From the NCBI GenBank assembly GCA_017538965.1, contig JAFYHU010000029.1:62001-126000 (forward strand): DNA of 64,000 bases, given 5' to 3'. This DNA is from Oscillospiraceae bacterium (GTDB taxonomy: Bacteria > Bacillota > Clostridia > Oscillospirales > Oscillospiraceae). The translations under genes and the position numbers were made by a program. Numbering within the stretch: the stretch's first letter is position 1; every line of letters begins with the position of its first letter. Shown in pieces: positions 1 to 64,000 of this stretch. The notes under the pieces were generated by a model, which was not told the origin of the DNA, ran no database searches, and was given only the letters and a program-made list of their open reading frames with translations.

Positions 1-4
1 CCTG

Positions 5-484
5 ATGCGGGAGCGTGTAGCGGAACCGAGTGAAGCCATGCGCAGGGAACAGGCTTGCCAGAAGAAACTGCTGATCGGCGGCTGGGCGGGATTTGGCATA
101 TGCATGCTGCCCGTTCTGCTGTATATGATAAACGGCAGTCACTTTCAGAACGGGGATCTCGAGGAAATGATCGGGGGCGTAGCCCTGCATGTGTTCCCCT
201 GGATTATTCTCGGTCTGGCCTGTCTCATAACGTCCGAGATTCTTCAGGGCAGGAGCATTCAGCGGGAGTATGATGCCGTCATGGAGCGCATCAAAGAGGA
301 AAAGGCCGCCGGGATCAAAGTGGACCCGAAGGAAAAGCAACTCGAAAAAAGCTGTACGCTGCTGCGGGTGATTCTGCTCGTTGTCGCTGTGGTGTTCATC
401 CTTGTCGGCATCCGCAACGGAAGCATGAACGCCGTCATCAATAAGGCGATCAGAATTTGTACGGAGTGTGTTGGCCTTGGATAA
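5..484 (+). CDS. Membrane protein with C-terminal CXXC motif (CD1871A-like), possibly 5'-truncated
   Basis: The 159-residue product has hydrophobic segments near residues 22-43, 58-78 and 118-138. It ends in a short tail carrying C-T-E-C, a CXXC pair as in the clostridial CD1871A family, which typically sits just upstream of polyferredoxin and thioredoxin genes. That is the arrangement here: the next gene overlaps its end by a few bases. A role in membrane-linked thiol or electron transfer is inferred. Family members I know of are much shorter, so about 100 N-terminal residues are extra. No in-frame stop is visible between base 1 and the ATG at 5, so the true start may lie outside the window. 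Confidence 0.6.
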   Translation: MRERVAEPSEAMRREQACQKKLLIGGWAGFGICMLPVLLYMINGSHFQNGDLEEMIGGVALHVFPWIILGLACLITSEILQGRSIQREYDAVMERIKEEKAAGIKVDPKEKQLEKSCTLLRVILLVVAVVFILVGIRNGSMNAVINKAIRICTECVGLG

Positions 485-2057
485 TTTGAAAGTTTCATGG
501 TGGGAATCCCACCGCCCGTCCAGGAGACGGCTGATTCAGCTCTACTGTGCCCTGCTCTACAACGCCCATATCAAGGGCTTTCTGGAGGGCGAGATCTATA
601 AGAGCAAAGTGCCCACAACAAAGGGAATCTGCGTTCCCGGTTTTAACTGCTATTCCTGCCCCGGGGCGGTCGGAGCCTGCCCGCTGGGCTCTCTGCAGAA
701 TGCCATCGGGACGACCAACAAGCAGATCGGTTTCTATGTTTTCGGAATCCTGATGCTCTACGGGTTGATTCTGGGCCGCACGATCTGCGGCTGGCTCTGC
801 CCTCTGGGACTCATTCAGGAGCTGCTGCACAAACTGCCGACGCCGAAGATCAGGAAGAGCCGTGTTACCCGCGCACTGTCCTATCTGAAATACATCATTC
901 TAGCGGTCTTTGCCATCGGGATTACGGCCTGGTACGGCATTGCCCATGGCGTGGCTCTGCCGGGCTTCTGCAAATACATCTGTCCCGCGGGCACATTCGA
1001 GGGTGCGATCATGCTGCTCTCGAATCCGAATAACGCCGGTGATTTCAGCATGCTGAATATCCTGTTCACGCGCAAGTTCGTCATCATGCTGATCATCGGC
1101 CTCGCCTGTGTATTCTGCTACCGCAGCTTCTGCCGCTTTCTCTGCCCGCTGGGCGCCATCTACGGTTTCTTCTGCAAACTTGCCGTTGTAGGCGTGAAAG
1201 TGGATACAACTCGCTGCAACGGCTGCGGTTCCTGCGTACGCAATTGTCAGATGGACGTCCGCCATGTGGGCGACCATGAATGCATCCACTGTGCCAAATG
1301 TATGGATGTCTGCAATCAGAAGGCGATTAGTCTGAAAGCGGGCAGGTTTACATTGAAAGCGCCCGCCGGCGGCTGCACCGATGACAGACCCGATGCAGAA
1401 TCAAAGCGAAAGAAGATTGAAAAAATCGCCTGGGGCATTGCCCTTGCCGTGCTCTGCTTTGCCCTGCTTTGGTACAATGTGCTTGATCCCAATATTAAGA
1501 AGAAGACGAAAGAACCCGCATCACAGCCGCCCATTGAAACGACAGCGGAGACTCCGGCTGCGGCGAATGATGAATCGGCCGTGGAGCAGCCGGCAGCAGA
1601 AGACTGGAGCAGCGACGCGCCGCTCGGCTGTGAAGTCGGCAATCAGCTGCCCAATTTCAGCATCGAGTGCCTGGACGGCTCCGTATTTACCCTGTCGGAG
1701 ACGCGCGGAAAGCCGGTGTTCATCAATCTGTGGGCGACCTATTGCGGCCCCTGCGTCAAGGAACTGCCGCATTTCAGCGAGCTCTATAAAGAGCATGAGG
1801 GTGACATTGCCATGCTTGCGCTGCACTCGGATATTGTTGCCGACGATCCGGCCGAGTACCTGGAAGAATTCGGCAGCGACTGGGTTATGCCTTTTGCCGT
1901 CGAGACGGATGACGAAGAGATCTGGGACCTCGTGGGCGGCACGACCGCCATGCCGCAGACCATCGTCCTGAACCGTCACGGCGAGGTCATTTACAACCAG
2001 CGCGGTTCCGTGACTGCCGAGATGCTGGAAGAGCTGTACGAACAGGCTGCGGAATAA
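477..2057 (+). CDS. Membrane polyferredoxin (NapH/CcoG-like) fused to a TlpA-like thioredoxin domain
   Basis: The N-terminal half has several membrane helices with cysteine clusters typical of NapH-type 4Fe-4S membrane proteins (C-G-W-L-C-P, C-R-F-L-C-P). Two ferredoxin motifs follow at about residues 240-285 (CNGCGSCVRNC and CIHCAKCMDVC). After another helix near 320-340 and a Pro/Glu/Ala-rich linker (about 350-385), the C-terminal 140 residues form a TlpA/ResA-like thioredoxin fold with the active site W-A-T-Y-C-G-P-C. Electrons probably pass from the cytoplasm through FeS clusters to an extracytoplasmic thioredoxin; this is inferred. In relatives these parts are often separate genes. Start choice: a GGAG at 463-466 lies 10 bases before TTG 477; GTG 468 is the longest possible start. 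It overlaps the preceding stop. Confidence 0.8.
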   Translation: MDNLKVSWWESHRPSRRRLIQLYCALLYNAHIKGFLEGEIYKSKVPTTKGICVPGFNCYSCPGAVGACPLGSLQNAIGTTNKQIGFYVFGILMLYGLILGRTICGWLCPLGLIQELLHKLPTPKIRKSRVTRALSYLKYIILAVFAIGITAWYGIAHGVALPGFCKYICPAGTFEGAIMLLSNPNNAGDFSMLNILFTRKFVIMLIIGLACVFCYRSFCRFLCPLGAIYGFFCKLAVVGVKVDTTRCNGCGSCVRNCQMDVRHVGDHECIHCAKCMDVCNQKAISLKAGRFTLKAPAGGCTDDRPDAESKRKKIEKIAWGIALAVLCFALLWYNVLDPNIKKKTKEPASQPPIETTAETPAAANDESAVEQPAAEDWSSDAPLGCEVGNQLPNFSIECLDGSVFTLSETRGKPVFINLWATYCGPCVKELPHFSELYKEHEGDIAMLALHSDIVADDPAEYLEEFGSDWVMPFAVETDDEEIWDLVGGTTAMPQTIVLNRHGEVIYNQRGSVTAEMLEELYEQAAE

Positions 2058-2068
2058 GCGTCCGTCGT

Positions 2069-2108
2069 AAAAAGGGTTGCTGTCCTGAACCGGCCGGCAA
2101 TCCTTTTT
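2069..2108 (+). terminator. Rho-independent terminator after the redox pair
   Basis: AAAAAGGGTTGC (2069-2080) pairs with GCAATCCTTTTT (2097-2108) with one mismatch. The run of T follows directly. It begins 11 bases after the preceding stop codon. Confidence 0.75.
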
Positions 2109-2109
2109 A

Positions 2110-2138
2110 TTGCAAATCTCCCGGGCATGTCATATAAT
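2110..2138 (+). promoter_or_regulatory. Sigma-A-type promoter for the MscS-family gene
   Basis: TTGCAA at 2110-2115 and TATAAT at 2133-2138 are separated by 17 bases. The downstream gene has AAGGAG before its ATG at 2177. Confidence 0.7.
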
Positions 2139-2176
2139 ACTTTCAATTCTTATCTATCCCCTTTAAGGAGACTGCC

Positions 2177-5128
2177 ATGAAACACCCAAAGAGAAAACTG
2201 ATCGGAGGAATTCTCCTTCTTCTTGTTCTGACAGGGCTCTTCGGAGGCTTTCTCCTGATTTCCAACGCCGGCGGCACCATCACGCACAGAATGGAAACCC
2301 GGGCGTCGATGATCAAGGCCGTGAACGAGTCCCTGGAGAACGATCTTCAGCTGTCTCTGAATGTTGGCGCATCCATCATGGAAAAAAACAGAGAGCGGCT
2401 CTTTCTGAGTGCCGCTGCCTGCCGAAAGGTCCTGGAAGCTGACTGGGACGGGAATCCCATGGCTTTTCTGGACGGTGCCGTCATCACGGCGACGAGAAAC
2501 GGAATCCGCTGTCCGGATGGCTTTCCCGCGGATCTGATCATCGATGCCGACGCGCTTACAGAGAAAACCGGAATTTTCTATACCTTGTCTCCCGGGGCCG
2601 AGAGCGATTCTGATCTGTTATACGCGGTCTATTATTATCGGCTCGACGAAGGTGTCTGGTTTGTCGAATGGGAGAAATACGAGAACCTTGATCAGCGGAT
2701 GAACGAGCTTTACGATTTCCGCAGGAGCTTTACCGGTATTGAGAAGGCGTTCAACACGGAACTCGTGCTCATTTTAGCCGCGCCAGATGAAAACGGCGGA
2801 CACCCGTTGTTCTACAAATCGGATTCTCTGCCCGAAGCTGCGACAGCGGAAGATCTCGGCATCACCGGCGAGATGCTCGCCAAATCATTTTCCGCCTCGG
2901 AGGAGCTGACCCCCGAGGCCCTTGCCGATGTTTACCAGACGATCATCATCGACGGCCAGCCCTATGAGGTTTTCTTCCGTCAGCTGGACGGCTCTGTCAT
3001 ATCGGATGTCACCGTGGCCTACCTGACCCCCTTCGAGGACACGAAAGAAGAGATTACGGAGCAGATGGCGATCCTGCTTGTCGTCTTTTTCGCCATCGGC
3101 ATTGTGTTCATGGTCTGGCTGTTTTCTGTGCTTATGCTTGTCCGCCGGCATACGCTGAACGAAAGACAGAGGAAGGACTATAGCTTCGGAACCTGCTGGC
3201 GCAGAATTTTCGGGATTCTCGGTGCCGCCGCGGCGATCATTCTGGCGGTATCCGCTCTGATGCTCTCCCTCTCCCGCCTGTTTTCCGTTTACCGGCAGGT
3301 GGACACCTCCCTCCTCGCTCTTTACCAGCGGATTGAGGAAAACGCGGATCAGCCCCGCGTGACGGAGGCCGTAAACAAGGAAACCTACGAGGGCTTTGCC
3401 GCCTTGACGGCAGAACTCTTCACGGAATATCCCGACCTGTTCACGGCCGACGACCTCCAGACCTTCTGCGACATCATCGAGGCCGACTACATCATGCTTT
3501 TTGATTCCCGCGGGGATGAGATTCTGACCAATTCCCGCTATGTGGGTTTACATCTCGGCAAGGATCCTTCCTCCGCCACCTATGATTTCCGTCTGCTGCT
3601 GAACGGTGTTCCCATGATCACGCATGATCTCATGACCGATGAGCAAACCAATCTGACCAATTTCATGATCGGCGCATGTGTCGGCGACCCGGAGAAAGGC
3701 GGGCACTACGGCGCACTGCTGATGGCCGTTCCGAAGGATCGGATCGTCGGCAGGGAGGCGGAGCTTGAGGAAAACATCATGGCCTCTCTCGTATCCGACG
3801 GAATGCTTGTCTTCTCTGTGGATCGGGAAAGCGGCGTGATCCTGAACGCGAGTGACCGCAAGCTGATCGGAAACAGCGCGGTCGACCTCGGTCTGCCGGA
3901 AGCCGCTCTTCGGAACGGATTTCAGGATTCCTTCAAACTCAACGGCCTGTCCTTCTACGGAAAAAATGAAGAGCTCAACGGCATTCTCTATTTCTCTGCC
4001 GCAGAAAGCAGCCATATTTACGGCAATGTTCTGACCCTGTCTCTGCTTTCTGCGCTGGTGTCCTTCTTCCTTCTTCTGATTTTTGCGCTGTACATGATGT
4101 ACGGATACCGAAAAGAGTTTGAGGAATACGCTTCCGTGGGCGCGCTGCTGGAGGATCCCGTGAACGAGGTCAGGCTCTCTGCCGGCGGCCGGAAGCGTTC
4201 GATGGACCCCTCCGCACGCTGGAAGCCGGAAAAGCCGGAAAACGATGTGTATCTGCCCCGACGCAATGCGTCTCTCGCCGCCCGGATTCTTCTCATTCTC
4301 TGTGTCGCCTGGATCGGCTTCCGGCTCCTTTCCGGCGGGACAAATGCCTCTCTGTTCAGCTTTATTATTCGGGGCCAGTGGACAAAAGGCTTCAACCTCT
4401 TTGCCTTTACCGGCATTTTCATTCTGCTGGCGGAAGTGGCGGTCGCCGTCACCCTGCTCAGGTTTTTTATTCAGATTCTGAGCAATGCCTTCGGTACCCG
4501 CGGGGAAACCGTCTGCCGTCTTCTGCTGAATCTTCTGAGTTACGGCGGCATCATCGTCTTCGTCTACTTCGCGCTCTATGATCTTGGATTCTCTCCCGGC
4601 ACCCTGTTGGCTTCTCTCGGCCTGCTGTCCTTTGCGGTCTCGCTGGGCGCGAAGGATCTGGTAACGGATATTCTCGCCGGTCTTTCGATCGTGTTTGACG
4701 GTGAGTATCAGGTCGGCGACATTATTGAAGTCGGCGGCTATCGCGGAGAGGTGCTCGAGATCGGCGTCCGCACGACCAAGCTGGAAGGCCGCGGCGGCAA
4801 TATCAAAATCATCGGAAACCGGGATGTTAAAAACGTCGTCAATATGACCCGCAAGAATTCCTGGTATCCGCTGGACATCAGCATTTCCGCAGACCAGTCG
4901 CTCGAAAACATCGAAAAGATGCTCAGGGAACAGCTGCCCCATATCGGAGAGGCAATCCCCGAAATCATCAGCGGCCCGTATTACAAGGGCGTCATTGCCA
5001 TCGGCAAGGGAAGCATCACTCTTTCCATCATCGCCGAGTGCAGCGAGGCCGATTATCACGTGGTCCAGCGGGCATTGAACCGTTCCATTCAGGAACTCTA
5101 CGCGGAAAAAGGAATAAAAATCCTGTGA
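2177..5128 (+). CDS. Large MscS-family mechanosensitive channel with two extracytoplasmic sensor-like domains
   Basis: The 983-residue protein has a canonical MscS core near the C-terminus: a pore-helix region rich in Ala/Gly (about 810-840), then the conserved beta domain with GDIIEVGGYRGEV and a helical C-terminus. Everything before residue 690 is additional. A first helix (about 10-30) is followed by a large outside domain (31-295), two helices (about 297-322 and 345-365), a second outside domain (370-613) with Cache-like character (a 'LFDSRGDEILTNS' stretch), another helix (615-640) and a cytoplasmic linker. MscS channels of the small type are about 290 residues. The layout suggests gating or modulation by an external ligand in addition to tension; this is inference. 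It is monocistronic, between its own promoter and a terminator. Confidence 0.8.
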   Translation: MKHPKRKLIGGILLLLVLTGLFGGFLLISNAGGTITHRMETRASMIKAVNESLENDLQLSLNVGASIMEKNRERLFLSAAACRKVLEADWDGNPMAFLDGAVITATRNGIRCPDGFPADLIIDADALTEKTGIFYTLSPGAESDSDLLYAVYYYRLDEGVWFVEWEKYENLDQRMNELYDFRRSFTGIEKAFNTELVLILAAPDENGGHPLFYKSDSLPEAATAEDLGITGEMLAKSFSASEELTPEALADVYQTIIIDGQPYEVFFRQLDGSVISDVTVAYLTPFEDTKEEITEQMAILLVVFFAIGIVFMVWLFSVLMLVRRHTLNERQRKDYSFGTCWRRIFGILGAAAAIILAVSALMLSLSRLFSVYRQVDTSLLALYQRIEENADQPRVTEAVNKETYEGFAALTAELFTEYPDLFTADDLQTFCDIIEADYIMLFDSRGDEILTNSRYVGLHLGKDPSSATYDFRLLLNGVPMITHDLMTDEQTNLTNFMIGACVGDPEKGGHYGALLMAVPKDRIVGREAELEENIMASLVSDGMLVFSVDRESGVILNASDRKLIGNSAVDLGLPEAALRNGFQDSFKLNGLSFYGKNEELNGILYFSAAESSHIYGNVLTLSLLSALVSFFLLLIFALYMMYGYRKEFEEYASVGALLEDPVNEVRLSAGGRKRSMDPSARWKPEKPENDVYLPRRNASLAARILLILCVAWIGFRLLSGGTNASLFSFIIRGQWTKGFNLFAFTGIFILLAEVAVAVTLLRFFIQILSNAFGTRGETVCRLLLNLLSYGGIIVFVYFALYDLGFSPGTLLASLGLLSFAVSLGAKDLVTDILAGLSIVFDGEYQVGDIIEVGGYRGEVLEIGVRTTKLEGRGGNIKIIGNRDVKNVVNMTRKNSWYPLDISISADQSLENIEKMLREQLPHIGEAIPEIISGPYYKGVIAIGKGSITLSIIAECSEADYHVVQRALNRSIQELYAEKGIKIL

Positions 5129-5135
5129 ACCGACG

Positions 5136-5173
5136 ACAAAACACCCCTGCCGAAACAGGCAGGGGTGTTTTGT
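5136..5173. terminator. Bidirectional terminator between the mscS-like gene and cysS
   Basis: A 16-bp perfect stem (5136-5151 with 5158-5173) and a 6-base loop, with A-rich and T-rich ends on opposite sides. It can stop both the rightward channel gene and the leftward cysS operon. Confidence 0.85.
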
Positions 5174-5186
5174 CAAGGCAGAACAA

Positions 5187-6647
5187 TTATACGCGTTTCC
5201 AGCGGACGCCGTTGGGGATATCGGTCAGTTCGATGCCCTGGGCCTTCAGCTCGTCACGGATCCGGTCGGCAAGGGCAAAGTCCTTCGCCTTCTTGGCTGC
5301 GCGGCGGGCTTCGATCTTTTCGCTGATGGCGGGGTCCTCCACGCCGTCTTCGGCGATGATGCTGAAGCCGGAACCGGCAGCGGGCGCTGCCGCCTGACGG
5401 CTGAGTTCTTCGCGCTTTCTGTCGGCTTTCTCGATGAGACTGAGGCTCAGCACCCGGTCAAAGTCCTGAATCAGCGCCAGCTTGGTGGCGTCGTTGGCCT
5501 TGACCTTCAGCGCGTCATACAGCGAGGTCACAGCCAGAGAGGTGTTCAGGTCGTTGTCCATGGCGGCTTTGAACTTCTCGGCCTGCGCCGCGAAGACTTC
5601 TTCGTCGACGGGACCGTCGACGGGCTTCAGCGCGGCAATCCGGGCGATCAGCTTCTGATAGGCAAGCTGCGCGTTGTCCAGGTTCTCCCAGGTGAAGACA
5701 AGGGCTTTGCGGTAGTGACTCTGCAGGCAGAAGAAGCGGTAGCTGAGCGGATCATAGCCTTTCTGCTCCAGCAGGGAAACGGTCAGAAATTCGCCGGACG
5801 ACTTGGACATCTTGCCGGTCTGGGTGTTCAGATGCAGCACGTGCATCCACCAGTTGCACCACTTGTGTCCGAGATAGGACTCCGACTGGGCAATCTCGTT
5901 GGTATGGTGCGGGAAGGCGTTGTCAATGCCGCCGCAGTGAATGTCAAGATCTTCGCCCAGATGCTTCATCGAGATGCCCGAGCATTCAATATGCCAGCCG
6001 GGATAGCCGACGCCCCAGGGCGAATTCCATTTCAGCGCCTGGTCCTCGAACTTGGACTTGGTAAACCAGAGCACGAAGTCGTTCCGGTTGCGCTTGTTGG
6101 GATCCTCTTCCACGCCTTCGCGCACGCCGACATCCAGGTCCTCGGCGCTGAAGTCATTGAAGATATAATAGCGCTCCAGCTTCGAAGTGTCGAAATAGAC
6201 ATTGCCGCCGGCGAAATAGGCATAGCCGGTATCCATCAGCTTGGTGATGATGCGGATATAGTCGTCGATGCAGTTGGTTGCGGGCTCCACCACGTCCGGC
6301 GTCTTGATATTCAGCTTCGCGCAGTCCGAAAAGAAGGCGTCGGTATAGAATTTGGCGATCTCCATGACCGACTTGTGCTCGCGCTTGGCGCCCTTGAGCA
6401 TCTTGTCTTCGCCTTCATCGGCATCGGAAGTCAGGTGGCCGACGTCGGTGATGTTCATGACGCGCTTGACGGGATATCCGAGATAACGCAGGTATTTCTC
6501 AAGGACATCCTCCATGATATACGAGCGCAGGTTTCCGATGTGGGCATAGTGATACACGGTGGGACCGCAGGTGTACATCTTGACGATATCCGGATGGTTG
6601 GGAACAAAGAGTTCTTTTTTACGGCTTGCAGAATTGTAGAGATACAT
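5187..6647 (-). CDS. cysS: Cysteinyl-tRNA synthetase
   Basis: Charges tRNA-Cys with cysteine in the cytoplasm. The 486-residue length is normal. The class I signature appears as H-I-G-N near residue 36, preceded by the zinc cysteine in Y-T-C-G-P-T. Further zinc ligands are in W-H-I-E-C-S and H-H-T-N-E, and the KMSKS loop is intact (GKMSKSSGEFLTV). The C-terminal basic region ends in D-I-P-N-G-V-R-W, typical of the family. It is the last gene of the long leftward run, 15 bases after pgsA, and ends at a shared bidirectional terminator. Confidence 0.97.
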   Translation of the reverse strand: MYLYNSASRKKELFVPNHPDIVKMYTCGPTVYHYAHIGNLRSYIMEDVLEKYLRYLGYPVKRVMNITDVGHLTSDADEGEDKMLKGAKREHKSVMEIAKFYTDAFFSDCAKLNIKTPDVVEPATNCIDDYIRIITKLMDTGYAYFAGGNVYFDTSKLERYYIFNDFSAEDLDVGVREGVEEDPNKRNRNDFVLWFTKSKFEDQALKWNSPWGVGYPGWHIECSGISMKHLGEDLDIHCGGIDNAFPHHTNEIAQSESYLGHKWCNWWMHVLHLNTQTGKMSKSSGEFLTVSLLEQKGYDPLSYRFFCLQSHYRKALVFTWENLDNAQLAYQKLIARIAALKPVDGPVDEEVFAAQAEKFKAAMDNDLNTSLAVTSLYDALKVKANDATKLALIQDFDRVLSLSLIEKADRKREELSRQAAAPAAGSGFSIIAEDGVEDPAISEKIEARRAAKKAKDFALADRIRDELKAQGIELTDIPNGVRWKRV

Positions 6648-6662
6648 AGAAAACGCTCCTTC

Positions 6663-7208
6663 TCAATCGACGCGGCGGAACACGTCGCGGTTTTTCCAAA
6701 AGTATTCGATACCGGAATAAACGGTGGTGATCAGAATGACGGCCGTGCTGATCTGCGCGATGAAATCCGGGGCCGAGTCCCAGGGCTCGGGCGGACCGAT
6801 CAGCAGCATCAGACAGAGGCAGATCATCGTGGCAGCGGTCTTGATTTTGCCGGACCAGGCGGCGGCAATGACCCGACCCTGTTCGATGGCGACCAGACGC
6901 ATGCCTGAAACGGCAAACTCCCGCAGCAGCACAATGGCCAGCGCCCAGCCGGGTATACGGCCGACCTCGACAAAATAACACATGGCAGCCAGAACGAGAA
7001 TCTTGTCGGCCAGCGGATCCATGAATTTGCCGAAATCCGTAATCTGGCGATAACGGCGGGCGATATAGCCGTCGACCATGTCTGTCAGACTTGCCAGAAG
7101 AAAGACGATCAGCGCCGGAATCCGCAGCCCGCCGTAGCAGAGCAGCAGAAAGACGGGAACAAGCAGAATCCGGAAGACGGTGATCTTGTTTGCGGTCGTG
7201 CTCAACAT
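6663..7208 (-). CDS. pgsA: CDP-diacylglycerol-glycerol-3-phosphate 3-phosphatidyltransferase
   Basis: Makes phosphatidylglycerol phosphate from CDP-diacylglycerol and glycerol-3-phosphate at the membrane. The 181-residue protein carries the CDP-alcohol phosphotransferase motif D-x2-D-G-x2-A-R-x8-G-x3-D-x3-D (DMVDGYIARR, then GKFMDPLADK) near residues 40-70, plus several hydrophobic helices. Its start overlaps the end of rimO by 7 bases, and cysS follows 15 bases later, so the three are probably co-transcribed. A rimO-pgsA pairing is common in Firmicutes. Confidence 0.95.
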   Translation of the reverse strand: MLSTTANKITVFRILLVPVFLLLCYGGLRIPALIVFLLASLTDMVDGYIARRYRQITDFGKFMDPLADKILVLAAMCYFVEVGRIPGWALAIVLLREFAVSGMRLVAIEQGRVIAAAWSGKIKTAATMICLCLMLLIGPPEPWDSAPDFIAQISTAVILITTVYSGIEYFWKNRDVFRRVD

Positions 7209-8533
7209 CGCGTTGCCTCCTCACAGAGTTTGCCGTACAGGATGCCGTTCTCGGCACGGCAGATCCGGACCGGCTGAATCTCTCCCGGACGGCAGCGGCC
7301 GGAGATACAGACGAAGGAGTCAATCTCCGGCGAATCGGCATAGCTGCGGCCGATCCAGCAGGCTTCCTCTTCATCATACCGTTCGATCAGGATCGGCAGC
7401 GTTCTGCCGACCTGTTTTTCGGCAAAGGCATCCAGAAATTCTCCCTGAAGCTGCAGAATCCGATCGGCGCGCTGCGCCGCCGTTTCCGCGTCAACGTGAG
7501 TCATCTCGGCAGCGGGCGTGCCCTCCTCCGGGGAGAAGGGGAATACGCCGGCCCGCTCGATTTTGGCCTCCCGCAGGAAGAGGCAGAGTTCTTCAAACTC
7601 TTCTTCTCCCTCGCCGGGAAGCCCGGTGATCAGGCTGGTCCGCAGGACCAGACCGGGAATGCGCTCCCGCAGCGTTTTCAGCAGGGCGCGGATCTCGTCG
7701 CCGGAGCCGTGCCGGTTCATGCGGCGGAGAATCTCATTGTTGATATGCTGGATCGGAATGTCCAGATATTTCAGAATCTTCGGGTTCTGTGCGATCTCGT
7801 CAATCAGTTCGTCGTCAAACTGATCGGGGTAGAGATAGTGCAGACGGATCCACTGAATTCCTTCGATCGCGAAAAGCCGCCGGCAGAGATCACTGAGACA
7901 TCGCCTGCCGTAACGGTCCGTCCCGTAGCGGGTGATGTCCTGCGCGATGACGATGAGTTCTTTGATCCCTGCTTCCGCAAGACCTTCCGCCTCGCGGACG
8001 ACCGCATCCATATCGCGGGAGCGGTAGCGCCCACGGATATAGGGGATGGCACAGAAAGCACAGAAGTTGTCGCAGCCTTCGGCAATCCGAAGCCAGGCCC
8101 AGCCCGGCCCTGTCGATACAACGCGGGGAATCTCGTCCACGGGAGCGCTGCTGTCAAGGAAAGAACGAAACGGTCTGTGTTCAAGAACCGCTTCCGCCGC
8201 ACGGACAATCTCGCCGAAGCTGCCGACGCCGAGCACGGCGTCAATCTCCGGCAGCTCCTGCTGGATTTCCTTCTGATAGCGCTCGGAAAGACAGCCGGTG
8301 ACGATGATGGCCCCGAGCCGGCCTTCCGCCTTCAGCGCGGCGTGCTCCAGAATGCAGTCGATCGCTTCGGATTTGGCCGCGTCGATGAAGCCGCAGGTGT
8401 TAATGACGGCAAAATCCGCGCCGTCGGCGTCCGGAACGTTCCGGAAACCTGCCTCCTGCAGGAGAAAGAGCATCTGCTCGCTGTTGACAAGATTCTTTGC
8501 GCAGCCGAGAGAAGTCAGTGCAAATGTCGGCAA
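7202..8533 (-). CDS. rimO: Ribosomal protein S12 methylthiotransferase RimO
   Basis: Adds a methylthio group to an aspartate of ribosomal protein S12, using radical SAM chemistry and a second FeS cluster. The N-terminal MTTase domain starts S-L-G-C-A-K-N-L-V-N-S-E. The radical SAM triad is in EGCDNFCAFCAIP near residue 140, and a TRAM-like C-terminus follows. Length (443) is normal. Translation appears to start at TTG 8533: the N-terminus fits the family and AGGAGGG lies 7 bases upstream. The end overlaps pgsA by 7 bases. Confidence 0.93.
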   Translation of the reverse strand: MPTFALTSLGCAKNLVNSEQMLFLLQEAGFRNVPDADGADFAVINTCGFIDAAKSEAIDCILEHAALKAEGRLGAIIVTGCLSERYQKEIQQELPEIDAVLGVGSFGEIVRAAEAVLEHRPFRSFLDSSAPVDEIPRVVSTGPGWAWLRIAEGCDNFCAFCAIPYIRGRYRSRDMDAVVREAEGLAEAGIKELIVIAQDITRYGTDRYGRRCLSDLCRRLFAIEGIQWIRLHYLYPDQFDDELIDEIAQNPKILKYLDIPIQHINNEILRRMNRHGSGDEIRALLKTLRERIPGLVLRTSLITGLPGEGEEEFEELCLFLREAKIERAGVFPFSPEEGTPAAEMTHVDAETAAQRADRILQLQGEFLDAFAEKQVGRTLPILIERYDEEEACWIGRSYADSPEIDSFVCISGRCRPGEIQPVRICRAENGILYGKLCEEATRC

Positions 8534-8548
8534 AATGAATCCCTCCTG

Positions 8549-9151
8549 TCAGTCAGCGCGGCGAAATTTTTGAAAAGCAGCGCGGATTTCCTCCCAGGAA
8601 TAACCGCGCCGCAGCAGGGCAGCACTGAGTTTCTGTACTTCTTTCCGGTCCTCCGGGTTTTTCAGGCGCTTCTGCAGAAACGCGTCGATCTGTTCGCCGG
8701 GTTCCGAAATTTCCTCCAGCGCGTCTTCCCAGAGCTCGCGGGGAAGCCCGCGCCGGGAGAGCTCGGACCGGATCCGCTGAGCGCCGTAGCCTTTCAGAGA
8801 ATAGTGGCGGACGACGGAACCGGCATAGCCTGCGTCGTCCAGATATCCGTGATCTGCGAGCCAGGCGATGGCCGCCTCCGCGGCCTCCGCGCTCTCGCCT
8901 TTTCGGATCAGTTTATCGCGCAGTTCCTTCTGCGAGTGCATGCGCTGCGACAGAAGCAGAAGGGCATGATCCCGCGCGGCCGCCAGGTCGGTCTTTTCCC
9001 GGAGAAGCTTCAGCTCCGCCTCGTCGAGGTCTTTCCCCGCATAGAGGCGCAGCTCCGTCACGACCCCGAGGGTCGACGGAATTTCTTCTCCGTCCTCCAG
9101 AATCAGTGTAACGCGTTCTGAGCCCTTCTGCTTCAGGGAGCGGAGAATCAT
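8549..9151 (-). CDS. recX: RecA regulator RecX
   Basis: Small helical repeat protein that modulates RecA filaments. The 200-residue sequence shows the RecX pattern, with a conserved '[16 protein letters not shown]' helix near 105-120 and a second repeat ending in '[11 protein letters not shown]'. Its ATG overlaps the recA stop codon (ATGA at 9148-9151), the usual coupled arrangement, so it is co-translated with recA. RimO follows after 15 bases. Confidence 0.92.
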
Positions 9152-10266
9152 CCCTGATCAAAATCGTCGGCCGAGATGTCAACGGCTTCGACGGCCCGTC
9201 CCGTTGCCTGCGCGGCGCGGCGTGCCTGCGGCGACATCAGCTTCCAGGCATTGTCGCGGATTTCCGTCTCAATCTCTTCGCTGACCTCGGGATTGTCCAG
9301 CAGATACTGCTTCACCGCGTCGCGGCCCTGAATCCGCTGATCCTTGATCGTAAACCAGGCGCCGCCCTTATCGATGATTCCCAGCTTGACACCCAGATCG
9401 ACAATCTCGCCCACGCGCGAAATGCCTTCGCCGTACATGATGTCGAACTCCGCTTCCTTGAAGGGAGGCGCGACCTTGTTCTTGACGACCTTGGCGCGGG
9501 TGTGGTTGCCGATGATCTCGCCGCCGACCTTCAGCGACTCGACCCGGCGTACGTCGATGCGTACGCTGGCGTAATATTTCAGGGCCAGACCGCCGGGCGT
9601 GGTCTCGGGGTTGCCGTACATGACGCCGATCTTCTGGCGCAGCTGGTTGATGAAGATGACGGTGCAGTTGTTCTTCGAAATGGCGCCGGCCAGTCTGCGC
9701 ATGGCCTGGCTCATCAGGCGGGCGAGCACACCGACGACGGAGTCGCCGATTTCGCCTTCCAGTTCCGTGCGGGGAATCAGCGCCGCGACCGAGTCAACCA
9801 CCACGACGTCCACCGCGCCGGAACGCACCAGCGATTCGGTGATATCCAGCGCCTGCTCGCCGGTATCCGGCTGCGAAATCAGCAGGCTGTCGATATCCAC
9901 GCCGAGAGCGCGGGCATAGGCGGGCTCGAGGGCATGCTCGACGTCAATATAGGCGGCCTCGCCGCCGCTCTTCTGCGCGGAGGCGACTACGTGCAGCGCA
10001 AGGGTGGTCTTGCCCGAGGCTTCGGGGCCGTAGATCTCGACGATTCTCCCTCTGGGTACGCCGCCGATCCCCAGCGCCAGGTCCAGCGAAAGGGAACCGG
10101 TCGAGAGCGCTTCCACGTTCACGGGAAGGTCATCGCCCAGACGCATGATGGTGCCCTTGCCGTAATCCCGTTCGATTTTGGCAATGGCGGTTTCGAGCGC
10201 TTTTTTCTTGTCGGGGTTCGCCGGGCTTGCGACGGCGGCGGTTTTCTTCTTTTCTTTCTCAGCCAT
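9148..10266 (-). CDS. recA: Recombinase RecA
   Basis: Catalyses DNA strand exchange and triggers LexA cleavage in the SOS response. The 372-residue protein has Walker [10 protein letters not shown] near residue 82, Walker B ([12 protein letters not shown]), and the L1/L2 DNA-binding region with '[20 protein letters not shown]'. The Lys/Ala-rich N-terminus and acidic C-terminus (ending [10 protein letters not shown]) are normal. There is no intein. AAAGGAG precedes the ATG. I saw no obvious SOS box in the 29 bases between prmC and recA; expression may depend on the upstream operon promoter, although an internal promoter cannot be excluded. Confidence 0.98.
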
Positions 10267-10295
10267 GACTGCGTTCTCCTTTATTTCATTTTTTA

Positions 10296-11168
10296 TTAAA
10301 CCGATTCATTCTCGCTGGTACGGCCGATGACAACGCGGGGGATGCCGGCGCTGTCTTCCCGGCACTCCGCCTCCGCAAAACCGGCACGCAGCAGCATATC
10401 CGTCACCGTTTCCGCCTGGTTTTCGCCGACTTCAAAGAAAATCAGACCGCCGGGACGCAGCACCGTCCGCCAGTGCTTGATAATGCCCTTGTAAAACTTC
10501 AGACCGTCTTCGCCGCCGTCCAGCGCCCAGAAAGGCTCATGATCCCGGACGGAGGGGTCCAGGGTGTCGATTTCTTCGGTGGCAATGTAGGGGGGATTGG
10601 AAACAATCACGTCGAACAGACCGATCCCCAGCGGCGGAGAGCTGAGCGCGTCCGCCTGCATGCACAGGACGCGGGATTCGAGATGGTTCCGGTCAATGTT
10701 CAGGCGACAGACCTGCAGGGCGCTTGCGCTGATATCGACACAGACCAGCCTGGTCGCCGGCATCTCTTTGGCAAGGGCGCAGGCGATGCAGCCGCTGCCG
10801 CAGCAGAGGTCCAGAATTCTGGCGTCCATCTTCCGTCCGACCAGCAGCTCCTTGACGGCGTCGATCATGACCTCGGTATCCATGCGGGGAATCAGAACAT
10901 CCGGCGTCACCGCGAGCGGAATCCCGTAAAACTCCCAGGAACCGGTGATATAGGCGACAGGTTCGCCTTCCGTGCGGCGCTGAAGATAGGACATGGCCTT
11001 ATCGACAATGGCGTCGGTGGTGTAGAGATTCATGTCCCGCAGCAGTTCAGGGACCGTTTTCCCGGCGGCATGGGCGACAAGCAGGCGCGATTCCAGCTGG
11101 GCACTTTCCACGCCCTGTGCAATCAGCTCCTTGCGGATCGTGAGCGTCAGATCGTTATAGGTCTTCAT
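10296..11168 (-). CDS. prmC: Release factor glutamine methyltransferase
   Basis: Methylates the GGQ glutamine of peptide-chain release factors, using SAM. The sequence has the SAM-binding motif I '[16 protein letters not shown]' and the catalytic N-P-P-Y ([10 protein letters not shown]). The N-terminal helical domain is as expected, and the 290 residues are normal length. It lies 3 bases after yqhQ and 29 before recA. A yqhQ-prmC neighbourhood is common in Clostridia, often next to prfA, which is not here. Confidence 0.95.
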
Positions 11169-11171
11169 ACT

Positions 11172-12125
11172 TTATTTTCCCCATTCGTCAGAGCCTTTCT
11201 CATCCGGAATGACCAGCTCCATGGCGCGAATTGCGCACTCGATCATCCCGTCGTCGGGCTCGTTGGTGGTGATGCGCTGCAGCCACTTGCCGGGTGCCGA
11301 CAGAAACGCGGAAAGCGCGTTGTCGTGCATGCCGCACCAGCGGTTGATTTCATAGCTAATCCCGACTACGACGGGAAGCAGCAGCAGGTGACAGCCGACC
11401 CGGGCAAAGGGATTGCTGACGCGCACCAGCGCGTTGACCAGAATGCTGACCAGCACCACGACCAGCAGAAAACTGGTTCCGCAGCGCGGATGAAAGCGCG
11501 ATTCCGGCCGGACATTCTCAACCGTCAGCTCTTTGCCGTGCTCATAGCAGAAAATCGTCTTGTGTTCGGCGCCGTGATAGGAGAACAGCCGCTTTACGTC
11601 TTTCATGTTGCCTACCAGCGCCATGTATCCGATCAGGATAATGACCTTGAACAGACCTTCCGACAGGTTGCGGATCAGATAGCTTTCGGTCAGCGGTTTG
11701 ATCAGAGACACAAGAAAAGTCGGCAGGACGATAAAAAGAAAGACGGACAAAAGAACGCCGAGAACCACGGCCACATAGATGATCAGCTTTGCTGCCTTTT
11801 CTTCCGGAAAGTGTTCGGTGATCCACTGGTCAATCTTGTCAGGCTCTCCCTGCTCCTCCAGCGGTACCAGGCTGGCGGAATAGGTGAGGGCCTGCATTCC
11901 CTTGACCAGAGAATCGACGAAAATGACGCATCCGCGAAGAAGCGGCCAGCCGAAAACCGGGAAGCGATCTCGCAGCGGATGCAGATCTTCCTCCTTCTCG
12001 ACCAGCCCCTCTTCGGTCCGGCAGACAATGGCCTGCTTTTTGGGTCCGCGCATCAGAATGCCTTCAATCAGGGCCTGACCGCCGATCGAGGTTCTGAAGC
12101 CGCAGGATTTGTTGTTTTCAGACAT
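11172..12125 (-). CDS. yqhQ: DUF1385 membrane protein YqhQ
   Basis: Function is unknown in the family. The 317-residue protein starts with the conserved 'GGQALIEGILMRGP' and contains 'YHGAEHKTIFCYEHG' and 'RFHPRCGTSFL', hallmarks of DUF1385. Hydrophobic helices are visible around residues 120-145, 160-180 and 230-270. Some relatives annotate this family as a possible metal-dependent enzyme because of the conserved His/Cys/Glu residues; I would not go further. It is within the nine-gene leftward run. Confidence 0.85.
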   Translation of the reverse strand: MSENNKSCGFRTSIGGQALIEGILMRGPKKQAIVCRTEEGLVEKEEDLHPLRDRFPVFGWPLLRGCVIFVDSLVKGMQALTYSASLVPLEEQGEPDKIDQWITEHFPEEKAAKLIIYVAVVLGVLLSVFLFIVLPTFLVSLIKPLTESYLIRNLSEGLFKVIILIGYMALVGNMKDVKRLFSYHGAEHKTIFCYEHGKELTVENVRPESRFHPRCGTSFLLVVVLVSILVNALVRVSNPFARVGCHLLLLPVVVGISYEINRWCGMHDNALSAFLSAPGKWLQRITTNEPDDGMIECAIRAMELVIPDEKGSDEWGK

Positions 12126-12156
12126 GCAGGTTAACTCCAGGTTTTATAATTCTGTA

Positions 12157-13155
12157 TCAGGATGTTCTTGTGCTGATGGGGAGATAGATCACGACCATGC
12201 AGCCGCCCCCGTCGGCATTGTAGATGTCCAGGCGGCCCTTGTGCCGGGAGACAATTTCGTCGCAGACGGCAAGGCCGATTCCCGTGCCGCGGCTCTTCGA
12301 GCTGCCCTTGTAAAACTTCTCTTTCACGTGCGGAAGCTCGGCCTCGGGAATCCCGTTTCCGTAATCGCGGAAGTTGATTTTCACGTAGTTGCCGTCCCGC
12401 CCGAGGGTGACGTCGATCATCTTGCCGTCGCCGCCGTGCGTCATCGCATTGTCCAGGACATTCAGAAAGACCTGCTTCAGACGCTCAGGGTCGCCCGGGA
12501 TCATGGGCAGATCCTTGGTCGGGGGCGTATAGTGAACCACCATGCCGGCCTGCTTCATCAGCTTGCCGTAGGTAAAGAGCGCGTCTTCCAGCTCTTCGGC
12601 AATGTCGATGGTCTCGATGCGCAGGTTGAAGCGTCCGTCCTGAATCCGCGTGAATTCCAGAAGCTCGGTCACCATGCCGGTGAGACGCTCGGCTTCTTTC
12701 GAGATGATGTTGATGCCGCGCAGCGAGTCGCCCTGGACGGCCGGGTCAAAGGCGATGGTCTCGCTCCAGCCGGTGATGGCGGTCAGCGGCGTCCGCAGTT
12801 CGTGCGAGACCTGCGAGATAAAGTCCGTTCTGGCTTTTTCCGCAAGGGCGACCTTTTCGGACATGTCATTGATGGCGTCGGTCAGACGGCCGATTTCGTT
12901 CTGACTGCTGTCTGCCAGCTGGCTTCCGTATCGGCCCGAGGCAATCTCCTGGGCAAAGCCGGTCAGCCTGTCGATCGGCTCCGAAATGTTCTTCCAGAAC
13001 CAGAAGATCAGGTAGATCATATAAAAGCAGATCAGCACAAGGACACAGACAGCAAGGATCATGTAATCGCGGGTTACCGCCCAGATGCTCAGCAGCATCA
13101 GAATCAGCGCCGCGATGACCGATACCAGCAGCTGTGTCCGAAGGTACTTAAACAT
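12157..13155 (-). CDS. Sensor histidine kinase with minimal extracytoplasmic loop
   Basis: Two helices at residues about 9-28 and 32-52 are joined by only a few residues, so there is no outside sensor domain. A HAMP-like linker follows (about 53-105). The phosphoacceptor is H118 in 'FISQVSHELRTPL'. The ATPase domain has an N box (VFLNVLDNAMTHGG), D-Y-G-N-G-I-P and G-T-G-I-G-L-A. This matches kinases that sense events in or at the membrane. The cognate regulator is 34 bases upstream in the same run. The signal cannot be told from sequence. Confidence 0.9.
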   Translation of the reverse strand: MFKYLRTQLLVSVIAALILMLLSIWAVTRDYMILAVCVLVLICFYMIYLIFWFWKNISEPIDRLTGFAQEIASGRYGSQLADSSQNEIGRLTDAINDMSEKVALAEKARTDFISQVSHELRTPLTAITGWSETIAFDPAVQGDSLRGINIISKEAERLTGMVTELLEFTRIQDGRFNLRIETIDIAEELEDALFTYGKLMKQAGMVVHYTPPTKDLPMIPGDPERLKQVFLNVLDNAMTHGGDGKMIDVTLGRDGNYVKINFRDYGNGIPEAELPHVKEKFYKGSSKSRGTGIGLAVCDEIVSRHKGRLDIYNADGGGCMVVIYLPISTRTS

Positions 13156-13189
13156 GAATGCTTACTTCCTGAAAAAGAACTCCCGGGGA

Positions 13190-13879
13190 TCAGTAACCCC
13201 ACTTATAGCCGTATCCCCATACCGTGGTGATATACTCCGGTTCGGTGGGGTCGGATTCGATCTTGATGCGGAGACGGCGGATGTTGACGTCCACGGTCTT
13301 CAGCTCGCCGCTGAAGTCTCCGCCCCAGACAGCCGCAAGAATGTCTTCCCGGCTCATGGCCTTGCCGGGATTCTCCATAAACAGCTTCATCAGCAGATAC
13401 TCGATCTGTGTCAGCTTCAGGCGCTGACCGTCCTTCTCCAGCGTCCGGTTGCGGGGATTCAGGACAAAGGGGCCGCTGACAAGCTCGTTGTTGCCGCTGT
13501 CCTCTTCGTCGGTGCCGAGACGGCGAACCAGCGCGTCCACACGGGCGGTAAGCTCGGCGGGGGAGAAGGGCTTTGTGACATAGTCGTCCGCGCCCGTCAT
13601 CAGGCCGGTAACCTTGTCGATTTCCTGACTCTTGGCCGTCAGCATGATAATGCCCATCTTGGAACCGGAAGCACGGATCCGACGGCAGACTTCGAAGCCG
13701 TCAATATCAGGAAGCATGACGTCCAGCAGAGCGAGACAGATGTCCGGATTGGCTTTGACTTTCTCCAGCGCTTCCGTTCCGGTGGCCGCCTCGATCGGCT
13801 CATATCCGCTGCGGCGAAGATTGATCACCACAAAGCTGCGGATATTGCTTTCGTCTTCCATGACCAGTATTTTTTTCAT
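13190..13879 (-). CDS. OmpR/PhoB-family response regulator
   Basis: The 229-residue protein has a receiver domain with acidic residues in 'VMEDE', phosphoacceptor D53 (ALLDVMLPD), T near 'MLTAKS' and K in 'YVTKPFSP'. A winged-helix DNA-binding domain follows (about 130-229, 'VDVNIRRLRIKI' and 'TVWGYGYKW'). The start at 13879 is chosen because GGGAGGG lies upstream at suitable spacing; a longer frame to 13954 would add an unrelated tail. It is the first gene of the leftward run, so it may control the operon that contains recA and cysS. Confidence 0.92.
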   Translation of the reverse strand: MKKILVMEDESNIRSFVVINLRRSGYEPIEAATGTEALEKVKANPDICLALLDVMLPDIDGFEVCRRIRASGSKMGIIMLTAKSQEIDKVTGLMTGADDYVTKPFSPAELTARVDALVRRLGTDEEDSGNNELVSGPFVLNPRNRTLEKDGQRLKLTQIEYLLMKLFMENPGKAMSREDILAAVWGGDFSGELKTVDVNIRRLRIKIESDPTEPEYITTVWGYGYKWGY

Positions 13880-13933
13880 GTTTTTGAATCCCTCCCGCGT
13901 ATCTAAAGAGAGTAAGTTACAATCTGACAAGTA

Positions 13934-13942
13934 ATTATAACA
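13934..13942 (-). promoter_or_regulatory. Extended -10 promoter for the nine-gene leftward run
   Basis: On the minus strand TGTTATAAT reads as an extended -10 (TGnTATAAT; -10 hexamer at 13934-13939), 55 bases upstream of the response regulator start. No good -35 lies at 17 bases, which is acceptable for an extended -10. Confidence 0.6.
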
Positions 13943-13990
13943 TAGTTTTATCAAAAATGGTAGTCAAAGTTTCAATCTTTTTCTTTTTTC

Positions 13991-14019
13991 TTGCGAAACG
14001 AAAGGGAAGCTGATAAAAT
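13991..14019 (+). promoter_or_regulatory. Promoter for pepT
   Basis: TTGCGA at 13991-13996 and TAAAAT at 14014-14019 with a 17-base spacer. GGGAGG precedes the pepT ATG at 14058. Confidence 0.6.
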
Positions 14020-14057
14020 CACTCAGAAGCAAATCATTCTGGGAGGAAAGAAACCAA

Positions 14058-15284
14058 ATGAAAGCATATGAACGGCTGCTCCGCTATGCCCGGATTCACA
14101 CCTCGAGCGACGAGAAAACCGACACGACACCCTCAAGCGCCCGCCAGCGGGATCTGAGCCTGCTTCTGGAGAAGGAAATGGCGGATCTGGGCTTTTTGGA
14201 TACCTTCGCGGACGAACATGCCTACGTCTACGGGTTTCTGCCGGCGACCGCGGGCAGGGAAGAAGAGCCATGCATCGCGCTGATCGCTCACCTGGACACA
14301 ATCCCCGATTCGGATTTCCCGGGAAAGAATGTCCGCCCGCAGCTTGTTCCGGATTATGACGGCGGCGACCTTCTGCTCGGAGAGAGCGGCCGCGTCCTGT
14401 CTCCTGCGCTCTTCCCGGATCTGAAGGACCTGAAGGGCCACACCCTGATCGTCACCGACGGCATGACCATTCTGGGCGCTGACGACAAGGCCGGCATCGC
14501 CGAGATTCTGACCGCCTGTGAAGAACTCCTGAGGGAAAAACTGCCGCACGGCAAAATTGCCGTCTGCTTCACCCCCGATGAGGAAATCGGGCACGGCGCC
14601 GCGCTGTTGTCGCTCGAGCGCCTCGGCGCCGATTTCGGCTATACAGTGGACGGCGGCGGTCTGGACCAGATCAATACCGAGACCTTTCATGCCGCCGAGG
14701 CGGTGGTCAGCTTTGCCGGCGTCAACGTCCATCCCGGAGACGCCAAAGGTCGCATGCGCAACGCGTCCCTGCTGGCCATGGAATTTGCCGCGCTGCTTCC
14801 GGCGGCCGAGCGGCCCGAGACGACTGAAGACCATGAGGGCTTTTTCCACCTGACCGACATGTCCGGCAGCGTGGACAGGGCGAGCCTGAACTACATCATC
14901 CGGGATCATGATGCCGCCCACTTTGCAATCCGCAAGACGATGATGCGGAAGGCAGCGGACTTCCTGAACGAAAAATACGGCGAGGGTGTCGTGACCCTCA
15001 CCGTACGCGATCAGTACCGCAATATGGCCGAAGTGCTGGAAGGCTGCCCGGAGGCAGCGGCGCGCGCCGAGGCCGCCATCCGCAGGGCGGGCCTGACGCC
15101 GCGCCGCGTGCCCGTGCGCGGCGGGACGGACGGCTCCCAGCTTTCCTACCGCGGCCTTCCCTGCCCGAATCTCGGCACCGGCGGCGCCTGCTTCCACGGT
15201 CCCTACGAGCATATCTCCGTCGAGAACATGGACCTCGCCGTCAGGATTCTGAAGAACCTTCTGACCTTTGCAGATAATCCCTGA
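14058..15284 (+). CDS. pepT: Peptidase T (tripeptide aminopeptidase)
   Basis: Zinc metallopeptidase of family M20 that removes the N-terminal residue from tripeptides in the cytoplasm. H78 and D80 (IAHLDT) are the first zinc ligands. The bridging Asp is in 'TILGADDKAGIAEI', and the catalytic Glu pair in 'PDEEIGHGA'. The dimerisation domain and the C-terminal 'RGGTDGSQLSYRGLPCPNLGTGG' also fit PepT. The 408-residue length is normal. Its 3' end overlaps the converging zeta-fusion gene by 44 bases. It could feed on peptides brought in by the opp system further right. Confidence 0.95.
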   Translation: MKAYERLLRYARIHTSSDEKTDTTPSSARQRDLSLLLEKEMADLGFLDTFADEHAYVYGFLPATAGREEEPCIALIAHLDTIPDSDFPGKNVRPQLVPDYDGGDLLLGESGRVLSPALFPDLKDLKGHTLIVTDGMTILGADDKAGIAEILTACEELLREKLPHGKIAVCFTPDEEIGHGAALLSLERLGADFGYTVDGGGLDQINTETFHAAEAVVSFAGVNVHPGDAKGRMRNASLLAMEFAALLPAAERPETTEDHEGFFHLTDMSGSVDRASLNYIIRDHDAAHFAIRKTMMRKAADFLNEKYGEGVVTLTVRDQYRNMAEVLEGCPEAAARAEAAIRRAGLTPRRVPVRGGTDGSQLSYRGLPCPNLGTGGACFHGPYEHISVENMDLAVRILKNLLTFADNP

Positions 15285-16119
15285 GTTCTTTCACCCATCC
15301 GGGCGGGTTGTTCCCCTGGAGAATCAGCTCGCCGCCGACATATTCGGCGACTTCGGTAAAGCCGTTATAGTTGTCGAAAAAGCGGGCTTCGTCGCAGCAG
15401 GGGAGCACCTTGGCCACGGCTTCCCAGCGGCCGGCAAAGCGGCGTTTCACATCCGTTTCGCGAATGTCGTGTCCGCCGTGCGCGACACGGTTCTCAATAC
15501 GCCGGAGGCATTCCTCGACGCTGTCGAGCCCGACGTAGTAAAGCCGCACGGAATACCCGCGTTTCCGGGCTTCTTGGGCCGTCATTTCCGTCTTGCGGCC
15601 CGAAAGCGTTGTCTCCTGGGTAAAGCTGAGGCCTTTGTCCAGACAGTCCCGAATCATCTCCAGCGCAATCTTGCCGCCCTGAATGGCGCTCCCGCCGTTC
15701 TCGGCGGTAATTTTATCCACATCGATGATCGGACCGAGATCCATTAACTGCGCTTTCAGAACGCCGGACAGACTGCTCTTCCCCGTCCCGTTCACCCCTC
15801 CGACGATGGTGTAGGTTCTGCGGGGCAACCTTTCTTCCGTACTCCCATAGAGAGCCAGGGCGTCGTTTTCGGAGAGAGTAAGATAAGAAACGCCCGTATG
15901 GGTGCGCCTGGCTGTAAAGAGCTCTCTTTTTGAGTCTTCCAGAGCATCGGCCAGACGGAGATACTCATCCGGGGAGAGGAGCACGCATTCCGCCTCGTTG
16001 TTCTTTATGACCACTTTGGAATTGCCCTGTTTTACTTCAGAGAAAATCCTGGAAGCCATGCCCTTGTGAAATTGAGAAATGGAAACGGTGTTTTTTATCG
16101 CTCCGCTTAAGTTTGCCAT
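15241..16119 (-). CDS. Phd/YefM-like antitoxin domain fused to a zeta-toxin-like kinase
   Basis: Residues about 5-62 resemble Phd/YefM antitoxins ('SISQFHKG...IFSEVKQG' then 'VVIKNNEAECVLLSPDEYLRLADAL'). After a linker, residues about 102-260 form a zeta-toxin-like P-loop kinase: Walker A G-G-V-N-G-T-G-K-S-S (107-116, K114), D-V-D-K, and the zeta signature 'FTQETTLSG' near 167-173. Zeta toxins phosphorylate UDP-N-acetylglucosamine or other small molecules; epsilon, not Phd, is the usual antitoxin. One polypeptide thus appears to hold a toxin-like and an antitoxin-like part. Three tandem ATGs occur; the third (16119) has the best spacing from GGAGG. It has its own promoter. Confidence 0.75.
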   Translation of the reverse strand: MANLSGAIKNTVSISQFHKGMASRIFSEVKQGNSKVVIKNNEAECVLLSPDEYLRLADALEDSKRELFTARRTHTGVSYLTLSENDALALYGSTEERLPRRTYTIVGGVNGTGKSSLSGVLKAQLMDLGPIIDVDKITAENGGSAIQGGKIALEMIRDCLDKGLSFTQETTLSGRKTEMTAQEARKRGYSVRLYYVGLDSVEECLRRIENRVAHGGHDIRETDVKRRFAGRWEAVAKVLPCCDEARFFDNYNGFTEVAEYVGGELILQGNNPPGWVKELRDYLQRSEGSSES

Positions 16120-16138
16120 CATCATCGCCTCCGTCTAC

Positions 16139-16167
16139 AGTATAGGGAATACCAAGTGAATTGTCAA
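16139..16167 (-). promoter_or_regulatory. Promoter for the Phd-zeta fusion
   Basis: On the minus strand TTGACA (16162-16167), a 17-base spacer and TATACT (16139-16144). This is near consensus and sits 20 bases upstream of the likely start codon. Confidence 0.8.
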
Positions 16168-16174
16168 TGAAATA

Positions 16175-16194
16175 AACTTGTAAATTTACATGTT
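16175..16194. promoter_or_regulatory. Near-perfect 20-bp palindrome, candidate operator
   Basis: TGTAAATTTACA (16179-16190) is a perfect palindrome and extends to 20 bp with a single mismatched pair. It lies just upstream of the -35 of the Phd-zeta promoter, in the region shared with the divergent HTH gene. It could be bound by the Phd-like domain or by the HTH protein. Confidence 0.5.
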
Positions 16195-16265
16195 AATCTA
16201 AAGATACCCTGGGAATACTCAACTGAGATATGTTTGCTCTAAATCGCTAATATATGAGTAAAATC

Positions 16266-16294
16266 TTGACATAAAACAGTCAAAGTGCTAAAAT
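16266..16294 (+). promoter_or_regulatory. Promoter for the HTH/poly-Gly operon
   Basis: TTGACA (16266-16271), a 17-base spacer and TAAAAT (16289-16294), with an extended TGC before the -10. Transcription would start very close to the ATG at 16319, giving a short leader. Confidence 0.8.
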
Positions 16295-16318
16295 ATGAGC
16301 GATCAGGAGGATAGCAAT

Positions 16319-16609
16319 ATGGTCTTGAAAACGCCTTACGAGATGGCTGCGGATACCGCAAAGCGCTTCCGAAAAGTGAGAATGGCAAAGAAAATGACAA
16401 TTAAGGAACTGAGCCTGCGGAGCGGGGTCCCGTATTCAACGGTACGAAGGTTTGAGAGCATGGGGGAGATTTCCTTTGTTTCCTTTGTGAAATTGACATC
16501 GGCTATGGGAGAAGATCAGGAGATCGACAGGCTTTTTGCCGAGCCGATCCCGCAGACGATCGAGGAAGTCTTATGTGATAATTGCAGAAAGAATGGGATA
16601 CCGAGATGA
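16319..16609 (+). CDS. XRE/HipB-like helix-turn-helix protein
   Basis: The 96-residue protein has an HTH at about residues 15-60 ('MTIKELSLRSGVPYSTVRRFE') and a tail 'IDRLFAEPIPQTIEEVL', as in HTH proteins that accompany HipA kinases. No HipA is present: the next gene, joined by an ATGA overlap, is a secreted Gly-rich protein. ATG 16319 is chosen because CAGGAGG (16304-16310) lies 8 bases upstream; the in-frame ATG at 16295 has no such site. It probably represses its own operon, and possibly the divergent Phd-zeta gene. Confidence 0.75.
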   Translation: MVLKTPYEMAADTAKRFRKVRMAKKMTIKELSLRSGVPYSTVRRFESMGEISFVSFVKLTSAMGEDQEIDRLFAEPIPQTIEEVLCDNCRKNGIPR

Positions 16610-18084
16610 AAAAACGGTTAATAATTCTGCTTTCCGGGATGATGCTCGTTTCGCTGCTTGCTTTCAGGCAGCAGCCGGCTGCCGAAGCGGCGGCTGCGCC
16701 GTCGCCGACCCTGACCTATGAGGCGGCTGTAGTTCTGGACCATGTCGGCGCGGTGACAAAGACCTTTGACCGGGGCGATCAGGTGAACGTGGAATCCGAG
16801 CAGGATGACTGCTATGTTCTTTCCGACGGGACGCTGGTAGAGAAGTGGCTTATCCGTCTCGATACGGAAGAAGCTCCGGAAGGAACCACAGAGAGAGCCT
16901 TACAGGATGCCGCGAAAGAGGCTGAAGAAAAGGCCGCAAAAGAAGCAGAGGAAAAGCCGGAGACAGCGGACAAACCGGCGCAGAAAGCCGAGGAGACGCT
17001 GGAGAAGGATCCTGTCGGGCGGACGGCATATATCAAAAAGGGCGATACACCGCTTTATGACAATCCTTATCTGGAAGGGGAGCCTCTGCGGATGCTGGCG
17101 CTCAATCAGGAGCTGACGGTGCAGGACGAGTTCGGGAAAATCCTGTGCGTCATAATCGAGGAAGAAGTCCCTGTGCCGGAACCGGAAGAGGGGGCTAAGT
17201 CCGCGGAGAGTCCGAAACCGGCGGAAAGTCCCAAACCCGCAGATGCTGCCGAAGCAGAAGAGACGGAGGAGCCTGAAACGATTCAGATCATCGGCTATCT
17301 TCTCGCTGCCGACACCAAGAATTCCAAAGCCTACGGCTACGGATACGGCGGCGGAGGCGGCGGCGGAGGTGGAGGCGGCGGCGGAGGCGGCGCCGACGGC
17401 GGCGAGATCTCGCTGACCGGGTTCTACGTTTCCCCGAAAAAGGAAGGCTTTGTCTTCCTTGCTGCCGAAACCAAAACCGATGAAGAAGAGGAAGAACCCT
17501 TCGTTGGCGGGCCGGGCAAGATCCTTGCCAGAGGTACGGAAGGATACGCCTGCTTCTTCAACCGGGGAGACGTGGTTGCCGCGCTGGAGCTTCCGGTTCG
17601 TGAGGGAAAGGCCGACAAGCCGGAGGAAGAGGAGAAAACCGAAGCAAAAGAGAAGACTCCGGGTGACGCCTCGGCTAAGAGCAAGGCGGATGCCGAAAAA
17701 GAGGATGCCGAAGAAGCGGAAGAGACGGATGATACCATTGGTCTCAGCACCTTGCTCCTCAAGAACGGAACGACAGCCACGGTTCCCACAAAGCTGCTCT
17801 TTTTCAAGGGAGACCAGCCCATCGAGCCCTGGACCGGGTACTCGAAAAACGGCGCCATGTTCTACCGGAGATGGCGTACGAAGCTGGATGATCCGCAGAA
17901 GCTTTCCGTGAATACGGAGTTGCAGGTCATCGGAACCGTCGATGACTTCAGCATCGTTCAGCTCGAAGACGAGTCGGTCGGGCTGGCCGAGACCAGCCTG
18001 ATCTCCGAAACCAAGGTCGCCTACAGCTACGGCGGAGGCGGCGGTGGCGGAGGCGGCGGTGAGTGGTCCGACCCCGTCATGTGA
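16606..18084 (+). CDS. Secreted SH3-like protein with two poly-glycine runs
   Basis: The start at ATG 16606 overlaps the upstream TGA (ATGA). A signal peptide-like N-terminus (about residues 1-30) is followed by SH3-like beta modules separated by Glu/Ala/Lys/Pro-rich linkers. Two modules end in a similar way, 'TKNSKAYGYGY' then 15 glycines (about residue 248) and 'ETKVAYSYG' then 10 glycines (about 475). No catalytic motif is seen. Such SH3-like modules often bind cell wall, so a wall-associated structural or adhesive role is possible but not shown. The Gly codons mix GGC, GGA and GGT, so the runs are probably real rather than artefacts. A strong terminator follows. Confidence 0.7.
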   Translation: MKKRLIILLSGMMLVSLLAFRQQPAAEAAAAPSPTLTYEAAVVLDHVGAVTKTFDRGDQVNVESEQDDCYVLSDGTLVEKWLIRLDTEEAPEGTTERALQDAAKEAEEKAAKEAEEKPETADKPAQKAEETLEKDPVGRTAYIKKGDTPLYDNPYLEGEPLRMLALNQELTVQDEFGKILCVIIEEEVPVPEPEEGAKSAESPKPAESPKPADAAEAEETEEPETIQIIGYLLAADTKNSKAYGYGYGGGGGGGGGGGGGGGADGGEISLTGFYVSPKKEGFVFLAAETKTDEEEEEPFVGGPGKILARGTEGYACFFNRGDVVAALELPVREGKADKPEEEEKTEAKEKTPGDASAKSKADAEKEDAEEAEETDDTIGLSTLLLKNGTTATVPTKLLFFKGDQPIEPWTGYSKNGAMFYRRWRTKLDDPQKLSVNTELQVIGTVDDFSIVQLEDESVGLAETSLISETKVAYSYGGGGGGGGGGEWSDPVM

Positions 18085-18090
18085 GAATAC

Positions 18091-18120
18091 AAAAAACCTG
18101 CCGGTTTCGGCAGGTTTTTT
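18091..18120. terminator. Bidirectional terminator
   Basis: AAAAAACCTGCCG pairs with CGGCAGGTTTTTT around a 4-base loop (13-bp stem). It ends the HTH/poly-Gly operon and, in reverse, the alpha-hydroxyacid oxidase-like gene. Confidence 0.9.
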
Positions 18121-18146
18121 GCTGACAGAGAGGAAATCAGAGAGAT

Positions 18147-19166
18147 TCAGGGCAGCCAGATTTTGTCTCGGGTGATGTCCTTCAGAGTGGCTGCGCCGCA
18201 CATGGTCATCGTGCTCTTCAGTTCACCGGTGATCTTGTCCATATAAACGCGGTAGCCTTCCTCACCGGCACCGTAGATGGCCGTGAGAACCGGACGCCCG
18301 ATCAGCACGCCGTCGGCGCCCAGAGCGATGGCACGGAAAACATCCACGCCGGAGCGGATGCCGCCGTCCACGAGAATGGTGATCTTGCCCTTGACCTGCT
18401 CTGCGATGGCAGGAAGCACCTCGGCCGTGGAGGGAACGCCGCCCTGCACGCGGCCGCCGTGGTTGGAGACCACGATGGCGGAAGCACCGGCGTCAACGGC
18501 CTTCTGCGCACCGTTCGGGGTCATGATGCCCTTGATAATGAAGGGACGGCCGGCATAGTCGATGATCTCGCGCATCTCGTCCACCGACTTGCTGCCGGCG
18601 TTCGGATTCATGGCCTTGAGGAAGGGGAGACCCGCGCCGTCCACGTCCATGGCGGCGGCAAAGATGTTGTTGGCCTTCAGTACGTCCAGTTTCTCAAAGA
18701 CGGCCTCCTTGTTCCAGGGCTTGATGGTCGGCACGCCGACGCCTTCGTACTTGATCATGTCCTGCACGGCAGATTTCATGATCTCCGGATTCACGCCGTC
18801 CCCGGTCATGGCAAACACGCCGTACTCGAAGGCGGCCTTGATCAGAATGCTGTTGTAGGCAAAGTCTTTGTACTTCGGGCCGTAGTGCATGTCCAGCGCG
18901 CCGATCGGAGCCATGAAGATCGGAGCCGAGAAGCGGCGGCCGAAGAGCTCAAAGGAGATATCGGGATCTGCGTTCGGGCACAGCGTGTCCATGTTGACGC
19001 AGATCTCCTGCCACTTGTCATAGTTGCGGGCGGCGACATTCCCGGGCACCTTGCTGCCGGGACCGGGCATGGCATTGCCGCAGGCGCGGCCGTTGCAGAC
19101 GGGGCATGCCTTGCAGTACGGGCCGACACATTCCCGGGCGGCGGCCAAAACTTCGTTATAGTTCAT
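18147..19166 (-). CDS. FMN-dependent alpha-hydroxy-acid oxidase/dehydrogenase-like protein with Cys-rich N-terminus
   Basis: A TIM-barrel flavoprotein of the lactate oxidase/LldD superfamily (339 residues). FMN-binding and catalytic features are visible: 'IFMAPIGA', K in 'PFIIKGIMTP', the catalytic His in 'VVSNHGGRV', and 'ILVDGGIRSGVDVFRAIALGADGVLIGRP'. The N-terminus carries a cysteine cluster (C13, C18, C21, C24, C29) absent from classical LldD, suggesting an FeS cluster or metal site. The substrate is unknown; lactate or another 2-hydroxy acid is the family expectation. AAGGAG lies ahead of the ATG. The Cys-rich form is common in anaerobic Firmicutes. Confidence 0.85.
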   Translation of the reverse strand: MNYNEVLAAARECVGPYCKACPVCNGRACGNAMPGPGSKVPGNVAARNYDKWQEICVNMDTLCPNADPDISFELFGRRFSAPIFMAPIGALDMHYGPKYKDFAYNSILIKAAFEYGVFAMTGDGVNPEIMKSAVQDMIKYEGVGVPTIKPWNKEAVFEKLDVLKANNIFAAAMDVDGAGLPFLKAMNPNAGSKSVDEMREIIDYAGRPFIIKGIMTPNGAQKAVDAGASAIVVSNHGGRVQGGVPSTAEVLPAIAEQVKGKITILVDGGIRSGVDVFRAIALGADGVLIGRPVLTAIYGAGEEGYRVYMDKITGELKSTMTMCGAATLKDITRDKIWLP

Positions 19167-19236
19167 TTGTATACACTCCTTTTATTATTCGGATTCAAGG
19201 GGTAAGGAATACAGATTCATTATCACGCACGGTCGC

Positions 19237-20130
19237 TCAAAAGTCAAGACCGGTTCCGTCAAAAACGGGGAGATATTCCGTCCCGGCCGAGGCGGTTTCC
19301 TGCCAGTAGCCGTCCGCGAGATGCCGGACCTTCAGATAGTGGATCAGCGCTTCGTTTTCTTCACGGCTGACCGTCCCGCTCAGTTCGGGAAAGCGCGGAT
19401 CCGGCGCCATCGGCGTGTACTGGCTCATCAGCGAGAACAGAACGCTGCCCTTCGGAAAGCTGTCGGCTATATAATCGATGACGTCTCTGCTCTCGTCCGT
19501 GTGTCCCGGGAGAATCAGATGGCGGATCAGAACGCCGCTCTGCAGCATCCCGTCCTCGTCCAAACGGTAAGGTCCGCGCTGCCGGAACATCTCCTGCAGA
19601 GCGCCGACGGCGGCTTCCGGATAATCCGGCGCAGCAGAATAGCGTTTCGCGGTTTCTGCGCGCAGATACTTCAGGTCCGGCAGGTAGACCTGAACCAGAC
19701 CGTCAAGCAGCTTCAGCGTTTCCACCTTTTCATAACCCGAGCTGTTCCAGATCACCGGGATGCCGAGCGCAAGACCGTCCAGCGCCTCGGCAATGACGCG
19801 GGTGAAGTGTGACGGCGTCACGAGTTCAATGTTATGCACGCCTCTGTCCCGCAGCTGCAGCATCAGAGTCCGCAGTTCGCCAGCGCGCAGGCTCTTTCCG
19901 AGACTCTCCCGGCTGATCTCCCGGTTCTGGCAGTAGACACAGTGCAGGCTGCAGCCTGTAAAGAAAATGGTCCCCGCACCGCGCAGGCCGCTGATGCAGG
20001 GTTCTTCCCCAAAATGCGGGGCAGCCCGGATGACGCGGGGCAGAAGCGGGCTCTGACAGACCCCGCCGGCCTGCGTCTCCGTTCTCAGAGCGCCGCAGCC
20101 GCGGGGACAGTCGCGGCAGATGATCTTCAT
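19237..20130 (-). CDS. PflX-type radical SAM protein
   Basis: Radical SAM enzyme related to pyruvate-formate-lyase activases (297 residues). The 4Fe-4S triad is G-C-S-L-H-C-V-Y-C near residue 75. Extra N-terminal cysteines (CRDCPRGCG) and 'EEPCISGLRGAGTIFF', 'NSSGYEKVETLKLLDG', 'YLPDLKY' and 'IRHLILPGH' match the PflX branch, whose target is not established. The start 20130 follows GGAGGG; a longer frame to 20217 lacks a good site. No glycyl radical enzyme gene is nearby. Confidence 0.85.
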   Translation of the reverse strand: MKIICRDCPRGCGALRTETQAGGVCQSPLLPRVIRAAPHFGEEPCISGLRGAGTIFFTGCSLHCVYCQNREISRESLGKSLRAGELRTLMLQLRDRGVHNIELVTPSHFTRVIAEALDGLALGIPVIWNSSGYEKVETLKLLDGLVQVYLPDLKYLRAETAKRYSAAPDYPEAAVGALQEMFRQRGPYRLDEDGMLQSGVLIRHLILPGHTDESRDVIDYIADSFPKGSVLFSLMSQYTPMAPDPRFPELSGTVSREENEALIHYLKVRHLADGYWQETASAGTEYLPVFDGTGLDF

Positions 20131-20263
20131 AAAACCCTCCGAAACAAAAATGGACAAAAACGACAAAAACGGGAATCTGCCCGCGGGAATTATACCCCAG
20201 TTTTGTACATTATGCAAGAAGCGAAAAAAAGTACAAAAAAACAGTAGCTTTTTCCAAAATATG

Positions 20264-20272
20264 TGCTAAAAT
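20264..20272 (+). promoter_or_regulatory. Extended -10 promoter for the pgk operon
   Basis: TGCTAAAAT (TGn plus -10 at 20267-20272), 72 bases before the pgk start; the -35 region is weak. The 214-base gap between the divergent genes (20131-20344) is A-rich and otherwise shows nothing I can name. AGGAGG precedes pgk. Confidence 0.5.
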
Positions 20273-20344
20273 ACCGATGAAAAGAATCCAATTCCAGATG
20301 ACAGCGCAACTTGATTCTGTTCAATCTATTCAGGAGGAAAGATC

Positions 20345-21535
20345 ATGAATTACAACAAAAAAACCGTGTACGACGTCGACGTCAAAGGGAAGAAAGTCCT
20401 GCTCCGCTGCGACTTTAACGTCCCCCAGAACAAGGAAACCGGTGAGATCACCAGCAACAAGCGCATTGTTGCCGCCCTTCCGACCATCCGTTATCTGCTC
20501 GACAACGGCGCTGCCGTAATCGCCTGCTCGCATCTCGGCAAGCCCAAGGGCGAGTGGAAGACCAAGCTGACCCTGGCGCCGGTTGCCAAGCGCCTTTCCG
20601 AGCTGCTCGGACAGGATGTCATTTTTGCCACCGACATCATCGGGGAAGATGCCAAGGCCAAGGCGGCTGCTCTTCAGCCCGGCCAGATCATGCTGCTGGA
20701 GAATCTCCGCTTTGATATCCGGGAAGAGAAGAACGGCGCCGACTTTGCCAAGGCTCTGGCCGACATGGCCGACATCTTCGTCTCCGATGCCTTCGGTACC
20801 GTCCACCGTGCCCACGCCTCCACTGCCGGTGTCGCAGCATATCTGCCCGCCTATTCCGGCCTGCTGGTCGACAAGGAACTGTCCATCATGGGCAAGGCTC
20901 TGGATGATCCGAAGCGCCCCTTTGTTGCCGTCCTCGGCGGCGCCAAGGTATCCGACAAGATCGCGGTCATCAACAACCTGCTTGAGAAGGCCGACACCAT
21001 CATCATCGGCGGCGGCATGGCCTATACCTTCCTGAAGGCTCAGGGCTACAGCATCGGCAAGTCTCTCCTGGAAGAGGACAGACTGGACTATGCCCGTGAG
21101 ATGATTCAGAAGGCCGCAGACAAGGGCGTGAAGTTCCTTCTGCCGGTGGATCACCTCTGCGCGGCGGAGTTCTCCGCGGACGCCGAGCCGGTTCTCGTTG
21201 AGGGCAACATTCCCGACAATCTGATGGGCATGGACATCGGCCCCAAGACGGCTGCGCTCTATGCCGACGCGGTCAAGGGTGCCGGAACCATCGTCTGGAA
21301 CGGACCCATGGGCGTCTTTGAGTTCGACGCTTTTGCCGGCGGCACGAAGGCCATGGCCAAAGCGCTGGCGGAATCCGGCGCCGTGACCATCGTCGGCGGC
21401 GGCGATTCGGCCTCCGCGGTCGAAAAGCTCGGCTTTGCCGATAAGGTCACCCATATCTCGACCGGCGGCGGTGCCTCGCTCGAGTTCCTGGAAGGAAAAG
21501 AGCTCCCCGGCGTCGCCTGCCTGCTGGACAAGTAA
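20345..21535 (+). CDS. pgk: Phosphoglycerate kinase
   Basis: Transfers phosphate from 1,3-bisphosphoglycerate to ADP in glycolysis. The 396-residue protein shows '[12 protein letters not shown]', the substrate-binding 'SHLGKPKG', 'LLENLRF', '[15 protein letters not shown]', and the C-terminal nucleotide site '[15 protein letters not shown]' and '[18 protein letters not shown]'. AGGAGG lies 8 bases before the ATG. It opens an eight-gene run with tpiA and gpmI next; gapA and eno are not in the window. Confidence 0.98.
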
Positions 21536-21553
21536 TTTAGGAGGATCAGGATC

Positions 21554-22327
21554 ATGAACAGAAAGTATCGCAAGACCGTTGTTGCCGGCAACTGGAAGAT
21601 GAACCAGCTGGTCTCCGGCGTGAAGCCCTTCATGGAGCAGCTGCGCGAGGTCATGCCCCGCACCAAGACCTGCGAAGTCGCGATCTGCACCCCGGCCCTG
21701 ATGATCCCGGCGATGGTCCGCTACGGCAAGGAACTGCGCGTTGCGGCCGGCGGCCAGGATGTCTCGAATCACGAGAAGGGCGCGTATACCGGCGAGATCT
21801 CCGTCGATATGCTCGTGGACGCCGGTGCCAAGTACTGCATCGTCGGCCACTCCGAGCGCCGTGAGTATCACCACGAGTCGGACAGCCTCATCAACGAGAA
21901 GGCGAAGGCCCTCCTGGCGAAGGGCATTACCCCCATCATCTGCGTCGGCGAAAGCCTGGAGCAGCGTGAGAAGGACCTCACCATGGAGTTCATCGCCTAT
22001 CAGGTCTGCGCGGCTCTCTCCGGAATTGACGGCACGAAGGTTCGCCGCTGCGTGATCGCCTATGAGCCGATCTGGGCCATCGGCACCGGCAAGACGGCCA
22101 CGGCCGAGCAGGCGGAAGAAGTCTGCGAATTCATCCGCAGCGTCGTCCGCAAGCTGTACGGCGCCAGAAGCGCCCGTGCGGTCAGCATCCTCTACGGCGG
22201 CAGCATGAACGCCAAAAACGCGGCCGAACTGCTGGCCATGCCCGACATCGACGGCGGCCTGATCGGCGGCGCCTCCCTGAAGCCTGCTGACTTTGCAGCC
22301 ATCGTCGCGGCAACGGCGCAGGAATAA
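21554..22327 (+). CDS. tpiA: Triosephosphate isomerase
   Basis: Interconverts dihydroxyacetone phosphate and glyceraldehyde-3-phosphate. Catalytic residues are visible: N and K in 'AGNWKMNQ', His in 'IVGHSERRE', Glu in 'AYEPIWAIGTGKTA', and the phosphate-binding 'YGGSMNAKNAAELL' and 'GGLIGGASL'. The 257-residue length is typical. It follows pgk by 18 bases, with AGGAGG in the gap. Confidence 0.98.
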   Translation: MNRKYRKTVVAGNWKMNQLVSGVKPFMEQLREVMPRTKTCEVAICTPALMIPAMVRYGKELRVAAGGQDVSNHEKGAYTGEISVDMLVDAGAKYCIVGHSERREYHHESDSLINEKAKALLAKGITPIICVGESLEQREKDLTMEFIAYQVCAALSGIDGTKVRRCVIAYEPIWAIGTGKTATAEQAEEVCEFIRSVVRKLYGARSARAVSILYGGSMNAKNAAELLAMPDIDGGLIGGASLKPADFAAIVAATAQE

Positions 22328-22334
22328 GCGGCAT

Positions 22335-23867
22335 ATGAAAAGCGAACTCAAAAACCGCGCCTGTCTGATCATTATGGACGGCTTCGGCATTGCTCCGCCT
22401 TCGGCGGGCAATGCCGTTACCACTGCCCGCACACCGAATCTGGACCGCCTCTTTGCGCGTTTCCCGCATTCTCAGCTGCAGGCATCCGGCCTGGATGTCG
22501 GTCTGCCGGAAGGGCAGATGGGAAACTCGGAAGTCGGCCATACCAACATCGGTGCCGGCCGGGTCGTTTTCCAGATTCTGCCGCGCATCAGCCTCGCAAT
22601 CGAGACCGGCGAATTCTTCCGGAACCCCGTCTATCTCAAGGCGCTGCATGACGCGAAGGAAAACAATCATCCCCTGCATGTGCTGGGGCTTCTGTCCGAC
22701 GGCGGCGTTCACAGCCACCTGACGCACATCTTCGCCATGCTCGACATGGCCGAACGCGAGGGCGTCAGCCATGTCTATGTTCACTGCTTCCTCGACGGGC
22801 GCGATGTCCCGCCGACCAGCGGCGCGGGCTATCTGCGCCAGCTGCAGGAGAAGTGCCTTTCGATGAAGAACACCACGCGCATCGCCACGGTGCAGGGCCG
22901 CTTCTACGGTATGGACCGCGACAAGCGCTGGGAGCGTGTGGAAGAGGGCTACAACGCCATCGTCTGCGGGATCGGCATCCCCGCTTCGGACGCTGCCGCC
23001 GCAGTGGAAGAGAGCTATGCTGCGGGTGTGACGGACGAGTTTGTCAAGCCCATCGTTCTGGAGCCCGAAGGGGTCATCAATCAGGGGGACTCGGTCATCT
23101 TCATGAACTTTCGCCCCGACCGCGCACGCGAGATGACCTGGGCGCTGAATCTGCCCGATTTCGACGGCTTCGAGCGCAAAAAGAAAGTGTTTCCGCTCTC
23201 TTATGTCTGCACGGCCCAGTATGACGAAGCGCTGACGCTTCCCATCGCTTTTCCGCCCGAAGAGATTTTGGGCACCATCGGCGACATCATCTCCGAGCGC
23301 GGCCTGAAACAGTTCCGTGTTGCCGAAACCGAGAAGTACGCCCACGTGACCTTCTTCTTCAACGGCGGCGTCGAAAAGCAGACCGAGGGTGAGGACCGCT
23401 GCCTGGTTCCTTCTCCGAAAGAATATCCGACCTACGATCTCATCCCCCAGATGAGCGCCGAGAAGGTCGCCGACAAGCTGATTGAAGCCATCGCCTCGAA
23501 CCGGTATGATCTGATCGTCTGCAATTTTGCCAACTGCGACATGGTCGGCCACACCGGCGTCATGGAAGCTGCCGTCAAGGCGGTCGAGACCGTCGATGCC
23601 TGCATCGGCCGCGTCTTCGCCGAGACGGAAAAGCACCCCGATCTCACCCTGCTGATTACCGCCGACCACGGCAATGCCGACTGCATGTTTGACGCCGACG
23701 GCAAGGTCAACACCGCACATACCACGAATCCCGTGCCTTTCCTGGTTACGAAGGAAGGCTGCACGCTCTCGGACGGCCGCCTGGCGGACATTGCCCCGAC
23801 CATTCTGAGCATCATGGGCATCCCGCAGCCGGAAGAGATGACCGGCCGCTCCCTGCTGGGTGACTGA
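22335..23867 (+). CDS. gpmI: 2,3-bisphosphoglycerate-independent phosphoglycerate mutase
   Basis: Mn-dependent mutase of the alkaline phosphatase superfamily (510 residues), converting 3- to 2-phosphoglycerate. The first metal Asp is in 'LIIMDGFG', the phosphoserine in 'MGNSEVGHTNIGAGR', and later ligands in 'NFANCDMVGHTG' and 'ITADHGNAD'. The start at 22335, 7 bases after tpiA, is chosen over an upstream ATG inside tpiA that would add a basic, unrelated tail. Confidence 0.97.
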   Translation: MKSELKNRACLIIMDGFGIAPPSAGNAVTTARTPNLDRLFARFPHSQLQASGLDVGLPEGQMGNSEVGHTNIGAGRVVFQILPRISLAIETGEFFRNPVYLKALHDAKENNHPLHVLGLLSDGGVHSHLTHIFAMLDMAEREGVSHVYVHCFLDGRDVPPTSGAGYLRQLQEKCLSMKNTTRIATVQGRFYGMDRDKRWERVEEGYNAIVCGIGIPASDAAAAVEESYAAGVTDEFVKPIVLEPEGVINQGDSVIFMNFRPDRAREMTWALNLPDFDGFERKKKVFPLSYVCTAQYDEALTLPIAFPPEEILGTIGDIISERGLKQFRVAETEKYAHVTFFFNGGVEKQTEGEDRCLVPSPKEYPTYDLIPQMSAEKVADKLIEAIASNRYDLIVCNFANCDMVGHTGVMEAAVKAVETVDACIGRVFAETEKHPDLTLLITADHGNADCMFDADGKVNTAHTTNPVPFLVTKEGCTLSDGRLADIAPTILSIMGIPQPEEMTGRSLLGD

Positions 23868-23870
23868 ATC

Positions 23871-24569
23871 ATGTCCGGCAGACTGATTGTGCTCGAAGGT
23901 CTCGACGGAAGCGGGAAGGCGACACAGGCCTCCCGCCTCAGCGATGCCCTCCGGGCGCTTGGCTACCCGGTTCGCGCGCTGTCGTTTCCCGACTACGGGA
24001 GTGATTCCTCCGCCCTCGTGCGCATGTACCTGCGCGGCGACTTCGGCACCGAAGCCGGGGCGGTAAGCCCCTGGGCGGCTTCTCTCTTCTTTACCGTTGA
24101 CCGCTGCGCCGGCATGCTGCGCGACTGGGGAAGCTTCTACGCGAAAGGCGGCATCCTGATCGCCGACCGTTATACGACCTCCAACGCCGTACATCAGTGC
24201 TGCAAGCTGCCGCAGTCCGAATGGGACGACTATCTCGGCTGGCTCTTCGAACTGGAGTACCGCCGTCTGGGCCTGCCGAAACCGGATCTGGTTCTCTATC
24301 TCCGCCTGCCGCCGGACGAGGCCGAGCGCCTGGTCGGAAGCCGTTATCATGGCGACGAGGGTAAGAAAGATATCCACGAACGGGATGAATCCTATCTCCG
24401 CACGGCGCGTACGGCTGCCGAATACTGCGCCGAAAAATGCGGATGGACCGCGGTGGACTGTCTGCGTGACGGTTCTCTTCGCCCGATCGACGATATCCAT
24501 GCCGAGCTGATGCGCCTGACGCTTCCCGTTCTCGGCACACCTGAAGATTATACGGAGTTTTGCTCATGA
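23871..24569 (+). CDS. tmk: Thymidylate kinase
   Basis: Phosphorylates dTMP to dTDP. The 232-residue protein has a P-loop G-L-D-G-S-G-K-A-T at about residues 10-18, followed by 'FPDYGS' and the D-R-Y motif (IADRYTTSNAVHQ). It is placed 3 bases after gpmI and shares an ATGA overlap with hisZ, so it is translated within the glycolysis/histidine operon. Tmk is more often found near holB; its place here is unusual. Confidence 0.9.
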   Translation: MSGRLIVLEGLDGSGKATQASRLSDALRALGYPVRALSFPDYGSDSSALVRMYLRGDFGTEAGAVSPWAASLFFTVDRCAGMLRDWGSFYAKGGILIADRYTTSNAVHQCCKLPQSEWDDYLGWLFELEYRRLGLPKPDLVLYLRLPPDEAERLVGSRYHGDEGKKDIHERDESYLRTARTAAEYCAEKCGWTAVDCLRDGSLRPIDDIHAELMRLTLPVLGTPEDYTEFCS

Positions 24570-25684
24570 ATCCCAAGGATGCTCCCGCACCCGAAAACGC
24601 ACAGCGGAACCTGCTTTTCGCGCTTCACGGTCTGTACCGCGCCTGCGGCTACCGTGCTTTCCGCATGTCCAAGTTCGAAAAGTATGAAGTCTACGCGGCC
24701 TGCAAGGACTTTCTGGTCAGCGACCGCGTTCTGACCTTCACCGATACCGACGGCGAACTGCTGGCGCTCAAGCCGGATGTGACGCTGTCGATCCTCCGCG
24801 CCGTTCCCTACCGTCCCGGAATCACGCAGCGCCTGAGCTATCACGAGAATGTTTACCGCCCGGGTCCGCCGGACGGCCGTTTTCGCGAGATGCCCCAGTC
24901 CGGCGTCGAATGCCTCGGCGATCTGGACAGCCTGGATGTTTACGAAGTTCTGAAGCTGGCGGATGAGAGCCTGCGCCTTCTTCCCTGCGAGACGGCCCTG
25001 TCCTTCTCGCATCTGGGGATTCTGCGCGCGCTTCTGAACCGGCTTTCGGCGGACGAAAAAGACCGGGACGAGATTCTCCGCCTTGTGGCGGCCAGAAGCG
25101 TCCACGGTCTTTCCGCGCTTTTCCGGAGGCGCGGCTTTCCGGAAGCGGTTCTGCATTCCCTGTGCGAACTGCTCGCATTGGACTGCGCTTTGGAGGAGCT
25201 TCCCGACAGACTGCGTGAAATCGGCGCCGCGTTTCCCGAATCCCCGGTTCTGGGCGAACTGGAGGAACTGGCTGCTCTGGCAGAAGGGGACGGATGCCGC
25301 GCACGTTTTGACTTCTCGGTTCTCAACGACACGCATTACTACAACGGCCTCGTTTTCCGGGGCTATGCCCGGGGCATCTCGGACAAGGTGCTCTCCGGCG
25401 GCCGCTACGACCGTCTGCTGCGGCGGATGGACCGTCCCGGCGGCGCAGTTGGCTTTGCCGTCTATCTGGGGTTGCTCTCCGTGCTGAATACCGCGGATGA
25501 TGTGTCCGTCGATGCCGATGTGCTGGTCCTCTACGATGAGAATACGCCGCTCACGCTGGTGCGCGATCAATGCGCCGTGCTGCGCGCCCGGGGCAAGCGG
25601 GTGTATGCCCAGCGCCGCCTGGACGACAGCCTCCGCTTTGCCGAGGTGCTGGATCTGAGGGAGGGAGGAAAGAGCCGTGCTTAA
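24566..25684 (+). CDS. hisZ: ATP phosphoribosyltransferase regulatory subunit
   Basis: A HisRS-like protein without tRNA charging that forms the regulatory half of short-form ATP phosphoribosyltransferase. The class II core is visible: 'LLALKPDVTLSI', 'YHENVYR', 'EMPQSGVECLG', and late 'VLSGGRYDRLLRRM'. The 372-residue length fits HisZ. ATG 24566 overlaps the tmk stop (ATGA), with ACGGAG 8 bases upstream. hisG follows with an 8-base overlap, supporting the partnership. Confidence 0.93.
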   Translation: MNPKDAPAPENAQRNLLFALHGLYRACGYRAFRMSKFEKYEVYAACKDFLVSDRVLTFTDTDGELLALKPDVTLSILRAVPYRPGITQRLSYHENVYRPGPPDGRFREMPQSGVECLGDLDSLDVYEVLKLADESLRLLPCETALSFSHLGILRALLNRLSADEKDRDEILRLVAARSVHGLSALFRRRGFPEAVLHSLCELLALDCALEELPDRLREIGAAFPESPVLGELEELAALAEGDGCRARFDFSVLNDTHYYNGLVFRGYARGISDKVLSGGRYDRLLRRMDRPGGAVGFAVYLGLLSVLNTADDVSVDADVLVLYDENTPLTLVRDQCAVLRARGKRVYAQRRLDDSLRFAEVLDLREGGKSRA

Positions 25685-26312
25685 CATCGCCCTGCCGAAA
25701 GGCCGCCTCGGCGACAGCGTCTATCAGATGCTCCGGGAGGCCGGATACGGCTGCCCGGAACTGGAGCATCCCGACCGCCGTCTGGTCTTTGAAAACCCGG
25801 ATGCGGGCGTGTGCTATTTCTGGGTCAAGCCTTCCGACGTGACCATCTATGTCGAACGCGGAGCGGCCGACCTCGGCATTGCCGGCAAGGATATTCTCCT
25901 CGAAAACCGCCCCGAGCTGTACGAGCTTCTCGACCTCGGCATCGGCGTCTGCCGCATGGCCGTGGCCGGACCCGCCGGCTTTACCGACAACCGCTCGCGT
26001 CCGCTGCGCGTGGCGACCAAATTTACGCGCATCGCCCGCGATTATTACGCTTCGCTTTCCCGTGACGTCGATCTGATCCATCTGAACGGATCGATCGAAC
26101 TGGCCCCGATTCTGGGCCTTTCCGACGTGATCGTCGATATTGTCGAAACCGGCCGCACGCTTCGGGAGAACGGCCTTGTCGTTCTCGAAACCGTGTGTCC
26201 GATCAGTGCCCGCCTGGTTGCGAATCCCGCATCCTGTCATTTTCTTGCGGACGAAGTGCGCCGCCTGACCGACGCCCTCGCCGCGCAAATTCCACAGAAA
26301 GGAACCGAATGA
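25677..26312 (+). CDS. hisG: ATP phosphoribosyltransferase, short form
   Basis: First step of histidine biosynthesis (ATP plus PRPP). The 211-residue protein lacks the C-terminal regulatory domain of long HisG, which is consistent with hisZ next door. Motifs: 'IALPKGRLGDS', 'ADLGIAGKDIL', and the PRPP loop 'DVIVDIVETGRTLRENGL'. Translation starts at GTG 25677, overlapping hisZ, with GGGAGG upstream. No other his gene is nearby, so this first-step pair is separated from the rest of the pathway. Confidence 0.96.
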   Translation: MLNIALPKGRLGDSVYQMLREAGYGCPELEHPDRRLVFENPDAGVCYFWVKPSDVTIYVERGAADLGIAGKDILLENRPELYELLDLGIGVCRMAVAGPAGFTDNRSRPLRVATKFTRIARDYYASLSRDVDLIHLNGSIELAPILGLSDVIVDIVETGRTLRENGLVVLETVCPISARLVANPASCHFLADEVRRLTDALAAQIPQKGTE

Positions 26313-26313
26313 T

Positions 26314-28134
26314 ATGCCTGCAAACAAAAAAGCCAAGACCGAAACCAAAGCTGCGGCCGACGGGGCCGACATCGTCCTGACCGCGCCGGAAGCGCCTGCG
26401 GCTCCCGCGCCGGAAAAGAAGCCCGCGGCGAAAAAACCTGCGGAAAAGAAGCCGGCGGCGAAAAAGCCTGCTGCAAAGAAGACGCCGGAAAAGAAGCCGG
26501 CGGCAAAAAAACCCGCCGCCAAAAAGCCTGCGGCGAAGAAGCCTGCGGCCCCCGCTGCGGAAGAGATCGTCGTTGAAGAAGTCGTCGTTGAGGAAGCTGT
26601 CCCCGTGACGGAAGAAGCGGCCCCGGCCGAAGTCCCGGCATCTGTTTCCGAACCGGAAGATTCTCAGCGCTTTGATTCTCCCCGCCGCAGCGTCGCCTTT
26701 ATCGGCGCCGAATGCTATCCCTTTATCAAGACCGGCGGCCTCGGCGACGTGATGTACGCACTGCCGCGTGCCCTCGTGAAGCAGAACTGCGATGTCAAGG
26801 TCATCCTTCCGCGCTACCGCTGCATTCCGCAGGAGTATCAGGACAAGATGATCTACCGCGGCGAATTCTATATGGACCTCTGTTCCGACGGGCGCCGCTT
26901 CTACGTCGGCATCATGGAGTATGTCTGGGACGGCGTGGTCTATGACTTCATTGACAACGAAGAGTTCTTCGGCTACGGCAATCCCTACACCAACCTGATC
27001 GACGATATTCCGCGCTACTGCTTTTTCTCCAAGGCTGCGCTGGCCGCGCTCAACTATCTTGACTGGGTTCCCGACATCGTGCACTGCCACGACTGGCAGG
27101 CGGCGCTGGTGCCAGTCTATCTGCGGACGCTCTTTGCGGGCACACCCGTTGCCTCGGCCAAGAGCATCCTGACCATCCACAATCTGCGCTTCCAGGGCGT
27201 CTACAGTTATGAGACGCTGCGCTATTGGACCGGTCTTCCGGACGGGCTCCTGAAATCCATCGATGTCTTCAAGGAAGGCTGGGACGGCGCCAACATGTTC
27301 AAGGCAGGCCTTGCCTATGCCGACCGCATCACTACGGTCAGCCCGACCTATGCCTCCGAGATTCAGACGCCGTTCTACGGCGACGGCCTCGACGCCCACC
27401 TGCGCCATCACAACTGGAAGCTGCGCGGCATCGTCAACGGCATCGACTGTAACCAGTGGGATCCCGCGGCTGACAAGCTGCTGGCGGAACAGTATGCCGA
27501 AGCGGACGCACCCGAGAAAAAAGCCGCGAACAAGGCTGCCCTGCAGGCCGAGCTCGGCCTCGAGCAGAACCCGGACCTCATGGTCTTCGGTCTCGTCTCG
27601 CGCCTGACCGACCAGAAGGGCCTGGATCTGCTCAACGCCATCGTTCCGGCCGTCATCGACGGCAATACCCAGCTGGTTGTGCTTGGCACCGGCGACAGCT
27701 GGTATGAGAATGCTTTCCGCATGTACGAGGACCAGTTCCGCGGCCGGGTCTGCTCCTGCATCATGTATGACGAAGCCCGTGCCCACCGCATCTATGCCGG
27801 TTCCGACGCGCTGCTGATTCCGTCCCTTTTCGAGCCCTGCGGTCTGACCCAGCTGATCGCCATGCGCTTCGGCACGGTTCCCGTAGTACGCGAGACGGGT
27901 GGCCTGCGCGATACCGTTGCGCCCTATAATCAGTTCACCGACGAAGGAAACGGCTTCACCTTTGACCGCTACGAGGACGGCCTTCTGCTCGACGCCATCA
28001 ACCGTGCCAAGGATCTCTACTTCAACAACCGCGAGGCCTGGAACGCGATGCTCCGCCGCGATATGGAAAAGGATGTCTCCTGGGATGTTCCGGCGGAAGC
28101 CTACCGGGCGCTTTACCTGGAACTGAAACCCTGA
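26314..28134 (+). CDS. glgA: Glycogen synthase (GT5) with a histone-H1-like Lys/Ala/Pro N-terminal tail
   Basis: Residues about 126-606 are a GT5 glycogen synthase: ADP-glucose-binding 'KTGGLGDVMYALPRAL' (139-154), 'HCHDWQ', 'GLVSRLTDQKGLDLL', and 'SLFEPCGLTQLIAMRFGTVPVVRETGGLRDT'-type acceptor/donor regions. Residues 1-125 are extra: about ten repeats of K-K-P-A-A or close variants (about 35-78), then an acidic Glu/Val/Pro stretch (83-118). Similar KKPAA tails are known on bacterial H1-like proteins. The tail could bind polyanions, other proteins or glycogen granules; that is speculation. It starts 1 base after hisG. Confidence 0.93.
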   Translation: MPANKKAKTETKAAADGADIVLTAPEAPAAPAPEKKPAAKKPAEKKPAAKKPAAKKTPEKKPAAKKPAAKKPAAKKPAAPAAEEIVVEEVVVEEAVPVTEEAAPAEVPASVSEPEDSQRFDSPRRSVAFIGAECYPFIKTGGLGDVMYALPRALVKQNCDVKVILPRYRCIPQEYQDKMIYRGEFYMDLCSDGRRFYVGIMEYVWDGVVYDFIDNEEFFGYGNPYTNLIDDIPRYCFFSKAALAALNYLDWVPDIVHCHDWQAALVPVYLRTLFAGTPVASAKSILTIHNLRFQGVYSYETLRYWTGLPDGLLKSIDVFKEGWDGANMFKAGLAYADRITTVSPTYASEIQTPFYGDGLDAHLRHHNWKLRGIVNGIDCNQWDPAADKLLAEQYAEADAPEKKAANKAALQAELGLEQNPDLMVFGLVSRLTDQKGLDLLNAIVPAVIDGNTQLVVLGTGDSWYENAFRMYEDQFRGRVCSCIMYDEARAHRIYAGSDALLIPSLFEPCGLTQLIAMRFGTVPVVRETGGLRDTVAPYNQFTDEGNGFTFDRYEDGLLLDAINRAKDLYFNNREAWNAMLRRDMEKDVSWDVPAEAYRALYLELKP

Positions 28135-28148
28135 GGGAGACAGCGATC

Positions 28149-28688
28149 ATGCCGAATCTCTATGTGGTGACGGGGCCTTCCGGCACCGGACTCTCCGACA
28201 CCCTGGCCGAGCTTTTTCGCCGCCGCCCGGATCTCTCCGCCGTCCTGCCCGTGACCTCGCGGCACAGGAAGGAAGGGGAGACCGACGGCATCGGCTTCCG
28301 CTTCTATGATCTCGATGAGTGGAATGCTCTCCGGGAATCCGGCGATCTGCTTGAGGAAACCGAGTTTGCCGGCAATGATTACGGGACTTCCCGCACACTG
28401 GTAGATGAGCTTCTCAGGGACGGAAAGAACGTCCTTCTCAGCCTCGAGCCGGATCGTGCGGCGCAGGTGAAGAAGAATAACCCGGGGGCGGTCTGCATCT
28501 GGGTCGAACCCTCGAGCGAGGAGCTTCTTCGCGCGCGGCTTTCTACCGGCGGGCGCAGTGAGCGGGAGATCGAGGTTCGCCTCCGCACGGCTGCGGAACA
28601 GCGTGCCCGCTCCGAGTTCTGCGATCTGCGCATTGACGACGACGATCCCGCCCTGACCCTTCTCGCGCTCGAAAAAGTCATCGGATAG
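28149..28688 (+). CDS. Guanylate-kinase-like protein lacking the P-loop lysine
   Basis: Clear guanylate kinase homology over 179 residues: 'VTSRHRKEGETDGIGF' matches the GMP-binding T-R-x2-R-x-G-E-x-D-G, and 'GNDYGTSRTLVDELLRDGKNVLL' the following region. The Walker A motif, however, reads G-P-S-G-T-G-L-S (9-16), with Leu15 where the catalytic Lys belongs. The first arginine of 'TTRPPR' is kept, but later residues are loosely conserved. It may bind GMP without kinase activity, or act differently. It follows glgA by 14 bases and ends the pgk run. A standard gmk would be needed elsewhere in the genome. Confidence 0.75.
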   Translation: MPNLYVVTGPSGTGLSDTLAELFRRRPDLSAVLPVTSRHRKEGETDGIGFRFYDLDEWNALRESGDLLEETEFAGNDYGTSRTLVDELLRDGKNVLLSLEPDRAAQVKKNNPGAVCIWVEPSSEELLRARLSTGGRSEREIEVRLRTAAEQRARSEFCDLRIDDDDPALTLLALEKVIG

Positions 28689-28750
28689 AATAATTCTGCC
28701 TCCGTGCCGGAAAAAGCTCGGAAAAACGGCATAAAATTGGCAAAAAACCG

Positions 28751-28779
28751 TTGACATTCCGATCTTTTGGTGGTATTCT
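28751..28779 (+). promoter_or_regulatory. Promoter of the rplU-rpmA operon
   Basis: TTGACA (28751-28756), 17-base spacer, TATTCT (28774-28779). The leader of about 75 bases to rplU (28787-28861) is a place where an L21 autoregulatory leader is known in Firmicutes, but I cannot confirm its fold. GGGAGG precedes rplU. Confidence 0.8.
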
Positions 28780-28861
28780 ACCAAGGCCGCATTGAAGGGG
28801 CTTTAAGTGAACGCGCCGTTCCGCCCTGAGAGCGAGTCCTGTAAAGAGGGAGGATTATCCG

Positions 28862-29176
28862 ATGAAGCATGCTGTTATTGTTACCGGTGGCAAGCAGTAC
28901 CGCGTCGCCGAAGGCGATGTGATCTATGTGGAAAAGCTGAATGCCGAGGCCGGCGAGACGGTGACTTTCGATCAGGTTCTCTGCGTAGTTGACGACGAGA
29001 ATACCGTGATCGGCACGCCCGTTGTCGAGGGTGCCGCCGTCAAGGCCAAAGTCGAGAAGACCGGAAAAGCGGCCAAGATCCGCGTGTACAAGATGAAGCC
29101 GAAAAAGGGCTATCATCGCACGCAGGGCCACAGACAGCCCTATACCAGGCTGACGGTCGAGTCTATTCAGGCATAA
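28862..29176 (+). CDS. rplU: 50S ribosomal protein L21
   Basis: 104 residues, starting '[13 protein letters not shown]' and ending with the conserved '[14 protein letters not shown]', as for bL21, which binds 23S rRNA. GGGAGG lies ahead of the ATG. The next gene is rpmA with only 33 bases between; the small prp protease gene that sits between L21 and L27 in many Firmicutes is absent. Confidence 0.98.
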
Positions 29177-29209
29177 CACAGTCACAGGTTTAACAGGAGG
29201 TGTAATCAC

Positions 29210-29473
29210 ATGGCTCATAAGAAAGGTATGGGTTCTACCAAGAACGGCCGCGACAGTGCGTCCAAACGTCTCGGCGCCAAGCGCGCGGACGGTCAGTTCG
29301 TTCTGGCGGGGAACATTCTTGTCCGTCAGCGCGGGACCAAGATCCATCCCGGCACCAATGTCGGCAAAGGGAAGGACGATACGCTGTTCGCGCTTGTTGA
29401 CGGCAACGTGAAATTCGAGCGCATGGGCAAAGACCGCAAAAAGGTTTCGGTTTACGAAGAGCTCGCCCAGTAA
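29210..29473 (+). CDS. rpmA: 50S ribosomal protein L27
   Basis: 87 residues with the L27 signature '[15 protein letters not shown]' and '[15 protein letters not shown]'. The protein starts directly with M-A-H-K-K-G, so it lacks the short N-terminal extension that many Firmicutes must remove with Prp. This agrees with the absence of prp between rplU and rpmA. AGGAGG precedes the ATG. A terminator lies 13 bases after the stop. Confidence 0.98.
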
Positions 29474-29486
29474 ATTGACTTCAATC

Positions 29487-29511
29487 AGGCCGGACACCAG
29501 TCCGGCCTTTT
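29487..29511 (+). terminator. Terminator after rpmA
   Basis: AGGCCGGAC (29487-29495), 4-base loop, GTCCGGCCT (29500-29508) and a short T run. It probably reduces, rather than abolishes, read-through into obgE 17 bases further on, as I see no separate obg promoter. Confidence 0.75.
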
Positions 29512-29527
29512 CAATTGAGGAATCAAA

Positions 29528-30805
29528 ATGGCTTTTGTAGATAAAGCGCGCATCCGTCTGTACGCCGGCAAAGGCGGCGACGGTGCCGTATCCTTTCACA
29601 GAGAAAAATACGTGGCGGCCGGCGGCCCGGACGGCGGTGACGGCGGTCGGGGCGGCAGCGTCATCTTTGTCCCGGACGACAACATGACCACGCTTATGGA
29701 CTTCAAATATAAGCGGAAATACAGCGCTCCGGACGGTGCCAACGGCCAGGGAAAGCGCTGTGCCGGCAAGGACGGGGAAGACCTGATCGTCCGTGTCCCG
29801 CGCGGGACCCTGATCTGCGACACCGAATCGGGCGCTCTCATGCACGATATGTCCGACGGACAGAACTATGTTGCAGCCAAAGGCGGCCGCGGCGGCTGGG
29901 GCAACATGCATTTTGCCACACCGACAAGGCAGGTGCCCCGCTTCGCCAAACCCGGGCTCCCCGGAGAAGCGCGTGAAGTCACGCTGGAACTCAAGCTCCT
30001 GGCGGACGTGGGTTTGATCGGCTTTCCGAACGTGGGCAAATCGACCCTGCTGTCGGTGGTCAGCCGGGCGCATCCGAAGATCGCCAATTATCACTTTACG
30101 ACGCTGTTTCCCAATCTGGGCGTGGTGTATGTCAACGAGGGCAGCAGCTTCGTCCTGGCCGATATCCCCGGCATCATTGAAGGTGCTTCCGAAGGCGCCG
30201 GTCTGGGGCACGATTTTCTGCGCCATATTGAACGCTGCCGGCTGCTGGTCCACGTCGTGGATGTTTCCGGTGCCGAGGGCCGGGATCCTGTCGAAGACTT
30301 TCGCATCATCAATGAAGAACTGCGCCGCTACCAGCCGGAGCTGGCCGAACGCCCGCAGATTGTCGCCGCGAACAAGTGCGACCTGATTCCCGACGGCAGC
30401 GAAGCCCTTTCTGATCTGCGCCGTGCGGCGGAAGAGCAGAGCATTCCGGTCTTCGAGATCAGCGCTGCTACCCACCGGGGGACCGAGGCGCTTGTCAAAT
30501 GCTGTGCCGAGATGCTTTCCGAGCTCCCGCCGATGACCCCCTTCGAGGCGGATTATGTCCCGCCCGAGCCGGATCAGGAGGGCGCCGAAGATGTCTGCAT
30601 CGAGCACGCGGACGGACTCTGGCAGCTGGAAGGAGAGTGGCTGAAGCGGGTTGCCGCGACCGTCAACTTCTCCGACTACGAAAGCCGGATGTTTTTCGAC
30701 CGGGTGCTGAGAAAAGCGGGTATTTTCGACCGCCTTGAGCAGATGGGGATTCAGGACGGCGATACGGTCTGCATCTATGACCTGATGTTCGACTACCGGT
30801 ATTAA
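29528..30805 (+). CDS. obgE: GTPase Obg/CgtA
   Basis: Essential ribosome-associated GTPase (425 residues). The Gly-rich OBG fold is N-terminal ('AGKGGDGAVSFHREKYVAAGGPDGGDGGRGG'-type repeats, residues about 10-155). The G domain has G-F-P-N-V-G-K-S-T, 'DIPGIIEGA' and 'NKCD'. The C-terminal OCT domain, common in Firmicutes, ends in 'GDTVCIYDLMFDY'. Its position after rpmA is the classic arrangement. Confidence 0.97.
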   Translation: MAFVDKARIRLYAGKGGDGAVSFHREKYVAAGGPDGGDGGRGGSVIFVPDDNMTTLMDFKYKRKYSAPDGANGQGKRCAGKDGEDLIVRVPRGTLICDTESGALMHDMSDGQNYVAAKGGRGGWGNMHFATPTRQVPRFAKPGLPGEAREVTLELKLLADVGLIGFPNVGKSTLLSVVSRAHPKIANYHFTTLFPNLGVVYVNEGSSFVLADIPGIIEGASEGAGLGHDFLRHIERCRLLVHVVDVSGAEGRDPVEDFRIINEELRRYQPELAERPQIVAANKCDLIPDGSEALSDLRRAAEEQSIPVFEISAATHRGTEALVKCCAEMLSELPPMTPFEADYVPPEPDQEGAEDVCIEHADGLWQLEGEWLKRVAATVNFSDYESRMFFDRVLRKAGIFDRLEQMGIQDGDTVCIYDLMFDYRY

Positions 30806-30806
30806 G

Positions 30807-31271
30807 ATGAAGAGAAATTCGAAGCGGCTGATTCTCTTCGGCAGCCTGACGCTTCTGATGATGCTTGTCATTTTTCTCTTTTCCGCCCAGGAAGGTACGG
30901 ATTCCGGCAGTCTCAGCAAATGGCTTGCCGAGTCGGCTTTCGGCCGCGCGCTGCTTCGGATCCTTCCGAGACTGAGCGATCAGGGCGTTGAGCACGACCT
31001 GCGCAAGTACGCGCATATGGCCGAATATACGATGCTTGCCATCCCCGCCTTCGGCTTCTTCTGCGAACTGCTGCTGCGCCGAAAGGTGTGGCCGGCTTTC
31101 CTGACGGCCCTGCTGTTCTGCTTTCTGTACGCCTGCAGCGATGAGTTTCACCAGCTTTTTGTCCCCGGCCGTGCCGGTCTGTTTTCCGATGTGCTGATTG
31201 ATATGGTCGGCGTCCTGTTCGGCCTGATGTTTGCCAGTCTGGTACACGCTCTGCGAAAGGAACCGCGATGA
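30807..31271 (+). CDS. VanZ-family membrane protein
   Basis: 154 residues with four hydrophobic helices (about 10-27, 70-90, 95-112, 126-148). The VanZ signature is seen in 'FSAQEG', 'RKYAHMAEYTMLA' and 'SDEFHQLFVPGRAGLFSDVLID'. VanZ-type proteins are linked to low-level teicoplanin resistance in one system, but most have no known role. It starts 1 base after obgE and shares an ATGA overlap with the next gene. Confidence 0.85.
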   Translation: MKRNSKRLILFGSLTLLMMLVIFLFSAQEGTDSGSLSKWLAESAFGRALLRILPRLSDQGVEHDLRKYAHMAEYTMLAIPAFGFFCELLLRRKVWPAFLTALLFCFLYACSDEFHQLFVPGRAGLFSDVLIDMVGVLFGLMFASLVHALRKEPR

Positions 31272-32962
31272 ATTCAAACCGCTCTGAAAACCGAATGATT
31301 CCGTCCATCCTCTCTCTCCCGGAGAAGTTCTCGGGCTTTCTGGGGAAGCTTCTGCGCCTTCGCCTTCCGATCAAAAGGCGCTTTTCCATGAGAGACGTTC
31401 TTCTGGCGCTCGGTGCGCTGCTTTTGCTGCTGCTCTCTGCGCTGATTCCGGCTCTCCGCGGTCTGCGCCTGCCGGTCTGTCTTTTTGCTGCGCTGCTCTC
31501 CTGCGTGCCGCTGGTTCTTCAGGGGATGCGTCTGGTGCGGCGGCGGAAAATCCCGGCGGAAGAGATTTGCATTTTCCTCTCAACGGTGCTGGCCTTCCTT
31601 CTGAAGGAATATACTGCCGCCGTCCTGATTCCTGCGCTCGGCGTTCTGCTTTTCCAGACGGAAGGTTACAGCCTGCTGCACTGTGAAGCCGCTCCCGATG
31701 CGCTGAACGAGGCGCAGGAACCCCTTCGCCGGCAGGTGGAGGATGCCGACCCGGAACACAGCAAAATGCGGCGTCTGCTGGCTTTCGGCGTGTTTGCCGC
31801 GTTCTGCGTCCTGTGTTTTGCTGCGGCGATCACGCTGATTCTGACCCTTTTTCATCTGTATGAGCCTCAGAAATGGCTGCATGCGGCGCTGATTATTCTG
31901 GCGCTTTCTCCGATGACGGCCATCTGGTTTGCTTCCATGCTGACGCACTTCGGCGCGCTGTTCAGCGCGGCAAAATCCGGCATTCTTTTCCGTAACGGAA
32001 CCGTTCCCGAACGTTTCCGGGAGTGCCGCCTTTTTGCTTTCGGAAAGACAGGAACCGTCACGGACGGGCGCTTTGTCATTTCCGACATCTGCCCGACGGG
32101 CGGAATCGGGGAAGACGATCTGCTCCGCATCGCGGCAATCGCCGAATGTAAGTCCGGCCATCCGATTGCCCGGGCGCTGAAAGCAGCCGCCGGACTGGAG
32201 GAAGGCGTGATTCCCGCAGGGTTCCAGAACTGCGAGGAGATTCCCGGCAAAGGCGTCAGCACGCTTTTTTCGGATCACCAGATCTATGTCGGCAACGCAG
32301 CACTTCTGGATGAACACGAAATCTGGTATCAGGTGCCGGCCAAGAGCGGTTCGGCGATCCATATTGCGGTTGACGGAACCTATCGCGGTCATATCATGAT
32401 TGCGGATGCGCTGCGTGTCAACGCCTTTGAAGCCCTCGAAGAGCTTCGTGCGCAGGGAGTCCGGAACCTGGTGATGCTGACCGGCGATGTCCGCTCCGCC
32501 TCCCGCAAACTGGCATCCTCGCTGAACTTTGACATGGTAAAGCCCGAACTGAGCCCCGAGGAAAAGGGATCGGCCGTCCGCTATCTGCGCTCCGTACACG
32601 GAGAAAAGGCCCGAATTGCCTGTGCGGGAGACGGATTCCACGACGCCTGGATGTTCGAAGCGGCCGATGTTTCGGTCAGCATGAACGCCGACGGAGGCGA
32701 GTCCGCCGATGTTCGGATTCTCTCGGAAGATATCCTCGGGATTCCTTCCGCCTATCGCTTCTGCAGGGAGAGCGGGCGCATCCTCGAGATCGGCGCGATC
32801 ACGGTTCTGCTGGTTAAGCTGATGCTGTGCATCCTCGGCTGTGCGGCAGTCCTTCCGCTTCCCATGATCCTCGCCGTGGATTTCCTGGTCGAAGCGGGTG
32901 CCGTGATCTACGCGCTGACCAGCCTGACCATGGAGAAAAGGAAAACACATATCCGCCCATGA
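31268..32962 (+). CDS. P-type-ATPase-like protein lacking the phosphorylation Asp and actuator domain
   Basis: The 564-residue protein follows the heavy-metal (P1B) ATPase plan in its second half: 'GHPIARALKAAAG' (HP motif), 'EEIPGKGVSTLF', 'VMLTGDVRSASRKLASSL', and 'GDGFHDAWMFEAADVSVSM'. The phosphorylation motif D-K-T-G-T is G-K-T-G-T (G259). The membrane C-P-C is S-P-M (214-216). Between the third and fourth helices only about 40 residues are found, so the actuator domain with T-G-E is missing. It is therefore unlikely to pump by the normal cycle. The frame is intact and coupled to both neighbours by ATGA overlaps, so it is not simply decayed. A regulatory or binding role is possible. Confidence 0.8.
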   Translation: MNSNRSENRMIPSILSLPEKFSGFLGKLLRLRLPIKRRFSMRDVLLALGALLLLLLSALIPALRGLRLPVCLFAALLSCVPLVLQGMRLVRRRKIPAEEICIFLSTVLAFLLKEYTAAVLIPALGVLLFQTEGYSLLHCEAAPDALNEAQEPLRRQVEDADPEHSKMRRLLAFGVFAAFCVLCFAAAITLILTLFHLYEPQKWLHAALIILALSPMTAIWFASMLTHFGALFSAAKSGILFRNGTVPERFRECRLFAFGKTGTVTDGRFVISDICPTGGIGEDDLLRIAAIAECKSGHPIARALKAAAGLEEGVIPAGFQNCEEIPGKGVSTLFSDHQIYVGNAALLDEHEIWYQVPAKSGSAIHIAVDGTYRGHIMIADALRVNAFEALEELRAQGVRNLVMLTGDVRSASRKLASSLNFDMVKPELSPEEKGSAVRYLRSVHGEKARIACAGDGFHDAWMFEAADVSVSMNADGGESADVRILSEDILGIPSAYRFCRESGRILEIGAITVLLVKLMLCILGCAAVLPLPMILAVDFLVEAGAVIYALTSLTMEKRKTHIRP

Positions 32963-33552
32963 ATGTTTATGATTTTGACTATACCGTCTTCACCCCGGAC
33001 AGCTCGGCCTGCTTTCTCCGCTTCTGCCTTCGGCATCACACGCGTGCGGTGCTGAAAGCACTGCTGTTCTCCGCGGACGAAGCAATCCGCTATCTGGCGA
33101 CGGGAAAAAAAGACGCAAAGCGGCTGAAGGAAGCGCTCTTCTCCTTCCTGAACCGGGTGGACAATATCGAGGCGATCGTCGATGAGTTCTGGGAATGCCA
33201 TATTGACCATCTGCAATCCTGGTATCTGGAACAGAAGCAGCCGGACGATCTGATCATCTCCGCTTCCCCCGAGTTTCTGCTCCGGCCGATCACCGATCGT
33301 CTCGGCGTTACTCTGATGGCAACCCGGATGAACCCCTGGACCGGACAGATTAAAGGGAAGAACTGCCACGACGAGGAAAAAGTCCGCCGCTTCCTGGAAG
33401 TCTACCCGGCGGACAGCGTCGATCGCTTTTATTCCGACTCTCTCTGCGACATCCCGATGGCCAGAATGGCGGATGAGGCCTTTCTCGTAGTGAACGGCCG
33501 CGTCTTCCCCTGGCCGATCAATGGTTCAAAAAAAACAAAACCGTCTCCCTGA
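32959..33552 (+). CDS. HAD-superfamily (IB-like) phosphatase
   Basis: 197 residues with the HAD nucleophile motif D-F-D-Y-T (D5, D7), motif II Ser in 'IISASPEF', motif III Lys in 'HDEEKVRRF', and motif IV 'SDSLCDIPMARMAD'. A helical cap lies between (about 20-95). Substrate is unknown; the IB group includes phosphoserine and lipid head-group phosphatases. ATG 32959 overlaps the upstream stop (ATGA). The terminator hairpin begins inside its last codons. Confidence 0.82.
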   Translation: MNVYDFDYTVFTPDSSACFLRFCLRHHTRAVLKALLFSADEAIRYLATGKKDAKRLKEALFSFLNRVDNIEAIVDEFWECHIDHLQSWYLEQKQPDDLIISASPEFLLRPITDRLGVTLMATRMNPWTGQIKGKNCHDEEKVRRFLEVYPADSVDRFYSDSLCDIPMARMADEAFLVVNGRVFPWPINGSKKTKPSP

Positions 33553-33579
33553 GATCAAGCGTCAGGGGAGACGGTTTTT
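33537..33579 (+). terminator. Terminator overlapping the HAD gene end
   Basis: CCGTCTCCCTGA pairs with TCAGGGGAGACGG (one bulge), flanked by an A-run and a T-run. The stop codon TGA (33550-33552) lies in the left arm. Confidence 0.85.
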
Positions 33580-33602
33580 CCCTTGTCGATATCAGATATT
33601 TC

Positions 33603-33631
33603 TTGAATTCATGGGGAAAGCGTTGTAAAAT
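33603..33631 (+). promoter_or_regulatory. Promoter of the binding-protein/HD-GYP cassette
   Basis: TTGAAT (33603-33608), 17-base spacer, TAAAAT (33626-33631). The first gene starts at 33681 with GGAGG upstream. Confidence 0.75.
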
Positions 33632-33680
33632 ATAAGATCAGGAAAGAAAGCCGATTTCTGTTCCCGGAGGCAATACAGAT

Positions 33681-34625
33681 ATGATCAAACAGAGGAATCT
33701 TCTGGCCTCTCTGGCCAAAATGTTTGCCGGCATGGCGGTTGGCATTGCCATTCTCGGCGCTCTCCCTGCCTTCGCGGCAGCGGAAGAGCCTTCTCCCTAT
33801 CTGGAGAATGAGTGGAACTTTGTGGACGTTTCCATGGATGTATCGAAGGGAATTCCGGATGATGCTACGGGGCGGCTGGCAAAAATCCGCAGCTCCGGCA
33901 AACTGACAGTGGCGACATCGCCCTATTATCCTCCGCAGGAATTTATCGACGAATCTCTGAGCGGGAACGATTCCTATATCGGAGCGGATATGGACTTGGC
34001 GCGCCTGATTGCCCAACGCATGGGGGTGGAACTGGAGATCGTACCTATGAGCTTCGCCGACGTTCTCTCCTCCGTTGCCAACGGCAATTACGACCTGGCG
34101 GTTTCCGCCCTGTCCTTTACCTCGAGTCGGGCGGCGGTTCTGGAAATGTCCAAAGGCTATTATTACTCCGGGGAACAGGCTTCCAGCGGTCTGATTATTC
34201 GGGAAGAAGACGCCGAAGACATCCGCACGGAGGAAGATCTGGCAAAGCGCGATATTGTTGCGCAGAGCGGTTCCCTGCAGGAAACCATGGCTGCCGATCA
34301 TATCACTTCCTATCATAAATTCCGCAGACTGTCTTCTGCCGAAGACGTCTATGATGCCGTCAGAACGGGGAAAGCCGATGCCGGCGTGGTGGATATCAGC
34401 ATCGCGCAGGTATATATCGACAACCATCCGGACTGCGGTCTGACCATCGTTCCGGATGTGGCCTTTGCCCTGAAACCACAGTTTACGGGCGATCGGATCG
34501 CCGCCACGAAGGGTGAGATCGAACTGATCGCTTTCGTCAACGGCGTGATTGACGAAGTCCTGGAATCCGGACAGTACGAAGAGTGGTTTGAGACCTATGC
34601 CGAATTCGGCAGTGCGCAAAGCTGA
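33681..34625 (+). CDS. Family-3 extracellular solute-binding protein (amino-acid type)
   Basis: A signal peptide (about 1-33, ending A-F-A-A-A) is followed by a family-3 binding fold: 'SGKLTVATSPYYPPQEF', 'GADMDLARLIAQRMGVELEIVPMSF', 'LSSVANGNYDLAVSAL', and 'GKADAGVVDISIAQVYI'. The signal region has no lipobox Cys, so the protein looks exported and free rather than a lipoprotein. No permease or ATPase gene follows; the next gene is a membrane HD-GYP sensor. It may deliver a ligand signal rather than feed a transporter. The 314-residue length is normal. Confidence 0.85.
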   Translation: MIKQRNLLASLAKMFAGMAVGIAILGALPAFAAAEEPSPYLENEWNFVDVSMDVSKGIPDDATGRLAKIRSSGKLTVATSPYYPPQEFIDESLSGNDSYIGADMDLARLIAQRMGVELEIVPMSFADVLSSVANGNYDLAVSALSFTSSRAAVLEMSKGYYYSGEQASSGLIIREEDAEDIRTEEDLAKRDIVAQSGSLQETMAADHITSYHKFRRLSSAEDVYDAVRTGKADAGVVDISIAQVYIDNHPDCGLTIVPDVAFALKPQFTGDRIAATKGEIELIAFVNGVIDEVLESGQYEEWFETYAEFGSAQS

Positions 34626-34663
34626 GGCATGGAAGCGCAGGATCTGAGAGGAGGCCGGAAGAA

Positions 34664-37600
34664 ATGAAAAATTGGAAAACCTGGCGTATCGTGTCCTTTG
34701 TCGCGATGTGCGTTTGCCTGAACATATTCGGAAGGCTCATGGCCCAGTGGCTGGAACTCCCCCTGTGGGCCGACTCCTTCGGCACCGCGCTCTGCGCATA
34801 TATCGCCGGTCCTGTATGCGGCGCGATGGTGGGCCTGACGGGAAATCTGGCATACAGCACGGTCAATCATCTTTCGGCGGCTTATTCCGTTACCAGTGTT
34901 GCGCTCGGCATCATCATCGGGATTGCGGCACACCGGAACTGGTTTGATCAGTTTTACGGCTTCATGAAAGCGGCAACGCTGGCTGTGCTTGTGGCCCTGA
35001 TTGTGTCCGTCCCGCTGAATCTGATCTTCGCCGGTGGGTATACCGGCAATATATGGGGCAACGGCGTGGTGGATTATCTCCTGGAGAAGGAGTGGCCGCC
35101 CTTTATATGCAGCGTGATGGGCCAGCTGGCAATCGAGTTTGCCGACAAGGTGCTGACCATCGGCGCTGTGTATCTGGTAATCCTGGTCCGGGGCTGGTGG
35201 AGCAGAAGCGATGACAATGATGCCAAGCCGCAGCACGGCGGTGCGGCGGTGGCATCGATTCTGGTTCTGTGTCTCCTGTCAGGTCTGGCTGCGCCTGCCC
35301 GTGCCGAGGACGGTGCCGCGGCAGAAACTACGGACTATAATGACTATGTCCAGAGCGTTTACAGCAGCAGCAACGGCCTCCCCTGCGGCGAAGCCAATGA
35401 CATCGCCCAGACCAATGACGGTGTCCTCTGGATCGGCACTTACGCCGGTCTGTATCGCTATAACGGCCGTGAGTTTCGCTGGGTGGATAATTATGAATCC
35501 GTTCGAAACGTGAACTGTCTCTACGTGGATGAGGAAGGCCGTCTCTGGATCGGCACCAATGACAACGGGCTGGCGATCGTGATCCGCGAAAAGGTTGTGA
35601 ATGTGCTGGATCAGTCCAGCGGCCTGCCTTCCAATTCCGTACGCTGCGTCATCCGTGCCACGGACGGGTATTACTATGTCGGCACCACCGGCAGCATGCA
35701 GATGCTGATTATGAACAACGGCCTGAAGGTCGCCAACACCCTGCCGGAGGTCAACTATGCCGACAGCATCAGCGCCGACCGCAAAGGCAACGTGGCGGCG
35801 ATCGCCTCCGGCGGACGGCTTTTCCTGATGAACAGAGGACTGGTGCTCTGCTCTCTGCAGCTGACGGACGGGCAGGAACTGTTCAACTGCTGCGCTTTCG
35901 CGCCGGACGGTACCCTGATGGCAGGCTCTTCCACCAATCATATATACCGCTATGATATTTCCGACGGTGATTTTTCCCTTCTCGACGTCATGACCTGTGA
36001 GGGCGTCGCGAGCATCAACAATCTGAACTATCTGAGCGACGGCACCCTGTTCATCTCCACCGACAGCGGCGTATCCTATGTGGATACGGACGGTTATCAT
36101 AAGATCAACACCAACGATTTCAACAACTCCATCGACAACATGCTCTATGACTATCAGGGCAATCTCTGGTTCACGTCCTCAAGACTCGGCCTGCTGCGGC
36201 TGGCCAAATCCGCTTTCCGGGACGTTTACGGTGCCGTCGGCATGGAGCGCCGTGTTGTCAACGCGATTGTCAAATGGCAGGGCTGCTATTATATCGGTAC
36301 CGACAAAGGCCTGGACGTGGTGGACGGAGGATGCCGTGAACAGATCCGGAACGACCTGACCGAGACGCTGAACGGCAAGCGCATCCGCTGCATGTATGTG
36401 GATGAAGACAATCATCTCTGGGTGTGCACCTATGGCAGCGGCCTGATGGAATTTGCACCGAACGGAAACTCCTGGCTTTACAATTCCGACAGCGGCAGCT
36501 TCGGCAACCGCGCCCGCATCGTGACGGGACTTTCGGACGGAACGATCCTGGCAGCGGGCGATACCGGCATCAGCTTTATCCGGGATCATGAGATTCAGCA
36601 GACCATCCGCAACGAGGACGGCCTGATTAACTCCATGATCCTGACCGTGACCGAACGCGGTGACGGAACAATTCTGGCAGGTACGGACGGTGACGGCATT
36701 GCCGTGCTGAAGGACGGCAAGGTACAGGAAATGCTGACCCGTGAGGACGGTCTCAGCAGCGGCGTCATCCTGCGCACCGTGAAAGACCCGAAGTCCGAAG
36801 GCGTCTTTATCGTCACCAGCAACAGCCTGTGCTATATGGAACCGGAAGGCAGCATCCATGTGCTGGATAAATTTCCTTACTTCAACAACTATGATATCTG
36901 GGTCAAGGACGAGGATACGCTCTTCGTCATGTCCAGCGCCGGCATCTATGTCGTGGAGCGCGATGAGCTGGTGGCAGGCGGAGAAATGGCTTGGGAACTG
37001 CTGGATGCACGAAGAGGCCTGGGGACTTCTCTGACCGCCAATTCCTGGAACTGGTATGACGGAAACGGGGAACTGTTCCTGCCCTGCGACACGGGCGTTT
37101 ATATCATCGATGTCGATAAATACAATACCGGGGTCCGCTCCTATCGCATGCAGCTGGCTTCCGTCCGCCTGGACGGCGTGCTGCAGCCGCTCGACCGCAC
37201 GGAGGCTATAACGGTCGGCCGGGGCGTCAACCGGGTGGAACTGGCGCCGGAGATTCTGAACTATACCATTCAGGAACCCAACGTAGGCTATATCCTCGAG
37301 GGCTATGATGCCCAATGGACGATCATTCCGCAGAGCAGCCTCAGCAACATCATTTATCACAATCTCCCTGCGGGTGATTATACCTTCCGTCTGGCTGTTT
37401 TCGACAGTGCAGGCGAGCGTGTCCTGGAGGAGCGCAAGTTTGATCTGGTCAAGACAGGCGAGATTTACGAACAGCCGGGATTCCTCTTCTACATGCTGAT
37501 GCTTCTCTCCCTGATGATTGTCTGGTTCACCTGGTTTGTGGTGCAGAGACAGCTGAACCAGCAGAGAATCAAGCTGAATATGGCCAATGAGACCGTCATG

Positions 37601-38314
37601 GCCATTGCCAACGCGGTCGACGCAAGAGACGTCCGCACCCACCAGCACTCCATGCGTGTGGCGGAATATTCCGTGCTGATCGCGCAGGAAATGGACTGCT
37701 TCAAGGGGTGGCAGAAGAACAAAATGCTCTCCAACCTCCGGAAAGCCGCCCAGATGCATGACATCGGCAAGATCGGCATCCGGGACAGCGTTCTGAACAA
37801 GGTCGGACGCCTGAATGATGAAGAATATGCCGAAATGAAATCCCATGTGGAGCGCGGCGCCGATATCCTGAAAGACTTTACGCTGGTCGAACACGTTGTG
37901 GACGGCACACGCTATCATCATGAACGCTACGACGGCCGCGGATATCCGGACGGCCTGAAAGGAGAGGAAATCCCGCTCTTCGGCCGGATCATCGGCGTAG
38001 CCGACGCCTTCGACGCCATGACTTCCAACCGCGTTTACCGCAACCATATGGATACGGATTATGTCATGAACGAAATGAAGCGCGGGCGGGGTACCCAGTT
38101 CGATCCGGAAGCGCTGGATGCTTTCTTCCGTCTGATCGACAAGGGCGTGATCAACCTGGATGAGATCTATGCCCAGAAACGTGCCGAGATTCAGAGCGCG
38201 GATCAGAAGGCACAGGATGAACTGAGGCGCCGCGTGGAAGAAGACAAAAAGATTCAGGCTGCGGAGATGCAGAACAAAGACAAGGGTGATTCCGCGGATG
38301 AGAAAGGGGAGTAA
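34664..38314 (+). CDS. ECF-S-like membrane domain, beta-propeller, Y_Y_Y-like domain and HD-GYP phosphodiesterase in one protein
   Basis: 1216 residues. Residues 1-185 form five or six helices with an ECF-transporter S-component look ('GPVCGAMVGLTGNLAYS'). A further helix at about 188-210 leads outside. Residues about 225-800 hold repeated 'DGVLWIGTYAGLYRYNG' and 'EGRLWIGTNDNGLAIV' blades of the Reg_prop type. About 835-930 looks like a Y_Y_Y domain, with a helix at 938-962 and a coiled coil. The HD-GYP domain (about 985-1160) is complete: M-H-D-I-G-K near 1030 and H-H-E-R-Y-D-G-R-G-Y-P near 1085. It should hydrolyse c-di-GMP in response to an outside signal. The tail is charged and helical. 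It lies between two binding-protein genes. Confidence 0.85.
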   Translation: MKNWKTWRIVSFVAMCVCLNIFGRLMAQWLELPLWADSFGTALCAYIAGPVCGAMVGLTGNLAYSTVNHLSAAYSVTSVALGIIIGIAAHRNWFDQFYGFMKAATLAVLVALIVSVPLNLIFAGGYTGNIWGNGVVDYLLEKEWPPFICSVMGQLAIEFADKVLTIGAVYLVILVRGWWSRSDDNDAKPQHGGAAVASILVLCLLSGLAAPARAEDGAAAETTDYNDYVQSVYSSSNGLPCGEANDIAQTNDGVLWIGTYAGLYRYNGREFRWVDNYESVRNVNCLYVDEEGRLWIGTNDNGLAIVIREKVVNVLDQSSGLPSNSVRCVIRATDGYYYVGTTGSMQMLIMNNGLKVANTLPEVNYADSISADRKGNVAAIASGGRLFLMNRGLVLCSLQLTDGQELFNCCAFAPDGTLMAGSSTNHIYRYDISDGDFSLLDVMTCEGVASINNLNYLSDGTLFISTDSGVSYVDTDGYHKINTNDFNNSIDNMLYDYQGNLWFTSSRLGLLRLAKSAFRDVYGAVGMERRVVNAIVKWQGCYYIGTDKGLDVVDGGCREQIRNDLTETLNGKRIRCMYVDEDNHLWVCTYGSGLMEFAPNGNSWLYNSDSGSFGNRARIVTGLSDGTILAAGDTGISFIRDHEIQQTIRNEDGLINSMILTVTERGDGTILAGTDGDGIAVLKDGKVQEMLTREDGLSSGVILRTVKDPKSEGVFIVTSNSLCYMEPEGSIHVLDKFPYFNNYDIWVKDEDTLFVMSSAGIYVVERDELVAGGEMAWELLDARRGLGTSLTANSWNWYDGNGELFLPCDTGVYIIDVDKYNTGVRSYRMQLASVRLDGVLQPLDRTEAITVGRGVNRVELAPEILNYTIQEPNVGYILEGYDAQWTIIPQSSLSNIIYHNLPAGDYTFRLAVFDSAGERVLEERKFDLVKTGEIYEQPGFLFYMLMLLSLMIVWFTWFVVQRQLNQQRIKLNMANETVMAIANAVDARDVRTHQHSMRVAEYSVLIAQEMDCFKGWQKNKMLSNLRKAAQMHDIGKIGIRDSVLNKVGRLNDEEYAEMKSHVERGADILKDFTLVEHVVDGTRYHHERYDGRGYPDGLKGEEIPLFGRIIGVADAFDAMTSNRVYRNHMDTDYVMNEMKRGRGTQFDPEALDAFFRLIDKGVINLDEIYAQKRAEIQSADQKAQDELRRRVEEDKKIQAAEMQNKDKGDSADEKGE

Positions 38315-38317
38315 GGG

Positions 38318-39514
38318 ATGAAGCGGGTTTATATGATCACGGCGATGACCTGCGTGGTCATGCTGGCTGCGATTGTCGGCATTTTCCGGCTGCTGGACCC
38401 TTCCGGCGGACGCGACGGCTTGACCGTCGGTTTCGTCTATGACAACGATGAAAGCACGCCCTATACCTACAACTTCTCCCTGGCAAAGGTCGCGGTGGAA
38501 AAACAGTACGGAGACCGCGTGAAGATCTTCACCTGCAGCAACGTGCTGGATGACAAAATGGAAGATCCGATCCGGGAACTGGCCGCGAAAGGCTGCGATA
38601 TCATCTTCTTCAACGGCTACAGCGAGCTGGTGATGGAGCTTGCCCCGGAATACCCGGACATCCAGTTCTGTCAGACCTCCTATATGGATATGAGCGGCGT
38701 AACCGTTCCGGACAATTACCACAGCTTTAAGGGCGAAGCCTACCAGGGCCGCTATGTAAGCGGGATTGCGGCAGGCTGGAAGATCAAGCAGATGATTGCG
38801 GACGGGATCATATCGGAAGACCAGGCTCTTGTAGGCTTTGTAGCGGCCTTTCCCACTTCGGAAGTCATTTCCGGCTATACGGCCTTCCTGCTGGGGGTTC
38901 GCTCGGTGGTTCCGCAGGCTGTGATGCAGGTCTGCTACACGGAAACCTGGAGCAGCTATGCCCTGGAGAAAAGCGCTGCGCAGAAGCTGATTGACAACGG
39001 CTGTGTCATCATTTCCCAGCACACCGACACCATCGGTCCGGCGATCGCCTGTGAAGAAGCTTCCCAGAAGGGCGGTGTCTTTTTCGTCGGCTACAACCAG
39101 AGCATGTCGGAGGTTGCCCCCGGCGCTTCCTTGGTTACTTCCCGGATCTGCTGGGACCCCTATGTGCTCAAAGCCGTGGATGCCGTCATGTCGGATAAGA
39201 AGATCGAATCGAACATCTTCGGCCGTATTCACGGAAACGATGTCTCCGCCGGCTTCGGACAGGGCTGGGTCGAGATGGACGATCTGAACCTGCAGGTTGC
39301 GGCACCCGGAACCCAGGAAGCCATGGACAGCGCCATCGAGCAGTTTAAGCGCGGAACCGTCGACTTTGTCTTCCGCGGCGATTATATCGGCGTGGATCCC
39401 GGCGATCCGTCCGATACCATCGATCTGCGGAACGGATACATAGAAAACCAGTACACCTCCTATCCGCTGTTTCACTATATTCTTACAGACATCATCAGCA
39501 TCATCCCCCTGTGA
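38318..39514 (+). CDS. BMP-family (PnrA/Med-like) substrate-binding protein
   Basis: The 398-residue protein has an N-terminal hydrophobic segment (about 5-25) that looks like a membrane anchor, without a lipobox Cys. A BMP-type periplasmic fold follows: 'TVGFVYDNDESTPYTYNFS', 'AAKGCDIIFFNGY', 'EAYQGRYVSGIAAG', 'LVGFVAAFPTSEVISGYTAFLLG', 'GCVIISQHTDT'. Relatives bind nucleosides or other small molecules for ABC uptake. No transporter genes are adjacent; it starts 3 bases after the HD-GYP sensor, with AAGGGGAG as ribosome site in that gene's end. A sensory role is the simplest reading. Confidence 0.85.
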   Translation: MKRVYMITAMTCVVMLAAIVGIFRLLDPSGGRDGLTVGFVYDNDESTPYTYNFSLAKVAVEKQYGDRVKIFTCSNVLDDKMEDPIRELAAKGCDIIFFNGYSELVMELAPEYPDIQFCQTSYMDMSGVTVPDNYHSFKGEAYQGRYVSGIAAGWKIKQMIADGIISEDQALVGFVAAFPTSEVISGYTAFLLGVRSVVPQAVMQVCYTETWSSYALEKSAAQKLIDNGCVIISQHTDTIGPAIACEEASQKGGVFFVGYNQSMSEVAPGASLVTSRICWDPYVLKAVDAVMSDKKIESNIFGRIHGNDVSAGFGQGWVEMDDLNLQVAAPGTQEAMDSAIEQFKRGTVDFVFRGDYIGVDPGDPSDTIDLRNGYIENQYTSYPLFHYILTDIISIIPL

Positions 39515-39517
39515 GCT

Positions 39518-39553
39518 AAGTTGTCAAGGGGACGCTTCTCCTGACAACTTTTT
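39518..39553 (+). terminator. Terminator ending the HD-GYP cassette
   Basis: AAGTTGTCA and TGACAACTT with GGGGA/TCTCC inside form a long stem, followed by TTT. It starts 4 bases after the BMP stop. Confidence 0.8.
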
Positions 39554-39583
39554 AAACCGGGGAACCGCTCCTCGTTTCAAAAG

Positions 39584-39627
39584 AATCCGACCGGAACGCA
39601 GTTCACCTACGCTCCGATCGGATTTTT
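39584..39627. terminator. Second terminator-like hairpin
   Basis: AATCCGACCGGA (39584-39595) pairs with TCCGATCGGATT (39613-39624) with one wobble, then TTT. It is 22 bases ahead of the converging phosphoesterase stop, which it may serve in reverse (A-rich left side). Confidence 0.6.
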
Positions 39628-39649
39628 CTTGTGCCATTATGGGTTGAGA

Positions 39650-40393
39650 TCACAGAATACGGGCAGGCTGCCAGTTCAGATAATCACCGGAGACAAGCCG
39701 GTATTGAATCCCGTTCTTTTCGCCGTGGATACTGTCGTAGAAGCGGCTTTCTCCGTGGCTGTGGGCATAGATGAGCTGTTCGGCGCCGTATTCCTCGGCC
39801 ATCCGGGTGAAGACACTGTCGTCTTCCAGAATGCTGGTCGGCGGATAGTGCAGAAAGACGATATATTTCCGAAAGCCGGCTGCGCGTGCAGACTCAAAGG
39901 AGGTCCGCAGGCGTTCGGCTTCGCGGGAAACCAGTTTTTTGGATCGCTCCTCGTTCTTCTCGTCCCAGCCGATAATCTGTCCTCGACGATTCAGATAGAA
40001 CGGCCCTTCAAAGCAATGCCCCTTCGTGCCGACCAGGGCATAATCATCGCAGGGAAAGAAGTTATCCTGCAAAAAGCATAAGCGTCCGCAGAACTGTTTG
40101 TTCAGCGCCTCCGTCTTCTTTGCATCCCAGAACATGTCGTGATTTCCGCGAAGAAGAATTTTTCTTCCCGGGAGCTCGGAAAGATACTGCATATCCTGCT
40201 CGCATTCCCCGAGATTCCGCCCCCAGCTGTGATCGCCGACCAGTACGAGCGTGTCCTCCGGATGAATCCGTTCCGCGCAGTTTCTCCGGAATTTCTGTTC
40301 ATGATTGCGCCAGCTGCGGTCTCTGAGCTGGGCCTTCGCTTTCAGCTCGGTCTGAAAATGCAGATGCAGGTCTCCGATTGCATATAAGGCCAT
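39650..40393 (-). CDS. Calcineurin-like metallophosphoesterase
   Basis: 247 residues with the full metal-ligand set: D-L-H-L-H near residue 8, 'VGDHSWGRN', 'LRGNHDMFWD', 'FLHYPP', and 'YAHSHGES'. The second motif is G-D-H-S rather than the usual G-D-x2-D/N. Substrate is unknown. It starts at ATG 40393, overlapping the stop of the glutaredoxin-like gene by one base. Confidence 0.88.
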   Translation of the reverse strand: MALYAIGDLHLHFQTELKAKAQLRDRSWRNHEQKFRRNCAERIHPEDTLVLVGDHSWGRNLGECEQDMQYLSELPGRKILLRGNHDMFWDAKKTEALNKQFCGRLCFLQDNFFPCDDYALVGTKGHCFEGPFYLNRRGQIIGWDEKNEERSKKLVSREAERLRTSFESARAAGFRKYIVFLHYPPTSILEDDSVFTRMAEEYGAEQLIYAHSHGESRFYDSIHGEKNGIQYRLVSGDYLNWQPARIL

Positions 40394-40674
40394 CAGCTTT
40401 GTAGCGCCTGATCAAATACGGATTTGATCCCTGCCTTGATTCTCTCCAGAGAGTCCCCGGGATGCGCCTCAAACCGTTTTTCTTTATCGAAATACAGCGT
40501 CGGAACGTAGTAATAATCGTGTTCCTCCGCGTAGTCGGTTTCTTCCTCTTCGTTGATCCACTTGACCGGAACCCGGGCGTAGGCAGCGTTTTCTTCCTTC
40601 AGTTCCGCAATAGCCTTTTTCGCCTTTGCGCAGTAGGGACACCCGGGCACATAAAACAGTTCGACAGTTTTCAT
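40393..40674 (-). CDS. Glutaredoxin/thioredoxin-like protein
   Basis: 93 residues with active site C-P-Y-C (V-P-G-C-P-Y-C-A) close to the N-terminus and the cis-Pro in 'YYYVPTLYF'. It belongs to small glutaredoxin-like oxidoreductases of anaerobes. The start at 40674 has GGAG about 10 bases upstream; a longer frame to 40788 would add an unrelated Cys-rich tail. It is coupled to the phosphoesterase gene. Confidence 0.82.
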   Translation of the reverse strand: MKTVELFYVPGCPYCAKAKKAIAELKEENAAYARVPVKWINEEEETDYAEEHDYYYVPTLYFDKEKRFEAHPGDSLERIKAGIKSVFDQALQS

Positions 40675-40790
40675 GCTTATCATCTCCGTTAAAAAGTTTT
40701 GAATCTCTGGTTTCTGTCCTGCCAGACAGCATACCATGAACCGCAGGCAATTACAACAGCAATCAAGAGGCGGTCCTGAGGCTGGCAATC

Positions 40791-40862
40791 AGTATTCATT
40801 GACAAAGCACGCGGGCACGTGATACCATACGCCGGAGCTGTTACAGTAGAAACAGTCAGGAG
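40791..40862 (+). promoter_or_regulatory. Promoter repeat, copy 1 (upstream of GNAT gene)
   Basis: TTGACA (40799-40804), 18-base spacer, TACCAT (40823-40828) preceded by TGA (extended -10). The block from TATTC to GTTACAG matches copies at 47821-47900 and 51091-51170 but is the most diverged of the three. Confidence 0.7.
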
Positions 40863-40874
40863 GAACAAAACACA

Positions 40875-41450
40875 ATGACATATTATAAGACCATCACGCT
40901 GAAGGACGGCAGAGAATGCGTGCTGCGAAACGGCACGGAAAGCGATGGGCAGGCGGCATATGACAACTTCATGCTGACCCATGAACAGACGGATTATCTG
41001 CTCTCATATCCGGATGAAAACTCTCTGTCGCCGGAAGAGGAGAGCCGGTTTTTGAAAGCCAAGACCGAGAGCAAAAATGAAATGGAACTTCTTGCCGAGG
41101 TCGATGGGATCATTGCCGGTCTAGCGGGGATAGAAGCCGTCGGAAGCAAATACAAGGTGCGTCATCGTGCGGAGTTGGGCATCAGCATTGATCAGGCGTT
41201 CTGGGGGCTCGGGATCGGCAGTGCCCTGATGGATGCATGCATCGAGTGCGCCGGCCTTGCAGGATATGAACAGCTGGAGCTGAACGTGGCAGCGGAAAAC
41301 GACAGAGCGATGTCTCTCTATAGAAAAAAAGGATTTACGGAATTCGGGAGAAACCCGAGAGGCTTTAAATCCCGGATCAGCGGGTATCAGGAATTGGTTT
41401 ATATGAGACTCGAACTGAATCGGCGGGCTCCGGAAAACAACCAGAAATGA
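40875..41450 (+). CDS. GNAT-family N-acetyltransferase
   Basis: 191 residues with a GNAT acetyl-CoA site 'QAFWGLGIGSALM' (about 113-125) and 'NVAAENDRAMSLYRKKGFTEFG'. It is clearly paralogous to the GNAT at 47914: both start with 'LKDGR', have a 'Y-P-E/D-E' block near residue 50 and 'FW.LGIG' in motif A. Substrate unknown. AGGAGG lies 11 bases ahead of the ATG, in the promoter-repeat leader. Confidence 0.85.
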   Translation: MTYYKTITLKDGRECVLRNGTESDGQAAYDNFMLTHEQTDYLLSYPDENSLSPEEESRFLKAKTESKNEMELLAEVDGIIAGLAGIEAVGSKYKVRHRAELGISIDQAFWGLGIGSALMDACIECAGLAGYEQLELNVAAENDRAMSLYRKKGFTEFGRNPRGFKSRISGYQELVYMRLELNRRAPENNQK

Positions 41451-41458
41451 GAAATCAA

Positions 41459-41487
41459 TTGATTTTTGATATTCGGTCCGTTATAAT
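41459..41487 (+). promoter_or_regulatory. Promoter of the opp operon
   Basis: TTGATT (41459-41464), 17-base spacer, TATAAT (41482-41487), 80 bases before oppB. Confidence 0.75.
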
Positions 41488-41566
41488 ATCAGACAATTGA
41501 TCTGTCCGGAAGACGCAAGATTGGCTTCTCTGACAGAGACAACGAAAGAACAGGCGGGTTTTGTGA

Positions 41567-42508
41567 ATGACGGGATACATCATAAAACGCATCATAGTAG
41601 CGATTCTGACACTTTTAGTGATCATGACCGTTACGTTCCTACTGATGAATGCCATTCCGGGCAGTCCGTTCCTCACGGAGAAGTCGACGCCCGAGATGAT
41701 CGCCAGGGCGAATGCGAAGTACGGGCTGGATAAGCCGCTTTACGTTCAACTGTGGAATTATATCAAGAGTTATCTGAAAGGGGACCTCGGCACCTCACTG
41801 AAGATGCAGGAGGGGACGCCGGTGTCCACGATCATCTTCCATCAGGGCAAATTTGAGCTCTCGCTCAAGCTGGGGCTCTACGCGCTGCTCCTGGCGGTGG
41901 TCCTGGGCATCCCGCTCGGTTGTATCGCCGCATACAACAGAGGGACATGGATTGACGGCTTCCTGCGCGTCGTCACGACGGTCGGCGTTGCAATTCCGAC
42001 TTTTGTGCTGGCAACCCTGCTGCTGGTCACCTTCGCGGTCAAGCTGCAGTGGCTGCCGACTGTGAGCGGCAGTCTGACGACCTGGAAGGCCTATGTCATG
42101 CCGGTGATTAGCTTATCCTTCTATTACCTGTGCTATGTGGCCAAGCTGACGCGGACCAGCATGCTGGACGCGATCAACCAGGATTATATCCGCACGGCCC
42201 GCGCGAAGGGCGTGAAAACGAGAAGCGTGATTCTTAAACACGCGCTCCGTAATTCTCTGATCCCGGTCATCACCTACCTCGGGCCGGTCATGGCGGGCAT
42301 TATCACGGGCAGCTTTGTCGTTGAGTCGACATTCTCGATTCCGGGGCTCGGCAAGTACTTCGTGCAGAGCGTGCTGAACCGCGACTATCCGGTCATCATG
42401 GCGACGACAGTGGTCCTCTCGGCCCTGGTCATCATCATGAACCTCGTGGTTGATATCGCCTACAAGATCGTCGACCCGCGGATTACGCTGACGTCGAAGG
42501 AGGCCTGA
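41567..42508 (+). CDS. oppB: Oligopeptide ABC transporter permease OppB
   Basis: 313 residues with six expected helices and an N-terminal 'KRIIVAILTLLVIMTVTFLL' segment. The permease loop 'RTARAKGVKTRSVILKHALRNSLIPVITYLG' is the ATPase-contact (EAA) region. It is the first gene of oppBCDF-A; the ribosome site is weak (AGGCGGG). Peptide specificity cannot be told from sequence; other dipeptide systems (DppB) look alike. Confidence 0.9.
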   Translation: MTGYIIKRIIVAILTLLVIMTVTFLLMNAIPGSPFLTEKSTPEMIARANAKYGLDKPLYVQLWNYIKSYLKGDLGTSLKMQEGTPVSTIIFHQGKFELSLKLGLYALLLAVVLGIPLGCIAAYNRGTWIDGFLRVVTTVGVAIPTFVLATLLLVTFAVKLQWLPTVSGSLTTWKAYVMPVISLSFYYLCYVAKLTRTSMLDAINQDYIRTARAKGVKTRSVILKHALRNSLIPVITYLGPVMAGIITGSFVVESTFSIPGLGKYFVQSVLNRDYPVIMATTVVLSALVIIMNLVVDIAYKIVDPRITLTSKEA

Positions 42509-42511
42509 GCG

Positions 42512-43876
42512 ATGGACGGAAAGTTTGCAAAGATCAGTCCGTTTCAGGTCGATCCCGACAAAATCCCGCAGAACTTCGATCTGAATGAGGAAGACTTTAT
42601 GCCGGCGGAGGAAGCCGAAAAGGCGTCCATGGTGGAAAAGCACAAGAGCGTGTCTTACTGGAAGGATGCCTGGAGGCGCTTTCGGAAGAACACGGTCTCG
42701 ATGGTGGCGCTTGCCATCTTCCTTGTCTGCCTGCTGTTTGCGTTTCTGGGGCCGAAGTTGATCCCTTACAGCTACGGGGACCAGTACCGCTCGTCGCAGA
42801 AACTGGGCCCCATGGAGTACTCCGAAAACGAACAGACTGCCCTGTCGATCGCGGACAGCTGTGACGGCTTTTTTGCGACAAGCCTGCAGCCGGGAAGCAT
42901 GAACGCCATTAAAAAAGGCGACTACTATGTCCAGCACGGGGGAAAGACCTACGCCTTCACCCTGAAAAAAGCCGTGGAGAAAAGCATCCTGATCCTGAAG
43001 GCCGATGCAGAGCCCGCTCTGTTCGTCGTGAAGGAAAAGGATATCAAAGACGGCCAGTACGAGAAGATTCAGGAGCTGGAACTCACCGACACGCCGGTGG
43101 AGGGCGCGAAAGAAATCAAGCTGGTCAAGACGGTTTTTCCGCATGTGTTCGGAACCGATTCCGCAGGCCGTGACATCATGGCCCGGACCATGTACGGCGC
43201 CCGTGTCTCGATCCTGATCGGCATCGTTGCCGCGCTGATCGTGCTGGTGATCGGCTCCATCTATGGGGCCATCTCGGGCCTTGCGGGCGGCGCGGTCGAC
43301 TTTGTGATGATGCGGATTGTGGAGCTGATCTACTCCATTCCAGAAGTCCTGATTGTGCTGCTGCTGCAGGTTGTTCTGAAAGACCCGCTGCAGGCTTGGT
43401 TCGATTCGGGCACTTCGGCCTTTGCGCAGGCCATGGGCGACCTTGGTTCGGGCATCGTCAGCATCTTCATCACCTTTGCTCTGCTGTACTGGGTCACCAT
43501 GGCGCGTATCGTCCGCGGCCAGGTGCTGCAGCTGAAGAAGCAGGAATATGTCACCGCGGCGACGGCGCTGGGCGCGTCGAACGGCCGGATCATCCGCCGC
43601 CATCTGCTGCCCAACTGCGTGGGCGCGCTGGTGATCACCACCTGCCTGCAGATTCCCAGCGCGATCTTTCTCGAATCCTTCCTTTCGTTCCTCGGCCTCG
43701 GCGTCTCGGCGCCGATGGCAAGCCTGGGCTCGCTGTGCTCGGATGCGCTGGAGACCATCTCGCTGTATCCCTACCGGCTGGTTTTCCCGGGAGTCATTCT
43801 GACGGTCATTGTTCTGACGCTGAACCTTGTCGGTGACGGCCTGCGGGATGCGCTCGATCCCCGTCTGAAGAAGTAA
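42512..43876 (+). CDS. oppC: Oligopeptide ABC transporter permease OppC with enlarged outside loop
   Basis: The 454 residues exceed the usual 300 or so. A 60-residue cytoplasmic N-terminus leads to the first helix (about 65-87). Then about 125 residues (88-213) form an outside domain not found in short OppC. The remainder is standard: 'HVFGTDSAGRDIMARTMYGARVSI', EAA loop 'YVTAATALGASNGRIIRRHLLPN', and 'FLSFLGLGVSAP'. The inserted domain could contact the binding protein. Starts 3 bases after oppB. Confidence 0.9.
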   Translation: MDGKFAKISPFQVDPDKIPQNFDLNEEDFMPAEEAEKASMVEKHKSVSYWKDAWRRFRKNTVSMVALAIFLVCLLFAFLGPKLIPYSYGDQYRSSQKLGPMEYSENEQTALSIADSCDGFFATSLQPGSMNAIKKGDYYVQHGGKTYAFTLKKAVEKSILILKADAEPALFVVKEKDIKDGQYEKIQELELTDTPVEGAKEIKLVKTVFPHVFGTDSAGRDIMARTMYGARVSILIGIVAALIVLVIGSIYGAISGLAGGAVDFVMMRIVELIYSIPEVLIVLLLQVVLKDPLQAWFDSGTSAFAQAMGDLGSGIVSIFITFALLYWVTMARIVRGQVLQLKKQEYVTAATALGASNGRIIRRHLLPNCVGALVITTCLQIPSAIFLESFLSFLGLGVSAPMASLGSLCSDALETISLYPYRLVFPGVILTVIVLTLNLVGDGLRDALDPRLKK

Positions 43877-43892
43877 GGGAGGAGACAGGAAC

Positions 43893-44919
43893 ATGGAAGA
43901 GAACAGAAAACTTCTGGAAGTCAAGGATCTGAAAGTTTCCTTCTTTACGCCCGCGGGGGAAGTGAAGGCCGTCAACGGCATTTCCTATTCGCTGGGCTAT
44001 AACGAGGTCATGGGCATCGTCGGCGAATCCGGTTCCGGCAAAAGCGTTGAGGCCTATTCGATTATCGGCCTGCTGCAGAGCCCGGGCAAGGTGACTGGGG
44101 GCAGCATCCTCTTCGAAGGTGAAAACGTACTGGAATACGATGCGGAGAAGATGCGCCAGTTCCGCGGGAACAAGGTCAGCATGATTTTCCAGAACCCGAT
44201 GACTTGCCTGAACCCGGTCTACACCATCGGAAACCAGCTGATGGAAGCGCTGACCTGCCACGACAAAAGCATCAGCAAAGAACAGGCAAAGGCGCGCGCG
44301 ATTCAGATGCTTGAACTTGTCGGCATCAACAACGCCGCCAAGCGGGTCGACCAGTATCCGCATGAGTTTTCGGGCGGCATGCGCCAGCGCGCGATGATCG
44401 CGATGGCGCTGATCTGCGAGCCGAAGCTGCTGATTGCGGACGAACCGACCACGGCGCTGGACGTGACGATCCAGGCCCAGATCCTCGAACTGATGAAGGA
44501 TCTGCAGAAAAAGGAAAACACCTCGATCATCTTCATCACGCACAACCTCGGCGTCGTCGCCGAGATCTGCGACAGAGTGTCGGTGATGTACGCCGGGCAT
44601 ATCGTGGAGCAGGGTCTGGTACAGGATATCTTCTATCGCCCCCAGCATCCCTATACCAAAGGCCTGATCGCCTCGACGCCGCGTCTGGACGAAGAGGATC
44701 AGGAGCGGCTGGTGCCGATCGAGGGCACGCCGATCGACCTGCTGAACCCGCCAAAGGGCTGTAACTTCGGACCGCGCTGCAAGAACTGCATGAAAATCTG
44801 CCTGCGCGAGAAACCGCCCTATGCCGACCTCGGCGAGGGGCATATCTCGGCCTGCTGGCTGCATTTCATGAAGCAGAAGAGCGGGAAAACGGCTTTGGCA
44901 GGGAAGGAGAATGCAGCCA

Positions 44920-44927
<8 letters not shown>
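43893..44927 (+). CDS. oppD: Oligopeptide ABC transporter ATPase OppD
   Basis: 344 residues: Walker [10 protein letters not shown]-loop '[10 protein letters not shown]', signature '[11 protein letters not shown]', Walker B '[13 protein letters not shown]', switch His in 'ITHNLG'. The C-terminal oligopeptide-type extension has the conserved cysteines ([14 protein letters not shown]) seen in OppD/DppD, possibly an FeS site. It overlaps oppF by 8 bases. Confidence 0.95.
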
Positions 44928-45912
<985 letters not shown>

Positions 45913-45986
45913 AACGCCCCAATTTGGTATTTCGTCCCAAAGGGACTGAATACATATATCTATCTTATCCGAACAGGAGGAAAAAC

Positions 45987-47663
45987 ATGAAGAAGACATT
46001 GGCAATGCTCATCGCGCTTTGCATGGTGTTCTCTATGGTTTTCACGGCCTCTGCTTTTGCGGATGAGCCGTTCGTAGTGAACGCCTGCATCGCCTCGGAA
46101 CCGGAGACGATCGACCCCGGTCTGATCAGCTCGGTTGACGGTTCCACCTATACCCAGCATCAGTTTGAAAACCTGATGAAGTATCAGATGGTCGACGACC
46201 TCGCGGCCGACGATCCCAACATGCACAATACCGAAGTCGTCCTGGGACAGGCGGCGTCCTATGAGGTCTCCGACGACATGTGCGTCTATACCTTCACCCT
46301 GCGTGACGACATCTTCTGGTCCGACGGCGAGCCCGTCAAGGCCCAGGACTTCGTCTACAGCTGGCAGAGACTGGTCGATCCGGAAACTGCTTCCGACTAC
46401 GGCTACTTCCTGGACAACATCGTTCTGAACGCCGCTGCCATCCAAGCCGGTGAGAAGGACAAGAGCGAGCTCGGCATCGAGGCCGTCGATGACAAGACCC
46501 TCGTGATCACCCTTGAAGCCCCCTGCGCCTACTTCCTCGAGATTTGCGCCTTCGCCTCCCTGATGCCTCTGCGTGAGGACGTCGTGGAAGGCAATGACGA
46601 CTGGACCGATCCCGAGAACATCGTTGTCAACGGCCCCTACAAGGTCGTCGAGTGGGTCCACGACAGCTACATCCGCATGGAGCCCAACAAGTATTACTAT
46701 GACGTCGACAACCTTGGCCCCGACGCCATCGTGTGGTGGCTGAGCGACAGCCAGACCGCGATCATCTCGGGCTATCAGTCCGGCGAGTACAGCTTCGTCG
46801 AAGACTTCCCGACCGACCTGATCGAAAGCCTGGTTGAGTCCGGCGACTGCTTTGTCAACCCTTATGTCGGCACCTACTATCTGTATCTGAACTGCGACAA
46901 GATTCCCGACTGGCGTGTCCGCGCCGCGATGACCCTCGCGGTGGACCGTGAGAACATCGTCGAGAACGTGACCCAGGGAGGTCAGGTGCCTGCCACCGGT
47001 TTTGTCGCCTCCGGAATTCTGGATTCCGAGGGCAACGACTTCGCCTCCGGCGTATCGGATCTTGGTGCGCTGTACAACACCCTGCAGGAGATGTATCCCG
47101 ACGCGGATCTCGAGACCTATTCCGGCAAGTGCGAGCTTGCTCAGGAACTGTATGCCGAGGCCGTTGAAGAGGGCGCCTGGGATCCCAGCACCACGGTTGT
47201 CTACAACTTCAACACCTCCGATACCCACAAGGCCATCGCAGAAGCCTGCGGCGCTGACTGGAAGTCGGTCCTGGATATGGACATCACCCTCGAGAATCAG
47301 GAGTGGGCCACCTACACCAACGGCCTCGGCGAGCACAAGTTCGGCGTTGCTCGTCTCGGCTGGATCGCCGACTATAACGACCCCGTCACCTATCTCGAGC
47401 TGATGGTCACTGACGGCTCCTACAACTACGGCCTGTACTCCAATGAGAGCTTCGACGAGGCGATCGCCGAGGCCAAGGCCACACTGGCCGGCCCGGACCG
47501 TGACGAGCTGCTCTACAGCGCGGAAGAGACCCTCTTCGGCGAAGGCGGCTTCCCTGTCTGCCCGATCTATTACTATACCAGCATATACTGCATGAACGGC
47601 CTTACGAATGTTGCCTTTACTGGCATGGGCTACTACTTCTTCTGGTATGCTCAGCAAGTTTGA
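45987..47663 (+). CDS. oppA: Oligopeptide-binding protein OppA (family 5)
   Basis: 558 residues: signal peptide (about 1-25, cut site near A-S-A-F-A), then a family-5 fold: 'ASEPETIDPGL', 'YTFTLRDDIFWSDGEPVKAQDFVYSWQRL', 'NGPYKVVEWVHDSYI'. There is no lipobox Cys, so it seems to be released or held otherwise, unusual for a Gram-positive binding protein. AGGAGG precedes the ATG. It lies last, 74 bases after oppF, and ends at a strong GC hairpin. Confidence 0.93.
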   Translation: MKKTLAMLIALCMVFSMVFTASAFADEPFVVNACIASEPETIDPGLISSVDGSTYTQHQFENLMKYQMVDDLAADDPNMHNTEVVLGQAASYEVSDDMCVYTFTLRDDIFWSDGEPVKAQDFVYSWQRLVDPETASDYGYFLDNIVLNAAAIQAGEKDKSELGIEAVDDKTLVITLEAPCAYFLEICAFASLMPLREDVVEGNDDWTDPENIVVNGPYKVVEWVHDSYIRMEPNKYYYDVDNLGPDAIVWWLSDSQTAIISGYQSGEYSFVEDFPTDLIESLVESGDCFVNPYVGTYYLYLNCDKIPDWRVRAAMTLAVDRENIVENVTQGGQVPATGFVASGILDSEGNDFASGVSDLGALYNTLQEMYPDADLETYSGKCELAQELYAEAVEEGAWDPSTTVVYNFNTSDTHKAIAEACGADWKSVLDMDITLENQEWATYTNGLGEHKFGVARLGWIADYNDPVTYLELMVTDGSYNYGLYSNESFDEAIAEAKATLAGPDRDELLYSAEETLFGEGGFPVCPIYYYTSIYCMNGLTNVAFTGMGYYFFWYAQQV

Positions 47664-47678
47664 TCTGTTTACAGCATA

Positions 47679-47732
47679 AAAGCAAATCCAAACAAAACGA
47701 TGCCCCGGGAACTTTCCCCGGGGCATTTGCCA
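47679..47732. repeat. Direct repeat 1 with terminator hairpin after oppA
   Basis: ATGCCCCGGG and CCCCGGGGCAT form a strong hairpin (47700-47726). Sequence from AAAAGCAA to TTTGCCAT closely matches 48578-48632, so the same block stands on either side of the second GNAT gene. Confidence 0.75.
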
Positions 47733-47820
47733 TCCAGGTGAGGTTTTATTCTGCATTCGGAAAATAGCAGGAACGTTGGCATGGAATGGAAAGGGAGCAA
47801 TCGGGGATCTGTGATCGAAT

Positions 47821-47900
47821 TTCGGTATTCATTGACAAAGCAGACGGGCGCGTGATACCATACGGCAAAGATGTTACAGGATAAGGAACCATCAAAAACG
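47821..47900 (+). promoter_or_regulatory. Promoter repeat, copy 2 (upstream of second GNAT)
   Basis: TTGACA (47832-47837), 18-base spacer, extended -10 TGATACCAT (hexamer 47856-47861). By direct comparison 75 of 80 positions equal copy 3 at 51091-51170. GGAGGG follows just before the GNAT ATG. Confidence 0.75.
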
Positions 47901-47913
47901 GAGGGAAGACACA

Positions 47914-48477
47914 ATGGTATTCAAGGAAACCGAATTTCAGTTAAAAGACGGAAGAAACGCGTTATTTCGGAGCCCTTGCGATGAGGATGCGGAGGAAATG
48001 CTCCGATTCATCATCAAAGCATGCGGCGAGACGGAGTTTCTGATGAAATATCCGGAGGAGTATGCCGATTTTACGTTGGAACAGGAGAAATCCTTCCTTC
48101 ATGAGGCCCGGAGCAGTCCGGATGCCCTGATGATAGCTTGTCTGGTGGACGGAAGAATCGCCGGGAATTGTCAGATTACTTTTCGCACCGGGATGAAAGA
48201 ACGCCACAGAGCTTCCGTTGCCATTGCGCTTCTGCGGGAATTCTGGAATCTTGGCATCGGAACAGAAATGTTTGAAGAAATGATTCGAATTGCCGAAAAA
48301 CGCGAGGGAGTCCGTCAGATCGAACTTGATTTTGTTGAAGGAAACAGCCGGGCAAGAAATCTGTATGAGAAAATGGGTTTTCGTATTACAGGGATAAAAC
48401 CGGATGCCATCCGAATGAAAGACGGAACTTTTGTCAATGAGTATATGATGATGAAGCTGTTGATGAAAGAGGTTTGA
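47914..48477 (+). CDS. GNAT-family N-acetyltransferase, paralogue of the 40875 gene
   Basis: 187 residues: 'REFWNLGIGTEMFEEM' is the acetyl-CoA motif and 'EGNSRARNLYEKMGFRITG' the second GNAT block. Sequence and promoter are shared with the GNAT at 40875, pointing to duplication of a promoter-plus-gene unit with the opp operon now in between. Substrate unknown. It is bounded by two copies of the 47679/48578 repeat. Confidence 0.85.
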   Translation: MVFKETEFQLKDGRNALFRSPCDEDAEEMLRFIIKACGETEFLMKYPEEYADFTLEQEKSFLHEARSSPDALMIACLVDGRIAGNCQITFRTGMKERHRASVAIALLREFWNLGIGTEMFEEMIRIAEKREGVRQIELDFVEGNSRARNLYEKMGFRITGIKPDAIRMKDGTFVNEYMMMKLLMKEV

Positions 48478-48577
48478 AGATTCGAAAAGCCTTTAGAAGA
48501 CGAGGGAACGGTTTACGCTGGGCTTTTATCTCTTCACGGAGGCAACCCAGGCCTGACCGCAGGCAGCCGAAAACCAA

Positions 48578-48632
48578 TAAGCAATTCCGAACAAGACAAT
48601 GCCCCGGGGACTTTCCCCGGGGCATTTGCCAT
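48578..48632. repeat. Direct repeat 2 with terminator hairpin after GNAT
   Basis: Hairpin ATGCCCCGGGG/CCCCGGGGCAT (48599-48625) in a block like 47679-47732. The 100 bases before it (48478-48577) hold nothing I can identify. Confidence 0.7.
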
Positions 48633-48681
48633 GCGTGGCGTCAACAGGAAGACGCTGCAGGAACCAAAACCGGTAACGGCT

Positions 48682-49296
48682 TCAATCCTCTTTTGCCAGT
48701 ACCTTTTTCTGCCAGCTGCGTTTTCCGCATTCCGGACATTTCATGTATCTTGTCCGGCCGATATGCATGGCCATATTTGTCTGCCAGTAGGAAGGAACAT
48801 ATCTGTGCCGGCAGAGCTGACATTCATAGTATCCGGCTTTCTGTTCAATGCCTACAGCGACAAAGGCGGCAACGAAGATCATCAGGAGTGCGAATACGAT
48901 CAGCGTAATTCGCAGCCACACGGGCATCTCAAGAAAAGAGGCCAGGAACACCATGATCATGCCTGCTGTTACTGTCGGCAAAGCGATCAGATATTCCGTC
49001 TTGAGCAGCTGCCTGTTTTTCTCTTCGATCTCTTTCTTCATGGCAAGAAGGTTCTCTTCTGCCCGTTTATCATAGGTTTCTGCCATGATTCTTTCGCCCG
49101 AAAGGAGCTCGTTGACATTGATTTTCAGAAGATCACACAGCTCAAGCATGATCCCGGAATCAGGCAGAGACTTTCCGGTCTCCCACTTGGATACCGCCCG
49201 GTCACTGATTCCGAGCCTCTCGGCAAGGATGGCCTGCGTCATGCCCTGTTCCTTTCTGCAGAATGCAATGAATCTTCCTGTTTTGATTTGATCCAT
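48682..49296 (-). CDS. Membrane-anchored XRE-family regulator with zinc-ribbon tail
   Basis: 204 residues. HTH_3 domain at about 5-65 ('MTQAILAERLGISDRAVSKWETGKSLPD'), a charged linker, two helices (about 102-122 and 128-150), then a C-terminal Cys4 zinc-ribbon-like part 'YECQLCRHRY' and 'MKCPECGKRSW'. ATG 49296 has AGGAGG 8 bases upstream. Such proteins are common in clostridia as self-regulated membrane sensors; what it controls is not known. Its right neighbour is the UDG-like pair. Confidence 0.8.
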   Translation of the reverse strand: MDQIKTGRFIAFCRKEQGMTQAILAERLGISDRAVSKWETGKSLPDSGIMLELCDLLKINVNELLSGERIMAETYDKRAEENLLAMKKEIEEKNRQLLKTEYLIALPTVTAGMIMVFLASFLEMPVWLRITLIVFALLMIFVAAFVAVGIEQKAGYYECQLCRHRYVPSYWQTNMAMHIGRTRYMKCPECGKRSWQKKVLAKED

Positions 49297-49367
49297 ATCG
49301 GGCACCTCCTTTCATGGCTCAAGTATAATTGAAAGAGCGGATTTTTAACACGAACCAACGGTTGAGT

Positions 49368-50156
49368 TTACCGATTTTGTGGAAACGCAAGGGCTTTTGC
49401 CCGTTCCCATTCCGCGTGTGCTTTATGCCATCTCTCGCTGTGCGCGCCGAGCGCACCGATCTGCCTCGGATGGGCAAGAGGCAAAACCTTGATGGCTTTT
49501 CCGCTGATTATGGTTTCGGATGCATTCCCATATCCGAAGCGGTCCGTATATTCCTGAAGTGTACAATACGGAACATCGGCCACTTTTCTCAGAAACTGCT
49601 CAATCGGAATGTCACCCAGCAGCACAAGCAGTTTGGCCTGTGACTGCAGCAGCTCGCCGACAATTTCCTCTGCCCGCTTCTCATCGCAGAAGACCGAGGG
49701 GCGGCTTGGAATGGTCACTGCATTCAGGCCGTATTCCTCAATGAGCGGATTGTACCTCTCGTTGATGACCTTGATCTGACCTGGATTCAGCCTTGTCTCC
49801 GGCAGACAATCATAGAGCCACGCCTCGCTTCGGGTAAAACCGAGAGGCGCGAGAATATGCTCATCAAGAACCTTCGCGGAGGGACCGTTGAGATGGCTTC
49901 CCGCAGGCTCCAATACTCCCAGTTCCTTCGGAATGCGGATGCGGCTGATGATTTCTCCTGCCTCATCCGGATTGCCGTCCCAGAAGATTCTCGGCTCGCT
50001 TGCCACGGCGAGAGCCTGACAGATGACGCGGTTTCCCTTCTTCCATCTTGCATGGACGGCGCTGGCATATACGCCGAGAACAAAGACCTTCTTGGGTGAC
50101 CGGTCTTCCTGCACCAGAGCCCGGACATATTCTCCAAACGGATATTGAGCCTTCAT
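49368..50156 (-). CDS. Uracil-DNA-glycosylase-superfamily-like protein, function unknown
   Basis: 262 residues. The pattern resembles the UDG fold: a first strand and loop 'VFVLGVYASAVHARW' (24-38), 'YDCLPETRLNPGQ' (115-127), 'LLVLLGDIPIEQFL' as middle strand and helix, and 'VLPLAHPRQIG' (H229) in the place of the H-P-S loop. The classical catalytic motifs are not exact, so DNA glycosylase activity is unproven. It is 20 bases after a PD-(D/E)XK-like gene, suggesting a two-gene DNA-acting unit. Confidence 0.5.
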   Translation of the reverse strand: MKAQYPFGEYVRALVQEDRSPKKVFVLGVYASAVHARWKKGNRVICQALAVASEPRIFWDGNPDEAGEIISRIRIPKELGVLEPAGSHLNGPSAKVLDEHILAPLGFTRSEAWLYDCLPETRLNPGQIKVINERYNPLIEEYGLNAVTIPSRPSVFCDEKRAEEIVGELLQSQAKLLVLLGDIPIEQFLRKVADVPYCTLQEYTDRFGYGNASETIISGKAIKVLPLAHPRQIGALGAHSERWHKAHAEWERAKALAFPQNR

Positions 50157-50176
50157 TCTGCATCTTCTCCTGTACT

Positions 50177-50977
50177 TCAGAGCGCGGTTGCCTCTGAGAG
50201 GTCAATGATGTAGTTGTCGGCAGACATGAACAGCAGTCTGACCGGAATCGTTATTTCAAGGCCGCACATCTCATTATGAAGCGAACGGCTCTTTGGATGA
50301 TAGCCGGCAAGCAGAAACAGAATCTCATGTTTGTTCTGATCCAAAGACAGGACTGGTTTATCCAAAAGACCGAGGGAATGCTTGCACTCCGTGATCCTTT
50401 GTACCGAGTCATACAATTCCTTTTTCAGTTCGCTGCCGGTCAGAACCCTGCAGATATCTCTGTAATGCTTGGCAAGGCCGGCACTGCCGGCGATCGCGCC
50501 GAGACCGTATTTGTTCTCTGCGACAATCAGACGGTCGTCTGATACCATCAGCATATCGAGGCGCATGAGATTCTTCACCTGATACTCGATATCGACGATG
50601 GAGGAATTATGAACAAGAAGCTGATGCTGATACTCCCGCTCCGGTTTCGGATGCACGGAGAACCAATTCTGCATTTCGTCTATGAGCAGTTCAAAGGCAT
50701 CGGCATAATCCGATGCGGAAGACGAATCCAGCCCCGTAATATGCTCATAGCGAGAATCGTCGCCTTTGTTCAGACAGTATCGGGAATCAAACTGAAAGGA
50801 GTAACCGTTCCTCTTCTGAGTAATCTTCAGCAGATTTCCGCCGCGATAGTAAATGTTGATGTATCCGCCTCTGATCTCAAGAGAGAGTTCCTCCTTTCTT
50901 TCTTTTACCTGCCGCAGGAAGAAGGACAGTTCACCGCTTGTCAGGTCGGAAAGGAAGCGTGCATTGATACCCCTCAT
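50177..50977 (-). CDS. PD-(D/E)XK-nuclease-like protein
   Basis: 266 residues, not matched to a family by name. A possible nuclease core is seen: E131, D141 ('RLDMLMVSDDRL') and E154-N155-K156 ('IVAENKYG'), spaced as in PD-(D/E)XK enzymes. The N-terminal part (residues 1-110) has beta-rich 'IRGGYINIYYRGGNLLKI'. The start 50977 has AAGAAGG upstream; a longer reading to the right crosses the promoter repeat and is not coding. Co-transcribed with the UDG-like gene. Confidence 0.55.
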   Translation of the reverse strand: MRGINARFLSDLTSGELSFFLRQVKERKEELSLEIRGGYINIYYRGGNLLKITQKRNGYSFQFDSRYCLNKGDDSRYEHITGLDSSSASDYADAFELLIDEMQNWFSVHPKPEREYQHQLLVHNSSIVDIEYQVKNLMRLDMLMVSDDRLIVAENKYGLGAIAGSAGLAKHYRDICRVLTGSELKKELYDSVQRITECKHSLGLLDKPVLSLDQNKHEILFLLAGYHPKSRSLHNEMCGLEITIPVRLLFMSADNYIIDLSEATAL

Positions 50978-51090
50978 GGCTTCGCCTTCTTTCTTTGGTT
51001 TCGAATCAGTCAGTTCATGCGTCTGAAGAATATAATGAATCTTACCATGCGAAGACAGAAATAGCAACCGGGAACAATCAGGACGCTTCT

Positions 51091-51170
51091 TTCGGTATTC
51101 GTTGACAAAGCAGGCGGGCGCGTGATACCATACGGCAAAGATGTTACAGTATAAGGAACCGTCAAAAAAG
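51091..51170 (+). promoter_or_regulatory. Promoter repeat, copy 3 (upstream of PAP2 gene)
   Basis: TTGACA (51102-51107), 18-base spacer, TGATACCAT with hexamer 51126-51131. Nearly identical to copy 2, but here followed by an unrelated gene and a longer leader (about 110 bases to the ATG). Confidence 0.75.
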
Positions 51171-51175
51171 GTCGA

Positions 51176-51192
51176 TGACACGATTCGTGTCA
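51176..51192. promoter_or_regulatory. 17-bp perfect palindrome, candidate operator
   Basis: TGACACGATTCGTGTCA: two 8-base arms around a single T, in the leader just after promoter copy 3. No T run follows, so it is not a terminator. The HTH regulator two genes downstream in the operon could bind it. Confidence 0.5.
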
Positions 51193-51280
51193 CGGATGTG
51201 ACCGCGCGTTTCTTTTCTTTTTCCGCTTCGTGTGATAGGTTCGGATCAGAACACGGGCGAACCGGGAAAGGAAACGAAAC

Positions 51281-51943
51281 ATGAATATACGGGAAAAAAG
51301 AACACTTCTTACGGGGCTGCTGTTGCTGGCGGCCTTCGTTCTCTGGACCATGCTGATCCGGTGCGTGGATGTGCAGCCGCTCGGCCAGAACGGAACCGAC
51401 ATCGGCTTTGCCACTTTGAATTGCCGGTTTCACAGGCTCTGCGGCGTTCACATGACGATCTATACCGTCACGGACTGGCTGGGTCTTGTGCCCATCGCCG
51501 TCTGCCTGTGCTTCGGCGGACTCGGGCTTTCCCAGCTGCTGAAAAGAAGAAGCCTGCTTCGCGTCGATCCCGATCTGATTCTCCTTGGGATCTATTACCT
51601 TCTGGTGATTGCGGGCTATCTGCTCTTTGAAAGCATCCCCATCAACTACCGCCCCATCCCGATCAACGGCGTCATGGAGGCGTCCTATCCCTCCTCCACG
51701 ACGCTGCTGGTGCTGAGCGTGATGCCGACGCTGAATCTGCAGGTGAAGCGCAGAATCGGGGATCCGAAGCGGAAGCGCGCGATCTGTGCGGCTTCGTCCA
51801 TTTTTATGCTGCTTATGGTGGTCGGGAGAACGGTCGCGGGCGTGCATTGGCTGACAGATATCCTCGGCGCCGTGCTTTTGAGTGCGGGATTGTTTACCCT
51901 TTACAAAGCGTGCGTTATGATGATTGATCGCAGGAGATCATGA
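51281..51943 (+). CDS. PAP2-superfamily membrane phosphatase
   Basis: 220 residues with five or six helices. PAP2 motifs: 'NYRPIP' (first motif remnant), 'SYPSSTTLLVLS' (second, with S-S-T in place of S-G-H) and 'GRTVAGVHWLTDILGA' (third, R-x5-H-x3-D). The middle His is thus missing while the catalytic His and Asp of motif 3 are kept. Likely lipid-phosphate substrate; unproven. Operon with the HTH gene (ATGA-type junction) and rsgA. Confidence 0.8.
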   Translation: MNIREKRTLLTGLLLLAAFVLWTMLIRCVDVQPLGQNGTDIGFATLNCRFHRLCGVHMTIYTVTDWLGLVPIAVCLCFGGLGLSQLLKRRSLLRVDPDLILLGIYYLLVIAGYLLFESIPINYRPIPINGVMEASYPSSTTLLVLSVMPTLNLQVKRRIGDPKRKRAICAASSIFMLLMVVGRTVAGVHWLTDILGAVLLSAGLFTLYKACVMMIDRRRS

Positions 51944-51957
51944 ACGGAGGGAACAGA

Positions 51958-52587
51958 TTGGAACTGAGCGAAAAGCTGCAGGAACTTCGCCGCAGCAGGG
52001 GGCTTACGCAGGAAGAACTGGCGGAGGCTTTGTATGTGTCCAGAACGGCCGTTTCCAAATGGGAATCCGGACGGGGGACACCGAGCATTGATTCTCTGAA
52101 AGAGATCTCCCGCTTCTTCTCCGTTTCCGTTGACGAGCTGCTTTCAGGCGAAGCGCTGGTGCAGATCGCCGTGAAAGAGAACAGATCCAATCTCCGCTCT
52201 GTCTGCGAACTGCTGTTCGGCATCGTCGATTTGATGAGCATCTGCCTTGTGCTGCTGCCGCTCTATCCCGAGCCGACCGCCGGCCATGTGTACGCGGTCA
52301 GCCTTCTGGCCTACGCCCAGACAGGCACGGTGAGCCGCCTGCTGCATTGGCTCCTGTTTGTCGCACTCATCGGACTCGGCGGGGTAAAGGTCCTTCTTAC
52401 GCACTTCAAAATAGAAAACGGGCAGAGAGAGATCACGCTGATCTCGATGGCGCTGCACATCGGCGCAGTGCTGTTCCTGACCATGGTGCGGGAACCTTAC
52501 GCGACCACGCTGGCATTTTTGCTGCTGCTCATCAAGGGCGCGCTGCTTCTCAAAATAAGCCGGATTGACGGAGGGAAAAGATCATAA
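51958..52587 (+). CDS. Membrane-anchored XRE-family regulator
   Basis: 209 residues: HTH_3 domain (1-65, 'LTQEELAEALYVSRTAVSKWESGRGTPS'), then four hydrophobic helices (about 85-105, 118-140, 155-175, 180-200). TTG 51958 is preferred: GGAGGG lies 6 bases upstream and family members begin 'MELSEKLQELR'. ATG 51940, overlapping the PAP2 stop, is the alternative and has an over-close ribosome site. Probably self-regulating. Confidence 0.8.
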   Translation: MELSEKLQELRRSRGLTQEELAEALYVSRTAVSKWESGRGTPSIDSLKEISRFFSVSVDELLSGEALVQIAVKENRSNLRSVCELLFGIVDLMSICLVLLPLYPEPTAGHVYAVSLLAYAQTGTVSRLLHWLLFVALIGLGGVKVLLTHFKIENGQREITLISMALHIGAVLFLTMVREPYATTLAFLLLLIKGALLLKISRIDGGKRS

Positions 52588-53621
52588 AAGACTTCTGTTT
52601 TGATATTAATATACAGGATCGCTGTCAGGCAGAGAATCCGGGTCTCGAGCTTTGCCGGGTCGTTTTACAGGAAAAAGGCCTGTACCGGATCGCAGATTCG
52701 GCGGGAATACACCCGGCGCAGGTATCGGGCAGGTTTCAGTATGAGGCGAAAACCGCGTTGGATTTTCCGGCGGTCGGGGACTATGTGATGGCCGAACTCC
52801 TCGGTGACATGGCGGTGATCCATACTCTGCTGCCGAGAAAGAGCGTCTTCCTCCGCAAGGCGGCGGGCAGCGCGAAAACGGAACAGGTGGTCGCCGCGAA
52901 TGTCGACACCGTCTTTCTCTGCATGGCGCTCAACAATGATTTTAATCTCCGCCGTCTGGAGCGCTATCTGACCATGGCCTGGGACAGCGGAGCGACGCCC
53001 GTCGTCCTGCTGACGAAAAGGGATCTCTGCGATGATCTCCCGGCAAGGCTCGCTCAGGTAGAGAGCGTCGCGGCGGGCGTGGAAATCCTCACGGTCTCTG
53101 CCCTGGAAGAGGGCGGCTGCCGGGCGATCGCCCCCTGGCTGACCGCCGGGAAGACGCTGGCCTTTGTCGGCTCCTCCGGCGTGGGCAAGTCCACGCTGAT
53201 CAACACTCTCCTGGGGGAGGACAGACTGAAAACGAACGGCCTCCGGAACGACGACAGGGGCAGACATACGACCACGCATCGGGAGCTGATCGTGCTGCCC
53301 GGCGGCGCGATGGTGATCGACACGCCGGGGATGCGGGAACTGGGCATGTGGGATGCCGGGGAGGGCCTGTCCTCGGCCTTCACGGATATCGAGGCGCTGG
53401 CCGCGCGCTGCCGCTTCAAGGACTGCACCCACCGGACAGAGCCCGGCTGCGCCGTCCGCGCCGCGGTGAAGCGGGGCGAACTGTCGCCGGCGCGGCTGCT
53501 GTCCTATGAAAAGCTGCAGACGGAAAACGCCTGGTCCGAGGATGCGGAGAGCTGCCTCAGGGCAAAGGAAGAGAAATTCAGGAAGATCGCAAAGATCAAC
53601 AGGAAGAACCCCAAACGGTGA
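52584..53621 (+). CDS. rsgA: Ribosome small-subunit GTPase RsgA, with ATA at the expected start codon
   Basis: Circularly permuted GTPase that matures the 30S subunit. The G domain shows 'TKRDL', 'GSSGVGKSTLIN', 'DTPGMRELG', and the zinc site 'CRFKDCTHRTEPGC'. The OB-fold N-terminus is encoded in frame upstream of the first usable TTG (52758): residues reading 'LCRVVLQEKGLYRIA' and 'VSGRFQYEAKTALDFPAVGDYV'. The frame opens after a TGA at 52566, and from there no ATG, GTG or TTG occurs before 52758. GGAGGG (52570-52575) is 8 bases before ATA 52584, which overlaps the upstream TAA as ATAA. Starting at 52758 would delete most of the OB fold. Confidence 0.8.
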   Translation: MKDFCFDINIQDRCQAENPGLELCRVVLQEKGLYRIADSAGIHPAQVSGRFQYEAKTALDFPAVGDYVMAELLGDMAVIHTLLPRKSVFLRKAAGSAKTEQVVAANVDTVFLCMALNNDFNLRRLERYLTMAWDSGATPVVLLTKRDLCDDLPARLAQVESVAAGVEILTVSALEEGGCRAIAPWLTAGKTLAFVGSSGVGKSTLINTLLGEDRLKTNGLRNDDRGRHTTTHRELIVLPGGAMVIDTPGMRELGMWDAGEGLSSAFTDIEALAARCRFKDCTHRTEPGCAVRAAVKRGELSPARLLSYEKLQTENAWSEDAESCLRAKEEKFRKIAKINRKNPKR

Positions 53622-53638
53622 ACGGTTTCCCGGCAATG

Positions 53639-53687
53639 AAAAAGACCGTATCAGTGGATTTCCATGTTCCACGGATACGGTCTTTTT
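53639..53687. terminator. Bidirectional terminator after rsgA
   Basis: AAAAAGACCGTATC (53639-53652) pairs with GATACGGTCTTTTT (53674-53687), and an inner GTGGA/TCCAC extends the stem. It serves rsgA and the opposing membrane-protein gene. Confidence 0.9.
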
Positions 53688-53708
53688 GAGACTTGAAAAA
53701 GCAGATAT

Positions 53709-54185
53709 TCAGCTTTCCTTCTTGAATTCCGGAACGAAACTGCTGTCACAGTCGAGCTCCCGCAGGCGGCGGTCGATTTTTTTGTAATCTTTTTCGAACA
53801 TGTGGTTTCTCAGCTCGTCGTCCTGAACAAAGCGGCAGTAAGCGGAGCAGAAGCTGTCAAACATGGCCTTGTTCTGTGGCTTGATTTTCGTGACCAGAAA
53901 CAGAAAGCAGATCAGCGCGCCGACCCCGAAAGAGATGAGCATATAGGTCGGGCAGAAATAAATCACCAGGAACAGCACAACGGCTGAAAAAAGCACGCAG
54001 ACGACCATCGAAATGTTGGTATAGCGCCAGGCGCCGACCCCGATGAGATCCTCCTTGAGCGCCTTCATTTTCTTCAGCGTCGGATAGGCAACCGTGAGGT
54101 TGAAGAGAAACTGACGGATGATGAGATAGACCCAGAGAAAGCCCGCGAAAAACAGAGCCGACGCAAGCATGATTTTGATTTCCAT
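53709..54185 (-). CDS. Hypothetical small membrane protein
   Basis: 158 residues, family not recognised. Helices at about 4-24, 57-77 and 80-100; a charged C-terminal part ends 'DSSFVPEFKKES'. Two cysteines (C114, C118) lie in 'FCSAYCRF'. The start 54185 follows AGGAGG with 7-base spacing; the longer frame to 54224 is less likely. It stands alone, with a terminator downstream. Confidence 0.65.
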   Translation of the reverse strand: MEIKIMLASALFFAGFLWVYLIIRQFLFNLTVAYPTLKKMKALKEDLIGVGAWRYTNISMVVCVLFSAVVLFLVIYFCPTYMLISFGVGALICFLFLVTKIKPQNKAMFDSFCSAYCRFVQDDELRNHMFEKDYKKIDRRLRELDCDSSFVPEFKKES

Positions 54186-54297
54186 AAACAATCCTCCTGG
54201 CTGATGTGGAAATGAATATACCACATTTTCACGAAGGTTTCAATCGAAAAGATCGGTTTTTGCCGGATTGCATCTTTCTTTTTTGGACGGTTCGTGA

Positions 54298-54303
54298 TAC
54301 AAT
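54298..54303 (+). promoter_or_regulatory. Probable extended -10 of the asp23-nusB operon
   Basis: TGATACAAT (TGn plus TACAAT), 33 bases before the first gene, with a weak TTTCTT at 17 bases upstream. Confidence 0.4.
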
Positions 54304-54335
54304 CACTCTGTATGATTTTTATGGAGGCGCAGCAG

Positions 54336-54698
54336 ATGAGTGACAATTATATCAGCTGCCGGGAAGAGAACGGCAGCATCAACATATCCGAAGACGTGAT
54401 CTCCAGCATTGTCCGTGCGGCGGTCAACGAGGTCGACGGCGTCTCGGGGCTTTCGACCACCGCCGGTGCGGAACTTGCGGAGCTGATCGGGCTGAAGACG
54501 CTGCCGAAGGGCGTGACGATTCGCTTTGACGGAGACCGGATCATCGCCGATGCCATTATCACCGTCTCTTACGGCAGCAATGTCGTGAATGTGGCGAAGG
54601 CGGTCCAGAATGCCGTGCGCAATGTGATTCAGGCGACGACGGGTCTGGAAGAAGCGGAAGTGAACGTCCACGTTTCCGGCATTTCGTTTGACCGATAA
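54336..54698 (+). CDS. Asp23/Gls24-family protein
   Basis: 120 residues, family of alkaline-shock/envelope-stress proteins (YloU/Asp23): 'GSINISEDVISSIVRAAVNEVDGVSGL' region and 'IIADAIITVSYGSNVVNVAKAVQNAVRNVI'. Start at 54336 with GGAGG 8 bases upstream. First gene of the nusB-to-recN run, its standard place in Clostridia. Confidence 0.9.
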   Translation: MSDNYISCREENGSINISEDVISSIVRAAVNEVDGVSGLSTTAGAELAELIGLKTLPKGVTIRFDGDRIIADAIITVSYGSNVVNVAKAVQNAVRNVIQATTGLEEAEVNVHVSGISFDR

Positions 54699-54712
54699 GG
54701 CCGGAGGAAGCG

Positions 54713-55171
54713 ATGACCAGAAAAACTGCCAGACAGATTGCGGTTCAGCTTCTGTTTTCCATGGAGGCAAATGCCCTGTCCGCAGATGAGGCGCTGAGCC
54801 TGTTTTTCTCGCCCGGGCATTATGAAAGCCTCGGTGCGGAGGACGCCGGCTTTGAGGAAGAAGCGGATGAAAATGCCGTCTCCTATATCCGCCGCCTGAC
54901 AGAGGCTGTCAGCGAGCACCGGGAAGAGCTTGACAATGCCATCAGCCGCTATGCCAGAGGCTGGAAAACCGAACGTCTCTCCGCGGCAACCCGGACGATT
55001 CTGCGGACGGCTCTGTGTGAAATCCTCTTCTTTGACGATGTCCCGGATTCCGCCGCGATCAATGAAGCCGTGGAACTCGGAAAGACCTTTGATTCTCCCG
55101 AGGCGGCGGCCTTTATCAACGGCGTGCTCGGTTCCTTTCTGCGGGCGGAAAAGCCCGCGCAGGCGGAATGA
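54713..55171 (+). CDS. nusB: Transcription antitermination factor NusB
   Basis: 152 residues, all-helical NusB fold: N-terminal 'RKTARQIAVQLLFSMEAN' and C-terminal 'RTILRTALCEILFFDDVPDSAAINEAVELGKTF'-type region with the conserved 'INEAVELGK'. Binds NusE/boxA RNA in rRNA antitermination. Joined to xseA by ATGA. Confidence 0.95.
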   Translation: MTRKTARQIAVQLLFSMEANALSADEALSLFFSPGHYESLGAEDAGFEEEADENAVSYIRRLTEAVSEHREELDNAISRYARGWKTERLSAATRTILRTALCEILFFDDVPDSAAINEAVELGKTFDSPEAAAFINGVLGSFLRAEKPAQAE

Positions 55172-56406
55172 GGACGGATGCCCTGACCCTGACGGTCAGC
55201 GAACTGAACGCTCTCGTCCGCGACAGGCTGGAATCGGATCTCCGCTTTGCCTCCCTCTGCGTGCTGGGGGAGCTTTCCAACTATAAGATTTACCCCTCCG
55301 GGCACCACTATTTTACTCTGAAGGATCAGGAGAGCAGTCTGCGCTGCGTGATGTTTCGCTCCAGCGCCGTGAAACTGCGCTTTCGTCCGGAAAACGGCAT
55401 GCAGGTATGCGCGCTCGGAAGCCTGCGGGTCTATCACCGCGACGGCGCATATCAGCTCTATTGTTCAGGGCTGATTCCCGAAGGCATCGGCGATCTGCAG
55501 CTGGCTTTCGAACAGCTGAAGCAAAAGCTGCTGAAGGAAGGCCTTTTTGATTCCGGGCACAAAAAACCGCTGCCGGCCTTCCCGGCGCGGATTGCGCTGA
55601 TTACCTCGCCGGCCGGCGCGGCCGTGCATGACATGATCCGCATTCTCGGCCGCCGCTGGCCGCTGGCCGAAGTGCTTGTGGTACCGGTTCGGGTCCAGGG
55701 TGCGGAAGCCCCCGGCGAGATTGCCGAGGCCATCCGCCGGGTAAACGCGATGGAAACGATCGACCTGATCATCACCGGCCGCGGCGGCGGCTCTCTGGAG
55801 GACCTCTGGGCCTTCAACGACGAGCAGGTGGCCCGCGCCGTGTATGCTTCCCGCATTCCCGTCATTTCCGCCGTCGGACACGAGCCGGATGTCACGATCT
55901 GTGATTTTGTCGCGGACAGACGGGCGGCTACGCCGTCCAACGCAGCCGAGATTGCCGTGCCCGACCGGGAAGAGATCGCGGATGCCCTGAACGGCCTCGG
56001 TCTGCGGCTGCGGCAGGGCATGGACCGTGTCCTGAGAGAGAAGCGCCGCCGGCTCGAGTTGTCCGCTTCCCGGACGGTGCTGCGGGACGCGGCGGCCTTT
56101 ACCGAGCTGCGGCGCCTCGAGCTTGACCGTCTGGGGGAGCGCCTTTCTTCTGCCGGAGTTCGGCAGCTGACCGGGAAACGGAACCGCCTGACCGGCGCTG
56201 CCGCCTCGCTGGATGCGCTGAGCCCGCTGAAGGTGCTCGCAAGGGGCTATGCGATTGCCTCTGACCGGGAAGGAAGCCCCATATGCAGTGTCCGCCGGCT
56301 TCAGCCGGGCGACAGAATTTCCCTGCGCCTGCGCGACGGAAGCGCAGAATGTACAGTTGAGAAACGGGAGGAACAAAGCCTTGGCACGCAGAAAGCTCTC
56401 CTTTGA
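55168..56406 (+). CDS. xseA: Exodeoxyribonuclease VII large subunit
   Basis: 412 residues: N-terminal OB fold ('VLGELSNYKIYPSGHHYFTLKD'), catalytic core with 'LITSPAGAAVHDMI', 'ITGRGGGSLEDLWAFNDE' and 'PVISAVGHEPDVTICDFVADRRAATPSNAAE', then a coiled coil. Partner xseB overlaps its end by 26 bases. Confidence 0.96.
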   Translation: MRTDALTLTVSELNALVRDRLESDLRFASLCVLGELSNYKIYPSGHHYFTLKDQESSLRCVMFRSSAVKLRFRPENGMQVCALGSLRVYHRDGAYQLYCSGLIPEGIGDLQLAFEQLKQKLLKEGLFDSGHKKPLPAFPARIALITSPAGAAVHDMIRILGRRWPLAEVLVVPVRVQGAEAPGEIAEAIRRVNAMETIDLIITGRGGGSLEDLWAFNDEQVARAVYASRIPVISAVGHEPDVTICDFVADRRAATPSNAAEIAVPDREEIADALNGLGLRLRQGMDRVLREKRRRLELSASRTVLRDAAAFTELRRLELDRLGERLSSAGVRQLTGKRNRLTGAAASLDALSPLKVLARGYAIASDREGSPICSVRRLQPGDRISLRLRDGSAECTVEKREEQSLGTQKALL

Positions 56407-56608
56407 AGAAGCCATGAAACGGCTGGAAGAAATCGTCAGCCATCTGGAAAAAGGCGATATCCCGCTGGAAGAATCGATCCGTCTGTTTGAAGAGGGGTCG
56501 GGTCTTCTTGCGCTCTGCTCAGGTCTGCTGGAGGAAGCGGAACAGAAAGTCGCGCTGCTCAGACAGCGGGACGATGACGAGACGGAGGAAGTTCCCTTTG
56601 AAGAATGA
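56381..56608 (+). CDS. xseB: Exodeoxyribonuclease VII small subunit
   Basis: 75 residues with the XseB helix pair: 'SFEEAMKRLEEIVSHLEKGDIPLEESIRLFEEG'-type sequence, followed by an acidic tail. Start at TTG 56381, 9 bases after GGGAGG; an upstream ATG in frame would place 44 extra residues inside xseA. Overlaps ispA by 11 bases. Confidence 0.93.
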   Translation: MARRKLSFEEAMKRLEEIVSHLEKGDIPLEESIRLFEEGSGLLALCSGLLEEAEQKVALLRQRDDDETEEVPFEE

Positions 56609-57485
56609 GTTTCTGCCGTCGGCGAAAAGCTATAAGGAACTGACGGATCGGGCGCTGGAGGCTTTCTTTCTGCAGCCCGGGGACGAGGCGCTGCGCGGCT
56701 TTGCCGAGGCGGCACGCTACAGTCTCCTCGCGGGCGGCAAGCGCATCCGGGCCATGCTGGTGCTGGAATTCTGCCGCATCAGCGGAGGCAGACCGGAAGA
56801 CGCGCTGGACATCGCCTGCGGAGTCGAGATGCTGCATGCCTACAGCCTGATTCACGACGATCTGCCCTGTATGGACAACGATGATCTTCGCCGCGGCAAA
56901 CCGACCAATCACATTGTTTACGGGGAATGCATTGCCACGCTGGCAGGGGACGTGCTGCAGGCCGAAGCCTTCCGCACGGTTCTGCATGCAAAGGTTTCGG
57001 AGAGCGCGGCGCTTCGCTGTGCGAGGCTTCTCGGCGATGCCGTCGGTCTGGACGGCATGTGCGGCGGGCAGTACCTCGACATGATCGGAGAAGGGAAGAC
57101 GCTCTCCGCCCGGGAACTGGACGCCATCAACCTGCGGAAGACCGGCGCCCTGCTGGCGGCAAGCTGCGCCATGGGCGTGGCGGCTGCCGACGGAAGCCGG
57201 GAACAGGAAGAGGCCGCTCTGCAATTCGGACGGCTTCTGGGCCTTGCCTTTCAGATCCGCGACGACATGCTGGACGTGCTGAGCACCTCGGATGAACTCG
57301 GAAAGCCTGTCGGCTCGGACCGGGAAGAAAACAAAAATACCTATATGGCGCTCCTTGGCAGCGATGCCTGTGAGCGTGAGATTCGGCGCCTGACGGAGGA
57401 AGCCGTCGAAGTGCTGCGTGCGGCCTTTGCCGACACGGCCTTCCTCGAAGCCTTTGCCGCACAGCTTGCCGAACGGAAGAACTGA
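56598..57485 (+). CDS. ispA: Polyprenyl (farnesyl/geranyl) diphosphate synthase
   Basis: 295 residues. The first Asp-rich motif is D-D-L-P-C-M-D-N-D-D, the second 'QIRDDMLDVLSTSDELGKPVGSD'; 'LAGGKRIRAMLVL' binds isopentenyl diphosphate. Start at TTG 56598 with GGAGG 9 bases upstream. Product length (C15 or C20) is not certain. The next gene, dxs, feeds the same pathway. Confidence 0.93.
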   Translation: MKNEFLPSAKSYKELTDRALEAFFLQPGDEALRGFAEAARYSLLAGGKRIRAMLVLEFCRISGGRPEDALDIACGVEMLHAYSLIHDDLPCMDNDDLRRGKPTNHIVYGECIATLAGDVLQAEAFRTVLHAKVSESAALRCARLLGDAVGLDGMCGGQYLDMIGEGKTLSARELDAINLRKTGALLAASCAMGVAAADGSREQEEAALQFGRLLGLAFQIRDDMLDVLSTSDELGKPVGSDREENKNTYMALLGSDACEREIRRLTEEAVEVLRAAFADTAFLEAFAAQLAERKN

Positions 57486-57489
57486 GAAT

Positions 57490-59331
57490 ATGAAGGTTTT
57501 GAACAGAATCAACTCGTCCGCGGACATCAAGACGCTTTCGGACGAAGAACTGAATACGCTTGCGGATGAACTGAGAGGCTTCCTTGTCGAGACGGTGTCG
57601 AAAACCGGCGGCCACCTGGCATCCAACCTGGGTGCCGTGGAACTGACGCTGGCCCTTCACCGCGTCTATGACACGGAGCGCGACCGCATCATCTTCGACG
57701 TCGGTCATCAGAGCTATGTCCACAAGATCATAACCGGACGCAGGGACCGTTTTGACTCGCTGCGTCAGTACGGCGGCATCTCGGGCTTTCCGAAGCCCCA
57801 TGAGGCCCCTGACGATGCTTTTATCGCCGGGCATGCCTCGAATGCGGTCTCGGTTGCGGTCGGCATGGCAAAGGCCAGAAGTCTCAGCGGGGAACATTAT
57901 GAGGTCGCTGCTGTCCTCGGCGACGGCGCCCTGACCGGCGGGCTCGCCTATGAAGGCCTTGCCGCGGCCGCGGCAAGCCGCGAGCCGATCGTCATCATCC
58001 TGAATGACAACAATATGTCCATCGACCCGAATGTCGGCGGTACCGCCCATCTCCTGCAGAGCATGCGCATCCGCCCGGGTTATATCCGCTTCAAACGCCT
58101 GTACCGGGACCTCGTCTCCAAAACGCCGGCCGTATATGCCTTCTCCCATGAGGTGAAGGAATATCTCAAGGACCGCCTGCTTCCCGTAAACATGTTTTCC
58201 GCCATGGGCCTGAACTATCTCGGCCCCGTGGACGGCCATAACCTGGAGGAGCTCGAGTCGGTCTTCCGCCTGGCCCGCGATATGGAAGAACCGGTTCTGG
58301 TCCATGTTCTGACGAAAAAGGGAAAAGGCTGCCGCTTTGCGGAAGAGCATCCCGAGATCTATCACGGAGTGGGCCCCTTTGATCCCGAGACCGGAGAACT
58401 GAAGGATGTCTGCCCCGGCTTTTCGGACCGCTTCGGCTCCGCGCTCTGCCGCATTGCCGAAGAGAATCCAAAAGTGGTCGCGGTGACGGCCGCAATGGCG
58501 CTCGGCACCGGCCTGGACGGCTTTGCCGCGAGATTTCCGAAACGCTTCCAGGATGTCGGCATTGCCGAAGGACATGCCACGGCCATGGCGGCCGGCATGG
58601 CCAAGCAGGGCCTGATTCCCGTTTTCGCGGTGTATTCCAGCTTTCTGCAGCGCGGCTTCGACATGATGATTCATGACGTGTCGCTGCTGAATCTGCATGT
58701 GGTTTTCTGTCTGGACCGTGCCGGCCTCGTCGGCAGCGACGGCGAAACCCACCACGGGATTTTCGATGTTTCCTATCTGCGGACCGTGCCGGGAATGCGA
58801 ATCTTCTGTCCGGCAAGCTTCGGAGAACTGGCCGAAATGCTGGATACGGCCGTCAACCGCCTGAACGGGCCTGTTGCCCTGCGCTATCCCCGCGGCGGAG
58901 AATGCGGACCGTATCATGACGTGCACACCGAGCGGGAGTACCTTCTGCGTGCAGGCTCGGATATTACCCTTGTTGCCTACGGCACGATGATCGGCGAGAT
59001 GCTGAAGACGGCGGAAGAACTTGTTTCCCGGAACATCAGCGCGGAAGTCGTCAAGCTCTCCGAGATCGACGGGGACGTATTCCCCCTGGTCCGGCAGTCG
59101 CTGGAGAAGACAGGCCGCATGATCATTGCGGAGGAGGTCTGCGCCGCCGGCAGCATCGGAATGGTTCTGTCTGCGCAGGCGGCAAGGGCCGGCATTCCGG
59201 TTCAGACCGCGCTCCTGAACCTCGGCGAGGGTATCGTCCCGCACGGAAGCCGGGAACAGCTGATGCGTGATTTCCAGATTGACGCCGCCACGGTCGTGCA
59301 GGAGGCGTGCCGGCTCTGCGCGCAGGCCTGA
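57490..59331 (+). CDS. dxs: 1-deoxy-D-xylulose-5-phosphate synthase
   Basis: Thiamine-diphosphate enzyme opening the MEP isoprenoid pathway (613 residues). Key motifs: 'VGHQSYVHKIITGR', the TPP motif 'GDGALTGGLAYEGL...ILNDNNMS', and the C-terminal 'DRAGLVGSDGETHHGIFD' and 'YPRGGE'. Start at ATG 57490, 4 bases after ispA. The ribosome site is weak. Confidence 0.97.
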   Translation: MKVLNRINSSADIKTLSDEELNTLADELRGFLVETVSKTGGHLASNLGAVELTLALHRVYDTERDRIIFDVGHQSYVHKIITGRRDRFDSLRQYGGISGFPKPHEAPDDAFIAGHASNAVSVAVGMAKARSLSGEHYEVAAVLGDGALTGGLAYEGLAAAAASREPIVIILNDNNMSIDPNVGGTAHLLQSMRIRPGYIRFKRLYRDLVSKTPAVYAFSHEVKEYLKDRLLPVNMFSAMGLNYLGPVDGHNLEELESVFRLARDMEEPVLVHVLTKKGKGCRFAEEHPEIYHGVGPFDPETGELKDVCPGFSDRFGSALCRIAEENPKVVAVTAAMALGTGLDGFAARFPKRFQDVGIAEGHATAMAAGMAKQGLIPVFAVYSSFLQRGFDMMIHDVSLLNLHVVFCLDRAGLVGSDGETHHGIFDVSYLRTVPGMRIFCPASFGELAEMLDTAVNRLNGPVALRYPRGGECGPYHDVHTEREYLLRAGSDITLVAYGTMIGEMLKTAEELVSRNISAEVVKLSEIDGDVFPLVRQSLEKTGRMIIAEEVCAAGSIGMVLSAQAARAGIPVQTALLNLGEGIVPHGSREQLMRDFQIDAATVVQEACRLCAQA

Positions 59332-59334
59332 AGA

Positions 59335-60138
59335 ATGGAAAAGATTCGTCTGGACCAACTGCTCTTCGAGCGGGGATATGAGACCAGCCGCGAACGTGCA
59401 AAAGCGCTGATTATGAGCGGCGCCGTCTTTCTCGACGGGCGGCGCGCGGACAAGGCCGGACTTCAGGTGACGAGAGACTGCGAGCCGGAAGTCCGCGGCA
59501 GCACCCTGCGCTATGTTTCGCGCGGCGGTCTGAAGCTGGAAAAGGCGCTGAAGGTTTTCCGGGTGGACCCGGCCGGGAAAACCTGCATCGACTGCGGCGC
59601 CTCCACGGGCGGATTTACGGATGTGCTGCTGCAGAACGGGGCGAAGAAGGTCTATGCCGTGGATGTCGGCTACGGCCAGCTGGCCTGGAAGCTGCGGCAG
59701 GATGAGAGAGTCGTCAACATCGAGCGCTGCAATCTGCGCTATCTGAGCGATCAGCAGATTCCCGAAGCGCTGGATCTGGCCGTCATGGATGTGTCCTTCA
59801 TCTCCATCCGGCTGATTCTGCCGGTGATTCGCCCCTTCCTCCGGGAAGACGCCGATTTTCTCTGCCTCATCAAGCCCCAGTTTGAAGCCGGCCGCGAGCA
59901 GGTCGGCAAGAAGGGGATCGTCCGTGATCCCGTCGTTCACTCTGACGTGATCCGGCTCTGCCTGGACGCCGCCGTACAGGACGGCTATGCAGTGATGGGG
60001 CTGGATTATTCGCCGATCCGCGGCGCGGACGGCAATACCGAGTTTCTCTGCCATCTGAAAAAATCCGAGACGGCATCGGAAATACCGGATTCGATGATTG
60101 CGGCCGTTGTCGAGGCCGCGCATGGAGGTCAGCAATGA
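59335..60138 (+). CDS. tlyA: TlyA-family rRNA 2'-O-methyltransferase / S4-domain protein
   Basis: 267 residues: N-terminal S4 RNA-binding domain ('IRLDQLLFERGYETSRERAKALIMSG'), then an FtsJ-like SAM domain ('CIDCGASTGGFTDVLLQNGAKKVYAVDVGYGQL'). In mycobacteria TlyA methylates both rRNAs; in Clostridia its role is less clear. ATGA junction with nadK. Confidence 0.92.
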   Translation: MEKIRLDQLLFERGYETSRERAKALIMSGAVFLDGRRADKAGLQVTRDCEPEVRGSTLRYVSRGGLKLEKALKVFRVDPAGKTCIDCGASTGGFTDVLLQNGAKKVYAVDVGYGQLAWKLRQDERVVNIERCNLRYLSDQQIPEALDLAVMDVSFISIRLILPVIRPFLREDADFLCLIKPQFEAGREQVGKKGIVRDPVVHSDVIRLCLDAAVQDGYAVMGLDYSPIRGADGNTEFLCHLKKSETASEIPDSMIAAVVEAAHGGQQ

Positions 60139-60974
60139 TTGCTGTATGTGTAAACCCCTTCCGGGATGCCCGGCTTTCCCAGACGAAAGCCTGCCTGTCC
60201 ATTCTGCGGGAACTCCGGCAGGAAGGCTGCGTCTGTCCCGTTTTTACCGGGGAGGACTGGCAATCGCCGGAAGGCCTGCCGATCCGCGCTCTGAATGATC
60301 TGCCGGATGACCTCAGCCATCTGATCGTTCTCGGCGGCGACGGCACCATTCTCGCCGTCGTGCGCGAGCTGCAGGGACGCGAGATCCCGATCATCGGCGT
60401 GAACCTGGGCACGATGGGCTTCATGACGGCGCTGGAGCCGGACGAAATCCCGCTTCTTCCCCAGGCGTTGAAACCGGATGCAAAAATCAGTCGGCGCATG
60501 ATGCTGAAGCTGACGCTGCAGCGGAGCGGGGAAACCATCCTGGAGGATACGGCGCTGAACGACATCGTGATTCACGGCTACGGCGAATGCATTCAGCCCA
60601 CCGCCTGGTCGGACGGCAGCAAAATGTTTTCCTTCTCCGGCGACGGCCTGATTGCCGCGACGCCGACCGGCTCGACCGGTTACTCGCTGTCTGCCGGCGG
60701 CCCGATTGTCGAGCCGGATGCCCGCGCCATTCTGCTGACGCCGATCTGCGCGCATACCCTGTCCACCAAGCCCTTTGTGCTGTCGCCGGACAGAACGGTC
60801 ATGATTCTGACCGAAAAGCTGACCGGACGCCGGGCCTATCTGGCGGTCGACGGTTATCAGGTGGCCGATCTCGAAAGCGGAGACCGGCTGACGGTCACCT
60901 GCTCGGAACATGTCGTGAAAATGATTGAACTCGGCCATCGCAATTTTTATCAACAACTGGAAAAACTGGTATGA
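60135..60974 (+). CDS. nadK: NAD kinase
   Basis: 279 residues with the catalytic G-G-D-G-T near residue 62 (VLGGDGTILA), 'NLGTMGFMT', 'NDIVIHG' and 'TPTGSTGYSLSAGGPIVEP'. Makes NADP from NAD. ATGA junctions on the tlyA side; argR follows with overlap or close spacing. Confidence 0.96.
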   Translation: MIAVCVNPFRDARLSQTKACLSILRELRQEGCVCPVFTGEDWQSPEGLPIRALNDLPDDLSHLIVLGGDGTILAVVRELQGREIPIIGVNLGTMGFMTALEPDEIPLLPQALKPDAKISRRMMLKLTLQRSGETILEDTALNDIVIHGYGECIQPTAWSDGSKMFSFSGDGLIAATPTGSTGYSLSAGGPIVEPDARAILLTPICAHTLSTKPFVLSPDRTVMILTEKLTGRRAYLAVDGYQVADLESGDRLTVTCSEHVVKMIELGHRNFYQQLEKLV

Positions 60975-60988
60975 AAGGAGCGGGCGTT

Positions 60989-61435
60989 TTGAAAGACAAC
61001 AGACAGTCCGTGATTCTCGAAATCATTGCGACGGAGGGCATCGAAACGCAGAACCAGCTGATGCATGCGCTTGAAAAGCGCGGGATCCGGACGACGCAGG
61101 CAACGCTGTCCCGGGATATCAGGGATATGCATCTGACCAAGGAGACCGTCCCCGGCGGCGGCTACCGCTATGTATCGGCCCGCCGCGAATCGAACGATCA
61201 TATGCTCCGCCTGCGCAAAATCTTCAAGGAAAGCGTCGTTTCCTACGATATCGCGCAGAATCTTTTCGTCATCCGGACCCTTCCCGGCCTTGCTTCCGCT
61301 GCCTGCAGCGCGATGGACGCCATGAAAGTGGAAGGTCTCGTCGGAACGCTGGCGGGAGATGATACTGCCTTTCTGGCCATGCGGGACAATGCCGCCGCAC
61401 AGGCACTGTATGAAGAGATCCGCGACCTGTTCTGA
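60989..61435 (+). CDS. argR: Arginine repressor ArgR
   Basis: About 148 residues: N-terminal winged helix ('TTQATLSRDIRDMHLTKE') and C-terminal oligomerisation/arginine domain ('SAACSAMDAMKVEGLVGTLAGDDTAFL'). TTG 60989 has AAGGAG 9 bases upstream and gives a normal N-terminus; ATG 60971, overlapping the nadK stop, would add six residues. Usual argR-recN neighbourhood of Firmicutes. Confidence 0.93.
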   Translation: MKDNRQSVILEIIATEGIETQNQLMHALEKRGIRTTQATLSRDIRDMHLTKETVPGGGYRYVSARRESNDHMLRLRKIFKESVVSYDIAQNLFVIRTLPGLASAACSAMDAMKVEGLVGTLAGDDTAFLAMRDNAAAQALYEEIRDLF

Positions 61436-61454
61436 AGCGCGGGGTGCTTGACCC

Positions 61455-63125
61455 ATGTTACAGGAACTACAGATTGAAAACATTGCCGTCATAGAGAAGG
61501 CGGATATCTGCTTCGGACCCGGTCTGAACGTCCTGACCGGAGAGACCGGCGCGGGAAAAAGCATCATCATCGATGCCATCGCAGCGGTGACCGGTGCGCG
61601 GGTCAGCCGCGAGCTCATCCGCGGCGGGGAGGAAAAGGCATCCGTAACGGCCGTCTTTGACAGGCAGGCTGCGGACGCCTGGCTTGCGGAAAACGAGATC
61701 GACGCGGACGGGGACGAACTGATTCTCCAGCGCCGGATTACCCGGGACGGAAAGAGCAGCTGCCGCGTCTGCGGCTGCCCGGTCAGTCTTTCTCAGATGC
61801 ATGCGCTGGGCGAACAGCTGCTCGAACTGCACGGACAGAACGACGGGCTGAAGCTTCTGGATGAGAGACGCCATCTTGCGGCGCTCGATGCCTTCGGAGA
61901 CATCGATATCAACGTCTATTTCAAGGCCTACGAGAAACTCTGCGCCATCCGCGATGAGCAGAAGCACCTTCGAATGGATGAAGCGGAGAAAGAGCACCGG
62001 CAGATTCTGCTTTCCGATACCGTGAAGGAGCTGGAACGGGCTGCCGTGGCTCCTGGCGAGACGGAAGAGCTCAGCGCCCGCAGAAATCTGCTGCGCAATT
62101 CCGAGAAGCTGACCGAGGCGCTGCAGAGCGCCCGCGCCTGTCTCGGTGAGGACGGCGGTGCCGTCAGTATGACGCAGGAAGCCGTCTGGCATTGTCGGCA
62201 TGCTTCCGGCTTCGCGCCGGAATTGAGCGACGCCGGACAGAAGCTCGAGCAGGCGGCCTTTCTGCTGACGGATGCCGATGAACTGCTGCGCGATTTCCAG
62301 GAAGCGCTGAACTTTTCACCCGACGAATATGACCGTCTGGAAGAGCGCCTGCGCGAGATCTCCCGTCTGGAGCGAAAGTACCGCCATCCGGCGGACGAGC
62401 TTTCCGACTATCTGGAAAGCTGCCGGCGGCAGCTGGAGGAGATTTCCTCTTCCGATGAACGCCTCCGGGAACTGGAACAGGAAGAGGAAAAACAGAGCCG
62501 GCTCTGTACGGAACTGGCATCCGAGCTGCACCGGAAGCGCCTGCAGGCGGGAAAACTTCTCGCCGAAAAGGTGGAAAAGGAGCTGCACGAACTGAGTATG
62601 CCTTCCGCACGCTTCCAGACCGAAGTCACCGATACCGGAAAGCTGTCCGGGAACGGTTCAGACGAGGTTCGCTTTCTGCTGTCAGCCAACAGGGGAGAGG
62701 AACTCGGCAGAATCAGCCGCATTGCCTCCGGCGGCGAACTCAGCCGCATCATGCTCGCGATGAAGAGCGTCCTGTCCCGGGGCGATCCGGTACCGACCAT
62801 GATTTTTGACGAAATCGACACCGGCGTATCGGGCATTGCCGCTCAGCGGGTAGGGGAGCATCTTGCGGGCCTTTCGCAGGAAAAGCAGGTGCTCTGTGTG
62901 ACGCATCTGCCGCAGATTGCCGCGATGGCCGACCGGCATTACGTGATCCTCAAGAACGAATCCGGCGAGCGGACTCTGACCGAGGTAGAGCTTCTCGGCC
63001 GCGAAGGAAAGCGGCAGGAACTGGCCCGCCTGCACGGAGGCGATCACATTACCGAAACGACGCTCCTCTCGGCGGAGGAACAGCTGCAGTATGCAGAGAA
63101 ATTCAAATCAGGAAACAAACAATAA
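61455..63125 (+). CDS. recN: DNA repair protein RecN
   Basis: 556-residue SMC-like ATPase in double-strand break repair. Walker A is in 'GLNVLTGETGAGKSIIIDAI', long coiled coils fill the middle (about 150-380), the signature is 'IASGGELSRIMLAMK', and Walker B 'TMIFDEIDTGVSGIAAQRVGEHL'. Starts 19 bases after argR with a weak ribosome site. Confidence 0.96.
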   Translation: MLQELQIENIAVIEKADICFGPGLNVLTGETGAGKSIIIDAIAAVTGARVSRELIRGGEEKASVTAVFDRQAADAWLAENEIDADGDELILQRRITRDGKSSCRVCGCPVSLSQMHALGEQLLELHGQNDGLKLLDERRHLAALDAFGDIDINVYFKAYEKLCAIRDEQKHLRMDEAEKEHRQILLSDTVKELERAAVAPGETEELSARRNLLRNSEKLTEALQSARACLGEDGGAVSMTQEAVWHCRHASGFAPELSDAGQKLEQAAFLLTDADELLRDFQEALNFSPDEYDRLEERLREISRLERKYRHPADELSDYLESCRRQLEEISSSDERLRELEQEEEKQSRLCTELASELHRKRLQAGKLLAEKVEKELHELSMPSARFQTEVTDTGKLSGNGSDEVRFLLSANRGEELGRISRIASGGELSRIMLAMKSVLSRGDPVPTMIFDEIDTGVSGIAAQRVGEHLAGLSQEKQVLCVTHLPQIAAMADRHYVILKNESGERTLTEVELLGREGKRQELARLHGGDHITETTLLSAEEQLQYAEKFKSGNKQ

Positions 63126-63137
63126 GGAGAACAAGCA

Positions 63138-64000
63138 ATGGGTGTGTATGAAGAACTGACTGCGCGCGGTCTGATTGCGCAGGTAACCAACGAGGAAGAA
63201 ATCCGGAAACTGGTCAATGAAGGAAAAGCCCGTTTCTATATCGGCTTTGACTGTACGGCGGACAGCCTGACAGCCGGGCATTTCATGGCCCTCTGCCTGA
63301 TGAAGCGCCTGCAGGCGGCCGGAAATACGCCGATCGCTCTGATCGGCGGCGGCACGACCATGATCGGCGACCCATCGGGCCGTACCGATATGCGCAAGAT
63401 GCTGACCCGCGAAGATATCAATCACAATGCCGAATGCTTCCGGAAACAGATGGAACGCTTCATCGACTTCTCCGACGGCAAGGCGCTGATGGTGAACAAT
63501 GCCGACTGGCTTCTGAACCTGAATTATGTGGACCTGCTGCGCGAAGTCGGAACCCATTTCTCCGTCAACAACATGCTGAGGGCCGAGTGCTACAAAAACC
63601 GTATGGAGCGCGGGCTCAGCTTCTTTGAATTCAACTACATGATTATGCAGTCCTATGACTTCTACTATCTCTTCCAGCACTATGACTGCAACATGCAGTT
63701 CGGCGGCGACGACCAGTGGAGCAACATGCTCGGCGGTACCGAACTGATCCGCCGCAAACTCGGAAAAGACGCCCATGCCATGACCATTACCCTTCTGACC
63801 GACTCGCAGGGCAACAAGATGGGAAAAACCGCCGGCAACGCCGTCTGGCTGGATCCGAACAAGACCAGTCCCTACGAGTTCTATCAGTACTGGCGCAACG
63901 TCGGCGATGCCGATGTCATGAAGTGCATCCGTATGCTGACCTTCCTGCCGCTTGAGCAGATCGATGAGATGGCCAAATGGGAGGGCAGCGACCTGAACCG
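63138..64000 (+). CDS. tyrS: Tyrosyl-tRNA synthetase, cut by the window end
   Basis: The visible 287 residues hold the class I core: '[18 protein letters not shown]' (HIGH region reads T-A-G-H), '[12 protein letters not shown]' and the KMSKS counterpart '[14 protein letters not shown]'. The S4 RNA-binding domain would lie beyond the window. AAGGAG precedes ATG 63138. It is 12 bases after recN. Confidence 0.96.

Follow-up and report, generated by a model that had tools for sequence, protein, structure and literature searches.

A conserved gene cassette of a BMP-family binding protein and an ECF-S, propeller and HD-GYP sensor in mostly Bacillota bacteria

The cassette described here, found in the window (the whole stretch of 64,000 nucleotides that was analysed), is a real and widespread module in mostly Bacillota bacteria. 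A gene for a large membrane sensor is followed by one for a BMP-family binding protein (BMP), and a family-3 binding protein (SBP3) joins them in one part of the sensor tree. BMP forms the core of the cassette together with the sensor, as it is nearly always kept, and SBP3, which most relatives lack, is optional. We favour, with moderate confidence, the reading that BMP is a dedicated ligand receptor controlling the HD-GYP output of the sensor, SBP3 acting as an extra input of amino-acid type.

The open reading frames placed three tandem genes of the + strand between two terminator-like hairpins: SBP3 (33681-34625, 314 aa, family-3, amino-acid type), the sensor (34664-38314, 1216 aa) and BMP (38318-39514, 398 aa), which starts 3 nt past the sensor stop. 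Pfam recovered SBP_bac_3 (1.8e-24) in the first, Reg_prop (7.7e-24), Y_Y_Y (6.5e-8) and HD_5 (4e-33) in the second and Bmp (1.6e-23) in the third, with no ABC permease or ATPase inside the three-gene unit. The gene content, the spacing and the lack of transporter genes given by the sequence-only reading were thus confirmed. An Opp-type operon, distinct from the cassette and equipped with a family-5 binding protein of its own, begins 2 kb downstream, at 41567. The upstream border is a terminator-like hairpin with a T-run (about 33537-33578, + strand; -24.8 kcal/mol, z -4.52, 0/200 shuffles equally good) that ends the preceding HAD gene, and a second hairpin with a T-run (39518-39550, + strand; -17.1 kcal/mol, 2/200 shuffles equally good) closes the cassette; a simple terminator scan reported neither. 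The same reading had proposed one promoter and one terminator. The downstream hairpin (z -3.21) upholds the terminator, but the promoter, a weak TTGAAT-17-TAAAAT site at 33603-33631 (+ strand), is a candidate only, because it matches the consensus at 9/12 positions and the number of promoter-like sites in the region (7 observed, 4.2 expected) does not clearly exceed chance. An Rfam search of the window gave no match.

The sensor, all of whose features lie on the + strand, starts with a CD3073-like ECF-S domain (34694-35182, residues 11-173) with about five hydrophobic stretches by hydropathy. An extra membrane helix (35231-35305, residues 190-214, hydropathy) presumably leads out to an extracellular Reg_prop beta-propeller region (35309-37243, roughly residues 216-860, both ends being estimates). 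The Y_Y_Y domain (37289-37420, residues 876-919), a return helix to the cytoplasm (37472-37549, residues 937-962, hydropathy) and the HD-GYP phosphodiesterase domain (37607-38110, residues 982-1149) follow. The complete HD-GYP motifs behind a propeller noted from the sequence were borne out by the motif residues and by the Pfam order: the HD, HH and GY residues occur in 76/76 full-length sensors and the P of GYP in 73 of them. The propeller matches 4a2l and 3v9f, structures of hybrid two-component system (HTCS) sensors, a family known from Bacteroides. HTCS and cassette sensors share a Reg_prop propeller and Y_Y_Y, from which a single membrane helix leads to the signalling domain, whereas the cassette sensor has no HisKA, HATPase or receiver match in Pfam, carries HD-GYP instead, and adds the N-terminal ECF-S domain and a dedicated binding protein.

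The pairing of sensor and BMP is strongly conserved. Of the 80 best among 519 loci from a genome scan with the sensor as query, which is silent on sensors without the ECF-S N-terminus, 69 have BMP directly behind the sensor gene and 11 lie on contigs that end before BMP could appear; in one of these (L121), the final 144 nt resemble the beginning of a BMP gene. The prospect, raised by the sequence-only reading, that homologues would mostly be found without the binding proteins is therefore not borne out for BMP. The reciprocal search, starting from the BMP subfamily (E <= 1e-95), found it in 19/250 genomes, with the end of a sensor gene just upstream in 18 and a contig end in the remaining one; 16 of these loci are new, and three (L204, L205 and L206) are the scan loci L106, L107 and L073 again, the last of which comes from the Butyrivibrio strain NC2007. 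A search of 321 genomes starting from the ECF-S domain gave two sensors outside G000, each followed by BMP, one of them new (G958) and the other (G910) the same gene as G755 of the BMP-first search; the CD3073 family also matched, below the cut-off, in 2/14 control genomes. A chance cluster is excluded by the conserved gene order across the scan and BMP-first loci.

Among the loci compared, BMP linkage occurs only with the complete ECF-S, propeller and HD-GYP architecture. Neither BMP nor SBP3 was matched at 14 loci around propeller proteins lacking ECF-S (9 with an HD-GYP match; L047, L048, L049, L051 and L052 have none in the DNA examined, some loci being short), at 6 loci around ECF-S-HD-GYP proteins lacking a propeller, or at L295, where ECF-S and propeller are on two separate kinases. 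The divergent sensor L040 (36% identity, about 36-38% in the HD part) has no BMP on its 6.8-kb contig. Conserved adjacency could nevertheless stem from shared regulation rather than contact, the sensor and binding proteins answering the same nutrient while the propeller, like that of HTCS sensors, senses polysaccharide and BMP and SBP3 feed distant permeases. Binding proteins can serve distant permeases, operons for BMP transporters occur commonly in this bacterial order and the propeller is of HTCS type, all of which speak for this explanation, but we regard it as unlikely: the restriction of BMP to one sensor architecture counts against it, and so does the 4-nt overlap of the sensor and BMP genes in 49/72 measured pairs, the Treponema locus included.

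The BMP proteins themselves also differ from those of transporters, which again argues against shared regulation alone. The window BMP has an N-terminal hydrophobic anchor without a lipobox; the lipobox is absent from 55/66 cassette BMPs and present in 28/28 transporter-like ones. Cassette BMPs form one clade, lying on one side of a branch with an SH-aLRT of 100, and carry a C-terminal stretch past the Bmp match. The transporter-like BMPs seen here are typically lipoproteins encoded next to BPD_transp_2 permeases and an ATPase, as Pfam recovered at the control locus L168; the cassette shows no such arrangement. Of 10 transporter-like BMP loci viewed, 8 showed permease or ATPase genes on inspection by eye, in a set that is the best-scoring part of the search and in which only L168 was checked with Pfam; a crude ORF caller revealed none at L166 and L172. 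Likewise, 9/12 outside SBP3 loci are beside a permease by eye (L245, L247 and L248 are not; L244 and L249 only were checked with Pfam). The possibility that such binding proteins mostly sit beside ABC permeases therefore held for most of their nearest outside kin viewed and failed for the cassette clades.

A remnant ABC operon is ruled out, as the cassette has no permease or ATPase and its flanks are variable, with one exception, scan locus L058, where ABC-transporter-like genes and binding proteins lie 154 nt upstream on the same strand (by eye). Among 86 loci, no transporter family recurs at a fixed flank position, another point against shared regulation, and no further gene keeps a constant position that would make it a fourth member of the cassette. 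The largest two clusters of flanking genes (24/86 and 14/86 loci, at various distances, the next comprising 5 loci) are single-linkage superfamilies that correspond by eye to GGDEF/receiver/HD signalling proteins and to ABC ATPases.

The cassette BMP combines the Bmp fold family with purine-sandwich residues, as do the purine-binding AtzT and 3s99. In the window BMP, the purine-type pocket residues are Y49, E182, W211, H235 and D237, conserved in 80-86 of 87 cassette rows (including 4 repeats of a gene). They align with Tyr45, Glu165, Trp194, Asn218 and Asn220, which PMC6834077 names for guanine-bound AtzT; Ser97 of AtzT has no clear counterpart. In 3s99, in which adenine was modelled, the E, W, H and D are identical in the alignment. 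The cassette BMP differs from both by its membrane anchor, its C-terminal extra stretch and the absence of an ABC partner in the unit. From these residues we infer a probable ligand of the purine-base type, or some related heterocycle, although the same pocket is seen in transporter BMPs and would not by itself fix the ligand.

SBP3 shows a different distribution. It is present in 22 of the best 80 of 519 scan loci, absent from 54 where the contig continues, and cannot be judged in the remaining 4, so that the prospect of homologues without binding proteins is realised in part for this partner. Sensors of Lachnospiraceae are among those that lack it. When missing upstream, SBP3 is not encoded elsewhere: no orthologue was found in 17/17 genomes checked, in which the best matches have at most 34% identity (E 1.8e-24 or weaker), four of the genomes having no match at 1e-10. 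On the FastTree sensor tree, which gave a long-branch warning at L039, L040 and L163 and has 4 rows without an SBP3 label as their contig starts too near upstream, SBP3 presence needs two changes; because the root is a midpoint, SBP3 may have been gained once and lost once, or lost twice. Within the protein, a hydrophobic signal region lies within residues 6-36 and is followed by an N-terminal extension (33798-33857, + strand, residues 40-59), where Y40, N43, N46, M52, D53, G57, I58 and P59 are invariant (22/22 cassette SBP3 proteins). This motif was found only in cassette copies among the loci compared, a cassette-rich sample. R150 (22/22) and D238 (19/22) are the conserved Arg and Asp of what we take to be an amino-acid site. 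We also looked at sensor sites relaxed where SBP3 is missing (17, of which 6 are in residues 361-500 and 6 in HD), and set them aside as a hint of an interface since they had no significance test.

The ECF-S-like N-terminus proposed from the sequence was recovered by NCBIfam ECF_S_CD3073 (E 3.8e-16, 59 bits over residues 11-173) and in 61/61 sensor relatives scanned, the window sensor scoring 59-64 bits against a curated cut-off of 180 bits; a profile search of this region against PDB sequences gave no match at E up to 1. The domain may hold a small ligand in the membrane and is a candidate for this role. Its sequence kin, the CD3073-family ECF S components, stand alone (about 180-200 aa), whereas that of the sensor is fused. 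Stand-alone CD3073 proteins adjoin a putative CD3072 TudS-related desulfidase in 6/7 loci viewed, and the sensor unit has no desulfidase. The match throughout the relatives, the single EcfT/CbiQ family match of the genome and the occurrence of stand-alone CD3073 proteins in Clostridia would fit a split importer or transceptor, in which the ECF-S domain works with shared EcfT/EcfA, BMP feeds it, and the propeller and HD-GYP report transport or occupancy. This seems improbable to us given the score far below the cut-off and the absence of any EcfT gene seen within cassettes; moreover, to our knowledge, known S components bind their substrate without a binding protein.

Closer in logic is NspS-MbaA of Vibrio cholerae, in which, according to PMC8967002, the ligand state of a periplasmic binding protein sets the activity of a membrane c-di-GMP enzyme; a system of Sinorhizobium meliloti is named elsewhere in the literature. 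In the cassette too, L058 excepted, the gene for the binding protein accompanies that of the enzyme and has no transporter genes of its own alongside. NspS is polyamine-binding and MbaA is a GGDEF-EAL protein, whereas the cassette comprises BMP, SBP3 and an ECF-S, propeller and HD-GYP sensor. By analogy, the cassette would work like NspS-MbaA from unrelated parts, but it is not NspS-MbaA because HD-GYP, Bmp and SBP_bac_3 replace GGDEF-EAL and the polyamine-type protein. We found no description of the three-part combination in openly licensed PMC literature.

The output is most likely the hydrolysis of c-di-GMP, the presumed substrate. The top PDB match of the HD-GYP domain is 5z7c, a 3'3'-cGAMP phosphodiesterase (E 1.7e-37), closely followed by 4mcw (E 5.3e-37), and for this reason the substrate may differ from c-di-GMP. 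We give a low probability to an enzyme that acts on a different cyclic dinucleotide, for example 3'3'-cGAMP, or has a regulatory instead of a catalytic role, considering the 45 GGDEF matches in the window's genome and the HD, HH and GY residues kept in every full-length sensor. A c-di-GMP-I riboswitch search of the same genome gave no match, and its controls likewise gave none.

In the mechanism that we favour, BMP, a membrane-helix-anchored relative of ABC binding proteins, would capture a small ligand outside the cell and then dock on the outer side of the sensor, at its propeller, its ECF-S domain or both. This contact would alter how the propeller/Y_Y_Y stalk and the helix after it are packed, and this change would shift the activity of the cytoplasmic HD-GYP domain; both the binding of BMP to the sensor and the direction of the effect are inferences. 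Where present, SBP3 would feed a further signal, of amino-acid type, into this sensor. The view of the sequence-only reading, in which ligand-loaded binding proteins would act through the propeller and the membrane part on c-di-GMP hydrolysis, is partly supported. An extended version, which we consider doubtful, is a three-input receptor in which a nucleobase-like signal from BMP, an amino-acid-like one from SBP3 and a membrane-bound ligand passed by BMP to the ECF-S domain would converge on one c-di-GMP-degrading output; we know of no earlier case of a binding protein delivering its ligand to an ECF-S fold. If true, it would be a nutrient 'AND gate' of gut Clostridia.

Little is generally known about the inputs of c-di-GMP enzymes, particularly in anaerobic Clostridia of the gut. 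As likely receptors are encoded here beside the enzyme, ligand screening of BMP and SBP3, whose outer parts should be purifiable, could name the signal. It seems that a transporter-type binding protein was recruited as a dedicated subunit of the sensor, joined in part of the tree by a second such protein, and the fusion suggests that ECF-S domains may serve as input modules in signalling. Judging from sequence comparisons, gut bacteria would here link the sensing of nutrients to their behaviour in a way that appears to be new.

ORF reading and domain matches recovered the three tandem genes described in the sequence-only reading: a family-3 binding protein (SBP3, 33681-34625), the sensor (34664-38314) and a BMP-family binding protein (38318-39514). 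One terminator-like hairpin lies at the end of the preceding gene (~33537-33578) and another at the cassette end (~39518-39550); the promoter call is weak. The sensor comprises an ECF-S-like region (residues 11-173), an additional helix (190-214), a Reg_prop propeller between this helix and a Y_Y_Y domain (876-919), another helix (937-962) and an HD-GYP domain (982-1149). Judged from hydropathy and domain knowledge, this layout implies that the propeller, BMP and SBP3 are outside the cell and HD-GYP inside. The window also holds an ordinary Opp/Dpp-type operon (41567-47663) with two permeases, two ATPases and a family-5 binding protein.

Scanning a single genome of each species with the N-terminal part of the sensor yielded at least 519 related stretches. 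The 80 most like the sensor were retained; their record titles are mainly those of Lachnospiraceae or other Clostridia, with one from Treponema. Among these best 80 of at least 519, the three-gene order held for its sensor-BMP part, BMP directly following the sensor in 69 loci (68 by ORF reading and L093 by tblastn), but SBP3 was present in just 22, being absent in 54 despite remaining contig and not judgeable in 4. In the other 11 loci the contig stops before the sensor end or at most 144 nt past it; in L121 the final 144 nt after the sensor resemble a BMP start. The 72 spacings measured included 49 overlaps of 4 nt and 11 gaps of 3 nt. Sensor and BMP also occurred together beyond the scan, in genomes G129, G491, G542 (sensor reading frame broken), G910 and G958 and in a second cassette of G573; the sole sensor with no BMP beside it, in G016, is 36% identical, with a more divergent HD domain. 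Two loci (L093, L164) combine a broken sensor frame with an intact BMP frame, which may reflect assembly errors or decay. At L058 (2747-7846), a run of genes on the sensor's strand stops 154 nt 5' of it; by eye they resemble genes for two binding proteins, an ABC ATPase and a permease.

The BMP alignment was also run against 250 genomes of the family of the Butyrivibrio NC2007 locus (L073). At E <= 1e-95 the subfamily was found in 19 genomes (weakest E = 7.3e-142), 3 repeating scan loci and 16 new; the C-terminal part of a sensor lay immediately 5' of BMP in 18, and in the 19th BMP is at the contig start. A BMP match at E <= 1e-40 was present in 161 of 394 genomes from the order to which the window belongs; the source genome, G491 and G542 scored 3.7e-160 or better and the rest 2.7e-84 or weaker. 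By eye, ABC permease or ATPase genes were near 8 of ten inspected loci of the weaker set; at L168, a transporter-like BMP locus, a Pfam check gave BPD_transp_2 permeases and an ATPase.

Among the loci compared, BMP pairing tracked the full ECF-S, propeller and HD-GYP architecture. No BMP or SBP3 match was obtained around 14 propeller proteins without ECF-S (L012, L013, L041-L052; HD-GYP match in 9 of the 14 loci) or around six ECF-S-HD-GYP proteins without propeller (L014, L296-L300), some loci of both sets being short. A propeller match at E <= 1e-30 was obtained in 17 of the 200 genomes from the window's family, but just 3, source genome included, had a match extending to the N-terminus. The window's contig also encodes a 716-aa CD3073-like ECF-S and HD-GYP protein (L014:4907-7081; G000:C17:32.9-35.1 kb), in which no propeller match was found. 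At L295 (2235-10414), three genes in a row encode a hybrid histidine kinase whose N-terminus is CD3073-like, a receiver protein, and a hybrid kinase with Reg_prop; the input domains resemble those of the cassette sensor, but the outputs are kinases and the domains are split over two proteins.

No SBP3 orthologue was found elsewhere in any of 17 genomes lacking it upstream. Across the 72 labelled rows of the sensor tree its presence required two changes, versus a shuffled mean of 19.5. If the root is placed within the outer rows that lack SBP3, the two changes would be a gain ahead of a 71-row clade and a loss in a clade of 48 rows, mostly Lachnospiraceae; a history of two losses is equally short. 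An N-terminal extension in which Y40, N43, N46, M52, D53, G57, I58 and P59 are invariant is present in all 22 copies longer than 280 aa. Among the collected loci, a cassette-rich sample, this motif occurred in cassette copies only (30 matches in 2.27 Mb, many counting a gene more than once where loci overlap). Of 341 genomes of the class, only the source genome itself had the subfamily at E <= 1e-50. R150 is present in 22/22 copies and D238 in 19/22, consistent with an amino-acid site. The closest kin outside cassettes gave 12 matches in 7 of 150 genomes searched, 9 of them adjoined by a permease (by eye). Two of these loci (L249:2852-6951, L244:5287-8372) have both a permease and an M20-family hydrolase next to the binding protein, and L249 has an ATPase too; the ligands may accordingly be conjugated amino acids or peptides. 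The source genome has a second binding-protein/c-di-GMP-enzyme neighbourhood on contig C26 (L015:5043-10436), where a family-3 binding protein lies beside a dCache-HD-GYP-GGDEF protein and a Na/Pi cotransporter.

A branch with SH-aLRT 100 set the cassette BMPs apart from the other rows (70 versus 20 after thinning). A lipobox was found in all 28 extracted transporter-like BMPs. In 11 of 66 cassette BMPs a cysteine close to the hydrophobic stretch fits a loose lipobox pattern; the remaining 55 have no lipobox. The nearest solved structures were AtzT (6pi5, 8e-27) and 3s99 (5.5e-26). The AtzT report describes guanine sandwiched between Tyr45 and Trp194, with contacts from Asn218, Asn220, Glu165, Ser97 and the Phe98 backbone (PMC6834077). 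In our alignment, Tyr45, Glu165, Trp194, Asn218 and Asn220 correspond to Y49, E182, W211, H235 and D237, conserved in 84, 86, 85, 80 and 83 of 87 cassette rows (including 4 repeats of a gene); the same five residues are kept in 28/28 transporter-like rows, and Ser97 and Phe98 align to a two-residue gap. Because these guanine-pocket residues are conserved, in a pocket common to transporter BMPs, the cassette BMP ligand is likely purine-type.

All 61 sensor N-termini scanned matched ECF_S_CD3073 (best E 1.5e-24), with weak matches to 5TM-5TMR_LYT in 28 and ECF_trnsprt in 26. This family was found in 45 of 321 genomes of the class at E <= 1e-12, with 9 above the cut-off, in open frames of ~180-240 aa (stand-alone), ~570-760 aa and at least 1050 aa; the four medium-size proteins tested (L014, L296, L297, L298) contain HD-GYP. 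Six of seven stand-alone loci viewed (L286, L287, L289-L292) adjoin CD3072 TudS-related putative desulfidases, all six tested as such, which suggests a thio-heterocycle ligand for CD3073 S components. TudS enzymes are described as desulfurating 2- and 4-thiouracil (PMC10611767). We speculate that the ECF-S ligand is nucleobase-like, which would match the BMP pocket. At L288 (5759-11922), ~0.9 kb separates a stand-alone CD3073 S component from a BMP-type protein, after which come genes resembling ABC permeases and an ATPase (by eye).

All 76 full-length sensors keep the HD, HH and GY motifs and the VADAFDA aspartates unchanged. In the PDB, a 3'3'-cGAMP phosphodiesterase and 4mcw gave the closest chains, so the HD-GYP domain may act on a cyclic dinucleotide other than c-di-GMP. 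The source genome probably uses c-di-GMP, since it has 45 GGDEF matches, a number that seems high for 3.4 Mb. The best-supported reading is that the cassette would be a receptor pair acting like NspS-MbaA, where a membrane c-di-GMP enzyme is controlled by whether a periplasmic binding protein carries its ligand (PMC8967002). The protein families differ on both sides, so that the cassette is not a member of that system; nor is it an HTCS, as its sensor has no kinase. No description of this combination was found in openly licensed PMC papers. The most fitting description of the cassette is a novel form of binding-protein-coupled signalling, putatively through c-di-GMP.
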